From Xanthostigma xanthostigma (taxonomy: Eukaryota > Arthropoda > Insecta > Raphidioptera > Raphidiidae), in assembly GCA_963575645.1 (NCBI GenBank), contig OY754470.1, positions 45,353,201 to 45,417,200 on the forward strand: 64,000 nt of DNA, written 5' to 3'. The notes below the pieces were generated by a model, which did no database searches, was not told where the DNA came from, and saw nothing but the letters and a program-made list of their open reading frames with translations. Positions 1-64,000 of this stretch are shown here, in pieces. How positions within the stretch are numbered: the stretch's first letter is position 1; every line of letters starts with the position of its first letter. Made by a program: the position numbers and the translations under genes.

Positions 1-1395
1 CCTACCCTTTATATAGCGCAACAGCCATTCTCTGTTACGAAGAAATATGTTCATATTTAGGCGTCAGCAAATGTTTACAGACGTAAAGAGGACGATTCTG
101 AACCATCACCGACTATACTATGGCACATATGTCTATGAGCTGATTATTTATATGAAAGAAAATCTACAAAATATACCTCTCAATTCACATATACATAACT
201 ACAGTACCCGAATTAATAATAATCTACATGTTGAAAAATACAGAATAACAAAGTACAAAGTCCATTATGCAAGGGCAGTAAATTATACAATGGATTACCG
301 GATGAAATTAAAAACATTAACATAAGATAAAACTATTTAAAAAGAAAGTAAAAGAACATCTCTTAAATATCTGTCTATATGATCCGCAATTTAATATTTA
401 ATTTAATTTTATGTATCATATTGACACTAAATGACTTGTATATACCCGAAACGGTCACATACGAAATATATTCTATTCTATTCTATTCTATTCAACAATC
501 ACTTGATGCCGCCAAACTAATAAAAAAATCCCTGTATTATTTAATGAATATAATTCCACCACATCCCAAGTCATGCATAAGATACTTAATAAATTGCAAA
601 ACAAATATTGGCATAGCAAAAAACGTCAGGCAAAGTTAACAGACTATAATGTGTCTGGAATAAATTAATTAGGTGAAATTTAATTATTTTTCTTTATCCC
701 CCCATATAACAAAAACTCCTTATAACAAAAAAAAAAAAAAAATGCTCGGTCCCTTGAGATTCATTATAAAGAGGTTACACTGTATCTCTAACTCATGGTA
801 CGACTGTCGCGAGTGAACTACCTCAAGCCGTACATAATATGTGTATCAGACACTTTGCTTCCACCATTAGTATCGTGTAAACCGGACTTCATTTGCAGTG
901 TAGTTCTAATGATCTGAGACTGTGAATCCGCGTCTTTGTTTGTGCAGCTGTTTTATTTTGTCTGAGCTGTATCTGTCTGTCTGTCGGTGTTACAGACAAA
1001 AAGTGCTTAAGTTCGCAGCACTAATGTGTTGAAAAACAGCAATAATGTAACTGCATGAGCTTATATCCCACTCAAGGGAACTGTTGTTAGAACAAGTGTT
1101 TTTGTCATCATTGAGGGCGAAAGGATATGGCGAACGAATCCTACTGTGTGTACAGGCCACATTGTTTAAGTGAAAAACAATGTTTTTTGTTGGCTGTATT
1201 CATTTTTTTTATACGTTGAAGAAATAAAATCATCACTTGTAAAGTGAACGTAATAATTGTAATATTGGCAAAGTTTTGAGGCTATGTTAGTACGTTATAG
1301 CTAAAAAGTTAGGTTAGAAAACGTTGTTTTTTTTGTTTATATTCAATGCTGTTATCGTTCCTCTTATATGTTTTAAAATAATATATTGACGAGAA
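1..1395. other. AT-rich sequence without a recognisable gene
   Basis: I see no gene or family match here. It holds a short (ATTCT)n microsatellite at about 471-493 and an A-tract near 727-742. The open frames at 47-325 and 379-639 are short, AT-biased, and have no motif I recognise. Confidence 0.5.
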
Positions 1396-1520
1396 AAAAC
1401 CGGCCAAGTGCGAGTCGGACTCGCGCACCGAGGTTTTCGTACAAGCTTGTAGGTTTGTAAATAGTTCATTCATCACGGGAATCGAGTCTCGTTCCCGCCT
1501 AGCCGTTACCAACTAAGTAT
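1396..1520 (+). repeat. Fragment of the CGGCCAAGTGCGAGTCGG repeat
   Basis: The segment begins with CGGCCAAGTGCGAGTCGG and continues through the CGCACCGAGG...CGTACAAGCTTGTAGG block and the CACGGGAATCGAGTCTCG block. The same order is seen at 4556-4972 (minus), 46893-47340 and 55617-56640. This repeat is widespread in Lepidoptera and some other arthropods. Only the 5' portion is present here; it ends close to the adjacent SINE tail. No coding function is visible. Confidence 0.75.
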
Positions 1521-1545
1521 ATAATTGCTTAGTAATAATTTTTGC

Positions 1546-1905
1546 AATAATAATAATAATGCGTTTAACGACCGTTTCTCGACATTATTGTTATAACAGA
1601 CGCCATTCGTACCATTACTATTTTTTGCATCTATATCACACTTCTCGTTATTTTCTACATTTTTCAACTTCAACTAATTATTAGCAATGGGCGAATGAAG
1701 GAATTTTAGGACATTGGGAGGTAGGCAAATTTTGAGCATATGAGTTTGACAGGTAATCGACCATGGCTTTGAATGAAGAATCATCTCGATATTTATCTGG
1801 TATTATTGAGGGAAACCATGGAAAACAAGATGGCCGGTACAGGAATTACCGTTTCTCGGCAAGAAGCAGCAGGAAAAAGTCGCAGCCACATCTGCCCCCG
1901 CTCGG
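1546..1905 (-). mobile_element. tRNA-derived SINE copy lacking its tRNA promoter region
   Basis: This is a minus-strand copy of the SINE at 3998-4406. It runs from an (AAT)n tail at 1546-1560 through the ATGCGTTTAACG block and the shared body to a 5' end at about 1905. Read on the minus strand it starts CCGAGCGGGGGCAGATGTGG. The full SINE begins CCGAGCGGGG and has GGGGGCAGATGTGG about 70 bp further in. The whole A-box/B-box head is therefore missing here, as if deleted between two G-runs. Without internal Pol III boxes this copy should be transcriptionally dead. Confidence 0.8.
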
Positions 1906-1977
1906 TTAAGTATTGTAATAATATTGGCAAAGTTTGGGATTATATTATTTTTTATATTAGATCGTAACATTAATTAC

Positions 1978-2240
1978 GTATGAAATGGAATTGGATAGGA
2001 CACACGCTACGAAAGACAGATGACGACATAGCGAAGAAAGCCTTGGATTGGAACCCACAGGGATACCGAAAAAGGGGAAGACCGAAAACATCGTGGAGAA
2101 GAACTGTTCGTGAAGAAGTTATGGAACAAGGAACTACCTGGCTTCAAGTCAAAAATATAGCAAAAGATAGGACTAGATTTAAAATTTTCGTAGAGGCCCT
2201 ATGCTCCACTTAGGAGTTAAAGGAATTTATTATTATTAAC
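1978..2240 (+). pseudogene. 3' end of an RTE-like non-LTR retrotransposon
   Basis: The frame 1980-2213 encodes a short peptide with WIGHTLRK near the N-terminus, GRPKTSWRRTV in the middle and FVEALCST at the stop. This is the familiar extreme C-terminus of RTE-type endonuclease/reverse-transcriptase proteins. The stop is followed by GGAGTTAAAGGAATTTATTATTATTA-like sequence, matching the short A/T-rich 3' tails of such elements (basis: family knowledge). All catalytic domains are missing, so this is a strongly 5'-truncated, inactive insertion. The exact 5' junction near 1978 is inferred. Confidence 0.75.
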
Positions 2241-2755
2241 ATTAATGGCAACATAGTTGTCCTTGTAATTAACTAAAAGACATGATAAACTCTTTGAAAT
2301 GCGCCGTAAATTTAACGTAAATCTTTTGCAGAAATCAAATGTTTTACAGGAAAAAAGTTGTTCTAAACATTAAACATAAATTCTTTCGCATTGTGACCAT
2401 AGAATTTTATAGATGGTGTAAAAACTTTTTTGTTTTCTATATGGCAAAAGTTCTTAAATTTTATTTACTTTCATTGCTGTGCTATGATTGCGAATTTACA
2501 TAATGTAAACGACACAAATGATGTGCTCAAAGAACATCATCTGCGTTATCTTTTCTTTTTTTTGAAATTTAATAAATGAGAGACATAAACAAATGCATAA
2601 ATAATGACGTCACTGACACAGAATATTCGCGCAGTGTACGAACTTGGGTAACTTTGTCGAGAATGATATTATATAGTGTTTGAAAAAGTACATAGCCCAA
2701 ACGAAACTGTATAATGAAGAAAGTTTTTTTGTAATGATAGAACAGTTTAGATTTT
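2241..2755. other. Unannotated AT-rich sequence
   Basis: I see no family match, RNA gene or credible coding frame in this stretch. Confidence 0.4.
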
Positions 2756-2995
2756 TTTACCATTCCAACTTCACAAGTGGGGTACTGATTTTTTCGTTTT
2801 GAGGTGTCTCTAGTTCAAAAAACGTATTTTTGAAAAAGTCTATACGTCTGTGAACCTGATACAGGTCAAATGGATGAACGAATGGAAATCCAATTTTGGA
2901 AGAATGTTTGATATGCAAATAAGAAGAGCCCTGTTTGTTTTTGGGGAAGTTCGGCGCATGCGCACAAGAGATATATGCTATATAACGTTGTTAGT
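2756..2995 (+). repeat. Partial copy of repeat family F
   Basis: The sequence runs from a degenerate CATTCCAACTTCACAAGTGG edge through the GATACAGGTCAAATGGATG block to the GCGCATGCGCACAAGAG block. The same order is seen in the fuller copies at 22852-23352 and 63014-63494. The right half of the family is absent, and family G sequence follows directly. No coding capacity is evident. Confidence 0.7.
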
Positions 2996-3400
2996 GTATT
3001 TGCCATATAAGGCACTTATACTATTGGCGGGACCTAGGGGTCGGACCAAAATGTCTCGACGTTTTATGACCTCTTGAACATTTTAGCACCATTTTTGGAA
3101 ATATCCAAGGAGTTTCGAAGAAGTTAATTGATTTTAATAAAATTTGGATCACATATTGAAATCCATCACTACACGAAGCCTATTTGAAACGGACCCAATC
3201 GCGTTATTTTAAGGGTTGTATTATGAGATTGAAAAAGTTTTCGTGCCCAAAAAAGCCGAACAAATTCTCGGAATTGTTTTAAATTTGAACTTTAACCCTT
3301 TAGTGATTATTAAAATGTGCGCTTCTAAAATCTTAATGAAATCGGCCCGACAGGAGAGGGCTTACAAATTTAATGAGAACGCTATACTTACATACTGATA
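2996..3400 (+). repeat. Copy of repeat family G
   Basis: The segment holds GGCGGGACCTAGGGGTCGG near 3025 and AATCGGCCCGACAGGAGAGG near 3340. It is recognisable as the reverse complement of 30880-31205, and its later half matches the centre of the foldback at 42803-43000 and the insert at 58431-58590. It appears non-coding, and I cannot assign it to a named transposon class. Confidence 0.6.
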
Positions 3401-3987
3401 TTTAATTGGGTACAGATTTTGGATTGATAATAATATTGAAATTAAGAAACAAAAATATTTTAAGGGCTGTATTAAGGGGTAAATTTTATTTATTTTAGCC
3501 AAAAACAAACTTAAGTTCACATAATAAAGCCACAATACCTGTGTTAGCAAATACAACTATAATTATTATGGTGTGTTTTGGCACTGCGACCCGATTTATT
3601 TTTTTATGTGATAATAGTATACTTTTCAACCGCGATTTACTGGCTTAAAAATCCAATTACATTAAGACAGTTTAGTTACAATTTTCCTTGTAAGAAAATT
3701 GTGTTTTCAAACTGTTTTACAAACGCTATTGCGTTTATATTTATAGAAATGAAAATGTGAAAAGCGGCCGAGCTAACTTATAATGATGAAAAATTGATGT
3801 TCTATCCGACATCCACACTTCCAGCCCTACTGTGAAAGTAGGTCTACTGACACAGTTCCTGAAAGGCAGAGCGTGTTTTTACGATGGTGGCGACAGTGAT
3901 CAAATACTTCGTAAAAATAGGGCATCTCTCGTAACTTGTATAGGCGGCTTGTTCAAGGTTACAGACACACAGAAACGTGCTTTTCGT
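3401..3987. other. Unannotated sequence upstream of the SINE
   Basis: Nothing here could be identified. It ends in the ATCAAAACTA target site of the SINE at 3998. Confidence 0.4.
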
Positions 3988-3997
3988 ATCAAAACTA

Positions 3998-4406
3998 CCG
4001 AGCGGGGTGGCGTAGCGGTGAGAGCACTAGACTTGCATTTGGGAGGTACTGGGTTCGAATCCCGACGGGGGCAGATGTGGCTGGGAGTTTTTCCCACTGC
4101 CTCTCGACGAGAAACGGTCATTCCTGTATCGGCCATCTTGTTGAGGTTTTCTATGCTTTCCCTCAATAATTCCAGATAAATATCGAGATGGTTCCTTATT
4201 CAAGGCCATGCGTACCTTATCCTAATTTCCTAAAAATTCCTTCATTCGCCCATTGCTATTAATTAAGTTGAAGTTTAAAAATTGTAGAAAATAACGGGAA
4301 GTGTGATAGACGGAAAATAATAATGGTGCGAATGGCGTCTGTTATGACATAAAGTCGAGAAACGGACGTTAAACGCATTATAATAATAATAATTATTATT
4401 ATTTAG
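3998..4406 (+). mobile_element. Full-length tRNA-derived SINE with 10-bp target-site duplication
   Basis: The head holds a Pol III A box (GGTGGCGTAGCGGTGAGAG, about 4007) and a B box (GGGTTCGAATCCC, about 4051) in tRNA spacing. The anticodon-loop position reads CTTGCAT, so the head may derive from a TGC-anticodon (Ala-type) tRNA. A unique body follows, then an (AAT)n tail at about 4380-4404. The copy is flanked by ATCAAAACTA at 3988-3997 and 4407-4416, a perfect 10-bp target-site duplication, so the ends are well defined. It has no coding capacity and would rely on a LINE reverse transcriptase. Other copies lie at 1546-1905, 40672-41071 and, as a tail fragment, 50642-50772. Confidence 0.92.
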
Positions 4407-4555
4407 ATCAAAACTATCGTTGGTTCGAATTCTTTCTTCACTCGTGGATATTCAGTGACAATTAATTTCATTTGAAGTATTTAGACACTAATGAGGACCT
4501 TAGTTGTCACCCGTCTATAATCTATAATATAAAAAAAAATTACACGGGACCGATT

Positions 4556-4972
4556 TTGAGAAAACTTGTAAAAGGAAAAATCCGAAAACCGTAAAAGTTA
4601 CATCACAAAAAAAATGTTTTCAAACCGCAACAACAAGCTACGCACGTAGACAGTAACCTAGTTCTAATACGAAACAAGCTTTCGCTACCGGTGCACAATT
4701 TGAAAACTCTCGCATACAACACGGTACGACAAGTAGGCTATCAGATATAGCCACGAGATACAATACGGTTCAGTAATCCATCTGAACTCATTGCAAACTG
4801 ACCGCGACGTTTGTCGATGTATGGGGATAACAGTTTTCCAACGGCTAAACTGGAAAAATCTTCGAGACTCGATTCCCGTGATGGACGAACTATTTACATA
4901 CCTACAAGTTTGTACGGAACCCTCGGTGCGCGAGTCCACCTCGGACTTGGCCGGTTTTTTCTTGTTTTTCTA
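4556..4972 (-). repeat. CGGCCAAGTGCGAGTCGG repeat, minus strand
   Basis: Read on the minus strand, it begins with GGCCAAGTCCGAGGTGGACT and proceeds through the CGGAACCC...TTGTAGGTATG block, the CACGGGAATCGAGTCTCG block, the TACCTCGT...CTATATCTGATAGCC block and the CGGTAGCGAAAGCTTG block to the ACGGTTTTCGG block. The order matches 46893-47340. It is truncated before the family's 3' end. Short frames inside it are not genes. Confidence 0.8.
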
Positions 4973-5429
4973 AGTTCATAAAAAAGTGCAATAATTTACG
5001 CCTCTATGCGCGTCTCGAATGAAGAAGTATAACTTACGCTACACTGTATTTCGAACCGATTTTCTTTTTTAACAAAAGAAAAATATTTTGGTGTTCAAAA
5101 TGTGAATGAAAAACTCAACGCAACATTTTTATTTATCTTTGTCCATACGAGTATTATTAAATGAAACTCTGATTCGAAGTGTAGCCTAAAGAAATGGTGT
5201 TTTTATTTCATATCCAATTTCGTTCTTTGCAATATTTTAAAAAATATCCTCAGGCATCCTTATTTTATTTCGTACATACAATTTCTTGATATTTCAAAAT
5301 AGAAGTGAAAAGGAGTGCTTCCGATCGACAATGTAAGGAAAAAGCTTGATGAAAACAATGGTGAGGATAAGGAGAATTTAGTACGACCACGGTACTAGTA
5401 TAGAGGAATTGGTTCATGAGCTAATCCAA
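4973..5429. other. Unannotated sequence
   Basis: No recognisable element or gene was seen in this interval. Confidence 0.4.
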
Positions 5430-5700
5430 TCCATACTAATAATATAAATACGAAAGTAATTCTGTCTGCCTGTCTGTTATGCTTTCACGGCCAAATCACT
5501 GGAACGTAAGTGATGAAATTTATTATGGAGATAGTTTGAAGCCTTGAGAAGGACATACTCTATTTTTTTCCCAGAAATTAAACCTTAAGGGGATTAAATG
5601 CCTTCTCTATTAAGGTCAACAGTGTGTATTCCGGTACTTAATCCGAAATCTTGAGGCGCTCAAATTGTGTTAAGGTACATGTTTACAAGTTTCTCATCTG
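5430..5700 (+). mobile_element. Helitron-like 5' end
   Basis: The segment starts A|TCCATACTAATAATATAAAT at 5430, the TC-start consensus seen at the 5' end of many short arthropod Helitrons, followed by TCTGTCTGCCTGTCTGTTAT and a GGCCAAATCACTGGAACG block. No CTAG 3' terminus is evident nearby, so this is a 5' fragment or a decayed copy. The helicase relic starting at about 5716 may belong to the same insertion, but I cannot show continuity. Confidence 0.5.
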
Positions 5701-5715
5701 TGTCAAAATATTGTT

Positions 5716-5905
5716 AGGGCTAATATAATTTGTGGAAATGTAAATGAGACAGTGTTTTAATACCACGTATCACAATTATACCGACGGATTTGCCTTTTCA
5801 ATTTGAAAGAATACAATTTCCGTTAAAAACTATAAACAAAGCCCAGATGCAAACACTTAAGACATTCATTTAGAAAAAAACATGTTTTTTGAACGGTCAG
5901 CTATA
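5716..5905 (+). pseudogene. Helitron RepHel helicase C-terminal relic
   Basis: From 5754 the plus strand reads VLIPRITIIPTDLPFQFERI, then QFPLKT and INKAQMQTLK. This is the conserved C-terminal block of the Pif1-like helicase of Helitron RepHel proteins, the DNA-unwinding part of a rolling-circle transposase (family knowledge). There is a small deletion between FPLKT and INKAQ, a frameshift just upstream of VLIPR (LRANIICGNVNETV is in another frame), and stops after TLKTFI and after NGQL. It is clearly dead. Related relics lie at 12870-13084 and 52378-52755, both on the minus strand. Confidence 0.75.
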
Positions 5906-6241
5906 ATATGTGTGTTTATAAATAACAATCAATTGACAGGTCTGCCCGAAACATCATTCTCTCACTACTATGAGACAACCTCTGTAATCTACTAACCTTG
6001 GGTAAATGCCATGAACCTATTTAACCTTCTTGTTGCTTGTACGTAGCCTGCACACAAAATGGCATTGCGTTTTATGCGATAGACCAACCTGCCAACAGCT
6101 TCTAAAGAAAGTTCACTTAAAAAAAATTTAAGACTTCGTAAGATAATGTATGAAATATTTCAGTGATAGTATATCGTGCGACTAGTGAGAGAAGGAGAAG
6201 ATTTCATGAACGTGAGTGGAATATTCTCCTTCGATCAATAG

Positions 6242-6592
6242 TTGCACATAATACTTTATTCAACTAGCACGAGTAATATGTAATCGGGGCCCTGATAAAA
6301 GAGGGAGAAATAATAAATCACTTCATTGATTGACGTACCCACCGCCCACGGTGCACACAAGATGGCCCTGAGTTTCGCTGAATTGCGATGCTGTTTTCAT
6401 ATATACAAATCGCTACCGCGTTCCTATTGGTCTAGAAACTATGCAGTAATACATTATCGTACAGTTTCGGCTTATTATTAGCACTCTACGCGTCAACACG
6501 AAGTAATTTATTATTTTTACCGAATTTAGCAGGGCCCCGAAATTATATATTACTCACGCGTGTTGAATAAAATACATTTTGTGCCATTTCAA
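6242..6592. repeat. Foldback element with about 95-bp imperfect arms
   Basis: The left arm (6242-6336) contains CTTTATTCAACTAGCACGAG and ATCGGGGCCCTGATAAA. The right arm (about 6500-6592) contains the reverse complements TTTAGCAGGGCCCCGAAAT and CGTGTTGAATAAAATACATT. The central 160 bp are unique. No transposase is visible. It could be a foldback or MITE-type DNA transposon. Ends and target site are not resolved. Confidence 0.6.
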
Positions 6593-7116
6593 CAGTTCTA
6601 TCTATAATTGTATTTAGTTAAGATTTTCAGCTGTAATATTTCATTTCAATTGCATACAGAAGTAATAATTTCATGAAAAGTGCGAAGTTATTAAAAAAAA
6701 TATTTTATGACATGGAAAAAAATTATTCAATTCTTTTTCTTGAACTACAGTTATAAAAAGTAGTTCAAATTACGGATAAATGTAGATTTCCAGCTCGTTA
6801 GTACACCATCTGGTCGCTAGAGGGAACTAACACAAACAAGGAAATCAGAAACCCGCATAAGTAATACTCATTGACTTATAACATAGACTATGCAGTGAGT
6901 TAAAAACAAAGATATTACAATAGATGACACGACAAAGCAGTGAAAGTGTCTGCAATTAAGAGAGAAAACAGTTCCTTATCTCTGTGGTAACTAATGATGC
7001 AAAACAATGCTCATTTGATTAAACAAATTTCTGGTTTTCTGCAGAGTTCTCTCTTTTAACTGAGGAACTTTCAGGTTATTGCAAGCAAACGCACAAGCGT
7101 ACTCCATGGTTAAAAA
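6593..7116. other. Unannotated AT-rich sequence
   Basis: No element or gene was recognised here. Confidence 0.4.
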
Positions 7117-8116
7117 TTGGTTGTCTGTAAAGTCGGTTTACGGACGATAGTTTTACGTGATAACGTATTCCGTAATACATAACCTAAATTTATATAATAA
7201 TTATAATAATTCGAATCTATGATATTGCATCTTTCGCTTCAAATTTAGGTAAATTTTATTAAGTAGAATAATTAAACACTATAAAAAGTATACTATTATT
7301 ATATAAAAAACAACTATGGCATATATCTCTTTTGCGCATGCGCCGATTTTCCCCAAAAAATTTACAAAAATTTCTAGTAAAAATAGATAGAGTAAAAACC
7401 GTTTTAAAAACTATATTATTATTATATAAAACATCTTTATAAGAGATATATTCTTTTACGCATGCGCCGATGTTCCCCAAAAACAATAGGCCACTTCATA
7501 TTTGCATATCAAACATCCTCCCAAAATTTGGTTTCAATCCGCTTATCCTTGGTGTCGGAATGATAAGAAATGTCAAAAGTGACGTTTGCAACTGTCAAAG
7601 TATTATGTTCTAATAATAATTAGTTATTCCAATACTTAACTTAGAAGGCGTTGCATTTCACAAAATACTAATGTCAAAAAATTGAATTAAACATTAGAAA
7701 TGCAGCCGTTTTCATGTTAAGACAAGACATACGTTCTCTTCTAATTTCCATGTACGGCAAACAAAGACGACCGACCGCGTCGCGCCATGCATTAGACAAC
7801 ATTGCATTTATACAGCTATTTTTCTATATAAATTTGTATAAAAAAACTGTTTTAGGCAAATTCTGTTATACGAAATCTATGTAAAATGTTCTCCTCTTTC
7901 GTTTAAGACTGGTTTCAAACCGATCTGATTTAAATTGAGCGAGAAATTAGCAAAAAGCACGCACAGGGTCAGGCGGAACGTTACGCGTTAGGAACGTTAG
8001 GAACGTTACGCGTTACGAGCGTTAGGAACGTTACACTTTTTTGTGCATGCAGCCGGTGTTTTATCAATTTATAAGATTGGTGATTCATCAATTTATAAGA
8101 CGTTATCACGTCAAAA
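7117..8116 (+). mobile_element. Family D element, full-length copy 1
   Basis: This 1-kb unit begins TTGGTTGTCTGTAAAGTCGG and ends ACGTTATCACGTCAAAA. It recurs almost unchanged at 61982-62953 and as an internally altered form at 27266-27870. Near the left end lies TTTTACGTGATAACGT and at the right end its near-exact complement, so the element has subterminal inverted repeats of about 16 bp, suggesting a non-autonomous DNA transposon. It carries two family-F-like segments on the minus strand (GCGCATGCGCCGATTTTCCC at about 7334 and a similar one at about 7458). Before the right end is a cluster of GTTACG/GTTAGGAAC units. No real coding frame is present. Confidence 0.75.
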
Positions 8117-8317
8117 ATGTTGTGCGAGAGAGGTGAAATGAGGTGACTGTCAATGCCTGTATGTTTCTAAAAGTTTTCTTCGTTTTACTAGCAAGAATAG
8201 TTCGGAGAATATATACGTAGCGTGCATGTCATTGCAGAGTAACTATAATAAAAACGTGTTTTTAAAATTGTTTTTTTATACTATTAATTTCATTTTTAAT
8301 TTTTAGTGTGCTTTATT

Positions 8318-8583
8318 AAAAGTACGATTTTCAACCGGGCGAAAGCCGGAACGGTCAGTTAGTTATTATAATATTGTATTGTTATCGGAACTACATACGT
8401 ATGCCAAGTTTCAAGTTCATCGGACAACGGGAAGTAGTTAAAAGTGTGATTTTCAACCGGGCGAAAGCCGGAACGGTAAGTTTGTTAATATAATATTGTA
8501 TTGTTCTCGGAACTACATACGTATGCAAAATTCCAGCTCAATCGGATAACGGGAAGTGGGTCAAATTTAACTTGCAAGATTCG
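8318..8583 (+). repeat. Two tandem 122-bp units
   Basis: Two units begin at about 8318 and 8440, each carrying TTCAACCGGGCGAAAGCCGG, TATTGTATTGTT and GGAACTACATACGTATGC. The second unit runs on into ACAGACAGACAGACATCGG and TAAATAAAAGCTTG. I recognise this as a common insect dispersed-repeat 3' region, possibly from a LINE, but cannot name it. The duplication is tandem and head-to-tail. Confidence 0.7.
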
Positions 8584-9190
8584 ATTACAGACAGACAGAC
8601 ATCGGAACAGGTGAAACTAAATAAAAGCTTGTCGTTGTTTTTTTAGTCTCATTTTGTCGGTTTTGTTGCGCAGTCAATTTTCTAGCCAATGGGAAACGCA
8701 CACTTATTCAACAACCATGCTTAATGTTTATAGTGGTATTAGTGTGTATAAAACAAGCGAACATATATACACAGACGTTCTGTTGTTTTTGCAGTCATTT
8801 GTCACTCTCACTTTGTCTTTAACAAAACCGCTATACATACATCTGGGAATAGGTTTCCTCCAACAGACCAGGAATGATTCACTTTCTATTTCCTTCGTTC
8901 CTGCTCAAAGGTTGTGGCTTTCGAAATCGCGCTATCGTGGTGAGAATTTTGTTCATGACAGAGCTGCAAAAGATACTTGATACACGATAGCAAACAGACA
9001 ATTTCTCAAAAGATACAAAATACTTTGTAAGCAAGTTTAAAACAAAATTAAAATAAAAAAAAATATACTAATGTAAACAACAAGCTTATACCTATATCAA
9101 TGCACTAAAAATAGAAAGTAAATTACTTTCACTTCTATAACGTTTAAAAGTCTAGCACACTGGAAGAATTAGATTAAATATAGATGCAAT
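8584..9190. other. Unannotated; one unrecognised open frame
   Basis: A plus-strand frame at 8654-8980 (108 codons) contains a hydrophobic stretch (LLFLQSFVTLTLSL). It has no motif I know and no matching copy elsewhere in the window. I do not call it a gene. Confidence 0.3.
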
Positions 9191-9821
9191 CAGAGGCCCC
9201 TTTCCCACCGGGCACTATGGGCATATACTCAGGGCCCCGCGATCAATAGGGGCCCCCTAGTTTCTGCAAAATCACGGAACGATAACTGATATTTATAACC
9301 GAAAAACATATTTATTTCGAAAAAATCAAACGATAATGACTGACTACAATACCTACTTGCTTATTAGCTTTTGCATGCGTGAAACTACTCTTGCCCGAAA
9401 ATCAGACTTTCCAATTTCAGCATGTTTAGGTAAATTTAAATATATAAAAATACGATTTAAATACAATGCTTCAAGAGAGATTAACCAGTTTGTCGCTGAT
9501 GTCCCATATGTCCTGATATGCTCAAAACCATAGATTTTGAAGAAGTGATTAACGATTTAACCCATCTCAAATCTAGAAGGGTACCTCTTTAATCAACATA
9601 GATTTTTAAGCATTAACCTGTGAATACTTAAAGAGTTACTTTTGTGGATTATATTATATTATCTATTCATTTAATGCGAGTGTAAAGAAATAAAAATAAA
9701 TCTAGAACCTTGATTATCTACTTTCTTTGTTTACTCTAACAAAACAGTGCTCTGTCAAGGTCATATGGGGCCTCATTATCCTAATGTGCCCAGGGCCTCT
9801 TATAGGTGAAAGACGGCTCTG
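9191..9821. mobile_element. Non-autonomous hAT element, 631 bp
   Basis: The ends are CAGAGGCCCC... on the left and ...GACGGCTCTG on the right, so both strands start CAGAG. Subterminal GGGCCCC/GGGCAC motifs are typical of hAT ends. It is flanked by GATGCAAT (9183-9190) and GATGCAGT (9822-9829), an 8-bp target-site duplication with one change; 8 bp is the hAT hallmark. The inner frame at 9336-9533 is not recognisably transposase. It would depend on a hAT transposase supplied elsewhere. Confidence 0.8.
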
Positions 9822-9829
9822 GATGCAGT

Positions 9830-11996
9830 GAGTGTCCCACGCTGTTAAACGTTATAAAACTGAAAGAAAATATGTATTTTCTACTATATACCTATTATAT
9901 AGACAGATCCTCAAAAGACACAAAGAACGATATTTTATTTTATTTTTAAGAACTATCTTATATCAGCATCAGTTGTGAACGAGTTAACAGGTGTCTGGCA
10001 ACTGTTTAAGATGCCACAACCTGCCTCAATGACATATTTGCGGGAATTACCTGCTACATACGAATAAGGAGAATTGCGTAGTGTTAGTAGGTGTACTTTG
10101 TTTTCAATTAGTGCTTAGCAAAACAATCTTTCTGAATGAATCTGTTTCCAGTTTAAACCTAAATTAGTTAAAGAACTTTGCAATTGCTTGTTTCACTGCC
10201 AAACTTTCTAAGTTTGTACTGTCGAACTATGTATAACGAAGAGAGTTCGTCTTTGGAATTGGGTACCCGAAGAATGACACACTTTTTAAATATTTTTACA
10301 CATTGCCGGGCATTAGCAGACTTGCGGTTATCCGAGGGCGTGTAGTGAGATCGTATAGCATTTTTAGGACTCCTCCATTACAAACCCCCATGTTTTAATT
10401 TAAGTATTTGTTTCAATTATTTTTATGCCTTGACATAAATTCAATTTAATAAATTATTATTATGTCCTGACATAGGTTGAATGTTTTAAAAAATATGTTG
10501 AGGTTTAAAAAAATTATTTAATTTTTTGTATGCACATATTTATAATTTCAACATAGTTCGCTATCTTTTCTTATGCATTGGAAATAAAAATTATTTTCAA
10601 ATTTCATTTCAATGAAAAATACATTTTATTTTTAAGGAAAACGACGTGCCATATTTATTAGTTAACATTAATGGATAACAGTTTAGCCTCGTCAAGAACT
10701 GTGATCTTGAGAAAAATATATCAGTCTCCAAAAAATATGAGCAATTGCTTATTCGATTCGGAAAGATATTCCGAAAAAAAAACTTTTTTTTTTTTATTTT
10801 TTTCGCCGGCAAAAATTGGACTTGTTATTAACAAAAAACGAAAAGACAAAAAAAACCACTGAGATTTTTGCCAATTACTTAAATACTATAAACGATAACG
10901 GAAATTGAAAAAAAAGATTCTTAAAGAGTTGAAAATTTCCAATAATTAAGTCCCACTTCCCCTGAACTCTATCCCTATTATTTATAATTTTAATTTAACG
11001 CTGAAAATAGGGTTCCGCGCGGCTGTTACAGCTCGAGCGCTCCGCCTGTTGAGGAATACAACACATAAAATATTTTCTTTATAGTATTAAATAACAATTA
11101 AAAAATCTGAATAAATTATGGTGTCATCTTAACACTGGAAAGAATAAAGTTCCGTTGAAAAAAATTGTTCAAATTTAATTTTAAAACAGTGGGGCTATTC
11201 TTAACTAATTTTTTTTTAAACCGTCTTCATTGAAAACAACAAAAAATGTTTGAATAATTGGCCAATAAATTTTTTGCTTTATTGAGCCCTTTTTACACAG
11301 ACTTGGATCTATTTTTCTCAAGAATCACAGTTGCAGTAACATGTACAGACCTTTTTGAGTCGGTTCAGTGTGTCGAATCACATACGGGACCCAGATGCAA
11401 AACATTAAAAAGATCCGCTTTTCTTTTCTCTAAATGTTGCACGTATTATAAAATAAAATTTCATTCTTAGGGAACCGAAAAATTAAATGAATATGTCGTA
11501 ATTTGATGGAACGGTCCTAAAATCACCTAAAGTTGGCAACTCTGAATTAAATAACACTACCAACTCAATCGGCAACAAAAACCTGACTACACTAAATCGT
11601 AAATAAGTGAATTATTCATTGACCTACGTTAATTCACTTTTCGGTCGATAAAATCTGTGATTCACCTGAGGTATTACTAAATAATAGGCATTAATTTTCT
11701 ACGTGTAGATACTCGGAGAGAAAGCTGACCAACAAGATTCGTGTGAATATTAGAGATGGTGATCTTCTAAAGGCTGATATATAATTAGTATGCAATTTGT
11801 GTTAGCTTTGATGTGGGTAACATCCAAATCTCACTACAGTACCTGTTTAAGCTCCATAATGTCAACTAAGAATTAATAAACAGTCACATTGTGTTATATA
11901 ATATCTATATCAGGGATGTAAGTTGACCCAAATCCAACAAATTTGATTATTTGCATTCAAAACCGCGGATACAGTATCTACAATCTACATATATAC
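9830..11996. other. Mostly unannotated AT-rich sequence
   Basis: The interval has no recognisable gene. A segment at about 11110-11290 (AAATTATGGTGTCATCTTAA, then CTTCATTGAAAACAA) resembles 25935-26075, so it is a dispersed repeat of unknown type. Homopolymer-rich sequence lies near 10770-10810. Confidence 0.4.
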
Positions 11997-12370
11997 TAGT
12001 GATGTGCCGGATATCCGTATCCGTATCCGCGGATATCCGAGGGAGAAGAAATATCCGTATTCGTATCCGTTAGTTTTTGGCGGATCTTTTACCTTATTAA
12101 TTTTCAATTCATAGATGAAATTTTATATAATATAGGTATAGGTGATTAGGTAATAATGAAAACCTGTTAAATTCCATTCAGATTATTATTTTTTATTTTT
12201 TAAAATCGTATTTGGCACCTTTATATTGCAAACATTTATCGTAGTGAGTACCATACTAATAATACATAACTCAAAGGTACTAATCAACTATCTTTATAAT
12301 GAGATATTGCACATCGATCTTTGGAAAGAGACGATCTGTTATGAGAGTTAACTCTTAAAGAGGTCAATAA
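11997..12370 (+). mobile_element. Truncated hAT element of the TAGTGATGTGCCGGAT family
   Basis: It begins TAGTGATGTGCCGGATATCC and matches, in reverse orientation, the right two-thirds of the intact copy at 50896-51423: the repeated ATCCGTATCC motifs, the ATTTGGCACCTTTATATTGC block, the GAGATATTGCACATCGATC block and the GAGTTAACTCTTAAAGAGG block. Similarity stops at about 12370 and the second terminus is absent, so this copy has lost one end and is immobile. Confidence 0.8.
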
Positions 12371-12415
12371 TGGCTAGTATTCAATATATTTGCTATACGT
12401 TGTCATTGTTACCTA

Positions 12416-12856
12416 CATAATATGTTCCACGTCATGTAAAAATTAATCAAAGCATGCTTATTTTCAAAATATTTCCAAAACTATGAAGTTTATAAAAAAA
12501 AATGTTTAACAAAACTTTCTTGAAAACTTTCTTGAAAAAATAAATAGAATAGTAAATCATTATATAAAAAACGTTATAGCATAAATCTCTTTTGCGCATG
12601 CGTCGATTTTCCTCAAACAAAAAAATGGGGCTCTTCATATTTCTGTATCAAACATCCTCCCAAAATTTGATTTCAATCCGTTCATCCGTTTGACCTGTAT
12701 TCTGTTCACAGACTAACAAACAAACAGACGCACAGAGTTTTTCCAAAAATATGTTTTTTTGGATTCAGGCGACCTCAAAATGAAACAATTTTATAAAATT
12801 TTGTAAAGTGACCTTTGATCTAAAATAGTACCATTCCCCACTAGGGCTGGAATTGT
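12416..12856 (-). mobile_element. Family F, near-complete copy
   Basis: On the minus strand it runs from TTCCAGCCCTAGTGGGGAAT to ACATGACGTGGAACATATTA, passing through the GATGAACGGATTGAAATC and GCGCATGCGCAAAAGAG blocks. It has the same order and length as 22852-23352 and 63014-63494. It is non-coding; the frame at 12447-12638 is AT-rich noise. Its left plus-strand border lies 46 bp from the end of the truncated hAT copy. Confidence 0.75.
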
Positions 12857-12869
12857 AAAATTCAAACAA

Positions 12870-13084
12870 GACTCTTATTATTTAAGACGAACCTATAAAC
12901 GATATTTTTTGTTTTACCGTCTTTCTCAAAAATATTAAGATATTTTTTTTTCAAAATGAATGCCAGCTAAATGTTTACCCCTGGACTTTGTTTATAGCTA
13001 TTCCGAAAACAGTTTTTAATGGAAATTGTAAACATTTAAAGTGAAAAGGCAAGTCCGTTGGTGTAATTGATATTCGTGGTATAA
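12870..13084 (-). pseudogene. Helitron RepHel helicase C-terminal relic
   Basis: On the minus strand from about 13084 the translation reads IPRISITPTDLPFHFK, then LQFPLKTVFGIAINKVQG, then a stop. In another frame KYLNIFEKDGKTKNIVYRF follows. These are the successive C-terminal blocks of the Helitron Pif1-like helicase. The stretch that normally links them (the QLYVACSR block) is deleted, and stops and frameshifts are present. It is a pseudogene related to 5716-5905 and 52378-52755. Confidence 0.75.
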
Positions 13085-13226
13085 TTTAACTTTTTGAATA
13101 AGCCATTCTCATTTTAAGCTTATTCAAAAAATTAAATTGTATCTAGTTGGGGGCCACTCTGTTTAAAAACTATTTTTTATTTTTTAGTGTTCATTGCTAT
13201 ACAAACGTGTTTTTTTTAGGTTTTTT

Positions 13227-13413
13227 AACTTCCCGCTTTAAAAAAAAATTTTTTTTTTTTTTTTTAAATCGGGAAGTTATTGGTTTCACCCCGATTTTCG
13301 AAAATCGAGTTTTCGCCAGATCTCGACGTTTTGAGGTCCTAGGAAGCTATTAAAACTATTTTGGCGATGATGTCCGTAGGGCTGTATGTATGTGTGTGTG
13401 GGTGTGTGTGGGG

Positions 13414-13448
<35 letters not shown>

Positions 13449-14477
13449 AACCTTTTATATCTTTTGAACGGAGTGTCCGACTGAAACGCGGTTTGCGGCA
13501 TCTGACGTGATCTTGGTGAACTTAGACTTCCTGAAAATTTGTAACGATTCGGCCCAAAAAATTTTGAGAAATCTTTAAAAAACAAGTTTCAAAAATTTTT
13601 TAAAATTTGTTTTTGTAAAATATTTTCTAAACTACTAAACCGAATAATTCCAAAATCTAATCAGCTCTTCTCCTTAACAAACTGCGTCGATTTCCGCAAA
13701 CCACATCAAAATCGGTTCATTTGTTCACGAGATACCGTGAACGAAAAAATCGTAAAAAAGTGTTTTTTTAAAATGATTCTTAAAATTGTTATCAGATCGA
13801 TTTTTTTGTAATAAATTACTTTCTTAGGCTAAAAAAACTGCGTCGATCGCCGCAAACCAGATCAAAATTGGTTCATTTGTTCATGAGATAACGTGAACGA
13901 AAAATTAGGAGAAAAGTAATTTTTTATAATTACTCGTAAAATTCTTATCAAATCGATTTTTTTGTAATAATTTACTTTCTTAGGTTAAAAAAACTGCGTC
14001 GATCGCCGCAAACCAGATCAAAATTGGTTCATTTGTTCATGAGATAATGTGAACGAAAAATTAGGAAAAAAGTAATTTTTTATAATTACTTGTAAAATTC
14101 TTATCAAATCGATTTTTTTGTAATAATTTACTTTCTTAGGTTAAAAAAACTGCGTCGATCGACGCAAACCGCTTCAAAATCGGCTCATTTGTTCACGAGA
14201 TATCGTGAACGAAAAATTTGTAAAAAAGTGTTTTTTTTAAATTGCTCGTAAAATTCCTATGAGATCGATTTTTCTGTAATAAATTACTTTTTTAGGATAA
14301 AAAATTGAGTCGACTGCCGCAAATCGCATCAAAGTCGGTTCATTTGTTCATGAGATATAGTGAACGAAAATTTCGTAACATAGTGTTTTTTTTTTGAGCT
14401 CGAAGAGCTAAAAAATAAACTTCTTGCTATATTTTATATATTTTTGAGCGTTTTGAACTCGAAAATAGCGGGAAGTT
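13227..14477. mobile_element. 1.25-kb element with AACTTCCCGCT ends and a 156-bp tandem array
   Basis: The outer ends are AACTTCCCGCT (13227) and AGCGGGAAGTT (ending 14477), an 11-bp perfect terminal inverted repeat. The left end also forms a strong hairpin, because TCGGGAAGTT recurs at about 13269-13278 across an A/T tract. A GT-rich microsatellite spans 13386-13445. From about 13600 to 14440 there are five head-to-tail units with landmarks TGCGTCGATNNCCGCAAA at 13683, 13839, 13995, 14151 and, degenerate, 14306: period 156, 156, 156 and 155 bp. No coding frame is present. The transposon class is unknown. Confidence 0.75.
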
Positions 14478-15012
14478 ACAGGGATGGCCTGCAGGGTCAA
14501 ACTTCTTTTCAAATTTTTATTTTAACTATAATTTTATTTATCTCACTAAAAATCATGTCTACGGGTAGTCCAATAGTGCAGGCAAATTAGATTTAGAATG
14601 TGTATTAATTGTAGACAGAACTTTTATCATTGTAAAGGAGATAAAGCTTGAATACTAAAGAATGTTATATTTTTTTCATTACTTGAAGGTTTTCTTATCG
14701 TACTGCTTCATTTAGAAATCGAAAATTAGATTCACTTGTCGCTTAAAATTTGTTTTTCGAAAATTGAACGAAAAGAACTTTAGCTTTTAATTTCGATTGT
14801 ATGCATCCCTGATTCATAGATATACGGAGATTTGTATACAACATTTATGTACATCTGGTGATTCTCTATTAGCATCTTAGCAATAGTGCCAAGCTAGTGA
14901 GGATATTCCGCTTTCTGCTAATCACCTCATACAATTTAGATGATGAGGTAGCAGCGTTGCCAATTGTCATAAAATTACCAGATTTTAACATTACTTTTGT
15001 CAAATCTGGTGG
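14478..15012. other. Unannotated sequence
   Basis: No element or gene was recognised here. Confidence 0.4.
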
Positions 15013-15127
15013 AAAAACGTTATCAATTCATTAATTAAATGCACAGTAATAATTACTATTTTTCATAGCACTCCAAACATGTGTAAATTATTAACAATAA
15101 TTAATTATTACTGTGTATTAAATTGAT
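15013..15127. repeat. Palindromic AT-rich repeat, copy 1
   Basis: AACGTTATCAATTCATTAATTAAAT-like sequence followed by CACAGTAATAATTA faces TAATTATTACTGTGTATTAA, giving a self-complementary block of about 115 bp with ACATGTGTAAATTATTAAC near the centre. The same palindrome recurs at 48230-48350 in a rearranged arm order. It is probably a small foldback repeat. No coding content. Confidence 0.55.
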
Positions 15128-15523
15128 TATGTTTTTCTCGAACATTTTCTTATGTAAATTAAAAAAAAATTAAAAAATGGAGATTTCGGAAATGTCATTT
15201 AAAAAAACAATGCATATATACTTCAGGTTAAGTTTAAAGTAGGTACCAAAAAAATCTACCACAGCAGTTTCCCATAGAAAATCTCGAGTTGAGCAAAAAA
15301 CTATTTACTAAACTTTTTTTATACACTGCTATATCACTTTCGGTGAATACACTGTACAGTATATTATGTAAGAAAAAATGTAAATGTCAGTTTTACACAA
15401 TAAAAAAATACTTTATTATTTTTCAACTTTCAACATTATTATAATCCAAAACATCCACATAATACTTTTATTATGTGTTGTTTTTATTGTATTACTTTTA
15501 TCTTTTCTTAAAAATATATAATA
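15128..15523. other. Unannotated AT-rich sequence
   Basis: No recognisable feature was seen up to the Helitron terminus. Confidence 0.4.
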
Positions 15524-15868
15524 CTAGCGGCCCTGTACGTGCTTCGCTACGTATAAAGTGAAATAATAAAACAATTTAATTGGAACATCTATCTATCTAT
15601 TTTATTTATTTTAAAATATACATGGACGTATATGTGTGTATGTCGAGCACTCCGGCTTCGCCGTCGTGCCCGGTGCAAAAGAACGAATGGGGAAGGAAGA
15701 AAAAAAATTTAGGGGTGGACTACCCCTAACATTTAGGGGGATGAAAAATAGATGTTGGCCGATTCTCATAGATACCGGATAAGCACAAAAAATTTCATCA
15801 AAATCGGTCAAGCCGTTTCGGAGGAGTATGGCAACGAAAACTGTGACACGAGAATTTTATATATTAGA
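15524..15868 (-). mobile_element. Non-autonomous Helitron, 345 bp, with intact termini
   Basis: Read on the minus strand it starts TCTAATATATAAAATTCTCG at 15868, a classic Helitron 5' end, and stops at CTAG (15524-15527), just after ...TACAGGGCCG. The host base before TC is A and the one after CTAG is T, the A/T dinucleotide target typical of Helitrons. A short GC-rich stem motif lies close to the CTAG (CGTAGCGAAGCACGTACAGG). It has no Rep or helicase and must have used another element's protein. Confidence 0.85.
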
Positions 15869-15873
15869 TTAAT

Positions 15874-15874
15874 A

Positions 15875-15911
<37 letters not shown>

Positions 15912-18393
15912 TTTTATTTCTTTTGTTTTCAATACAATATAAATCAGTACAATATAAATCTTGAAATATTTTCCCCCTCACTAGGTAATCATATTACCTG
16001 TCTCGAGGGGAAACAATTTTTTCGTACCGACGTGGCTTGCAAGCTGATTTTTATTTAAATGCTATTTTAATCAATTAATCATTATGTGTGTGAGTTTGTG
16101 TTGTGTGTGGGGGTGTGTTTGTGTGTGTGTGTGTGTGAGAGAGAGAATTGTGTATGTGTACGTGTAAATAGGTATTATGTGTGATACCAAGGCACTAATT
16201 ATCCTAATCTGTTATATACTTAAGTAATTGTTGTCGGTCTGTCTGTATAATCCATATTTTCAACTGTTTTTTAAATTTCTGTTTCGGTAATGTACGTATG
16301 TCTTGTGGAAGTTTATTGTAAATTTTGGGAGCCAGGTATGTGTAATGTTTGTGTCCAAGTTCCGTCTTTGTTTTTGGTATCTGTAACAGTCCTGTCAATT
16401 TATTTCTCGTCGTTTTGTCATGCGTTATTTGGTGATGTCTGTTTGTTTGTCTGTTAAAATGCGTCATTATCGATTGAATAAAAAGTTGTCTAATGTCTAG
16501 CACGTTTGCGTCTTTGTAAAGGTTGTCCGTCGAATATCTTTTATTTTTATGTAACATCACTTTTAATATGTATCTTTGAGTCACTTCGATTTTATTCATA
16601 AATGTATCATTCATACCGCCCCAAACAATGATACCGTATGTTATAATTGATTGCGCTAATGCAAAATAAATTTGCTTCAAGTACGGAATAGAAAAAACTG
16701 TCCTAAGTCTGTAGAATATATATATTAGTTTTCTTAATTTTTTATTTAGTCCGTCGGTATGTTTGTCCCATTTCATGTGGCAGTCAATGTCTATTCCTAG
16801 GTATTTGATACTAGTTACTTTTTCTAGTGGTACACAATTACAATGTCTAGAGGTCTGGTCACAGTCATGTATCGTCAAGTCTCCATGGTTTGGTTGAGTT
16901 GCTTGCGTCAATGTGAAGGTCATATATTTAGTTTTTGATGGATTCAATGTTAAGAGGTTTTTGTCAAGTAGTAACTTCAGTCTTTTCAGTTCTTTTTGTG
17001 CTGTAACAAAAACTTCTGTCCAGTTGGTGTCCGTAAATAGTATGACTGTATCGTCTGCGTATGATATTATTGTCCCATTAATGTTTGATTTGTCAATTAT
17101 GTCATTTATGTATATCATGAATAATGTTGGTCCTAAAGTTGTTCCTTGTGGTATTCCAAATTTAACTGTCAATTCGTCACTGTCAATATTATTTATTCTC
17201 GTTATTTGTGTTCTGTCTGTCAAGTAGCTTTTGAACCAGTCTAGTGCAATCCCTCTAATTCCTAGGTTATGTAGCTTAGTCAACAGTATTTTGTGCGAAA
17301 CAGTATCAAAAGCTTTTGCTAGATCTAAGAACACACCTAAGCATCGAGCGTCGCCACTATCTAGAGTATTCACTACTGTTTCTGTCAAATTTAGTATTGC
17401 GTCTTGTGTGCTAAGTCCTTTTCTAAATCCGTATTGTTTTGGTGAAATCAGTCCTTTCTGGTCTAAGTATTGTGTTAGTCTTGAATTTATTATTTTTTCT
17501 AGTATTTTTGAAAGTGTGTTAATTAATGAAATAGGTCGATAGTTCGTTAAGATGTCAAAGTCACTTGATTTATGCACTGGTCTTATTGTAGCTCGTTTGA
17601 AATGTTTAGGAAATTGTCCGTTTAGTATGCTTAAATTAAAAATATGCACCAGAGGATCCAAAATAAGATCTTTTACTTCTACTAAAATTTTTGTATTTAT
17701 GCCATCTTCTCCTGGAGCGCTATTTTTATTTAGGGATTTTATAGTGTCATTTACGTCTTGTGAAGTGATCGGATTGTTATAAAAACTATGAGTAGGAGTG
17801 GAATAGTCAGTCATGTCTTGAGCAAGATGATGTTCAGTTTCGTTTAAAGTCGCTAGTATTTTGTTTGCTAAATTTTGTCCAACGCTTGTGAAATGTTTAT
17901 TAAATTCATTTGCCATTTTTTGTCCGTCCGTCATTAAGCTAATAGTGGTATCATTTACTTGTATCTGAGTAGTCTCAAATTGTTTTTTGGTCTTTCGACT
18001 TGTTATCTCGTTAGCAATTTTCCACACGGCACTTGTATTTGTTCCGTCAGATAAAAGTTTGTCTTTATAATATTTAGTTTTCGTTTTTTTTATTAAACTG
18101 TTACATTTATTACGGTATTTAATATAGTAACGTAAAAGCTGTTCATTGTTTGGGTGTTTTTTGGTCATAATATGCAGTCTGTCTCGTCTACGTATTGACA
18201 TTATTAGTCCGGTTGTTATCCAAGGCTTAATTTTTTTTACCGATTTACTTGCTAGTACAATACTTGTACTATTTTCAATTAGCTGTGATAGTCTCGTAAC
18301 AAAAAGGTCGGTTGCATGGTCTGTGTTCCCGCTTTGTAATATTTGATGCCAATTTTCTTCACTAACTGTGTGTTTTAGTCTATCGTAATTAAT
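15874..18393 (-). mobile_element. 5'-truncated CR1/Jockey-like LINE
   Basis: A minus-strand retrotransposon: the 3' end is the (TTA)n tail (15874-15909 on the plus strand). It is preceded by a 3' untranslated region of about 290 bp with a CA-rich microsatellite (16083-16146) and a CTCGAGACAGGTAATATGAT/AGGTAATCATATTACCTG palindromic patch near 15982-16010. The reverse-transcriptase frame then runs to about 18393, where homologous-looking sequence ends. No apurinic-endonuclease or ORF1 sequence is present, so the insertion is 5'-truncated, as usual for target-primed integration. Both borders are ATTAATA-like, but low complexity prevents a firm target-site call. Confidence 0.88.
16204..18393 (-). 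CDS. Non-LTR retrotransposon reverse transcriptase (endonuclease missing)
   Basis: RNA-dependent DNA polymerase of a LINE, which would copy its own RNA at nicked chromosomal DNA. The first Met is at 18201 (665 codons), but the frame is open for 64 more codons to a TAA at 18394-18396. That extra part (WHQILQSGNTDHATDLF..., KSVKKIKPWITTGLI) looks like the endonuclease-RT linker. Numbering from Met18201: the RT fingers start near 200 (RATIRPVHK), then YRPISLINTLSKILEKII (221-238), the first catalytic aspartate in FLDLAKAFD (291-299), GIPQGTTLGP (349-358) and YADD (381-384). The thumb/C-terminal region has YLGIDID...WDKH and ends APKIYNKLPQDIR...KFKKQLKIWI. No internal stop or frameshift is seen, so the insertion is comparatively young. 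The upstream endonuclease is gone, so it cannot act alone. Confidence 0.9.
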   Translation of the reverse strand: MNYDRLKHTVSEENWHQILQSGNTDHATDLFVTRLSQLIENSTSIVLASKSVKKIKPWITTGLIMSIRRRDRLHIMTKKHPNNEQLLRYYIKYRNKCNSLIKKTKTKYYKDKLLSDGTNTSAVWKIANEITSRKTKKQFETTQIQVNDTTISLMTDGQKMANEFNKHFTSVGQNLANKILATLNETEHHLAQDMTDYSTPTHSFYNNPITSQDVNDTIKSLNKNSAPGEDGINTKILVEVKDLILDPLVHIFNLSILNGQFPKHFKRATIRPVHKSSDFDILTNYRPISLINTLSKILEKIINSRLTQYLDQKGLISPKQYGFRKGLSTQDAILNLTETVVNTLDSGDARCLGVFLDLAKAFDTVSHKILLTKLHNLGIRGIALDWFKSYLTDRTQITRINNIDSDELTVKFGIPQGTTLGPTLFMIYINDIIDKSNINGTIISYADDTVILFTDTNWTEVFVTAQKELKRLKLLLDKNLLTLNPSKTKYMTFTLTQATQPNHGDLTIHDCDQTSRHCNCVPLEKVTSIKYLGIDIDCHMKWDKHTDGLNKKLRKLIYIFYRLRTVFSIPYLKQIYFALAQSIITYGIIVWGGMNDTFMNKIEVTQRYILKVMLHKNKRYSTDNLYKDANVLDIRQLFIQSIMTHFNRQTNRHHQITHDKTTRNKLTGLLQIPKTKTELGHKHYTYLAPKIYNKLPQDIRTLPKQKFKKQLKIWIIQTDRQQLLKYITD

Positions 18394-18422
18394 TTAATTA
18401 ATAATATAATATTAATCGATGA

Positions 18423-18602
18423 AGGAAGGTTTTGGTTGAGGATCATAAATAAGCTTTACCAATGTTACGCTATTGGCCAACGTTTCGAAAAATTTATTTT
18501 CATCTTCAGGGCCTCAAGCTGATCAAAATAAATTTTTCGAAACGTTGGCCAATAGCGTAACATTGGTAAAGTTTATTTATGATCCTCAACCAAAACCTTC
18601 CT
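18423..18602. repeat. Near-perfect palindrome with hammerhead-ribozyme-like cores
   Basis: The left arm 18423-18500 and right arm 18525-18602 are reverse complements over about 78 bp, differing at few positions. They are separated by 24 bp. Each arm contains CGAAACGTTGGCCAATAGCG. On the minus strand CTGAAGA (18503-18509) is followed by TGAAAATAAATTTTTC, which can form a stem-loop, and GAAAC. That order (CUGANGA, stem II, GAAA) matches a hammerhead core, and ACG/CGU can form a short stem III before GUA. The other arm reads CTGATCA and would be a broken core. A related single arm lies at 40050-40160. Confidence 0.65.
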
Positions 18603-19104
18603 ACATCGTAACATTCTGTTGGACCAACACTACTTTATGCTGAAGATATAATATTAATATTTACTACCTTTACTCCCAAGTAAATATTGTTGGAGACAAT
18701 CTGACATATTATTAATCATATCTACGACAAAATTGTAATAAAATCAGGAATGAAAATACGCGTTTTGAGGTTATACTAAGAAACTTCTTTCTATTATTTT
18801 ATTTCAAACTAAACACATTTTCACAAATAAAGTTAGTATCTATATTTTTGAACATCTGCCATTTTTTATGTTTATGTCTATAAATAAGCCATCTCTCAGA
18901 GTGAAAGATCTACATCTAATGGAAAATAGCACTTGATATTTCATTTTACATTTTATTTTATTTATTTATTTTTTTTTTTTTTATACTCACAGGCGTGCTA
19001 TTTTTATAATTTAATGCTATTAAAAAAATAATAAATCTAGTATTAAGAGAATCAGAGATAATTTGTATATTTTCATATGCCTCAAAATACTGCTTTTTTT
19101 ATTA
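18603..19104. other. Unannotated AT-rich sequence
   Basis: No feature was recognised in this interval. Confidence 0.4.
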
Positions 19105-19400
19105 ATATACAGGATGATTTTTAAGTTGACACATTCTTTAACAGCGTGTATAAATCAAATAGACGAACAAATATTTCACGTAACTTTTTATCAAAACTCA
19201 AAAATGAAAGAGGAACGGGCTTTCAAAGTTTATTAAATTTTGTCAACTTTTGAGGTCGGTCCTGGCGTTATGCTATGTCACTATGGAACTATGTTGTGTC
19301 ATTATCAAGTATTCACAGAAATTGCTCGAATTTGTCCCCGTTTTGTTGGACACAAAGATGCGTGCGTCGTCATCATTGATAACGGTTATCCAGAATTCTC
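19105..19400 (+). repeat. Dispersed repeat shared with 48425-48690
   Basis: The block AACAGCGTGTATAAATCAAA, then GAAAGAGGAACGGGCTTTCA and TTTGTTGGACACAAAGATGC, recurs in the same order on the minus strand at 48425-48690. It opens with ATATACAGGATGATTTTTAA, and a similar TATATACAGGGTGACC occurs at about 20045. The overlapping frames at 19240-19510 are not recognised as proteins. I cannot tell whether it derives from a DNA transposon or a retroelement. Confidence 0.6.
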
Positions 19401-19500
19401 GCTATCGAAAAAAAGAGGCGTCTTTGATAACAAGAAAAGCCATTTCTGGTCGCAACAAGGTGAAAAAATCACAAAATGCAATCACAAGACTTTTTGAAGA

Positions 19501-20222
19501 CACGCGTTGAACATAACAACTGCTGGGTTGTTTGCGAAATGTTATTTCTTACAATCCCATTTTAGACATCTTCAGAATCTTTTATTTTGTTTTTCCATCG
19601 GCGCCAATGAATGAATGAAACAAAAGAATGTGTTTTTCGTTCTAAATTCACAACGCCACCTATAAAAAAGTGAATAAAATTCATTGTTTTCATCGCGAAA
19701 TTGATGTTCAGCAATAAATGTGTAACGCCGCAGTATCTGGTGGCAGGAGAATAGGTATAAGTTGCGGAATTCTAACCGCGGTGTATAAAATTCTCATACA
19801 AGTTGATGATATCATATTTCCAATACAGGTTATGTCTGGAATACAAAGATCTTGATGACACGTATTTCCCTTCCTCCCCTTCTCTGTCTCTCTCACTTCT
19901 GTGCAGGCGTTTGGAATACCTCAAAAGCCCAATTCTCTGCATATTTCCGAACAGTATCCTTGACAAAAGATGACGGGTGAAGTGCTCGATTTTCAATCAA
20001 TGATTGACATGAATTCGTATCGTTCTTTCCCTCTGTTTCTATTATATACAGGGTGACCGGTAATTGCTCGTATTTCACTCGGGAGAAGAAACTATGACTG
20101 TAATTTGGAATGATTTAACCTCTATCGCTTGGGGATTAGAAATGCGTCACTCGAGAAAACCTACTTCGGTTTTCTTTTTAAATAAATCCAAATTTTGGGA
20201 GTTAAAAATAAAAACAAATATT
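19501..20222. other. Unannotated sequence
   Basis: No gene was recognised. A TATATACAGGGTGACCGG motif lies at about 20045. Confidence 0.4.
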
Positions 20223-20251
20223 GCACATACCGCTAAATTAGCGGTATGTGC
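20223..20251. repeat. Perfect 14-bp inverted repeat hairpin
   Basis: GCACATACCGCTAA at 20223-20236 faces its exact complement TTAGCGGTATGTGC at 20238-20251 across one base. It is a stable cruciform or RNA hairpin on either strand. No T-run follows, and no gene is adjacent to regulate. Confidence 0.8.
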
Positions 20252-20460
20252 TTTATTATCGCTTTGTGCGTCAGAGCTGACTTTCGTTCATATAAGAAGT
20301 TATATCTAAGTTAATTTCACACGAAATCCATTCAAATTGAAGCTTTTTGAAAAGAGGAGATTCTAATCTATAAAACAGAACCATTTTTAAATCAATTCGA
20401 GTTCATAAATACTATTAAAATTGTAATTGAAAATCACAAACAACAGTTGTCGGTTGGTCT

Positions 20461-20494
20461 GTACGTATGTACGTATGTACGTATGTACGTACGT
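20461..20494. repeat. (GTACGTAT)n microsatellite
   Basis: About four tandem copies of the self-complementary 8-mer GTACGTAT. Confidence 0.85.
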
Positions 20495-20751
20495 CACGAC
20501 TCTACAGATCGCAATTTTGGTCGGATTGCCTTGGGTCATATTTTATTCACTTTGTTTACTATCAGACCAGAACCCTATTTAAATTCACTAAAATGTGTTC
20601 AGTAGTTTAATTTTTATAAACAGTTTTATTTTATTATTTTTGACAGCTAATAGTTTAAAAAAACAATATAAAAATTGCTGTGTAAATATAGTGTAATCCA
20701 TAAAACAAGTGCTACACTTCTATACCGTGATAACACCACTACGCGTAGTAG

Positions 20752-20824
20752 GGCGCCGTGGCGTAATGGTTATGCCGTTGGATCCCCAAGAGCAAGGTCC
20801 TGGGTTCGATTCCTTACGAGATCA
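20752..20824 (+). tRNA. tRNA-like sequence (pseudogene or SINE head)
   Basis: GGCGCCGTGGCGTAATGGTTATGCC holds a good A box with a GGC/GCC D-stem. CCTGGGTTCGATTCC is a B box. The length (about 73 nt) and spacing are tRNA-like. The T-stem is broken on its 3' side (CCTTA instead of CCAGG), the acceptor stem does not close and the anticodon stem is poor, so this is not a working tRNA. A T/C-rich tract follows. A tRNA-derived SINE head or tRNA pseudogene are both possible. Confidence 0.55.
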
Positions 20825-21404
20825 TTGATTTTTTTCTTTTTTTTTTCTTTTTCTTTTGTTTTATTTTATTCCACTTGATATTAATTATATATTATATTAT
20901 GTATAGTTCTTAATTTTTTTTATTTTTGCAAACTTAAAAAAAAATATTTTTTCAATTTTTAATTATTTATTTCTTTAAATTTTTAAATCTTTTTAAATTT
21001 ATTAAAAATATTTTTTAATTGTTATTTTTTTATCATACAATGGAAAACTTGCGGGATGTGCACTTTTGGTTTTGCCAATTCTCACTTTTAGGCCTAAATT
21101 TTTTCATGATCTCATAGCTTACTAATTGGTCAACCTTCCTAAAGTTAAAAACCACGAAATTTACTGTTAGATTTTATGTTGTGTGTTAAAATAAAATAAA
21201 AATTCTTCACAGAAGTGTCATTATCATAAAAAAATAACGCATTTCCGACCCCCAAGTGATACAGGTGAAATCATTCCATTTACTCAAAGCGGCACGCGAG
21301 GGAAGAGTGGTAGAAAGACAGAATTAAAAAAAAACCGTCCAGGAACCCACAGGAAATTCGATTCCTTAAACGATGCTTTTTGTCCTATATAAAAGATTCC
21401 AGAC

Positions 21405-21556
21405 AAACTAACAGACGCGCAGAGTTTTTCCAAAAATATGTTTTTCGTATTCGGGGGACCTCAAAACAAAAAAATATTGTAAAGTTTTTGAAATGTGAAT
21501 TTTAACCTAAACTAGTACCATTCACCTACTAGTGGGCTGGAATGGTAGAAGAACCG
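21405..21556 (-). repeat. Family F left-end fragment
   Basis: On the minus strand: CTACCATTCCAGCCCACTAG, the family hairpin edge, then the GAGGTCCCCCGAATAC block and TTTTTGGAAAAACTCTGCGC. Only the first 150 bp of the family are present. Confidence 0.7.
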
Positions 21557-21985
21557 TCCCTCTAAAGTGATTGTTTTACTAAAAACAAAAACTCAAGTTT
21601 AATGCGAATTTTCTAAGACGAATTATGAACTTAAATGCATGTATAATTCAATTTTTTGGTACAAACGAGACGGATATTATATGACGCGCGACCCTTCCTT
21701 ACACGAAAGTTATTACGGAATCGATATGACAGTACCTTAATAACTCTATCCTTGCTAAATGGAAATTTTGCGGTTGTGTTTTAATCGTAAGCTGTTTGTA
21801 ACTGTCATTGCAGTCGAATTACAAAGCGCAGGTTGCCGCTTGAATTTTAGAGGTATCGCACTATAACCGCATTTCCAGATTTAAACCGTACTATGTTATT
21901 AGAATGTAAAATCAACCTAATATTAATCATGGTCTGCTAATTAGTGCTAGAATTGGACATTGCATTAATGTATAAATCTGCAGTT
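21557..21985. other. Unannotated sequence left of a hAT element
   Basis: No gene or family was recognised. It ends in the CTGCCGAG target site of the hAT element. Confidence 0.4.
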
Positions 21986-21993
21986 CTGCCGAG

Positions 21994-22610
21994 TAGTGAT
22001 GTGTCCACATGACTCTTTATTTGGAGCTGGCTCCGTGCGCTCCGCTCACTAAAAAGAGTCGCTCAGATGGAGTCGTTCAAAGGTGCGATACTTGACAGTA
22101 TACGCACTGCATAAGAGTGCAGACTGCAGAGGTGTGAACTGTCATCATTCATGCTCAGGAGTCATGTAGCATTGCACAGCACAATACATACACTCAGCTC
22201 TGAGCTCATTTTAATATAATTCTGATCTTATATTATTGGCATTTCAGATAAAATATAAAGTATAATAAAAGCTTAACAATAATAATGTTTATTGTTACAA
22301 TATTATATCTTTGTCAACGACGTCAATGTGAATGGTTCAAGTCACTGTACTTAGTACTATTACACTTATACTGTGTCATTCAACATTAAATGACCTAGCG
22401 AAGATAACTCCGTACGTGGAAAATTCACTAGTGCCTCTATGGTCTGTGCTGTGTGTGCTCTGTAAATGTGCGAATGCAACAGTACAGAACAGCTCAGCAC
22501 AGAGCAATGGCGCTCGGAGTGAGTCATTCACAAAAAAAAGAGCAACTCGCTCCGCTTCGAGAAGGGAGTCGTTCATTATGAACGACTCGCTCAGGAGCGA
22601 CACATCACTA
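21994..22610. mobile_element. Non-autonomous hAT element, 617 bp
   Basis: Terminal inverted repeats are TAGTGATGTGTC at both ends (12/12). It is flanked by CTGCCGAG at 21986-21993 and 22611-22618, a perfect 8-bp target-site duplication diagnostic of hAT-type insertion. Subterminal regions carry GGCTCCG/GACTC motifs in both orientations (GAGTCGTTCATTATGAACGACTC near 22567 is a palindrome), plausible transposase-binding sites. Short overlapping frames (22332-22643 plus, 22376-22603 minus) are not recognisable as transposase. Confidence 0.92.
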
Positions 22611-22618
22611 CTGCCGAG

Positions 22619-22851
22619 AGACAGTTGGATGCAAATTTATTAGTATTTAATGCACAGTGGTTTTAAACTTGGATCTTTGACATCATTTGTCATCTTGACC
22701 AGGGCCGTAAAGAGTTTTTTTTTGAGGCCCTCATCACTTCATTTGTTAAATGAAGCTACTATATTATGTCGTAGTAGGGAGGGGTAAGGTTTACTACTAT
22801 TTTTGGAATCGTTCCCATCAAAAATTTGTTAAAAAACCTACGGTATTTTTT
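22619..22851. other. Unannotated; possible isolated hAT end
   Basis: CAGGGCCGTAAAGAG at about 22702 resembles a hAT-type terminus, but no matching second end or target-site duplication was found. Confidence 0.3.
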
Positions 22852-23352
22852 AACTATTCCAACCCACAAGTGGGGAATGGTACAGGTTTAGGTCAAAAAT
22901 CACTTTTCGAAATTTTACGATATCTTTTAGTTTTGAGGTTCCCCGAATCCAAAAAAAAAAACATATTTATGGAAAAACCCTGTGCGTCTATTTGTCTGTG
23001 AGCACGATACAGGTCAAACGGATGAATGGATTGATACCAAATTTTTGGAGGATGTTTGGTATGCAAATAGGAAGAGCCCTATTGTTTTTGGAGAAAATCG
23101 GCGCATGCGCAGAAGAGATATATGATATAACGGTGTTTTTTATATAATAATGGGATACTTTGCATAATGGTTTATTATTGCTTATTTTTTCAAGAAAATT
23201 TTATTAAAACATTTTTTTTCTAAACCTTATAGTTACGGAATTATTTTGAAAATAAAAAATAATCAGCTGTTCTTTTGTTTTGTAAATCTGTCAGAAATAA
23301 ACTAGTTAAGCACGCTTTGATTAATTTTTACATGACGTGGAACATATTATCC
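22852..23352 (+). mobile_element. Family F, full-length copy
   Basis: It begins ATTCCAACCCACAAGTGGGG, where CCATTCC/GGAATGG and CCACTTGTGG can form a hairpin. It passes through the GAGCACGATACAGGTCAAAC and GCGCATGCGCAGAAGAG blocks and ends ACATGACGTGGAACATATTA. The same start and end at 63014-63494 and 12416-12856 fix the family at about 440-500 bp. No coding capacity. Having the hairpin at one end only is unlike a standard MITE, and its class is unknown. Confidence 0.75.
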
Positions 23353-23504
23353 GATGTCTGCAGTTTTTAGTATCATCTAAAATGTACCGACATTTGATAT
23401 TTTTTTAATTTAAATATTAAATATTTAACCCCCTTAGAGGATGAACTATTAAAAATTCTTTCTTAGTACCTACTTCGAAACTCTCTAGTTTAGGCTTATA
23501 TCTG

Positions 23505-23690
23505 TTCTCCGCATGCGCTGATTTTTCCAATAGGAGTCTTCTTGTTGATATGTTAAACATCATATTAAAATTTGGTTTCGATCTGCTTACAGACTAATAA
23601 ACAAAGAGACGAACAGACTTTTTCCAAAAATATGTTTTTGACCTCGAGAGACCTGAGGACGAAACTGAAAACATTTTTGTTATATTATGG
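23505..23690 (-). repeat. Diverged family F fragment
   Basis: TCTCCGCATGCGCTGATTTT, then AAATTTGGTTTCGATCTGC and ACTTTTTCCAAAAATATG, is the central part of family F on the minus strand. It is degenerate and lacks both ends. Confidence 0.6.
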
Positions 23691-23885
23691 CGGGTTGTGG
23701 TCCTATTGATACGATAACAGTCTTAGTTAAAAATTTGGTGACTTGTACGAAGCAAGGAGGAACAATTTATACCACAAACGTGTCCAAGTGGTCGGTAGAT
23801 AGGCGATGTAGCACATTTAAAAGAGAAATCATTTAAGCCAGGATTGTCCAACTGACAGTCCGCGGGCCGCTTGTAACAACATAAT

Positions 23886-24290
23886 TAACAACAGCTAGGT
23901 GCGAAGCTGAAAATGACGTCACTGCGGGCTCGCCTGCTAGCTCACAAGATAGACATTAAAATTAGAACAGGGACTTTTTTTTTGCCAGATCCTCTGCTTG
24001 TTCTGAGCAAGAACCAATCAGGAAAGAGTATCTTGTCACGTGGGCGACACGAACAAACGCCCACAAACCAACACGGCGTCATTCTGCTCAGAGTCAGACA
24101 ACAGACACGTGTTGCGCTGTGTTTATATTTGAACTATCACTGCGCGCGCACCAGATCTACTCACAAAACAAGCTTGAAAAGACGTATCGTGTGAAGCGAG
24201 CACATAAAAGCAATTGAAAAAAACAGCGCTAGAAAACTAGTGGTGAACTCTAACGGCAAGTCCAGCCTTGTGTGCAGCGGTCTTTACACT
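23886..24290 (-). mobile_element. Family P element, partial copy
   Basis: It ends in CCAGCCTTGTGTGCAGCGG (about 24259-24277) and contains CTTGTCACGTGGGCGACACG and CAAACGCCCACAAACCAACA. These are the complements of GTGTCGCTCACGTGGCAAG and TTGTTTGTGGGCG in the fuller copy at 49089-49800. It is comparatively GC-rich for the window. No protein is recognisable; the frame 23913-24194 is incidental. Confidence 0.6.
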
Positions 24291-24654
24291 AAAACGGGAA
24301 ACAGTCCGCGCGTCTAAAATGAGTTTGCCACTCCTGATAAAGAACGCTGCAATTCACGATTGGGGTTGTCTTCTATTCTCTCGCGCAATATATCTGGACA
24401 GTCACGTTGTCACGTAGTATACTCTTCACCTTGATACAAATGTTACAGTGGAGGGTTAACATCTGTACATCCACATTATCAGCCACTATCAGAACAAAAA
24501 GACACGTATTCTTCACACAAAACTCTTATATCAACTCTTGACCCTGCACGTTCAGGGTTGGCAAATATCACTTACGATTTACCAGTTTCAACAAACATTC
24601 GCACCGACTGTGTCCTACGAAACTTTTTTTTTTCAATTTGCCAGTATTCCTCGA

Positions 24655-24935
24655 TAAATAAAGGCCGCTGCACACTAGGCAGGTTTTTCCGCCAGATTCC
24701 TTGCTAGTTGGTTTTCAAACGATGCATGTATAAGCTTGCTTTGCCAATGCGTTTGGTGCGCGCGCAGTAACAGTTCGATTGTTAACAAAAGCGAACGTTT
24801 GTTGTCTCTGAACAGTGTTTGTATGTGGGCGTTTGTCAATGTCGCTCACGTGACAAGAAACTGTTTCCTGCAGGTTTGTGCTGTGCGGATCGGGCAGGTT
24901 TATGCTGGACAAGTGTGCGCGGTCTATTAAAAAAT
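24655..24935 (+). mobile_element. Family P element, second partial copy
   Basis: It starts AAGGCCGCTGCACACTAGGC, the family terminus, and includes GTTTGTATGTGGGCGTTTGT and GCTCACGTGACAAGAAACTG as in 37130-37366 and 49089-49800. The other end is missing. The opposing frames at 24715-24930 are shadows. Confidence 0.6.
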
Positions 24936-25930
24936 CACATCTTGTACGAGTGAGCTCGCGAGGTCGTAGTTTTTACAGACACTAGAAATCTATATACAGA
25001 TAAATAAAATTGAAGTGTTTGTAATGTCAAAATAACAGCGTTGTACTTATAACAAAAAAAACAATTTTTAAAGTTTTTGCCTGTCTGTTTATTCCGGCTA
25101 ATCTCCTAAACGACTGAACCGATTTTTACGGAACTTTCACTGCAAATAACTAATGTTATAAGGAGTAATTTAAGCCATTAAAAACGGTAATTCGTCAAAA
25201 AAAATATTGATGTCAACAATTAGATTTCACATTGTTACAGTTACGATACTATACAAGAAAAATTTACTTTCCAACAATGTCACTGTCGGGACTTTAACCC
25301 GAAACTTCCACTCACCGCTCTCCCCTCCAACGACTTAATATCACAAAGGCTGCCTGTCGCGCGGGCTATTGCGGAGCTCCACTACTTTTGTCGCTACCGT
25401 GTTTCATCACAATCACGTGTGGAGCCTCGGGGAGCAGATAGTTTTAAATATTTATATGAAAGTTAAAACCTCTCGAAGTAAATCCATAGAACTCTTGAAT
25501 ACACATGCTTGACATTTTATGTATAATAGTTTATTATAGGTTAATTTGCATATCATGTTTAATTAATAGGCCAATATTAGAAACAATACGTAGACATTTA
25601 TAACAATGTTATCAATGTAAATAGGGAGTGTAGACCAACTGTTCATTATAAGCGTGATTGGCTGGAAATGACTGTGTGCCCTAAAGTGATATGTGATATA
25701 TTTCTCAAAGAAAATAAAGGGACTCTTCAGAAAACTTTCTAATTAAGTAGGTATACAACCGAGTTTTGTCATTGTTAATTTTAACTGATACAAAACTGAG
25801 TAGAATCTTTTTTAAATTAATTTGTTAATGTAATTATGTAAATTAATGTAATTATGTAATCATTTTTAGGATATTAATGCATTACTCTAGTCAAGAAGAG
25901 AAAAATAGATCCAAGTCTCCAGAAAAAACA
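24936..25930. other. Mostly unannotated sequence
   Basis: At about 25085-25145, CTAATCTCCTAAACGACTGA followed by ACCGATTTTTACGGAA resembles internal Helitron sequence such as 50265-50310. Otherwise no feature was recognised. Confidence 0.4.
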
Positions 25931-26160
25931 ATTTGAAAAATTATGGTCTCATCTTAAGACTTGAAAGAACAAAGCTCCGTAGAAATTTTTTGTTAAATTT
26001 ATGTAAAAAAAAACTGATAACTAAGCATTTTTTTTCGAAAAACCTTCTCCATTGAAAACAAAATTGGACTATACATTTTTTGCTTCATGCAGCCATTTTG
26101 GAATGGAACATCAATGAAAAATGTTGCAAGATGTATTTCAAAATTAGTCCGTCCGACAAA

Positions 26161-26509
26161 TATTATCAGGTGAAATGCCTTAACTAAATATTGCAATATT
26201 AGCGCGTTACGTTCACAAGCCCGGATAGCTCAGTCGGTAGAGGGTAAGAGTCTTAATGCCAGGGTCGTGGGTTCAAGCCCCACGTCTGCGAATATATTTT
26301 TATTTTCTAAATTGCTTTCTTCTAAGGCTTACATTTCAATTTTTTTAAAATTTTATTACGACTAATTAAAATTAAATAAATCTAATTAATGACAACTGTT
26401 ACAACTATAGGTACCTATATAAAAATAATTTTCCTAGTGTTTTCAATTAAATATTTATTATATTAAAAGAAATTTATTACTTAAAAAAAGTATAAATACT
26501 GCTTTTTAA
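26161..26509 (+). mobile_element. 349-bp insertion with tRNA-like segment and CGACAAA direct repeats
   Basis: It is flanked by CGACAAA at 26154-26160 and 26510-26516. Comparison with the uninterrupted copy at 45600-45789, which has a single CGACAAA followed by AACTT, shows the empty site. A tRNA-Lys-like sequence lies 58 bp into the insert. It may be a tRNA-derived retroposon. The tRNA is not at the insert's very edge, which is unusual for a SINE. Confidence 0.65.
26219..26291 (+). tRNA. tRNA-Lys(CTT)-like pseudogene
   Basis: GCCCGGATAGCTCAGTCGGT gives an acceptor 5' strand and A box. CTT sits in the anticodon loop (GTCTTAAT). GTGGGTTCAAGCCCCAC is a perfect T-arm with B box. Total length is 73 nt. 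The D-stem 3' strand (GAGG for GAGC), the anticodon stem and the 3' acceptor strand (TCTGCGA) no longer pair, so it should not make a working tRNA. Order and sequence resemble animal tRNA-Lys(CTT) closely. It lies inside the 349-bp insertion. Confidence 0.7.
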
Positions 26510-26646
26510 CGACAAAAACTTTTGAACGGTAACTCCGATCATTACACAACATTCATCTCAGTAAACTAAGATGAATGTGCGTACTCATGTCCCTTCCTTC
26601 CCCATTCGTTCTTTTGCACCCGGGTGAAACCGGACGGGACCGCTAG

Positions 26647-27265
26647 TCCTTAATATTTTTAGTGCGGTGTAGGACGTATAATATTGTATAATGGAGATAT
26701 CACATAACTGGCCCCTGAAGCATTATCGATCACAGACCGCCGGTGCGTTCAGTCGGTGGCCTCGGGGAAGGCGTTTAAACATTAAACCGATTATCAGCAG
26801 ATCACTCATCTGCACACACGTCAAGTCTCTTGGCTGGTCTCTTCCCTGTGTCACGTTACTTCATTACTCTTGCCAACTATAATATAATAGGCACTTCAGT
26901 GTTTCAAGACTGTTTCCTGGGTACTTAAGAACTTCTAGTCGCAGTGGTGAGTGGAGTACCGACAAAATAGTGTACAGTCAAACCTGAGTGAGTGAAAACT
27001 GGGTAAGCGAGAAAACTCTTTAAGGGGTGAGATGCGTGAAAAACGGAGTATTTTTAATATATTTTTTTTTTCATAATAATTAAGTTTATTTTATAAAATT
27101 GATTATACAGAGTTTTTATGTCATGTTTGACTTGACTTCCACAAAGTAAAAAAAAGTAAATTTTAATTAAATAGATAGATAGATGGATAGATACCTATAT
27201 TTACACAATACATACATATGTGACGTCAAATTTACACATTAAAATTCATAATTAAAAAAAAAAAA
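26647..27265. other. Unannotated sequence
   Basis: A short (GATA)-type microsatellite (ATAGATAGATAGATGGATAG) lies at about 27172-27191. No gene was recognised. Confidence 0.4.
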
Positions 27266-27870
27266 TTGGTTGTCTGTAAAGTCGGTTTACGGACGATAGT
27301 TTTACGTGATAACGTATTCCGTAATACATAACCTAAATTTATATAATAATTATAATAATTCGAATCTATGATATTGCATCTTTCGCTTCAAATTTAGGTT
27401 AATTTTATTTATTTAAATTACTCACCATATAATATAATTGTTTTTTTTAACTTTCTTTCTTTCGTATTTATTTTAAGTCTCAAAGATTAGCTGTCATAAT
27501 ATTTATAAAACAATTGTTTCACTGTTTATAATATAAAATTCCAAAACCTACTTACAATATTTAAGTATTTTCATACGTCAAAAAATTGATTTTTATAATG
27601 ATAAAATTTGTAAGAAAACGATTTTTTCGAGAGATGAGACCTAGCTAAAACGATTTTTTGCCCCCCAAAATCCCTTTTCAGTAAATTTCATCCAAATCGT
27701 TAGGGCCGTTTTCGAGAAAAGCACGCACAGGGTCAGGCGAAACGTTACGCGTTACGAACGTTAGGAACGTTACGTTAGGAACGTTACACTTTTTCGTGCA
27801 TGCAGCCGGTGTTTTATCAATTTATAAGATTGGTGATTCATCAATTTATAAGACGTTATCACGTCAAAAA
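27266..27870 (+). mobile_element. Family D element with a different interior
   Basis: It shares the first about 150 bp (TTGGTTGTCTGTAAAGTCGG to TTCAAATTTAGGT) and the last about 155 bp (GCACGCACAGGGTCAGGCGA to ATCACGTCAAAAA) with 7117-8116 and 61982-62953. The middle 300 bp is unrelated to theirs and carries CATCCAAATCGTTAGGGCCG. The sequence just outside, AAAATTCAT on the left (about 27241) and AAATTCAT on the right, hints at a duplicated target but is not flush with the left end. It may show the ancestral interior. Confidence 0.7.
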
Positions 27871-27911
27871 TTCATGTACAGTGTAAAAACAGTTTTTGGT
27901 TAGAAGGCTCC

Positions 27912-28250
27912 TCAGTGATTTTTTAAAAGTTTCCAGATGAGCATTTTGATATCATTAGGCAATTTATTGTAAAGTTTGAGAGACACAGAAGTGAAACTTT
28001 TTTGAGTAGTGGCTAGTCTATGTAGCGGCAACGTAAGGGAATTTTTATGCCGTGTATCATAATCATGTAATTCTGAGTTAGTATCAAACAGATTTTGCTC
28101 TTTTTTGACATAAACTAAGCAATGATAAATGTACAAGGCTGAGAGAGTCATTATTCCATACTTAAAAAGAAGTCGACAGTGCTCAAGTCTTGCCACTCCT
28201 GCCAATACTCGAATCGCAGACTTCTGTAAGGTAAGTTGTTTATAAAAAAA
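27912..28250 (-). pseudogene. LINE reverse transcriptase C-terminal fragment
   Basis: The minus-strand frame contains LTLQKSAIRVLAGVARLEHC, then YGIMTLSALYIYHCLVYVK, then NELHDYDTR-like and LYNKLPNDIK near its end. These are the post-RT C-terminal motifs of CR1/Jockey-like LINE proteins (QKKAIRII..., YDTR, NKLP). No catalytic part remains. It is a different subfamily from 16204-18393. It abuts the end of the family D copy. Confidence 0.7.
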
Positions 28251-28880
28251 TCGCTATCTTTGTCGGCCACCCTTCCGCAAGTAGTGTTTCACGGTGACAA
28301 TCAGAAAATCTCACTGGATCATCCAAAATCAATAAAACAAATAGAAATCATTATAGTTTAATAATAAATCTAGTCTTTATTCGAAGACTTTTATTGTTTT
28401 TTTGAAAATGAACAAAATTCCGGCTTTTGACAGTTATTCCCGTATTTGCGATCAAAAATAATTAGTTTATTGTTAAAAAAAAATTAAAATTTTGAACAAA
28501 AATGAAATTCCTTCGATCAAGGACTAGTTTTGAATGTCAACCAAATCGTTTTCTCTATTAATACATCATATTATCGAAATTCAAATTTCATTAGAAAACT
28601 CGATGGATGAAGATCGAGCCAAATCGGTATCTTGAACTAATATTACAACCCTGTGAATTTGTGTGCCAGTGGCTAAACCGACCCTGTAGAACATAATGTG
28701 GACGGCATATATCAACATGTAAATACATAATCTGCAATTTTAATGAATTTGCATAGTGTAAAGTGAAAATTTTAAAACAAGCCGTTGAAATGTGATCGCA
28801 AAAAGCTGAATGACATTTGTGTTACAAAAAAGTTTGAAAATTGATTGACTATGTCATAGAGAAAATGTAATATTTTGTAG
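28251..28880. other. Unannotated AT-rich sequence
   Basis: No gene or element was recognised between the two LINE fragments. Confidence 0.4.
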
Positions 28881-28884
28881 TGAT

Positions 28885-29634
28885 AATAATAAATTTATTT
28901 TTTCCCGGGACAAATACAATTTGCATATAGGAAATTGTCAAAGGATACAATCACATATTAAAAAAATCATTTATCGTGTAAGGACATGCATAAATTAGAT
29001 AAGCTTTTAATTTTTTCTGAAATAAAGAATTCGTTACTATATCTGTTAAATAATTGGGAAGATGATTAAAAATTTTCGCACTACTATAGAACGGACCTTT
29101 CGTGTGAAGCGTCAGATTTGGCTTTGGTAGCAAGATGTCCTTTTTGTTTCTTGTTGGATATTTATGTTCATTGCTATTATATTTACTAATATTTTTACGA
29201 GCGTGCATTGCCGCATGAAATATATACAAAGCAGGTAGCGTAAGCATTTTATGGTTTACGAAAATGTTTCTGCACGACTCTCTGTGTTTGAGCTTGAAAA
29301 TAATGCGCAAAGCTTTTTTCTGTAGTATAAAAACACGTTGTGCTTCAGTAGAGTTTCCCCATAGCAGGATGCCATAATTAATGTGAGTGAATATAAACGC
29401 ATAATACAACGAAAGCATAGTATCCAACTTAACTATTCCCGACATACGACGTAACATGAATATAGATTTTGAGATTTTTGCACAGCAGAGTTCAATATGA
29501 GAGCACCAAGATAAGTGTTCATCAATTACCACACCAAGATAATTAAAAATGTCACAATTTTCGATGATTTCAGTATCGATAACAGCAGTCGGAAAAGTAG
29601 AAAGTATAACGGGTATACCCGTTACTTCCACCAC
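28885..29634 (-). pseudogene. 5'-truncated CR1/Jockey-like LINE, RT thumb and C-terminus
   Basis: The minus-strand frame (29634 to 28951, 227 codons, first codon GTG) carries YLGVVIDEHLSWCSHI, LRRMSGIVK, NYGILLWG, LQKKALRIIFKLKHRESC, HKYPTRNKK and IFNHLPNYL. This is the region after the YADD domain of CR1/Jockey-like reverse transcriptases. The catalytic core lies upstream and is missing; a TAA precedes the frame. The 3' tail reads AATAAATTTATTATTATC, similar in style to the LINE at 15874-18393. The fragment is dead. Confidence 0.82.
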
Positions 29635-29717
29635 TTGTTATAACTGATTGGTGCTTTCTAGAAAAGTTCAATGTTGGAAGGAATTCTATAGAGATCAACA
29701 AGATAAAGCGCAATTTT

Positions 29718-30457
29718 TAGAGGTGGTTCAAACTGTTATATTTTAATAACAGTTCCGTTCCGTTCCTGTACCGCTTACGGAACAGTTCCAAAAACCTGTT
29801 ACTTTTTAACAGTTCCAACGTTGGAACCTAGACATTCTCGGAATAGCTTGTAACATGCGACGTATAAAAATTTCAAATTATGAAATGTGTATTATTTGTA
29901 TTTTTTCGTGAATTAATTCTATTATTCAAGTTTAATAATTTAAGGTACCTAATTATTAAAAAAAAAAAAAAACAAATAAATTTGTCGACAGTATATTAAA
30001 AATATACCTACTTACTTTTACAGAATGTAACAGTTGTTCTGCAGAATGCATATACTATGACAATATCAAATAATATTATTTCACCACAGTTCAATATTAT
30101 TTTGTTAATCTGGCGTATGTAATATAAAATGAATAAACCGTCCAGTTTTGTCTGGAACTTTGCGACGCATGTTAATGGGATGGTGTGATACTAAAATCGA
30201 CTTTACGTACAATGTACGCTAGGCGTAGGTGACGAGCATAACTGTTGCAGTTTGCAACGTAGGTACAATAATAATATTGACAACGGGAACGGAGAATGTT
30301 TAATTTATGCAGAAGAACGCCCGCTATGTTATTCGGAACAGTCGAAGCATTGGATCAGCCCGGAACAGGTATTTTATTATACTGACTACTGTTCCAATCT
30401 GTTCCTCGTTCGAAACTGTTCCAAAATAACTGTTCCTAGTATTTTGTATCATCTCTA
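29718..30457. mobile_element. Non-autonomous hAT element, 740 bp
   Basis: Ends TAGAGGTGGTTCAAA (left) and, reversed, TAGAGATGATACAAA (right). It is flanked by GCAATTTT at 29710-29717 and 30458-30465, a perfect 8-bp duplication. The subterminal regions are packed with GGAACAGTTCC/GAACTGTTCC-type motifs in both orientations, as expected for transposase-binding sites of hAT elements. No transposase is recognisable. The frame at 30252-30458 is incidental. Confidence 0.92.
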
Positions 30458-30465
30458 GCAATTTT

Positions 30466-30879
30466 GAATTTGTTATATCCAAGTTATGTTTAAAATCGTA
30501 TAATTTCCTATTAGCTACCTTACTAGTATGTTCGTCAAGTCTATCTTTAAATAATATTCTAATTTTCGTAATTTTTATACTATTTTTTCGATACGATCAT
30601 TTTCTATTAAATTCTACGGCACAAGTACAACAAGTTCCCGATCGTCTTTGTATGTGTGGATGTATTCCATACACGCACATTATGTTGTCTTCAACCATTG
30701 AGTAAATTCACTTTTGTTTCTATTTTATCAGGCTTTACCTTCGTCAAATTTTAGAGCGTTCTTATCTCCTCTATCCTTAAATTAGAATACAATACTTTGT
30801 AGATTCTATATTATGCAAACGTGTTTTCAGATCTAAAACTTTACCAAGTCCAAACTATAGTATATTATTTGAAACTTAC
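30466..30879. other. Unannotated sequence
   Basis: No feature was recognised. Confidence 0.4.
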
Positions 30880-31205
30880 TTTGAAACGATTCGGAGAATT
30901 TATTCGCTATTTTTGGGACCAAAAATATTTTTCAACCCCTAAAACACATCCTTAAAGTGGTCCGATTGGGCTCATTTTAAATATGCTTTGTGCGGTGATG
31001 GATTTCAATATGTGGTCCAAATTTCGTTAAAATCAATTAACTCCTTCAAAAGTTATAGCTCGTACATATATAAATAGATTTTTACAAAAATGATGCCAAA
31101 CTTTTTAGGAGGCTATAAAACGTCGAGAAATTTTGGTCCGACCCCTAGATCCCACCATCCGACCGACGCCAATAGTGTAAGTGCCTTATTGCAAATACAC
31201 TAATT
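30880..31205 (-). repeat. Family G copy
   Basis: It includes GAAACGATTCGGAGAATTTA, GTCCGATTGGGCTCATTTT, TTGGTCCGACCCCTAGATCC and CCGACGCCAATAGTGTAAGT. Its complement is the order seen at 2996-3250. The GACCCCTAG...CATCCGACCGACGC end also appears at 52757-52830. It is non-coding and of unknown class. Confidence 0.65.
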
Positions 31206-31357
31206 CGCACACATTGTGATAAAACATACATGGTTCTCTTCGTTTTAATGAGAAGAAATGCACAATATTGGCTTGTTCGTACCCTAATAAAGAATTATTA
31301 TTATTATTACCTATATTATGTTATATATTATTCAAATCTTTGATTAACGTCTGATTA

Positions 31358-31717
31358 GAACTCTTCAATAAATAAAATTATCGACCAATTTTTCAGACAA
31401 TATGTTAACAAAAAATATAATTAATACATTAACGTTTCAATCCGGATTTGGACCTTCTTCAGAACTGATCTAAAAAATATAAAAAATAATTAATATTTAA
31501 TTTCTAATTGTTTGCTATTATTTTTTCAATAATTTGATACTATTAATAATTTTGAAAGAATTTTTATAGAAAGCGAATTAGAAATTAAATATTAATTATT
31601 TTTTAGATCAGTTCTGAAGAAGTTTCAAATCCGGATTGAAACGTAAATGTATTAATTATATTTTTTGTTAATATATTGTCTAAAAAATTGGTCGATTATT
31701 TTATTTATTGAAGTGTT
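31358..31717. repeat. Foldback with 146-bp arms and hammerhead-like cores
   Basis: The left arm 31358-31504 and right arm 31572-31717 are reverse complements with few mismatches. About 67 bp lie between. Each arm holds CTGAAGA, then about 17-18 bp, then GAAACG: minus strand 31434-31462 and plus strand 31614-31642. In the minus-strand copy GGTCC and GGATT can pair across AAATCC as stem II. This is the hammerhead core order, but I cannot find good stems I and III. The arms end in TCTTCAATAAATAAAAT. Confidence 0.65.
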
Positions 31718-32250
31718 ATATATTATTATTATTATATGTTTCATCACGATATGTACGAATTAACACAGGCAAAATCAATTCAACAGAACTTCAAAATTAA
31801 AAATTTAATGAACTACGGTCGAATTTCGACCACTGGGCGCCTACTATAGTGTAAATAATATAACATCTGAAAACATTTTGTTCTAGGATTATAATGAACA
31901 TTATCTATTGTCAGAAGTTATTGTACCATTTCATATCTACGATAATATAACAGTATAGTCAAAACCTAATCTAATATCCTTTAACAGGGAAAGGTATAAA
32001 ATGTCAACAATATCACCAGAATTCTGAAACAGTGTTATTATAAACTAACAACATAATAGCATTCGCTTCTGGTTTCTCGATTTTCAACAGTCGGTTTGCG
32101 GTATTATCAAAACCTTCGCTCTCTTACTCTCGAATAGTTAACGTTCAAAGGATAAAGTTGGAAAACGTAACTCTATTTTATGATATACTACTGTCTGAAC
32201 GTAATGTATCTCTCATTTCTGAAGCGTTATTTTTGAGATGATTCCGTGCA
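31718..32250. other. Unannotated sequence
   Basis: No feature was recognised. Confidence 0.4.
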
Positions 32251-32251
32251 G

Positions 32252-32890
32252 GGGCGGAAGCAGTAACGTAGCTTGGTGTCGGTGAAGCGGACTCTCGCCA
32301 ATGGCCTAGCGCTTATGGGGGCCTTGCGCGAGACCCTCTTGTGGGCTGACTTGAGGCCAAACGTTATGAACTATATTTGGTATTCTGTTGTCACTATTTG
32401 TTGATAACTATGTCACAACCATGCTGCGATCCAGAAATGATTGGAATTCCGGAAGTGAATATGCCATGGAGATCATGGAAGCACTGAAGGATGAAGAAGA
32501 AAACCAAAAAAGGATGAGGAGACGCGAACCTCAACACGTAGGGGCTTCGTGTGTACAAGTACGGCCTTCAGCCGAATCTCCCGCGAAGGATGACTGGACG
32601 TCAGTGCCGCGGGAGGGATAAAAGGAGCGTAAAGGAGAGGTTTTAGTGGATATGGGGCTCGGCACGAGTCCCATACTACCAATGGGTGTCCATAAGTGGA
32701 TTTTCTCCTCTGCCAAAAAGAAAGGTTTTCTGTTGTACACATCTACATACAAATATGGTAGGATCACTGCATTGACCTTGGGAATAGGTAACCTTCTGAA
32801 AGAAAAGGGCCTCGCTGAGGTGACTTCGCCCATGTCTAGATTAGTCCATGCTACGTCTCTGGGTGGAAGTGCCAGGGGCCCACAAAATTG
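32252..32890. other. GC-richer unclassified block, probably a transposon remnant
   Basis: It starts CAGGGGCGGAAGCAGTAACG and ends near CCAGGGGCCCACAAAATTG. An ACGTAGCTTGG motif near the start is matched in reverse by CCATGCTACGT near the end, so short inverted ends are possible. It contains GGCTCGGCACGAGTCCCATA and ATGGGTGTCCATAAGTGGA, phrases that resemble R1/LINE-type 3' regions known from insects. Four frames overlap (32388-32621 and 32646-32891 plus; 32473-32742 and 32531-32899 minus). The 32388 frame has a charged helix (ALKDEEENQKRMRRREPQ) but no known domain. The class is uncertain. Confidence 0.4.
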
Positions 32891-33395
32891 AATAATCATC
32901 GTATTTTTTATGATTTCATTAACAATGAGTAATTATCGTATGGTAAAAAATGATTAATAATAACAATGCGTTTAACATTATTATATAGATTTTTTTACGA
33001 AACTTTGATGTCTTAAACCAGCCTGCATCAATGGCAGCTATTATTTTTATAAATCATGCATTTATAAAAGAGCGTTTCTTTATGTTTAATAAAAATCTGA
33101 CAGTTTTATCAGACTGGCAGCTAAAAATAAAAAATGATTCATTAAAAAAGACAAAGTCGCCGAATAACGAACGTTAGAGTTTGAAATATTATGTTCCTAA
33201 GTTGCTTTAAAAAATAATAAGGAAGACAAAAAATGACTAGTGCAACAAAGAGAGATAACAAATAGCTTACGAAATAAATAAATAAATAATTTAATTACCA
33301 TGGCGTGAAAAGAGAAAGCAATACTGAATAATGTTCTCAATACTGTAATTCAGTCTTTATTATAATAACATATATATTCTTGTAATGCAATGCGT
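32891..33395. other. Unannotated AT-rich sequence
   Basis: No feature was recognised. Confidence 0.4.
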
Positions 33396-33840
33396 ACTTT
33401 CGTCATCAATTGTAAGGCAGAAAGTCTAACATTTACGCATTAGTGGGATTACACGCACTGATGCGGGAAATACGTACGTTCGGGCGGCAGTAAAGAAAAA
33501 TCACCTATTAACTGTTGTTTAGATGTCGTTTCGATAACAACCCTATTACATTTTAGCTAATAGTCGCGAACAATAAGTTGTCATTCGTGTTTTTACGTAT
33601 ACGGTATAACCCCAAAGCTACTTGCTTAGAATTTATTTGTGTTTTATATGTAATTAATGTATTTAATAAGCGTACTTACAACCGAGGTATGAAGAAAAAT
33701 AGTATACACCACACTGGTGGAAAGTTTAATATCCTTGATGCACTGCGCGTCATGATGCATGAGGCGAATCCGAGGGCATCATGGCGCGCAGGGCAAGATA
33801 TCAAACTTTCGGCCCTTGAGGTGTAATATACTATTAATCA
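33396..33840 (+). mobile_element. Family Q element, single-arm copy
   Basis: It matches one arm of the large palindrome at 35771-36520: TCATCAATTGTAAGGCAGAA, the TTCGGGCGGCAGTAAAG block, the CAACCCTATTACATTTTAGC block, the TAATAAGCGTACTTAC block and the ACACCACACTGG block. It then ends in a smaller hairpin carrying CACTGCGCGTCATGATGC and GCATCATGGCGCGCAGGGCA. The overlapping frame 33578-33826 is incidental. It is probably a non-autonomous foldback unit. Confidence 0.75.
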
Positions 33841-34900
33841 CTACATAACGTGTATAAATTCCGAACTCGATGTATTGTAGGCAACCTTACCCGTTTAACG
33901 TAAGTATTAAATAAAGTCGGCAGTCATTTTTATTATTCTTTTTTTATACGAAACATCATTAATCTAAAAATGATTTAGCTATGAAGAAAAATGGATATAT
34001 TGTATATAGCTGGTGAATAGTTCGACCGTTATGTGTTTCTATTTAATGGGTATTATCATGTCTCTTTCTCTTCTATTGATCTATTTTAGTTTTTAAGATA
34101 AAACTCATCCCCGAGTTCCTTTATTACACGAATGTTGCCAACCTGTCGGGAATTCCGATTTCAATGCGAAAATATAATTGTAAAAGGAGAACATAATTTA
34201 AAGGTAGAAAAAAATGTTTTTTAAAGATATTTCACAACTTTATGCATAGGCTTTTCATTATTCAAATCAAAACAATTTTTATTTTAGTTTTAAAATGTTT
34301 GTCTCAGTAGGAACACTGTTCTGCTATGACAATTATCAGCTTTAAATCTAGATTTATGAATACCGTTTATTGTTAACTCGATGTAGATTGGATTGAAAAA
34401 AAGACATTCTCAATATCTAGATTTAAAAATTCCATTTGTTATTAACTGAATGTAGATCTTCATTTGGTGGAAAAAAAGACATTCTCAAATCTAGTTATAA
34501 AACTGAGTGTCATATCAGAAACCGAGTATAATGCTGGGTTGCAGAAAAGATTGTCAAAAAATTTGAGTTGTCAATGAGCTTAGACTGTGCTCATATGATT
34601 ACAGTTTCTATACATCAGGAGCAGTCTAAAGTCATACTCAAACTCCCTGTCATCTAAAATTCTAGAACATTAGATTACACCACATAAAAACAAATGATTG
34701 GTCTATACATATAGAAAAAGATCGCTTTTCAAGCTAAATTTCGATCAAAATGCGTAGAAAAACGTTGTTTGGAACTGGAAGTTGTACAAAAAACGATACT
34801 AAATACACAGTTTAAGAAAAAAATCGTGTTAATCAATTAATTATTTTCTGAGCAAGATTCATTTTAAACTCTGCTATGCTTTTCATATGGACAATCTAAC
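33841..34900. other. Mostly unannotated; one short tandem duplication
   Basis: A unit of about 70 bp starting ATCTAGATTTA and ending AAAAAGACATTCTCAA is repeated at 34346 and 34415, with a third start at 34489. Otherwise no feature was recognised. Confidence 0.5.
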
Positions 34901-35259
34901 ATAGACAAGGCCGTAGCCAGAAATTCACTTCGGGGGAGTCGAGCTCTGGACCAGAGACAATAAGTAATAACTTTATTTGAAAATAAGCATACAGATATTA
35001 TAATACAGATATTATAATTTTACATAAATACAAATTTAATTAAAAAGCACCCGACGTAGATTTCGACGAAAGAGTTTAATGATTTACAATGCATTGCATT
35101 TCGATTTTACTCGTTCGAAAAACGTGGAATCCAATTATCGTATCACAGGTCCGAAAAAAAAGTCGAACATATTTTAGTGAGCGTGTATAAAATGGTGAGT
35201 TGGCTAAGGCATTTCGGGGGGGTTTGAACCCCCATAACACCCCCCTGCCTACGGCCTTG
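34901..35259. mobile_element. Non-autonomous hAT element, about 355 bp
   Basis: The ends are CAAGGCCGTAGCCAG (from 34906) and CTGCCTACGGCCTTG (ending 35259), 14/15 complementary. AATCTAAC occurs at 34893-34900 and 35260-35267, an 8-bp duplication. On the left it is separated from the terminus by 5 extra bases (ATAGA), likely a small footprint or later insertion. Subterminal CGGGGG/CCCCC motifs are present. No coding capacity. Confidence 0.75.
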
Positions 35260-35267
35260 AATCTAAC

Positions 35268-35770
35268 GTCATTGTTAAATCACATTTTATGACAATCCTT
35301 TCTGCTCTAAATATTTTCAAGCAAATTCCATTGAAATCATTTTGAAAAATGATTTCGGATCATTTTTCCAAACCAATAGCTGTGCTTAGGGTTACAATAT
35401 TTTGTGTGTGTATGAGAGAGAAAGAGAGTAGTTTGTTCGTCCCTTATTTTTATAAAGCATATACGGTGTATGAAAAAAAAGCAATTTTGCCAGTTTGCAG
35501 TGGTGAGAAGTCCTTCTTCCCATTCCAGAGAGCATATCCGGGATCAAAATGTATAATTCCTGTACGTAAGAGCAACCATGCACAATAATATAACACATAT
35601 AGGTGTGTGTGTATTACACGCTGCGGCAATCAGCTCAGAGATCATTGACATAGCATAGGCGGTAGACCGGTCATTGATGAAAAAAAAATCGATCGATCGG
35701 CAATTACTGTGTCTCACGAGTTTCTGAGTCGCTTATTTTAGAAATGGAATGAAACCGATTTTTCTCCATG
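35268..35770. other. Unannotated sequence
   Basis: A GTGTGTGTAT/GAGAGAGAAAGAGAG-like simple tract lies at about 35404-35429. Opposing short frames at 35349-35598 have no recognisable motif. Confidence 0.4.
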
Positions 35771-36520
35771 CCTCGATCGAAAGTACACACTTTCGGCATC
35801 AATTGTAAGGCAGAAAGTCTTAACATTTACGCATTGGTTGGATTTCACGCACTGATGCGGGAAGTACGTACGTTCGGGCGGCAGTAAAGAAAAAAACAAC
35901 TTATCAACTGTTGTTTAGATGTCCTTTCCATAGCAACCCTATTACATTTTAGCTAATAGTCTCGGACAGCTGTCATTTGTGTTTTTACGTATAACCTCAA
36001 ATCTGGTTGCCTAACTGTGTTTTAAAGTAATTAATTAATGTATTTAATAAGCGTACTTACGACCGAGGTTTGAAGAAATAGTATATTACACCACAAGGGC
36101 CGAAAGTGTGATATCTTGCCCTGCGCGCCATGATGCCCTCAAGTATCATGACGCGCAGGGCAAGAAGATATCACACTTTCGGCCAGTGTGGTGTATACTA
36201 TTTTATCTGCGTACCTCGGTCGTAAGCACGCTTATTGAATACATTAATTAATTACTTCATAATTACATAAAAACACAGATAAATTCCAAGTAAGAAGCTT
36301 TGAGGTTTTACGTAAAAACGCGAATGACATCTGTTCTCGACTATGAGCTAAAATGTAATAGGGTTGCTATGGAAACGACATCTAAACAACAGTTGATTGG
36401 TTGTTTTTGCTTTACTATCGCCCGAATGTACGAACTTCCCGCATGTGTGCGTGTAATCTCACCAATGCGTAATAGTTAGACTTTCCACCTTACAATTGAT
36501 GCCGAAAATATGCGATCGAG
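35771..36520. mobile_element. Family Q giant palindrome, about 355-bp arms
   Basis: The left arm starts CCTCGATCGAAAG, with CATCAATTGTAAGGCAGAAA nearby. The right arm ends TTACAATTGATGCCGAAAAT with GCGATCGAGG. The symmetry axis is at about 36141, inside an inner hairpin of GGGCCGAAAGTGTGATATCT and its complement. The arms match almost base for base, with scattered changes. There is no transposase. The right arm holds GTTGCTATGGAAAC (36363-36376). The structure is either a foldback transposon or a head-to-head dimer of the 33396-33840 unit. Confidence 0.8.
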
Positions 36521-36635
36521 GTATGAAGGAAAAATATTATACACCACACTGGCCGAAAGTTTGATATTCTTGCACTGTGGGTCGGGCATCATGACGCGCA
36601 GTGCAAGATATCAAACCTTCGACCCTTGTGTATTT
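36521..36635 (+). repeat. Family Q terminal hairpin, extra copy
   Basis: GGTATGAAGGAAAAATATTA, then CACACTGGCCGAAAGTTTGA, then CATCATGACGCGCAGTGCAA forms another inner hairpin of the family, directly attached to the giant palindrome's right arm. The array therefore continues past the symmetric part. Confidence 0.7.
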
Positions 36636-37129
36636 CTTTTAACTGGTTCATTTTTATCTTCTATTGCTCCCTGAATTATCTGCTTCTCATGAGACCAAGC
36701 ATCAGTTTAAGCGTCTTCTAATATGTTTCATTAATCGGACTAAACACGCTCCGGTAAACAAAATACAGAATAGAGTGAGGGTAGACCGGCAGTTTAATAG
36801 AATACGACTCACAACTCTCCAAGCGAAAGATAAGTGGCATAGACGAAGAAGCCATCGTTGTGCTTTGTATTGAACACAGATGAATTAGTTCATGATCCTG
36901 CGGAATAAAAATAGTAGTATACCTAATTGTGGCTTTTTATTTGTCTGCCCCAATGCTAACTCACACAGACTTTGTCTATACATGTATTCGATATACGTAG
37001 GAAATCCGACGGTCGAATCTGAAACTAAAAAATGAGATTATCAAATTGGAATCTTATGAAATTTATTGAGTAGCATATTATGAAATCCATCTTATGTCCA
37101 CGCACGTGACGGCCACTAGCAATATAGAA
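36636..37129. other. Unannotated; one unrecognised frame
   Basis: A plus-strand frame at 36664-36873 (69 codons, Arg/Lys-rich C-terminus DKWHRRRSHR) has no known domain and no repeat support. I do not call it a gene. Confidence 0.35.
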
Positions 37130-37366
37130 GTTATTAAATATAATATGCTCTGAACGGAACACACACTATGACGCCATGCTTATTTGTGGGCGTTTGTCGG
37201 TGTCGCTCACGTGACAAGAAACTGTTTCCTGAATGGTTCATCTTGTAACCTCGCGCGTGAGCAAGCAGTGACGTCATTTCCATCTTCGCAGCTAGCGCGC
37301 CAGCCAGAGTAAGTCCCAGCCGTTATTCCAGCGGCGAAACCAGCCTCGTGTGCAGCGACCTTAACA
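37130..37366 (+). mobile_element. Family P right part
   Basis: It starts in AATATAGAAGTTATTAAATA, runs through the TATGACGCCATGCTTATTTG and TCACGTGACAAGAAACTG blocks and ends AACCAGCCTCGTGTGCAGCG, then ACCTTAA. TTAA follows the terminus, as in TTAA at the left end of 49089-49800. It matches 49540-49800 closely. Confidence 0.7.
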
Positions 37367-37438
37367 CTCTTGGCGTCTCCCTATTCAGCCTTTCCGCCTG
37401 GGTATTATTTCTACCATTATTTAATTACTTCTATATTG

Positions 37439-37735
37439 CTAGTGGCCGTAAGTGGAAGCTTGGCTCATGAAGTGAGACAGAAAATGACTGTTTCTTATCT
37501 CTTTCATTTTACTTGACCCGTTGTGCGCAAGTGTCGCGGCTGTAGTAGGGCAATTACTAAGTGGACTAGAGCAAACCACCTCCCTTTCACAGTCTAGTTC
37601 CATGTGCAAACTGACGCTGCAACTGACGCGCATCCATTCACGAACATGCGCATGAGACTCAGAGTATAATAAGTGAGACAGGCGTATATATGTCTGCACC
37701 GTAGCGTTTAAGTCTTTCTCCCGATCTTTGCTAGC
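37439..37735 (-). mobile_element. Family P interior on the opposite strand
   Basis: The complement matches 49290-49540: GGAGAAAGACTTAAACGCTA, GTGAATGGATGCGCGTCAGT, ACACTTGCGCACAACGGGT. It lies next to the right part (37130-37366) but in opposite orientation, so this locus is a rearranged copy. The frame at 37439-37699 is incidental. Confidence 0.65.
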
Positions 37736-38069
37736 GATACATTATAGAGGGTATATAATGTATGATTTCTACTATTCAAATAGAAAGAGGCGTGCCGATA
37801 AAATTTCCCCTAAACTTATTTCTTTCTAGCCTATCCCAATCGCGATTCCCCGTTAACAGCTCATTTCATTTCCTCCACTTCTGACGGTGATTTCTTTGAT
37901 TTTTTCGTCACACTGTTAATCGAAATCACTCTCATCGCTCATTAAAAAGTATCATTGTAAAAAAAATGTTGAACGCACACTACTCTCTGACGTCACGCGA
38001 GAAGAGTGAGAAATGCGTACAAGCCGACGCCGATCGTGCTTCTCTATCGCTTATACTGCGCTCTCGCTT
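37736..38069. other. Unannotated sequence
   Basis: No feature was recognised before the family D end. Confidence 0.4.
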
Positions 38070-38166
38070 GCACGCACAGGGTCAGGCGGAACGTTACGAA
38101 CATTACACTTTTTCGTGCGTGCAGCTGGTGTTTCATCAATTTATAAGACGTTATCACGTCAAAAAA
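38070..38166 (+). repeat. Family D right-end fragment
   Basis: GCACGCACAGGGTCAGGCGG followed by a shortened GTTACG cluster, CGTGCGTGCAGCTGGTGTTT, and ATAAGACGTTATCACGTCAA. Only the terminal 97 bp of the family is present, and the duplicated ATCAATTTATAAGA unit is single here. Confidence 0.75.
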
Positions 38167-38761
38167 ATAGAACTATGACTGGAATAATCTTGGCAGCTGG
38201 TACCTTAAAAAATATCAAAAAATCCGATGCGAACAATATCGCTTTGAGGTCACAGTATATATACAAACAAAACACAATCACAACCGTGTAATGCAGTGCG
38301 AGGAGTCTGCCGTCGTTGCCCCACCTTCTTCATCCTTCCAACAGACAGTGCTACCAACATTTCGTACAGTTCTGCACGTCAAAAGAAGGATTTTATGTTG
38401 TTATTTCGTTTTCGATTACAACTGCGGCTTCAAGAACCGTGCTGGAGAATGGCAGAGATTCTCCCAGTGTCGATTTTTTATTTCCCAGTATTCACCCACC
38501 TTCTTCTTTTTTTATAATCTATCATCAACATGTTAGCGCCTATTCCTTTACTCGAATAAAACTTTAATACTTACTTCCGTTTTATTGAAATTCTCTTTTT
38601 TCTGCCTTTTTTCGTTATTGCTATTACTGTGAAAGATGAAAACGTCTTGACATCTGACTAACTTATACATATGTGCCAGAGAATCTTATACAAACATATT
38701 ATGAAAAAGTGTAAAAAAATATTAATATTTCCGGTTCTTTCATCATCAACTACGGATCTAC
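38167..38761. other. Unannotated; overlapping short frames only
   Basis: Three overlapping plus-strand frames at 38291-38567 are mutually exclusive and have no known motif. No gene is called. Confidence 0.35.
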
Positions 38762-38769
38762 TATAATAG

Positions 38770-39347
38770 GGGTGGCGAACTTTTGGCACGCGAGTTACGT
38801 ACCATCTTATGGTCCATCATGTATATTAATATGTTGGATCATCATATTACGCATTCTTGCAATCGTGACTATTTTTGCAAGAACCCGATTTCCCATGGGA
38901 AAGCAGTCAGAGTGTTAATAAGGCTAATTTGATAAATATGAGGACTTCTGTCTGTGAAGGGACAGATAGTATCGTAGAGCAAACGTCGACGATATTATTC
39001 TTGTACACTAAATTCACCAATTTATAAAATATAATTCAAATAAAATAATAATTATTGAAACTTATTAATTTGTTTACGCGACAGATTATTGTTGGCACGG
39101 TATTGATTGAAGTGTAAAATCGAAATAATTAAAAATATGCAATGCCGAAAACAATTGACTATCGCCAAATAACAAATGCGAAAAAGTTTCATGGCGTTCA
39201 ATGCATTATCAAAATTACGATTTTTATCTGTATGTGATTTTTTTTTTGACAACTAAATTTCTTTCATTTCTTGTCGGCACGTCATTGCTACATTAAACAG
39301 TTTTGAAAAAAATTGGCACGTAAGTATAGAAAGGTTTGCCACCTCTG
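38770..39347. mobile_element. Non-autonomous hAT element, 578 bp
   Basis: The ends are TAGGGGTGGCGAACTTTTGG and, reversed, CAGAGGTGGCAAACCTTTCT, close to the CAGGGGTGGCCAAC... consensus of many hAT termini. GGCACG motifs are repeated near both ends. It is flanked by TACTATAA (38762-38769) and TACTATAT (39348-39355), an 8-bp duplication with one change. No transposase is visible. The frame at 39052-39252 is incidental. Confidence 0.85.
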
Positions 39348-39479
39348 TACTATATAGCATCAAATAGAGTAAATATACACTCGCCGATTCTCGACCATCT
39401 ATATATTCTATAGTTTCGTATTTTACCGATAGTATCGTTAAAAAATGTTACCAGAAATTCTACGGAAATAATTTTAGAA

Positions 39480-39790
39480 ATATAACGTTAAACCACATCA
39501 CATATTATACTCTCTCTTTCATCTCATCACAATCGACCCAGCGGTCCGGCTGCGAAAACGTAACGTCATGCAATATTACAACCTCCACTTCATCACCAAA
39601 GGATTGAATTTTGAAAAAAAAAATAGGCTATATCCTTTCTCAGGCTTCAGACTATCTCCATATTAAATTTTATCACAATGGGCCCAGCGGTTTGGCCATG
39701 AAAGCGTAACAGACTTGCGCAATTATAATATATATAAATACTATAAGCGGCCCCCGTCCCGGTTTTACCCGGGAGCAAAACTGTTCTGGA
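39480..39790 (-). mobile_element. Helitron-like remnants
   Basis: TTTGGCCATGAAAGCGTAAC (about 39692) with TATATATAAATACTATA is the complement of a Helitron 5' region. It abuts GCGGCCCCCGTCCCGGTTTT and ACCCGGGAGCAAAA, the complement of a 3' region like 50600-50632. The expected CTAG has decayed to CTAT. Two decayed copies seem to lie end to end. Confidence 0.55.
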
Positions 39791-40049
39791 AATATTATAT
39801 TGACCTTCCCATCAACACAGCAGAACTATCAAAGTACATTATTTTGTTGTATCTCTAAAGATTTGGCCAGCGTTAGCCATGTGAGCGTATACGAAAACAG
39901 TTTTTTTTTGACAAAACACCGCCATAGCTATTTTGTACAAAATATTTACAAATTATATACAGAAACCTTCCTCGGTTATCGATCTTTCTATTAGTGAAAA
40001 GCTGCGTATGAAAATCCGTTCCGACAACAATTTTATCTAAAAAACTGTT

Positions 40050-40160
40050 TAATGAGGATGAAAATATAATTTACGAAACGTTGGCCACAAGCGATACTCT
40101 GGTAAAGCTTATTTTTCAATTGTTCCTCAACCAAATAAATCTCCTTCAATATCCAGAGTA
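40050..40160 (+). repeat. Single-arm relative of the 18.4-kb palindrome
   Basis: ACGAAACGTTGGCCACAAGC, CTGGTAAAGCTTATTTTTCA and GTTCCTCAACCAAATAAATC parallel the right arm at 18536-18602. The upstream ATGAGGATGAAAATATAATT keeps the GATGAAAAT part, but the CTGA element is lost. Confidence 0.6.
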
Positions 40161-40670
40161 TTTGGAAACTGCATCTATTAAAAAAAGAGAATGCACAAAA
40201 CTCTTTATGGAGAATGGTGCACTTTTTTAGCGCATCTAGGACCACCTTTATTTTAATTTTTAATCTTAATCTAGTTTCGTAATAAAATCTAATAATAATA
40301 ACAAATAGAAGATAAACATGCTCGGCAACGGAGACTATAGAGTTTTATTATTGTAACTTACATATTTTCCAACGGATTTCGATATTGCATGTTTTTAAAT
40401 TAAAATTACAGATTTATGTTTTCGTTTTTATTCATACCTGCTTCTGCTACAGCCGGTGTCACTTCTGGAGTCATTTATTAAATAATAACCGTTTTTGTAC
40501 GCGCCTGAAATTCCTTACGAAATATTTAATCTATTCCATATTAAAAAATTCATCCAAAATGCGTACATATAAAGCGAACAGTACTATCTACTTACTGTAA
40601 AAATATTTCCAAACGTCTTAAGAGAATCTCTCTATACATTTTTTTCTATATTTTCTATAACAATAATAAT
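40161..40670. other. Unannotated AT-rich sequence
   Basis: No feature was recognised. Confidence 0.4.
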
Positions 40671-40671
40671 A

Positions 40672-41071
40672 ATTATAATATTAATAATGCGTTTAACGTC
40701 CGTCTCTTGACTTTATGTCATAACAGACGCCACTACTACTACTTCCCGTTATTTTCTACACTTTTCAACTTCCACTCAATTAATGGCAATGGGCAAATGA
40801 AGGAACTTTAAGACATTAGGATAAGGTAGGCAAAGTTTGAGCATAGGAGTTTGACAGGTAATCGGACATGACCTTGAATAAGGAACCATCTCGATATTTA
40901 TCTGGAAACCATGAAAAACTTCAAAAAGATAGCCGGTACAGGAATTCCCGTTTCTTGACCAGAGGCAGCTGGAAAAAGTTCCAGCCACATCTGTCCCCGC
41001 CAGGATTCGAACCCGGTACCTCCCGAATGCGAGTCTGTAGTGCTCTTGCACCGCTACGCCACCCCATTCGG
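40672..41071 (-). mobile_element. tRNA-derived SINE, near full length
   Basis: On the minus strand it starts CCGAATGGGGTGGCGTAGCG (A box), then ACCGGGTTCGAATCCTGGC (B box), the CAGATGTGGCTGGAA block, and the same body as 3998-4406. It ends in ATGCGTTT...TTATTATT near 40672. It has scattered substitutions and small indels, so it is older than the 3998 copy. No clear target-site duplication was found. Confidence 0.88.
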
Positions 41072-41096
41072 TTGTAGTGAGTGAACTACCTTAAAG

Positions 41097-41631
41097 TAGA
41101 GATGGGATAAACGGGTCTTTTTAGTGATCTGCATCTTTGCATCCCGTATGTGAGCCGGCTCCCTGAACCGGTTCAAAAAGAGCCGAGTTCTGAATATGTT
41201 ATTCGAGTCAACTGAGCCACTGAGTTAGTTGAGTCAATCATATCACGTAATATTATGCCAGTGACTGACTTACATATTATAAGGCGGGGTTTTACAGGTT
41301 GCTACTTGCTATGTTACAGAAAGCATATTACAATATGGAATACAATACCTTAAATAGTTGTGATTTAAGTGAAACACTCTAATAACTGTACCGCCTGTGC
41401 GTAGTGTGTACACTGTATAGTTGTTGAGTGTATAATGTATAGAATGCATAGCCAGAATGATGCATGAGTCATTTGAGCTGACAGATATTTATTGCTTCTG
41501 TGTGTTAAGTGTTTCACTGAGTTATGCGGATCCGTTGATCCGTCGGCTCAAAAAAAAGTGAATCGGCTCTCACGGATTTTCTGTCGGAGTCGGTTCTTTG
41601 AACCGGTTCAGATCTGAGTTACCCAACACTA
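41097..41631. mobile_element. Non-autonomous hAT element, 535 bp
   Basis: The ends are TAGAGATGGGATAA and, reversed, TAGTGTTGGGTAAC. It is flanked by CCTTAAAG (41089-41096) and CCTTAAAA (41632-41639), an 8-bp duplication with one change. GAACCGGTTC and GAGCCGGCTC palindromes sit in both subterminal regions. It lies 25 bp from the SINE head. There is no coding sequence. Confidence 0.88.
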
Positions 41632-41639
41632 CCTTAAAA

Positions 41640-42556
41640 TTCAAGCTATGATTGCTTGCAAAAGAAAAGTGTAAATTACGTGAAACCACATTTTTATATT
41701 ATACACGTGAACTACACACAGAGTATCTGTGGCTTTCTTGTCTGTTGAACATTTACAAAATTTAACTCGTAAAGTTGGCAAATTAAATTTTCTATCTAGG
41801 TGTATAAATAAATGATCAAAATATCTTTACTTGGAAACAGTACGCGGTTTGCAGAATGTTTAAGTAGCTTTCAGGGGAATTGTTTGACCACATTTTGTTT
41901 TTGTCTACACAAAGGAATCACCAAAGAATACTTTTAAAGCACAATTTTGTTTCTTTGGTTACTGTAAATGGCAACACTTTCATTTGCTTTGTTCGCTTCA
42001 ATAAAATTTACAGAACAGATTAATTTAAATCTGTAATTAATGCACTTTGTCGGTGTAAAGAGAAATTAAAATATATCGAATTCCTAGAAAATTGCACGTC
42101 AAGCAACAAATTACTTGAAAATTAGTATTTTACGACGTTTTTAAATATAGATAGGTATTTTTGTAATACTTATAATAGTATATCGAAAATATTTATGTAT
42201 AAAAATATCTTTGATGACCTTCTAGACAAAATTTTGGAATATCGCAATAATTGTAGAACCACAATAATACAGAGACAAGATTTTTTGAAAAACTCGCTTT
42301 AGAAATAAGGAAGGCGCCCTTGGAAAAGTTGGAATATTTCTAGTTTTAAAATTGAAGACGAAGATATGGTTGTCAAACTGTATTTTTTTATTTTGCGCAC
42401 TGCGGATGTTGGGTTAAAAATTCAAAATGGTTAAAATTTCAAAGAATTGTTCGTTCTTCTGAGTTTTATTCATCATATCTCGAATTTTTAACATTGTGGT
42501 CAGTCTCATTGTTGAAAAGATAAAATTCAAAATATATTTTTAATGCATGCAATCAT
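41640..42556. other. Unannotated AT-rich sequence
   Basis: No feature was recognised. Confidence 0.4.
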
Positions 42557-43287
42557 ACCGGGTGAGGCAAAAGTCCCGGAACGGTTGAATATCTCGCATA
42601 CTACGCATCATATCAAAAAAAAAAAAAATACGTGTCAAATATTTTTCGCAAAACTATTTTTTGATACCACACATGACTCCCCACCCCCCACCCAGTTGGT
42701 GGGGGGAGGGGCAACTTTAAAATTTTAAATAGGAACCCCTATTTTTTATTGCAGATTCGGATTCTACGGGAAAAATTACATACAATTGATGTAATTTTTC
42801 CCGTGGGTTTTAGGGGTTGAAAAATATTTTTGGGCCCGAAAATACCGAAAAATTTCTCCGAATCGTTTCAAAATTGAAATTTAACCCTTTAGTAATGATT
42901 AAAATGTGCTAGCAAAATTTTATTAAAATCGGCCCGACAGGACCAGACTTAAAAATTTTATGAAAACGTTAGTTTGTAGATATGGATTTATTTAGTGAAG
43001 GGTGAATTTAATTTGTTGTATTGATAGTAATATTAAAATTAAAAAAAAATTACATACAATTGATGTAATTTTTCCCGTAGAATCCGAATCTGCAATAAAA
43101 AATAGGGGTTCCTATTTAAAGTTTTAAAGTTGCCCCTCCCCCCACCAACTGGGTGGGGGGTGGGGAGTCATATGTGGTATCAAAAAATAGTTTTGCGAAA
43201 AATATTTGACACGTATTTTTTTTTTTTTTGATATGATGCGTAGTATGCGAGATATTCAACCGTTCCGGGACTTTTGCCTCGCCTGGT
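42557..43287. mobile_element. Foldback element with about 246-bp arms
   Basis: The left arm (42557-42802) begins ACCGGGTGAGGCAAAAGTCC, and the right arm (43042-43287) ends with its near complement. The arms agree almost throughout, including a CCCCACCCAGTTGGTGGGG motif and an inner palindrome TTACATACAATTGATGTAA. The 240-bp centre is family G sequence in plus orientation. No transposase is present. The flanks are A/T-rich (CAAT|CATA and GGTTATAT) and I cannot fix the target site. It is a likely foldback-type DNA transposon. Confidence 0.8.
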
Positions 43288-43643
43288 TATATCAGTCATG
43301 ATAGAATAAATTTCAAAAATAACTATGTCATGAAATATACATTTTCAAAGTTATAAATAGAGAAAAAACTAGAACTTTTCCCTGTATAGGTACTAGTAAT
43401 GAGAAACCAATTAAATTAAACACAAAGATCCCGATTTAGTGAGTTTTACATAAAAACTCAATAAGTAAATGATAACCGCGCTTACACTTTTCGCTTGTGT
43501 TCTTATGAGGGTAGGGATACAAGTCTGTAGGTGGGAGCGTTTCTCTCTTGCACTGTCCAATAGAAGAAAGAAAAAACAATGATGTTGCTAATTTTTTTGT
43601 CCAAGTTGAAATGTATCATCTCTGAATACATCTAACGAATGTA
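43288..43643. other. Unannotated sequence
   Basis: No feature was recognised. Confidence 0.4.
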
Positions 43644-44164
43644 CTGTGCGATCGGCGAAAGAAGACCGGTGGGGAAAGGGCAAGAAGTCGTTGATGTGTT
43701 CCCAAATTATCGGAATTCATAGGCGGCGCATAGCAAGGCATGCAAACAATGTATAGCTTTAAATTTTAAGGCATTATTTTGAGCCTCTAACTCGCACATT
43801 TTAATTACATTCGCTATGACCTCCCTAGCGCCACTTCTAACTGTTTTTCCCTTTTTACTTTCCATTTTGATGATATTCAGACAACACCCCTCAACTTAGT
43901 CCGTGAACGCACACCTATGTACTGTCTGGTGTATGATTTTTTTGTACTGTTAGCAAGTGTCGCTGTGTAGTCGTACAGCTATGGCAATAGTACAATTATC
44001 GCGATACCACAATTGCGACACGTTTGGCCGACTGGACTCCCTTATTGCATAGAAGCGGTTCCAGGATCATTACCTTTTACCAATATAAAATGCATGTGCG
44101 CTCTTCTGCAATAAGGTCATAGGACTACATACCATAGACCGGTCTTCTTTTAAAAATCCAACAG
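43644..44164 (-). mobile_element. 521-bp TA-flanked element, copy A
   Basis: It starts CTGTGCGATCGGCGAAAGAA after TA (43642-43643) and ends CCAACAG before TA (44165-44166). Both ends share CTGT and AAAGAAGACCGGT in inverted orientation. A TA duplication with such termini suggests Tc1/mariner (IS630)-type integration. Copy B at 56945-57465 has the same length in the opposite orientation. Both contain the same 52-codon frame. Confidence 0.82.
43707..43865 (-). CDS. 52-codon conserved frame in TA element copy A
   Basis: Met at 43865, TAA at 43707-43709. The product is basic at the start (MESKKGKTVRSGAREVI), then a predicted helix (NVIKMCELEAQNNALKF) and IHCLHALLCAAYEFR. Relative to copy B, I count only two amino-acid changes (Ser/Asn at 3, Ala/Thr at 37), with the start and stop identical. 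The KGK..RS.AREVI..V..MCE.EA pattern resembles the N-terminal helix-turn-helix stretch of some insect transposase-like proteins (inference). It might be the retained first exon or a DNA-binding fragment of an absent transposase. Whether it is translated is unknown. Confidence 0.5.
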   Translation of the reverse strand: MESKKGKTVRSGAREVIANVIKMCELEAQNNALKFKAIHCLHALLCAAYEFR

Positions 44165-44166
44165 TA

Positions 44167-45055
44167 TATTATTGTAGACATCATATTTAAAATTAGGTCT
44201 GTGTATAAGCACAGAGATTTCCCCGCAACGCGTACATTGCAAAAATGCCTACTCAATATAAACTTTGAATTATCTACTCCCTTCTAATGTACCAAACACA
44301 CCTTTTATGTACGATTAGTGGCGTCTTGTGCGGCTTTGGTTTCTTACAACTCGTTTATGCATTTGCAAACATTACCATCCGTCTATACTTACATAATATG
44401 CAGGATAACTATTATAGAGGATTTTCACACAAAAGCCATTACTGAAATCACCTGTAGTTATTGAGACTGTAAAATAGTACAAAGTATCGCATTTGCCATT
44501 TCACATTAAGATGCAATGAATGTAGTGAAATGTGTTTCCACAAACACACCCACGCACTGTCAACAGAAGAGCTGATCTGGGGGAATTTTATCTATAATGT
44601 TTCCTTTCATAATGTTCCTGTGACAGAAATCGACATTTGACGTACATTTTCCGTATTCAGAATTGCATTTTTCCAGTCATCAAGTTGAATTTTTATCCCG
44701 ATTACTTTTCGAATACACGCATAAAAATATATATAGGCTGTTGCGAAAATTATTTAAGAACACGTCAGCTAAGTCCATTAGGAAAACCAAACAATACCAT
44801 ATATTGACAAAAAGTAATATAAAAATATAAATCAACTAGCGTGACCTGTGCGAATTATTCGCACTAAATATGTATAATAATTATCACTTTACAAAATTAT
44901 TTTTTAAATATGTTTGCAGGTATTCAATTCGTTTCTAATTTTGCACATTGCTTATAACGTTCTTCTTTTTGTTGTATTACAATATGAAGCTCAGATCAAA
45001 GAAATATTTTACTAAAATTGTCATATAGAGGCGCAAGTAGTTAAAAGCGTTGAGC
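44167..45055. other. Unannotated sequence
   Basis: No feature was recognised. Confidence 0.4.
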
Positions 45056-45225
45056 TACGCCGTCAGATGGCATCAAGCAGCATTGCTGTGACGTCGTTCA
45101 GCGTTGCCCGTCAGATGGCAGTATGCAGTATTTACAATATGAAGGTCAGATGACAGATCGAAGCGTTGACGTTGTTTCAAAATTATAGCCGTCAGATGGC
45201 AGACGTTGTTCAGCGTTGCTGTTAA
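45056..45225 (+). repeat. Irregular cluster of CGTCAGATGGCA motifs
   Basis: CGTCAGATGGCA occurs at 45061, 45109 and 45190, with GGTCAGATGACA at about 45144. GTTCAGCGTTGC occurs at about 45097 and 45209. The spacing is irregular, so this is a decayed minisatellite or internal repeats of an unknown element. Confidence 0.6.
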
Positions 45226-45599
45226 TTAATTAATTTACAAAAACAAAAGCAATAATAAATTTTTTAGTTGTCGATGTCAGTAGAGCAAGCAATTATCTGT
45301 AAAATGATATAATTTATGTGGAGAAATTGTGTGGTTTTTTCTAAAAAGGGAGGCAAACATCTTAAACCTTAGCGTATTAATATATATGATATGACAAAAG
45401 AAGACGTTTTCGACAATTTTATTTATTTGAAGAGCTCTATTCAGACGTTAATCAAAGATTTGATGCTTGATTTTCCTTGTCGTCTTGTTTAACGCGTGTT
45501 TTGAAGAAAATCGAACATGTTTATTCGAAATCTTCTTGGGGTTAGAACTCGATGAGCAAAAGATTTTTTTTCTAAACTTTACTTATAGCTACGACCAAT

Positions 45600-45789
45600 A
45601 GGAGCGGAGCATCAATGTAAAATGTTGCAAAATGTATCTCAAAATTTGTCCGTCCGACAAAAACTTGTGAACGGTAACTCCGATCATCATTAAATTTGGA
45701 CACAACATTCATCTCGATAAACTAAGATGAATGTCCCTCCCCCCATTCGTTCTTTTGCACTCGGGTGAAACCGGCGGGACCGCGGCTAG
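45600..45789 (+). mobile_element. Helitron-like 3' portion, uninterrupted copy
   Basis: GGAGCGGAGCATCAATGTAA, GTCCGTCCGACAAAAACTTG, GAACGGTAACTCCGATCATC and GGGTGAAACCGGCGGGACCG lead to CTAG at 45786-45789 followed by T. It is the uninterrupted counterpart of 26085-26646 and defines that insertion's empty site. Confidence 0.7.
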
Positions 45790-46892
45790 TATTGTTATAT
45801 TTATGCATTTTCTGTCGTATGTTTCGCGTTTATTTTATCACCTTATAGATTTGTATATCGAATTTTATCGGAGCTTATAAAAGATTCAGTTTTCACACGT
45901 ACAACAAAATACAAAGTTTTTAATATAACTGCCAAAACATTTATATATACCATAAGTTAAATTTAATACTTCGCTTCTTCTGTTTTGTCTATATTTTCTT
46001 AAAGTTTGTTTTTAGATTTTCCAGTCTAGAACTTCTGTACACACACAAGTGTTCCAAAAGTAAACCACCGTACCTCGATAATGGCTAGAAAATTTAGTGC
46101 TTAAAATTGTCGTTCTATATTTACTGTGGCTTAGAAGATGTGTGTCAACATATTGTGTCATTAATTTAGCTATTTTAATCAAAACGGATTACATTTTTAG
46201 GGCTCCGTAGCTAAATGCAAAAAACGAAACCCTCCGCCATTTTTCCACCGATTCGAATGAAATTTTACAGATATGTGTCATGCGAACTATCATACAATTG
46301 TGTAATGAAATTACAATAATAAAATTAGGAGTGGCTTTTCATACATAGAACTGAGAGATGAAAATTATGAATACCTAAGTTTGGAAGCTTATATTTCAGA
46401 AAATATTCCCCTGCGTATGTTGCTCTATAATTGGTTCGTCTTCAAACAATTTTACATAGCTACCAAATAAACAAACTTCGCTTATGTTGCGTTGTAACTG
46501 AAACGCACTGTATGAGAACCGATTCTATAATTTTTTAGTACTTGCAACAACTAATAATTTTTCATTTCTTTGTTTCAGGTAATTATTATTGCTGAACATA
46601 ACGTCTTAAGAAAATAAGAGATGTGATTTTTACAAGTTCGTATGGTTTACGGTAAAAAAAATGTCTTTTTACATATTCTTAAGTTATTAACAAACTTGCA
46701 GGTTTCTTGTGAAAAATGCTAGAAAATATATTATCAACATTTTGTTTATTCTCACTATGAGTGGAAAATTCGCGCGATATTGAAAATACATTATTTTTCG
46801 GGTAGTATTTTATGCTATTTAAAGCTTGGTTTACACATAAATATTTCCTTGGAAAATAAAGCCGTATAAAAACATGGTTTAATTTAAACAAG
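45790..46892. other. Unannotated sequence
   Basis: No gene was recognised. AGGGCTCCGTAGCTAAATGC near 46199 resembles the GGGTTCCGTA phrase of the repeat that follows, but it is isolated. Confidence 0.4.
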
Positions 46893-47340
46893 CAAACCGA
46901 CCAAGTGCGAGTTGGACACTGAGGATTCCGTACAAACTTGTAGCTATGTAAATAGTTTACCCATTACGGGAATCGAGTCTTCAGATGGACTACTGAACTG
47001 TAAATGTATATTGTACCTCGTGGCTATATCTGATTATATAGTTGTCGTACCGTGCTGTATGCGAGAGTTATCATATTGTCACCGGTAGCGGACGCTTGTT
47101 TTGTATTAGAACTGTTACTGTGTACGTGCGTGTAGCATGTTGTTGCGATTTGAAAACATTATTTTTTTTGTGATGTGACTACAAATTTACGGTTTTCGGG
47201 TTTTTCCCTCTACTTGTGCTATAAGACATTGCTTCTTGCCAAATTTCATGATTCTAGGTCAACGGGAAGTACCCTATAGGTTTTGATTCTCAAGAGTCAT
47301 AAGAGTTTATTTTTTTCCTTTTGAGGTACGGAACCGTTAA
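46893..47340 (+). repeat. CGGCCAAGTGCGAGTCGG-type repeat, near-complete copy
   Basis: It begins CGACCAAGTGCGAGTTGG and passes through the CACGGGAATCGAGTC-like block (ATTACGGGAATCGAGTC), GTACCTCGTGGCTATATCTG and TCTAGGTCAACGGGAAGTAC. It ends TTGAGGTACGGAACCGTTAA. The start (GGATTCCGTACA) and end (GTACGGAACC) form short subterminal inverted repeats. No coding function. Confidence 0.8.
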
Positions 47341-48229
47341 AATAGTGATTATTAACGCCTCGTCATAACTAATCATTTGACTAATTCGTGTCTAAATTAG
47401 ACAAATCAATGTTAACCGGGCTTAATAATACCTTTTGATATATTTATGATATTTATCATAAAATCATAAACATCTTTATAAGAATATCATTTTCAGATTT
47501 TATGTATAGAGACGGTGCAATATCGTATTATTGTTATCTGTTTTTTGTCGGAAAATGCAGAAATATTTTCCTGTGTATATGACCGTCATACACATATATA
47601 GATTTGAATAAATGTAATATCGACACAGAAACGTTGAAAATATTATATGAAACATTGTTATTTAACTCTATACTATTGATATTTATGTTTTAGTTTTCGT
47701 TTTTTGATATCGCGTTTGATATACACCGTATAAATGTAAATGTAACCACCATTTTTTTTTATTCTCGAATTGTTATCTGTTTTTGCACGTGTTTATTTAC
47801 CAATTTATCTTAGTGATGACTACTAGTACACGAGTACTCGTTAACTCGGTATATGGTAGTAGAATAGCTGCGGCGAAAGATGAAGCCACTGCGTCATAGT
47901 GACGTGAACGCCTTCTAGCTTGCTATTGGCTGTTTCGAAGATCCATGTGCATCGAGTGTTTATTTTTATTCTATCGCTATATCTACCGCTATGGATATGT
48001 CGAATTTATTCCACACACCACTGTCTGCGGTCAAATAGGCGTTCACTACCATATTATTAATGACGTGCCTGGCTTCAACTCTCACCGCGGGCACTATACT
48101 AAGATTGATTTTTCAAACGACTTAACATAATATATTATTTTTTACATTTTCAAAATCTCCATTATTTTCTCTACAAATTCATATAAAATTTTCTTAAGGT
48201 TACATAAAAAAATATTCGAGATAAACGTT
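47341..48229. other. Unannotated sequence
   Basis: GTGATGACTACTAGTACACG at about 47813 resembles hAT-type starts, but no second end was found. The frame at 47945-48130 has no recognised domain. Confidence 0.4.
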
Positions 48230-48350
48230 ATCAATTTATTAATTAAATACACAGTAATAATTATTGTTAATAATTTACACATGTGTGGAGTGCTGTGATA
48301 AATAATTATTAATGTGTGTTTAATTAATAAATTCATAACGATTTCACGAA
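48230..48350. repeat. Palindromic AT-rich repeat, copy 2
   Basis: AACGTTATCAATTTATTAATTAAAT-like sequence with CACAGTAATAATTATT faces AATAATTATTAATGTGTGTTTAATTAATAAAT-like sequence and ATAACG. TTACACATGTGTGGAGTGCT lies in the centre. It is the partner of 15013-15127, where ATAGCACTCCAAACATGTGT is the centre in the opposite orientation. Confidence 0.6.
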
Positions 48351-48424
48351 TATTTTCTTATGTAACTTTCTGAAAATTTTATATGAGTTCATAGAGAAAA
48401 AAATGGAGTATTCGAAAATGTAAA

Positions 48425-48690
48425 AAAAATATATGTCGCCATTTGAAACGACGCACGCATCTTTGTGTCCAACAAAACGAGAACAACTTCGAACAATTTC
48501 TGTGCATAATTGATAATGACATAACATATTTCCATAGTGACATAACATAACACTAGAATCGATCTTGATAAAATTTAATAAAACTGAAAGCCCGTTTCTC
48601 TTTCATTCATCAAAAAATTGACTTCAAATATTTGATCGTCTATTTGATTTCTACACGCTGTTAAAAAAAAGAATCAACTTCAAAATCAGT
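48425..48690 (-). repeat. Dispersed repeat shared with 19105-19400
   Basis: On the minus strand: TTTTAACAGCGTGTAGAAAT, GAAAGAGAAACGGGCTTTCA, GTTGGACACAAAGATGCGTG. The order is the same as at 19105-19375. It is non-coding as far as I can see and of unknown class. Confidence 0.6.
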
Positions 48691-49088
48691 CTGTGTTATG
48701 TAATTTTCGAACCCTGACTCTAAGTACGCATCACGCTCAACGATTATTGTGTTTCCGAAATCTGAAAACTAACCGGTGACATGTTCTTTTATATGTTCAA
48801 ACTTTAAACGATAGAACATTAAATCTCGGTTTTCACGTGAAGACATCTAATATTCGTAGACAGGCGTTGAAAAAACAGATTAAGTTGTAGAAATTTACAT
48901 AAGAATGTATGGCTTACATAAAAACACAGCGAGTAAATACCTTCGTGCTGTAGACTTTTTACGCAAAACAAAAAGATAACGCAGGTATTTCAAACAGGCA
49001 TCGAGAGAATCTGTTTTGTTTATTCTTTAGTTTTGAAAAATAAACCCAGCTGAAAATTTACCAATTTTTATTCCCGGTGTTTCATCTC
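48691..49088. other. Unannotated sequence
   Basis: No feature was recognised before the family P terminus. Confidence 0.4.
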
Positions 49089-49800
49089 TTAAAGGCCGCT
49101 ATACACGAGCTTGGTTTTGCCGCTGCATTCCTTGCTAGGTTTCAAGCGTGCTGTGGTGCTGAATTTCGTGATGGCTTTCATGTTTTCGCTTCACACAACG
49201 CGTGTATTGAAGCTTGCTTTGTGGATGGGTGCAGTGACAATTAGAATGTTAAGAAAAGTGAACGTTTATTGTCCTGAACCATATATTTAATACTCTCTAT
49301 ATTGCTAGCAAAGATCAGGAGAAAGACTTAAACACTACGGTGCAGACATTTATACGTCTGTCTCACTTATATTGTGAGTCTCATGCGCATGTCCGTGAAT
49401 GGATGCGCGTCAGTTGGCACATGGAACTAAGCTGTGAAATGGATGTGGCTTGCTCTGTTCTACTTACTAAGTGCCGCGACACGTGCGCACAACGGGTCAA
49501 GTAAAAAAGAACCACGCTTCCAGTTACGGCCACTAGCAACATAGAAGTTATTAAATATAATATGCTCTGAACGGAACACACAATATGACGCCATGCTTGT
49601 TTGTGGGCGTTATTCGGTGTCGCTCACGTGGCAAGAAACTGTTTCCTGAATGGTTCTAGCTCAAAACAAGAAAGTCCATCTTGTAACCTCGCGCGTGAGC
49701 AAGCAGTAACGTCATTTCCAGCCTCGTAGCCAGCCTGCCGGCCCGCAGAAGTCCCGGCAGTGTTTTAGCGACAAAACCAGCCTCGTGTGCAGCGAACTTT
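49089..49800. mobile_element. Family P element, most complete copy
   Basis: The left end is TTAAAGGCCGCTATACACGA with GCTTGGTTTTGCCGC. The right end reversed is AAAGTTCGCTGCACACGAGG with CTGGTTTTGTCGC, giving inverted ends of about 32 bp with several mismatches. TTAA at the left end here and at the end of 37130-37366 hints at piggyBac-type TTAA targets, but the right flank here reads TTTA. It contains ATGGATGCGCGTCAGTTGGC and TCACGTGGCAAGAAACTG. There is no recognisable transposase. Confidence 0.7.
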
Positions 49801-50215
49801 ATTTCTATATGACAAAATAATTTGTCCGAGTTGTGTTCCGGTAATAATCTGTGTTTAATGATTGTGTATTAAATATTTTTGTATTTTTTCCATAGAAAAC
49901 GAATGACGTCAAATATTAAATCTAGGTTAAAAATTTCCAGCATACGACCGATAAAGAATATCGTGTATGCATACTAATTATAACCAATCAGAGTATATTT
50001 CCAGTAGATATATGTTTATAATCGTTAACGAATATATAGAAAAATTGTTACCAGTAAAGTAGTCAGTCTGGTTCAAATATGCTTTTTAACTCGCCCAAAA
50101 ATTTATAGTTTCAATGAAATTTTTTATAGTTAAAACACGCCAAAAATTTGTGCTGTTCCAAATTTTTGAAGTGTAGAAATCTATGCAGGTATTTTTTTCC
50201 TACGAAAAATCCATA
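49801..50215. other. Unannotated AT-rich sequence
   Basis: No feature was recognised. Confidence 0.4.
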
Positions 50216-50632
50216 TCTATATACCTATATGTATATAAAAATTTCGTGTCACAATTTTGGCCGCACTAATCTCCGAAACCACTGAACCGATTTTTATGAA
50301 ATTTTGTAATTGTGTCTTACTTGGTGTAACTTACGCTGTAGGATAGTTTTTATTAAATATTTTGTACAAAATTGCGGTGTAAAAAACTGTTTTAGTAACA
50401 CGTAACGACATCTGAAAGAATTTGCTCAAAACTATTAGTTCAGAAGCAAACAAAAAAAACTGTTTTATTACCAAGTAGCAACATCTGTTAGAATTCGCTC
50501 AAAGCAATTAGTTCAGAAGCAAATCTGATAGAACTTGCTCAACGCTATTAGTTCAGACGTCGCGACGCAAACGTAATACATTTTGCAGTATTAAATCTAT
50601 CGCACTCGGGTGAAACCGGGACGGACCGCTAG
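50216..50632 (+). mobile_element. Non-autonomous Helitron, 417 bp, both ends present
   Basis: It starts A|TCTATATACCTATATGTATA with TTTCGTGTCACAATTTTGGC following, like the reverse of 15868. It ends CGGGTGAAACCGGGACGGAC, CG, CTAG (50629-50632), followed by T. TC-start, CTAG-end and A/T insertion site match Helitron rules. Internal GTTCAGAAGCAAA...TTAGTTCAGA segments are repeated about three times between 50430 and 50560. No coding capacity. Confidence 0.85.
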
Positions 50633-50641
50633 TTATATAGG

Positions 50642-50772
50642 TAATAATAATTGAAATAATGCGTTTAACGTCCATTTCTCGTCGTAACAGACGCCATTCG
50701 CCCCATTTTTTCCATCTACCCACACATCCCGTAATTTTCTATAACTTCAACTTTAATTAATAGCAATGGGCG
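50642..50772 (-). mobile_element. SINE 3' tail fragment
   Basis: AATAATGCGTTTAACGTCCA, GTAACAGACGCCATTCG and TAATAGCAATGGGCG match the last 130 bp of the SINE at 3998-4406. The head and most of the body are missing. It is inserted 10 bp from the Helitron end. Confidence 0.8.
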
Positions 50773-50895
50773 TCCGCCATATTGAATTTTTTCTGCTTCT
50801 TAACCCACGCGAGACATTCAATCTTAACTTAAAAATCGAAACGTTTGGCAACGCTGGTTTTCATACAAAAAAGCTAGGATTGTTTCAGTTTGTAT

Positions 50896-51423
50896 TAGTG
50901 ATGTGCCGGATCGTTAAAAATGTATATCCGCGGATACGGATCTGAATACGGATATTTGGTTTCAAGATCCGCGGATACGGATCTTAACTTTCTTAGAGTA
51001 CGCGGCGGTAAATATTGCACATCGACCTTTGGAAAGAGACTATATGTTATGGGAAAAAGTTATTGACCTCTTTAAGAGTTAACTCTCATAACAGATTGTC
51101 TCTTTCCAAAGATCAATGTGCAATATCTCATTATAAAGATAGTTTTTTAGTACCTTTGAGTTATGTACTATTGGTATTGTACTCACTACGATAAATGTTT
51201 GCAATATAAAGGTGCCAAATATGATTTTAAAAAATAAAAAATATTCTGAATAGAATTTAACAGTTTTTTATTATTACCTAATCACCTATATATATAAAAT
51301 TTCATCTATGAATTGAAAATTAATAAGGTAAAAGATCCGCTAAAAACTAACGGATACGGATACGGATCTTTAATCTCCCTCGGATATCCGCGGATACGGA
51401 TACGGATATCCGGCACATCACTA
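50896..51423. mobile_element. Non-autonomous hAT element, 528 bp
   Basis: Both ends are TAGTGATGTGCCGGAT (16/16). It is flanked by GTTTGTAT at 50888-50895 and 51424-51431, a perfect 8-bp duplication. The termini are filled with CGGATACGGATA/TATCCGTATCCG repeats. The interior has its own inverted repeat, ATTGCACATCGACCTTTGG... against ...CCAAAGATCAATGTGCAAT (about 51017-51125). The truncated relative is at 11997-12370. There is no transposase. Confidence 0.93.
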
Positions 51424-51431
51424 GTTTGTAT

Positions 51432-52370
51432 ATATTTATTTCAATTTGCGTAGAATTACAATTTTTACTAGTGAATGTATATTTTTTATTCAGATGTCTG
51501 TTTATTCATATTTAAAAATGTAAAGTTCTGTGTTTCTTTTTATTTATCCAACCGCATATTTTATGTGAGAAAAAAAATTGCTTTTTGCGGGTGACATGTA
51601 ATAAAGAGTTAATGTCAAAAGGAAGTGTGTCGTATTATTCTTTAGCAAAAGCTTGAGAGTTATAAAACAAGGCAAATTGCGTAGATATATGCATTTGTTA
51701 AAAATAAAAAACTTGAAATGAGCAACAGTCGGTGATATTACCTTTTCTGTTAATATGGCTAACGACAATTCGTGTGACTTATACCGATATTCACCGAACA
51801 CTATTAAAGATAGAAGTTACTAATCTTGGAACAAATTTATTAGTTAGGTACAAAAGTTAGTTAAAGAATAATTATACACTGCACTATACTCCTTGCTCTT
51901 TTTGTTAAATATTTTGACGTTCACCCAAAAATCCGACCGATAGCGTTAGTGTAAACGTCAAAAAATTTCACAAAATAATAATGTTTTATCCTCACCTAAT
52001 TACACACAAAACTTCCACTAGTTTTAATGTTTTACAACTATACACTTCATAAAAGGGTGATAAACAACACATAAATAAATTAACAAGAGCAAATTGTAGA
52101 TATAATAGGTTAGGTATTATATGATCTATGTGGCGGCCATCTATATTTTGTCAGCCGAATAAATATTTATACCCTCCAAGTAAGACAAAATAGATTTATA
52201 CCTGCAGTAAACCTTATTATGGTTGATGAATTGGATGATCGCTATTTATTTGGGGGAATAGTTACCTGGAGAACAAACGATCAGTTAAATAGTAAAAAAA
52301 CTGGCCAAGCGCCTGCTGGGCACACACACGATAGGTTTCCGTAATGTTCGTATGACGCATTTAGGGGCTA
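51432..52370. other. Unannotated AT-rich sequence
   Basis: AAACTGGCCAAGCGCCTGCT near 52299 is a weak echo of the CGGCCAAGTGCGAGTCGG repeat. The minus-strand frame at 51544-51801 has no recognised domain. Confidence 0.4.
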
Positions 52371-52756
52371 CTAGCTTTTATCCGCGATTTCGTCCTCGCG
52401 GAATCAGTGAGTACAATTGATATAATTGATTAAAATATTCATAAATAAAAGCAAAACTTGAATTTAAGACGGTCCTATAAAAAATGTTTGTTGTTTTACC
52501 ATCTTTTGTAAAAACATAAAGATTTTGTGGATTCGATACACGTGAGCAAGCCACATATACAGCTGGCCGTGCGGAAGAACATGGCTTTTCTAAATGAATG
52601 TTAGTTGCCTTAAGTGTTTGCCCTTGGGCTGTGTGAGTAGTTATTTCGAAAGTAGTTTTTAATGGAAATTGTATTCTTTTAAATTAAAAAAGTAAATCAG
52701 TTGGTATAGTTGGTATTCGTGGTATTAAAACACTGTCTCCTTTAGATTTTTTGAAA
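52371..52756 (-). mobile_element. Autonomous-type Helitron 3' end with coding relic
   Basis: On the minus strand the helicase relic runs into the hairpin CCGCGAGGACGAAATCGCGG (52382-52401), then ATAAAAG and CTAG (52371-52374), followed by T. This is the canonical Helitron 3' terminus: a GC-rich hairpin about ten bases before CTAG. The 5' part of the element is missing. Confidence 0.82.
52378..52755 (-). pseudogene. Helitron RepHel helicase C-terminus
   Basis: Minus-strand reading: SVLIPRIPTIPTDLLF, stop, FKRIQFPLKTTFEITTHTAQ, GQTLKATNIHLEKPC, RPAVYVACSRV, NPQNLYVFTKDGKTTNIFYR, FAFIYEYF, then a genuine stop at 52378-52380 inside the terminal hairpin. These are the last conserved motifs of the Pif1-family helicase domain, with AQGQTL and VYVACSRV clearest. 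One internal TAA replaces the usual acidic residue before FKRIQFP, and the normal HG of HGQLYVACSR reads RPAV. It is the best preserved of the three relics. Confidence 0.87.
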
Positions 52757-52830
52757 CGTTGTGAAATTTTGATCCGACCACTAGGTCCCGCCATCCGACC
52801 GACGCTAATTGTGCGTGTGTGTCATATGGA
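52757..52830 (-). repeat. Family G end fragment
   Basis: TTTTGATCCGACCACTAGGT, CCCGCCATCCGACCGACGCT and AATTGTGCG match the end of 30880-31205 in the same orientation. It abuts the Helitron relic. Confidence 0.6.
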
Positions 52831-53752
52831 AAATATATTACGCGCCACGAACCCAAAAGGCTCGGAAGTTAGATGCGAATGCGGGTTTGCGCTTGTACAG
52901 TCTGTTGAAAAACCCAAACTCGCAACTCAACAAAACTAAAATAACAATAACAACTTGACAATAGCGTACTCGACTGTACTTTAAAGCAGGAAAGCGACAA
53001 GTGACAAAGGCAATGATCAATCACGGCCAATCACCGACGAGCGCACGTTCCGCGCAGGTAGCTGGGAGGTGGTGGGAGTCATAACGGCTCTAAAATGTGC
53101 CTTTGCGACGCTGTGACTAACTTCCGACCCTTTTAGATCCATGGCGCGTATTATACACTAAAAATTGTGATCAAAGTAATTACGTAACAACTAGAACCTT
53201 AACGTTATTTCAAAACACCTGATGACTGCTTTTGACTTTTTAACGACTTGAATAGTACCGAACGAACATTCATTAAAAAGAAAAAGTGAACAAGTAAAAA
53301 ACAAAGCAAATTGGAACTAACGAAGCTGTAAGATGTTTTGATGATCTCCAAGTTAAAATAAAAAACCTTTTGTTTTCGACTGTATTGAATTCTAAAATTT
53401 CTACGAAAAGAACAAGATATATATTATACTGCAAACCATAAGACATCAAAAGATTCCAAACGAGGTATTTCAGATTCGCGAAAGCTTTTCTTTTTTATCG
53501 ATACATTGTAACGATTTAAAGAAATTCGAAGAACCAAATCAATTTTTAAACTTTCAAGCAATTTTCACTTTCAGGAATTGGAAGTAGCTTGACGAAATGG
53601 GAATATAATTATGATTTTTTTTTTATATCAACGTACTAGCTGCTGGGTATAACGTGTGTTTTTTTTTTGACTCATAATTAAAAAGCTGTTATCCCTCTCT
53701 GACAAATTACAAAATCCTGATTTTAACTCAATTGTGAGGTAATAATAATAGG
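52831..53752. other. Unannotated sequence
   Basis: No gene was recognised. Opposing frames at 52751-53020 carry no known domain. Confidence 0.4.
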
Positions 53753-53760
53753 GTTTCAAT

Positions 53761-53914
53761 CAGTGCCGTTTAGCTAAATCCATCAGTGCCCATGGCAATA
53801 TTTTGATTTCATATCTTTCAATTAAAACAATGATAATCGCATTGCCTGATTACGCCCTCCCGGGTTTGCGCCCCTGCCCTGGGCCCCATTTGCCAGGCAC
53901 TAATTACGGCGCTG
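53761..53914. mobile_element. Short hAT-type MITE, 154 bp
   Basis: The ends are CAGTGCCGTTTAGCT and, reversed, CAGCGCCGTAATTAG, with GTGCC and GGGCCC motifs inside. It is flanked by GTTTCAAT (53753-53760) and GTTTTAAT (53915-53922), an 8-bp duplication with one change. It has the minimal size for a hAT MITE. Confidence 0.8.
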
Positions 53915-53922
53915 GTTTTAAT

Positions 53923-55616
53923 TACAAACGATAAAAAACAAACGGCTTGCTACTTTACGAGAATGAAAACAGTTAATACAAATTGCATTCTAGATGCCAG
54001 ACAGTCAATTTTTTTAATATATATATTTGTCGTTAACCTCAATAAATTTCTAATTAAAAATAACTCAAAACTGATATCTTTCCAAATCCGTTTTTGTTAA
54101 AAGACGCGTTTGAAAGTGTGTAGATTACGAAATTTTAAATTAAAATTTATATTTTTTCAAGCAAAGAAGTTGTTTTTCAATAATCGATTGATAAACACTT
54201 TTAACTTTAAAAGCCACACTGCTCAAGCATAGACAAACACGACTAATACACTACAAACCTGCAACCTGCACGATCTTACGCACTAGACCAGCACAAACCA
54301 GCAACTGTTGGTGCAGATTTCGTGTAAGGCTGTCATTTTGCGGTTCCTACAGTATAAACTCTATATAGCGACACTCAAGGTAATGTGCACTTTGTGGCGT
54401 TAGTGAGAGTTGTCGGAGAGAAGAAATTATCAATTAATGTTTTTTTACTATAATAATATGTATTTACTCATAATATATAAAATTTACAACAGTCCTACAA
54501 ACATTCATACTAAACATATGAAAGATAATCCCAACAACGAATTTCTTAGAATCTTCGGTACGCATGATGCCGACAACAAGACAACAAAATAACAAACAAG
54601 TACTGTTTATAGTGAGTATTGTTGTCATTATTTAGAGTGGGTGTGTCGTTATTTAGAGTGTATCATTATATGAGCAACAAGGTAAACCAAATTAGAGCTA
54701 AGCAATTTCGACGTTTTAAGGAGTTTGCCGTTGACGTTAAATGGAGTTTTCAGTGCAAATTAATTAAAGAACACAACACATCACTAGCACAGTATAGATC
54801 GGTCCAGCAAGGCCAGACAGAAATTACAGGCGATCGAGTGGCAGTCGTTGCTGGTTGCAGGTGTAATGTGCGCTACTCCGTTAAATAACACGGGTGGCTT
54901 CGCTAACAGGCATTTCTGGTCCGTGTTGTTCTGTTTGCGCGCTCTTTAAAATGTTCTTCTATAAAATACTAGTCATTTGACATTACCAAAGTGCGGAGTT
55001 GCCCCAGACGCTCATACATTTAACGTTGTGTATTCTTTTTGGATATCGCATACAGCGCAGACAAATTACCGTTTTTGGATCGTTTTACAGCGAGAGTATA
55101 AATCGATTTTCGCTAGTTTCATTTGAAATGAAAAAGCTCAGTAAACAAATACAACTATACGGCCACTTTCAGAGTAATCACATTGTATTTGTAAAGTTGT
55201 AAAATGTAGCGATTTATGTGTGCTGGACATTAAAAACCTTTTAACATTTCTAGTGGCTGTCCGTTAGTGTAAGGTTATTTATACATATTTCCGGACCAAT
55301 CCAAAAGAAAACAAAACATAATGTAGCAACTATTTGTTACACTAACTCTTTCTCTCTCTCTCTCTCCAATGTACCTATAATACTGTCAAAGTTATTTTTT
55401 GCACGACCCCTACAAATAGTTGTTTTCACGCCTGTATAGTAATAGTAGTAGTAGTAAAATGACCTTTTTTTCACACTAGTGCGTAATGTGAAAACAAAAA
55501 TAATGTAATTTTATCAATCCAATAGTTAAATCTACTTCGGTAATAATTTGCGGAAGATAAAAATATTTTAGTTGTTACCAATGTCAGTGTTATCTATTCA
55601 ATTTTTGATAAAAAAA
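53923..55616. other. Unannotated; unrecognised short frames
   Basis: Plus-strand frames at 54410-54592, 54619-54888 and 54999-55202 have no known domain. A TC-rich microsatellite lies at about 55349-55366, and a short (GTA)n tract lies near 55440. No gene is called. Confidence 0.35.
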
Positions 55617-56640
55617 AAACCGGCCAAGTACGAGTCGGACTGGCGCACCGAGGGTTCCGTAGAAACTTATGGATCTGTAAATAGTTCGTCCATCACGGGA
55701 ATCGAGTCTCGAAGATTTTTTCCGCTTAGCTGTTGGAAAACTGTGGTCCTCATACATCAACAAACGTCGCGGTCAGTTTGCCAACTAAGCGTGTAATTGC
55801 AATGAGTTCATAATATGGACAACTGAACTGTAAGTGTATTGTACCTCGTGGCTGTATCTGATAGCCTAGTCGTCGTACCATGCTGTATGCGAGAGTTCTC
55901 ATATTGAGCCGCCGCAGCGGACGCTTGTTTTGTGATGTAACTACAAATTTACGGTTTCGTATTTTTTAACCGACTTCAAAAAAGGAGGAGGTTCGATGTT
56001 CGACTGTATATATTTTTTTATTTTTTTTTAATGTATGTTCACCGATTTCTCCGTCAATTATGGACCGATTTTTAAAATTTTTTTTTATTCGAAAGAGTGC
56101 ACTTCCGAGGTGGTCCCATCGGAACCAAGTCAGGATCTGATGGTGGAATCCGGGGAAATCGAGGGAAACTCTCAAATTTCAAAGGCACGCATACTTGGCC
56201 TACCCATTGCAATACTTTATCTAACACTAAAAAGAGAAAAATAAAATATTTTTAACAAAAAAAATTGAACCGACTTCAAAAAATATGCACTAAAGAGTAA
56301 AAAATAATAATTATTGTTATTTTTGGAGTCGGTGTCAGCCAAAATGAAATCTATTCCGAGAACTATAGCCATGTAAGATTTAAATTGCTACTTTCGAATT
56401 CCGATGTGACACCGACTCCAAAAATAACAATAATTATTATTTTTTACTTTTTAGTGCATATTTTATTCGTTCACTTGTGCTATAAGGCATTTCTTTTTGC
56501 CAAATTTCATAATTCTAGGTCAACGGGAAGTACCCTATAGGTTTTGATTCTCAAAAGTCTTGGTAGACAGACCGACAAACGGACAACAAAGTGATCCTAT
56601 AAGGATTCCTTTTTTCTTTTTGAGGTACGGAACCCTAAAA
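55617..56640 (+). repeat. CGGCCAAGTACGAGTCGG repeat split by a 0.5-kb insertion
   Basis: It starts CCGGCCAAGTACGAGTCGG and ends TTGAGGTACGGAACCCTAAA. It has the same order as 46893-47340, but the ACGGTTTCG...TTTT|...TTCACTTGTGCTATAAGGC junction is interrupted by 55966-56471. It includes GACAGACCGACAAACGGACA, which is missing from the 46893 copy. No coding sequence. Confidence 0.82.
55966..56471 (+). mobile_element. Nested AACCGACTTCAAAAAAGGAG element with terminal hairpin
   Basis: It begins AACCGACTTCAAAAAAGGAG, with GAGGTTCGATGTTCGACTG following, a repeat very common in Lepidoptera. AACCGACTTCAAAAAATATG recurs at about 56270. From there, 56284-56337 and 56406-56460 are near-perfect complements of about 55 bp (TGCACTAAAGAGTAAAAAAT against ATTTTTTACTTTTTAGTGCA). 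The frames at 55966-56244 are shadows. Confidence 0.75.
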
Positions 56641-56942
56641 ACGAGATAAGCGATTGCGTGGTTAATTTGTTGACATGTCAGGTTTTGTTGAACACTCCGT
56701 AAGCTGTCAATGTATTCAATAAATTTCTCAATGTTGCTGCTTGTCTTATTTGTCAGAACGTCTGAACGGAAGATCATTCGACAAAGTTTGAATTCTTTTG
56801 ATCAAGAAACAACACTTTGATTGAGTGAAGTATGTTTTTGTTATGTTTAATATATTATGTGTATCAATTTTTTTTTTTACATTTCCCTACTTTATTGTAT
56901 TACTTGTCGTTCAGTAAAAATTTAAGAGACATCATGAAAGAC
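56641..56942. other. Unannotated sequence
   Basis: No feature was recognised left of the TA element. Confidence 0.4.
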
Positions 56943-56944
56943 TA

Positions 56945-57465
56945 CTGTTGGATTTTTAAAAGAAGACCGGTCTATGGAATGTAGTTCTATGACCTTATTG
57001 CAGAAGAGCGCACATGTATTTTATATTAGTAAAAGGTAATGATCCTGGAACCGCTTCTATGCAATAAGGGAGTCCAGTCGACCAAACGTGTCGCAATTGT
57101 CGTATCGCGATAATTGTACTATTGCCATAGCTGTACGACTACACAGCGACACTTGCTAACAGTACAAAAAAATCATACACCAGACAGTACATAGGTGTGC
57201 GTTCACGGACTAAGTTGAGGGGTGTTGTCTGAATATCATCAAAATGGAAAATAAAAAGGGAAAAACAGTTAGAAGTGGCGCTAGGGAGGTCATAGCGAAT
57301 GTAATTAAAATGTGCGAGTTAGAGGCTCAAAATAATGCCTTAAAATTTAAAACTATACATTGTTTGCATGCCTTGCTATGCGCCGCCTATGAATTCCGAT
57401 AATTTGGGAACACATCAACGACTTCTTGCCCTTTCCCCACCGGTCTTCTTTCGCCGATCGCACAG
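56945..57465 (+). mobile_element. 521-bp TA-flanked element, copy B
   Basis: It starts CTGTTGGATTTTTAAAAGAA after TA (56943-56944) and ends TTCTTTCGCCGATCGCACAG before TA (57466-57467). It is inverted relative to copy A at 43644-44164 and the same length. The two copies differ at scattered positions only. Both retain the 52-codon frame. TA duplication and inverted AAAGAAGACCGGT ends suggest Tc1/mariner-type movement. Confidence 0.82.
57244..57402 (+). CDS. 52-codon conserved frame in TA element copy B
   Basis: ATG at 57244, TAA at 57400-57402. Product MENKKGKTVRSGAREVI...KMCELEAQNNALKF...HALLCAAYEFR, two residues different from copy A. It is Lys/Arg-rich at the N-terminus, with an amphipathic-looking helix at about 15-35 and a Cys/His/Ala segment at 40-48 (CLHALLCAAYE). 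No catalytic DDE residues could fit in this length. Context says transposon-borne; the helix-turn-helix interpretation is inference. Confidence 0.5.
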   Translation: MENKKGKTVRSGAREVIANVIKMCELEAQNNALKFKTIHCLHALLCAAYEFR

Positions 57466-57467
57466 TA

Positions 57468-58170
57468 CAGGCGAACATCTTCCGTACATGAATGGATTTT
57501 TAAATCTCGTACACCCTTTTATCTCGTAGAGGAAGGGTTTCTGCAAAAAAGTTTAAGAGAGTCGAGGAGAAGAACATTGATGTACTTTTGCATGAGGTGC
57601 CTCCGAGATATTCATTTTTTTAAATTGAACCCCATATTTTTTATCTCGGATTATTGTTTTTTAGGTTTTTTAGGAATCGATTCAGCTTGACTATTTCTAT
57701 AAGTCCTGTTAATATAAAACGGGCCAAAAGTCGTTTAGTGCCTTAAAAAGTTGCATATTTGCAGAACGCATGAAAACATGGAACGATTTACGATATTTGG
57801 AAAAATCAGTAGATTTTCCCGATATTCTTAATAATGACGTGTCTTATAGAAAAAAGTACGCTGAATCGATTAGGCCTAAGCACAAAGTCGTATCTCGATT
57901 AGTTTAGACGCTATGACGGTTTAAAGTGAATAAAAACTTAACCAGTTAAAATTGGCTATATATCCGAAACTGCTAGATACATGGTTGCGGACGGTCGGAA
58001 TCGATTCAGAATGACTTTTTCTATAAGTATGTACCTACAATATCAATCGAAACTGAGCGAACTTATTTTTCAAAAATTTTCCAATTTTGATAGAAGGGTC
58101 CTCTTCTTACTTTTCCCGTTTTTAGAAAAACCCAGAAATCTGTGACATATTGTTTATATATTATATATTA
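57468..58170. other. Unannotated sequence
   Basis: No feature was recognised. Confidence 0.4.
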
Positions 58171-58760
58171 CTAGCCGCTACCCGCGGCTACGCCCGCGAT
58201 TGAGATGGAAATCGACTTTTGACATGCATATCAGGGGTTGAGGTATTGCACATATTTTGACAAACAATTTTCTTATTTTTCGTAAAAAATTTTTATTTTT
58301 TTTTAATAAAAAGTATCCTATGTTACTTCTAATACCTTCAAGAGTGTATGTGCAAAGTTTCATGATGATCGGTTAAGTAGTTTTTGCGTGAAAGCGTAAC
58401 AAACAAACTTACATTCGCATTTATAATATTTCGTTTTCATAAAATTTGTAAGTCCGGTCCTGTCGGGCCGATTTTAATGAAATTTTAATAGCACATTTTA
58501 ATCATTACTAAAGGGTTAAATTTCAATTTTGAAACGATTCGGAGAAATTTTTCGGTATTTTTGGGCCCAAAAAATGTTTTCAACCCTTTCTTATTTTTAT
58601 TAATAATAATAATAAATTTTTATTTTTTTTTAATAAAAAGTATCCTATGTTACTTCTAATACCTTCAAGAGTGTATGTGCAAAGTTTCATGATGATCGGT
58701 TAAGTAGTTTTTGCGTGAAAGCGTAACAAACAAACTTACATTCGCATTTATAATATTAAT
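58171..58760 (-). mobile_element. Helitron-like element with internal duplication and family G insert
   Basis: On the minus strand it ends GGGCGTAGCCGCGGGTAGCG, G, CTAG (58171-58174), with a GCCGCGGGTAGCGG stem-like motif near the end. Its 5' region is AATATTATAAATGCGAATGT, then GTTACGCTTTCACGC. The 144 bp at 58287-58430 recur without visible change at 58614-58757, with a family G segment (58431-58590) and an (ATA)n tract between them. No coding sequence. Confidence 0.75.
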
Positions 58761-59770
58761 ATAAATAATATGATATGATTACTATTTCAAAACTAATCGA
58801 CAAAACTGTTATAATGAATAATTTTACTGAGTTTTCAGAAAGTTTTTTTTTTGCTTTTGTACAGTACTTTTGATTTGAACTAATATATCAAGAAGGTCAT
58901 GAAACACTTGTGTTTTAAAAAAACATAACTTAAATTATCTAATACCGTCATAAACAAACAAATTGATGCTTACATAGTAATCACTGATTTGGTGTTTGTA
59001 TACAACGATGTATAAATATAACGAATTTTCAAAAGTGGGAAGTTGTTTTCGGAAACTTTACTTTAGTTATTCCTTTTGGTGTTTAACGAATTGGATATAA
59101 TGAATATCGCTTTTGGTGAATGGAAATTATGTGTCAAAAGATTTCTTTAATCAGAGCTCTTTTATTTCTTTTTCATCCTTCCTCAGACGTAATATTAAAC
59201 GAAGCATATTTTTAAAATTTATTTTTAAACTTTATTTCTTAATCTGCTTGTGTTTTGACCTTTAAGTATATTCAAAATGACAAATAGTTAAAATGAAAAT
59301 TAAAAAAAAATATATATTTCTTATATCATAATTTTTTTAACTATAGTCGTATTTGGCAATCTCCTAAATTGTCAAGCGTCTATATTTTTTTGCCTGTCTA
59401 TACATCTCGTCTTGGCCCATAGTATCGCACGCGTTAAAAGAAACTTAAAGGCTCATCCACACTATGTCGCCGTTAACAAAACCAACTGGCAAAGGGAGAT
59501 TTACACCACTGAAGCCGCGTGTGGTCAGTAATGGCACGTCCCATCTCTTTGTTTCGATCGACTTTTTTTAAACACACGTGAATCACGTTGGCGCATCCTC
59601 ACCGTTTTTGGCTTTGCCAAATGGCCTTGCCAATTACTAATATATAAAGCAGCATAATATAGATGCGCTCTCTATAACTGAAATAGTGAAAATGTCACTA
59701 TTTGAAATAGTGACTTCTGATTCACTTCCGGAATAGTGAATTCAGGTGAAATTTAACGGTGATTTATATT
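58761..59770. other. Unannotated AT-rich sequence
   Basis: AAAGGCTCATCCACACTATG after TTAA at 59452 faintly resembles the family P terminus. No gene was recognised. Confidence 0.4.
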
Positions 59771-59888
59771 ATTAGTGAATTTTTATATTTGCTTATATAA
59801 TTAGTCAATTTTTATATATTCACTTATATAATTAGTGAATTTTTATATTCACTTATGTGATTAGTGAATTTTTATATTCACTAATTCA
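59771..59888 (+). repeat. Tandem ATTAGTGAATTTTTATATTC minisatellite
   Basis: Four units start at 59771, 59800, 59831 and 59860, with a period of 29-31 bp. Each is ATTAGTGAATTTTTATA followed by TTCACTTATATA-like sequence. GTGAAT and ATTCAC make each unit partly self-complementary. Confidence 0.8.
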
Positions 59889-61378
59889 TATTGTGAGTAT
59901 TCTCTAATGCTGCGTGGTACGATTCTAGCATTGACAAATAGTGAATATGCACTTGTACATAATTAGTAAAAAATCTGCACTGATTCATGTTTAGAGAGCG
60001 TCTTATACCTTCACGCGAACGAAATGTGCAGAAATAAACTAATATATTCTTTGAGTTGAGGAGGTACACTTACGTGTATTAAATATAATTTCAATCGCAT
60101 TAAAGCTTCAACATTAAATTAGAACAGGCACACAGAGAAAAACGGGACAAAACCGGAAAATGTTCAATAGTTGATATCGTGCAAAATACCCAAAGAAATC
60201 CTTAAAAAATGTAACTTATAGGAAAACTTATTTGTAGTAATGTAAGGTACTTATTGAATTGTATTTATGATTTATATAACCAAAGAAATAGCTTTAAAAT
60301 ATGGACCGCTTTTTAAAGAAAAACGAAATTTTGTTGTAAAAATGTCGCCGTAATTCTCAAGTCTTAATTTTTCAAGACAATAACTCCAATAAGATTTTTT
60401 ATAGTCCAAGCTTTGACCGTAAAAAACTTTATTATTGAATTTAATAGATAATACAATGGAACACCAAATCGGTGGTAGACTAATTTTTTTTATCTGAAAC
60501 ATCTATAGGCGCGTTCGGCAGCAAAACCGTATGTCCCCTCTACGTCACCGCTCTCTACTTTCTTGTGCGCGCACGCATATAGTGTACACTCGTTGCTTCT
60601 GTGGATGAGCTGTCACAACTCACACAGAGAAGCTGCGTACTGCGTGTGCGACTAGAGTATGCGTGTGTACACACTTTGAGTCGTGTTCGAGATACTGTAA
60701 AAACATTTTTGAGCTGTCGTACGACGCCTGATGTGAAACATAAATTTAAGCGAAATTCTAGTAAGTAACTAAATTTCGCCCTGTAACTGAACTGTAACGA
60801 AATTTCGTCCTGTAACGAACGAGACACAGTAAGGCGCTAACAGATGTTTCACATAAAAAATGACTCAATAATAAAATTTTGAACATTTTGTTCAGTGCAC
60901 TTTTGTGCTGTCGGTGTTTGGACTATTAGTTTTCACAATCGATTTTATTTTACGGTTTTTTTCCACGGTTCAAACTTCTAACAAAACTTTCCTAATAAGT
61001 TCATACCACATTATTGGAGCTTTTTTTCGTCAGTCTTTAAAAATAAAGTTTTCTCGTTCAATTTAAGAACGTGTAAGCGCTAGCAAAATTGCCGTCAAAT
61101 CTCAGACAACAATACAAATTCAGAACGGATTTGAGCTGTCTATTGAGCTATAAATAATATCACCTTTATTTTGTATTTTGAATTGTTGGGAAACCAGTAT
61201 TTCACAGTATTATAGAAACTAAAGCAGCGTGTACACTAACCACGCGAGCGATTGCATATTTTCAATTGGTTATGCATTGAAACTTTTTTTAATCGAGGTG
61301 AGAATAGTTCGTTTAACGAAACAATCGAAAACAATACCGTCAGGAGTGGAGGAACTAGTTTATTCCAAGAGAAAATAC
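59889..61378. other. Unannotated; one GC-richer patch
   Basis: The patch at 60500-60680 is GC- and CpG-richer than its surroundings (GTGCGCGCACGCATATAGTG). ATGTGAAACAT (about 60731) and ATGTTTCACAT (about 60843) form an 11-bp inverted pair. The minus-strand frames at 60272-60502 and 60555-60827 have no known domain. No gene is called. Confidence 0.35.
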
Positions 61379-61475
61379 GCAAAACTAGTTTTGCTCATTT
61401 TATAACACTCAATACCCGTTTAAATGTATGATTTCGGGTTTGGGAAATATTCGTTGGTCAAAACTAGTTTTGCGC
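61379..61475. repeat. Two copies of the palindrome CAAAACTAGTTTTG
   Basis: GCAAAACTAGTTTTGC at 61379-61394 and CAAAACTAGTTTTG at 61459-61472, 80 bp apart, each followed by GC and CATTT. They lie within two loose repeats that also contain GGGTTTGGG/GGGTAT motifs. They could be unit motifs of a decayed tandem repeat. Confidence 0.6.
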
Positions 61476-61981
61476 ATTTATTTCGGTCATTGACCGAATT
61501 CGGGTATAGACCGTAACGTATATAACATTTCATATGTGCATTTATTGGCTATTTTCCTGTTAATCTTTACCATCATAGTTTACGATATACCTGTTATTTT
61601 TTCGAAATTTATCTTTAATTTTTAACCCGATTAAAAAAAAATTAATTGATTTCGTCGTCCCTAGTGTAAATCCCGTGCAGGAAGACATAGTAGGTGTTAG
61701 AAAAAGGAATATAATATGTTCGAGAGTTAATATCTAGAGCATACGAGTTCGTATCTCTTAAAGCCGGTTTATGTATTATTTCAAACAAACAAATAAGAAG
61801 TAAAGAAGCAAAGCACGTTCTCCACAGCAGACGCTGTACACTACATTCTACATTCCTGCACTTCAGACAATCTTTATGCCGTCTGGATGCTAATCGGGCA
61901 ATCCAATCACGAACTATATTCCTCCTTATTCTTTTTTAAAAATTCGGCAATATTTTAAACCTTACAAAAATAGAAAAAAAA
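61476..61981. other. Unannotated sequence
   Basis: No feature was recognised before the family D copy. Confidence 0.4.
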
Positions 61982-62953
61982 TTGGTTGTCTGTAAAGTCG
62001 GTTTACGGACGATAGTTTTACGTGATAACGTATTCCGTAATACATAACCTAAATTTATATAATAATTATAATAATTCGAATCTATGATATTGCATCTTTC
62101 GCTTCAAATTTAGGTAAATTTTATTAAGTAGAAAAATAAAACACTATAAAAAGTACACTATTATTATATAAAAAACAACTATGGCATGTATCTCTTTTGC
62201 GCATGCGCCGATTTTCCCCAAAAAATTTACAAAAATTTCTAGTAAAAATAGATAGAGTAAAAACCGTTTTAAAAACTATATTATTATTATATAAAACATC
62301 ATTATAAGAGATATATTCTTTTACGCATGCGCCGATGTTCCCCAAAAACAATAGGCCACTTCATATTTGCATATCAAACATCCTCCCAAAATTTGGTTTC
62401 AATCCGCTTATCCTTGGTGTCGGAATGATAAGAAATGTCAAAAGTGACGTTTGCAACTGTCAAAGTATTATGTTCTAATAATAATTAGTTATTCCAATAG
62501 TTAACTTAGAAGGCGTTGCATTTCACAAAATACTAATGTCAAAAAATTGAATTAAATATTAGAAATGCAGCCGTTTTCATGTTAAGACAAGACATACGTT
62601 ATTTTCTAATTTCCATGTACGGCAAACAAAGACGACCGACCGCGTCGCGTCATGCATTAGACAACATTGCATGTATACAGCTATTTTTCTATATAAATTT
62701 GTATAAAAAAAACTGTTTAGGCAAATTCTGTTATACGAAATCTATGTAAAATGTTCTCCTCTTTCGTTTAAGACTGGTTTCAAACCGATCTGATTTAAAT
62801 TGAGCGAGAAATTAGCAAAAAGCACGCACAGGGTCAGGCGGAACGTTACGCGTTAGGAACGTTACGTTACACTTTTTCGTGCATGCAGTCGGTGTTTTAT
62901 CAATTTATAAGATTGGTGATTCATCAATTTATAAGACGTTATCACGTCAAAAA
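61982..62953 (+). mobile_element. Family D element, full-length copy 2
   Basis: It is nearly identical to 7117-8116 over its whole length, including both family-F-like inserts and the ATGATAAGAAATGTCAAAAG block. It differs by scattered substitutions, small indels and a shorter GTTACG/GTTAGGAAC cluster before the right end. It begins TTGGTTGTCTGTAAAGTCGG and ends ACGTTATCACGTCAAAA. The minus-strand frame 62124-62351 is not a gene, although the same frame exists in copy 1 at 7259-7486. Confidence 0.78.
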
Positions 62954-63013
62954 AACAGTCGCAGTGCCAAACCGTCCCGAAGTAATAGTAGAGAAAGTCG
63001 CCAAATATGGGAT

Positions 63014-63494
63014 ACTTTTAACATTCCAACCCACAAGTAGGGAATGATGAGTTTAGGTCAAAAATCACTTAACAATATCTTTTCGTTTAGAGGTCTCCGA
63101 ATCCAAAAAACATATTTTTGGAAAAACTCTGTGCGTCTGTTAGTCTGTGAACATGATACGGGTCAAACGGATAAGCGGATTGAAACCAAATTTTTGTAGG
63201 ATGTTTGGAATGCAAATTTGAAGAGCCCTTTTGTTTTTGGGGAAAATCGGTGAATGCGCAGAAGAGATTTATGCTATAACGGTGTTTTTTATATAATAAT
63301 GGTATACTTTTTATAACGGCTTATTATTCTGTTGATTTTTTCAAGAAAGTTTCGTTAAATTTTTTTGTCTAAACTTTAGTTTCGGAAATATTTTGAATAT
63401 AAAAAATCAGTCGCTCTTTTGTTTTATGGATCTGTCAGAAATAAACTAGTTTGACATGCTTTGATTAATTTGTACATGACGTGGAACATATTAT
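63014..63494 (+). mobile_element. Family F, full-length copy
   Basis: It runs from ATTCCAACCCACAAGTAGGG through the GAACATGATACGGGTCAAAC block and a mutated CATGCGC block (GGTGAATGCGCAGAAGAG) to ACATGACGTGGAACATATTA. It lies 60 bp after a family D copy that itself contains F-like segments. Non-coding. Confidence 0.75.
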
Positions 63495-63541
63495 GTAGAG
63501 ATAACCATGTCAAAGAATAGCAAATATCAGAATATTTAATT

Positions 63542-64000
63542 CTATCCGTTACCCGCGTCTTCGCGCGCGATAACAGAAATTTAATTTTGTTTAATTATAC
63601 TATATCAAATGTTAATATTTTTGAAGTTGGAATGGCCCGGTCGCCCAATTGGCTGGAATTTTTCTTACAAATTTATTCTTTAGTTTGCTTATAGTTTTGT
63701 AGATGTAGTTGTTAAAATAAATGATACCTCTCCATATTAGGCGGACTTCCCCTATTTTAGAATCCGTGATTTCTGATATTTAAACAAATAATTGTGTTTG
63801 TGTTCAGGCAGGATCTTGTTTAATCCCTTAATACATCCTAATGGTTGAATTCTTGGCAATTTCAAATATTTGACTGTCCAACGTCTGTGCCAAATTATAA
63901 ACGATATAACTTTAACAGTAAAGAATTCATTATCCTAAAACTACTATTTTTATAAATTATTAAACTGACCCCCTCGAAATTCGATGGAGTGAGAATATTT
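63542..64000 (-). other. Possible Helitron-like 3' remnant, then unannotated sequence
   Basis: CTATCCGTTACCCGCGTCTT, CGCGCGCGATAAC at 63542 resembles the start of 58171-58200 (CTAGCCGCTACCCGCGGCTA) with CTAG decayed to CTAT. Nothing else was recognised to the window end. Confidence 0.45.

Follow-up and report, generated by a model that had tools for sequence, protein, structure and literature searches.

The window analysed here, a repeat-rich stretch of 64,000 nucleotides (C7:45353201-45417200) from a 623-Mb genome of 28 contigs, contains two copies of one short mobile element. Copy A, 521 bp long, lies at 56945..57465 on the plus strand, and copy B, of the same length and in opposite orientation, at 43644..44164 on the minus strand; the two differ by substitutions at eight of 521 sites and by no indels. 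Each is bordered by TA target duplications, read directly in the flanks at 56943..56944 (left) and 57466..57467 (right) for A, and at 44165..44166 and 43642..43643 beside the left and right ends, respectively, of B. An earlier note on this DNA had described two TA-flanked copies of equal length and opposite orientation, a description borne out at both loci. It had also reported inverted ends, which are indeed present, but the motif proposed for them, AAAGAAGACCGGT, is the inner half of the repeat and not the tip of the element. The complete terminal inverted repeats, CTGTTGGATTTTTAAAAGAAGACCGGT / CTGTGCGATCGGCGAAAGAAGACCGGT, are 27 bp long and imperfect, start with CTGT and are identical at 20 of 27 positions (29 bp and 76% complementary when the TA is included). 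Comparison of the ends locates the left repeat at 56945..56971 (plus strand) in A and at 44138..44164 (minus strand) in B, and the right repeat of B at 43644..43670 (plus strand); the right repeat of A, found at 57439..57465 (minus strand), recurs throughout the genome, as described below. Near the left end of A, an internal imperfect inverted repeat of 18 bp (56993-57010 / 57052-57069, spanning 56993..57069 on the plus strand) corresponds to a subterminal hairpin. The element strand as a whole folds more stably than every one of 100 shuffled versions (z -4.1), which is to be expected because its ends are inverted. No complete transposase is present in the element, the longest ATG-to-stop frame of copy A having 52 codons and no significant Pfam match. 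An Rfam search of the window gave no match at the gathering threshold or at E<=0.1.

PIF/Harbinger elements duplicate the 3-bp target TWA and piggyBac elements the 4-bp target TTAA. A MITE of either type was considered and rejected, since only TA is common to both sides when the flanks of both window copies are read directly.

The copies in the window belong to a large family. The right end of A occurs 788 times in the genome within three mismatches (414 forward and 374 reverse), while the same search with this sequence written backwards, as a control, found no occurrence. A search with the 521-bp element returned 921 candidates, and the 40 that were scored, copy A itself and 39 others, are all full length or nearly so and 99-100% identical to A. 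The suggestion that the element had been copied recently is thus well founded. For closer comparison, 41 copies were aligned (two from the window, seven found by DNA similarity, 27 through the peptide discussed below and five through a 30-bp pattern), drawn from 43 fetched genome loci after dropping L001, which is window copy A, and leaving out the partial copies L011, L030 and L034. TA is found on both sides in 41/41 of these full-length copies, and 40 of them are 506-533 bp long, the 41st (L043) spanning 513 bp. The copies fall into at least two sequence groups, which divide them about 12 to 29 at most of 14 sites, and 13 of the 41 have an insertion of 10 bp, a structure which points to few source copies and recent bursts. 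With its TA duplication, inverted ends, short and homogeneous length and high copy number, the family is an abundant, young and recently amplified one of Tc1/mariner-type MITEs, and that A and B form a repeat far beyond chance follows from its hundreds of copies.

The three partial copies show where the element has been broken. In L030 (C1:21412677-21415832) and L034 (C8:22605911-22609066), similarity to the MITE begins only at element position 150 or 152, with unrelated sequence upstream, and in both the right end is then followed by TA. These two breaks nearly coincide and lie beside a palindrome-like stretch, possibly a hairpin site at which deletions recur. In L011 (C7:49677312-49680467), a short stretch following element position 461 is deleted, so that the inner half of the right-end repeat is gone and the outer part left.

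As far as excerpts of the respective reports go, the family resembles the Dromar MITEs of Drosophila (PMC4161770), those forming clusters in Rhodnius (PMC4678618) and the Bari MITEs (PMC4877112), which likewise combine a TA duplication and inverted ends with a length of a few hundred base pairs and amplification in bursts. Those MITEs derive from mariner/Tc1 elements by internal deletion; for the present family, a search with an exact 30-bp core found no longer parent. The family is also more numerous, with about 800 copies as against the '100 to more than 300' given in the consulted part of one report for the largest Drosophila lineages (PMC4161770).

Both window copies carry an open reading frame of 52 codons plus a stop, at 57244..57402 on the plus strand in A and at 43707..43865 on the minus strand in B. 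The two peptides differ at residues 3 (N/S) and 37 (T/A), just the two amino-acid changes that had been reported, and that of B matches the consensus for the 41 aligned copies. The length of this frame is ordinary and not beyond chance: of 2000 dinucleotide shuffles of the element, 744 contain an ATG-to-stop frame this long or longer, as do 179 of 635 window tiles (521 bp each, taken every 100 bp). That such a frame exists at all would be accounted for by how common frames of 52 codons are by chance in such DNA.

Whether selection maintains the frame is a separate question, on which the A/B pair already bears. The comparison of frame with remainder, which the earlier note had proposed for all copies, gives no support to a kept frame in this pair, where the two diverge equally, with differences at 2/159 frame sites and 6/362 other sites (p=1); both differences in the frame are non-synonymous. 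The fairest small sample consists of the nine copies chosen regardless of their peptide, namely the two in the window and the seven found by DNA similarity, these seven being young, as they were picked for their likeness to copy A. Four of the nine encode the consensus peptide and five a changed one (S3N together with A37T in one, V16L in three and C46Y in one), their private changes amount to three non-synonymous, no synonymous and three non-coding, and stops and frameshifts, which were looked for in all nine, were not seen. V16L is found in four of the 41 aligned copies, including the pattern-found L039; one of the changed peptides has thus been passed on by copying. In the 27 copies selected through their peptide, 12 private changes are synonymous, for ~29.7 such sites per copy, and 62 are non-coding, for 362 sites. 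Synonymous sites have thus not evolved more slowly than non-coding ones, but if anything faster (p=0.012), so that the frame has no protection at the DNA level. In the five pattern-found copies, private changes number nine non-synonymous, two synonymous and 19 non-coding. Five of the nine are demanded by the pattern itself, in which the second base of codon 37 is changed, and the four left once these are set aside are slightly fewer per site than the non-coding changes, although such numbers are tiny. In one of these five, L043, a gap of one base causes a frameshift.

The family at large was approached in two further ways. The second base of codon 37 is changed in the five pattern-found copies, whose 30-bp context is otherwise exact, about 0.8% if, as estimated, ~627 copies keep this context; this is close to the divergence of 0.76% per site estimated from the right end, both figures being rough and the end possibly constrained itself. 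A genome search with the peptide gave 779 candidates, and among the 150 best-scoring, which are the ones scored and which are uninformative on broken frames, a count of rows gives about 130 with the exact peptide of copy B and 20 at 98% identity. On contig C1, 75 copies were taken for a perfect right end, whatever their frame, and matched by position to the peptide search; at least 15 of the 75 have the exact peptide, and a further 12 or more have it at 98% identity. Divergence of the ends alone would leave ~38% of copies without a change at non-synonymous sites, whereas the matches listed for C1 give at least 20%, a lower bound because only 150 of the 779 candidates were scored; several source copies with different peptides would also lower the count. 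The number of exact peptides on C1, being such a bound, shows no clear excess over drift.

The distribution of common variants could seem to speak for conservation, since the 14 sites with variants in at least ten of the 41 copies all lie outside the frame, 13 of them at element positions 95-276 and one at 474. Nevertheless, zero variable synonymous sites in the frame has a chance expectation of ~32%, and the pattern is not counted as selection because 27 of the 41 rows were picked for having the same peptide, a choice that excludes non-synonymous differences from the outset. In the copies compared, in samples which are small and mostly selected by peptide or pattern, nothing indicates purifying selection on the frame.

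Copies A and B are thus very probably non-autonomous, TA-targeting MITE copies of Tc1/mariner type, members of a recently amplified family of ~800 in the genome, and their frame a mere passenger. The amplification would have been recent, its source being a small number of almost identical copies. Because no autonomous relative was found, we infer a mobilising transposase encoded elsewhere that, to judge from the anatomy of the element, would bind the 27-bp ends, excise the element and reinsert it at TA. The 52-codon frame would then be copied with the rest of the element and drift alongside it, and it would be intact in many copies because these are young.

The first 36 residues of the peptide seem similar to those with which insect transposases of one DDE_3-type group begin. 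On the basis of this apparent resemblance, we lean slightly towards reading the first ~36 codons as a remnant of the N-terminus of the parent transposase that an internal deletion has fused to 3' sequence, in which case residues ~37-52 would be 3' sequence read by chance. In published work, internal deletion is described as a common origin of MITEs, which can keep parts of the transposase (PMC4161770, PMC4678618, PMC4877112), the survival of such portions being stated for the Bari MITEs (PMC4877112). In the competing account, which is a real possibility if not the one that we would choose, the frame is pure chance and owes nothing to a transposase, the interior of the MITE being of unrelated origin and only its ends coming from the partner element. 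The frequency of frames this long in shuffles fits this account, as does the lack of a family match, since the peptide has no significant match in Pfam and none in a PDB sequence search at E<=10. A longer parent was also sought genome-wide as the exact 30-bp core followed by a different base, and the five places found are all mutated MITE copies. However, this search is blind to a diverged parent or a junction inside the core, and pure chance would leave the apparent resemblance of the start of the peptide to transposases as a coincidence.

Other searches with the peptide and the ends gave little. Pfam matches to GILT and Atx10 lie below the cut-offs of these families and were taken as chance, as were nine tblastn matches (E above 0.8) obtained besides the MITE copies in the window and the 43 genome loci. 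Relatives of the peptide were looked for in viral contigs, where 40 stretches fit the pattern and none was confirmed, and in phages, with no match at E<=1. The end pattern hit five stretches in viral contigs, again taken as chance, and neither MITE end sequence, as typed, occurs in the literature searched.

It is also conceivable, though unlikely, that a conserved stretch is kept as DNA and not as protein, for subterminal recognition by the transposase or the need for a hairpin. The folding of the element, expected as it is with inverted ends, and the fact that the 14 common variable sites avoid positions 1-94 and 277-473 are compatible with this possibility. On the other hand, private mutations do occur in the frame (the 12 synonymous ones in 27 copies and several amino-acid changes), and selection by peptide, which affects most of the sample, would by itself remove differences there.

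As an alternative to recent copying, the earlier note had raised a use for the peptide, a small basic one perhaps representing a helix-turn-helix fragment of a transposase, as a DNA-binding helper or a repressor. It would be a truncated DNA-binding domain of a transposase that occupies the ends and limits transposition, in the manner of KP and other repressor proteins from deleted P elements of Drosophila, whose target duplication is 8 bp as against TA here. The composition of the peptide is indeed basic (9 K/R vs 5 D/E) and about 130 of the 150 scored matches, out of 779 candidates, have it in identical form. A single-sequence model, too weak to call a fold (mean pLDDT 68), predicts helices at residues 13-28 and 33-50, but a helix-turn-helix is a three-helix unit. 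There is precedent in small non-autonomous P elements that yield repressor proteins, according to part of one report (PMC7776569), and the portions consulted of two papers on KP and other truncated repressors (PMC7776569, PMC12393704) describe a comparable situation, a short non-autonomous element with a short frame that, here too, is possibly a truncated transposase. Nevertheless, KP has 207 residues and binds DNA, as indicated by the titles of papers cited there, while the present peptide has only 52, no recognised domain, a length that chance would give and, among the copies compared, no trace of purifying selection. Judged by titles and the openings of abstracts, the literature searched for related MITEs and for MITE-made peptides or repressors reports no repressor peptide beyond P elements. 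Equal divergence of frame and remainder in A and B, changed peptides in five of the nine copies chosen blindly to it, the copying on of V16L and synonymous sites that are not slowed leave the proposed use unsupported, and we regard it as very improbable. Selection for such a trait would presumably act weakly on any one of ~800 copies, a further point against it. Its most elaborate version, in which hundreds of MITE copies make a 52-residue micro-protein that binds their common ends and holds back or assists its own transposase, forming a small, dispersed system that regulates itself, is more improbable still.

The element is therefore best seen as a Tc1/mariner-type MITE of an ordinary kind, abundant and young, whose frame is a passenger, and its family as one more recently active MITE family. 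It calls for caution, as a short frame common to young repeats is expected without selection, and its ~800 copies could give a powerful test of neutral against selected evolution once they are compared blind to the frame.

The window also contains other repeats and a long open frame. A large inverted repeat with arms of about 243 bp and 97.5% identity (42557-42799 / 43045-43287) ends 357 bp before copy B. A second repeat family of about 1 kb is represented at 7112-8117 and 61977-62953 with 95.6% identity, and by a shorter third copy at 27258-27871 that matches both ends and is perhaps internally deleted. An open frame of 729 residues on the minus strand (16204-18393) has a reverse transcriptase domain (PF00078, E 2e-39) and is probably part of a retrotransposon, which we take to be of LINE type. 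Finally, 13673-14393 is a tandem array whose unit recurs about every 156 bp, its overlapping direct repeats being 84-89% identical.
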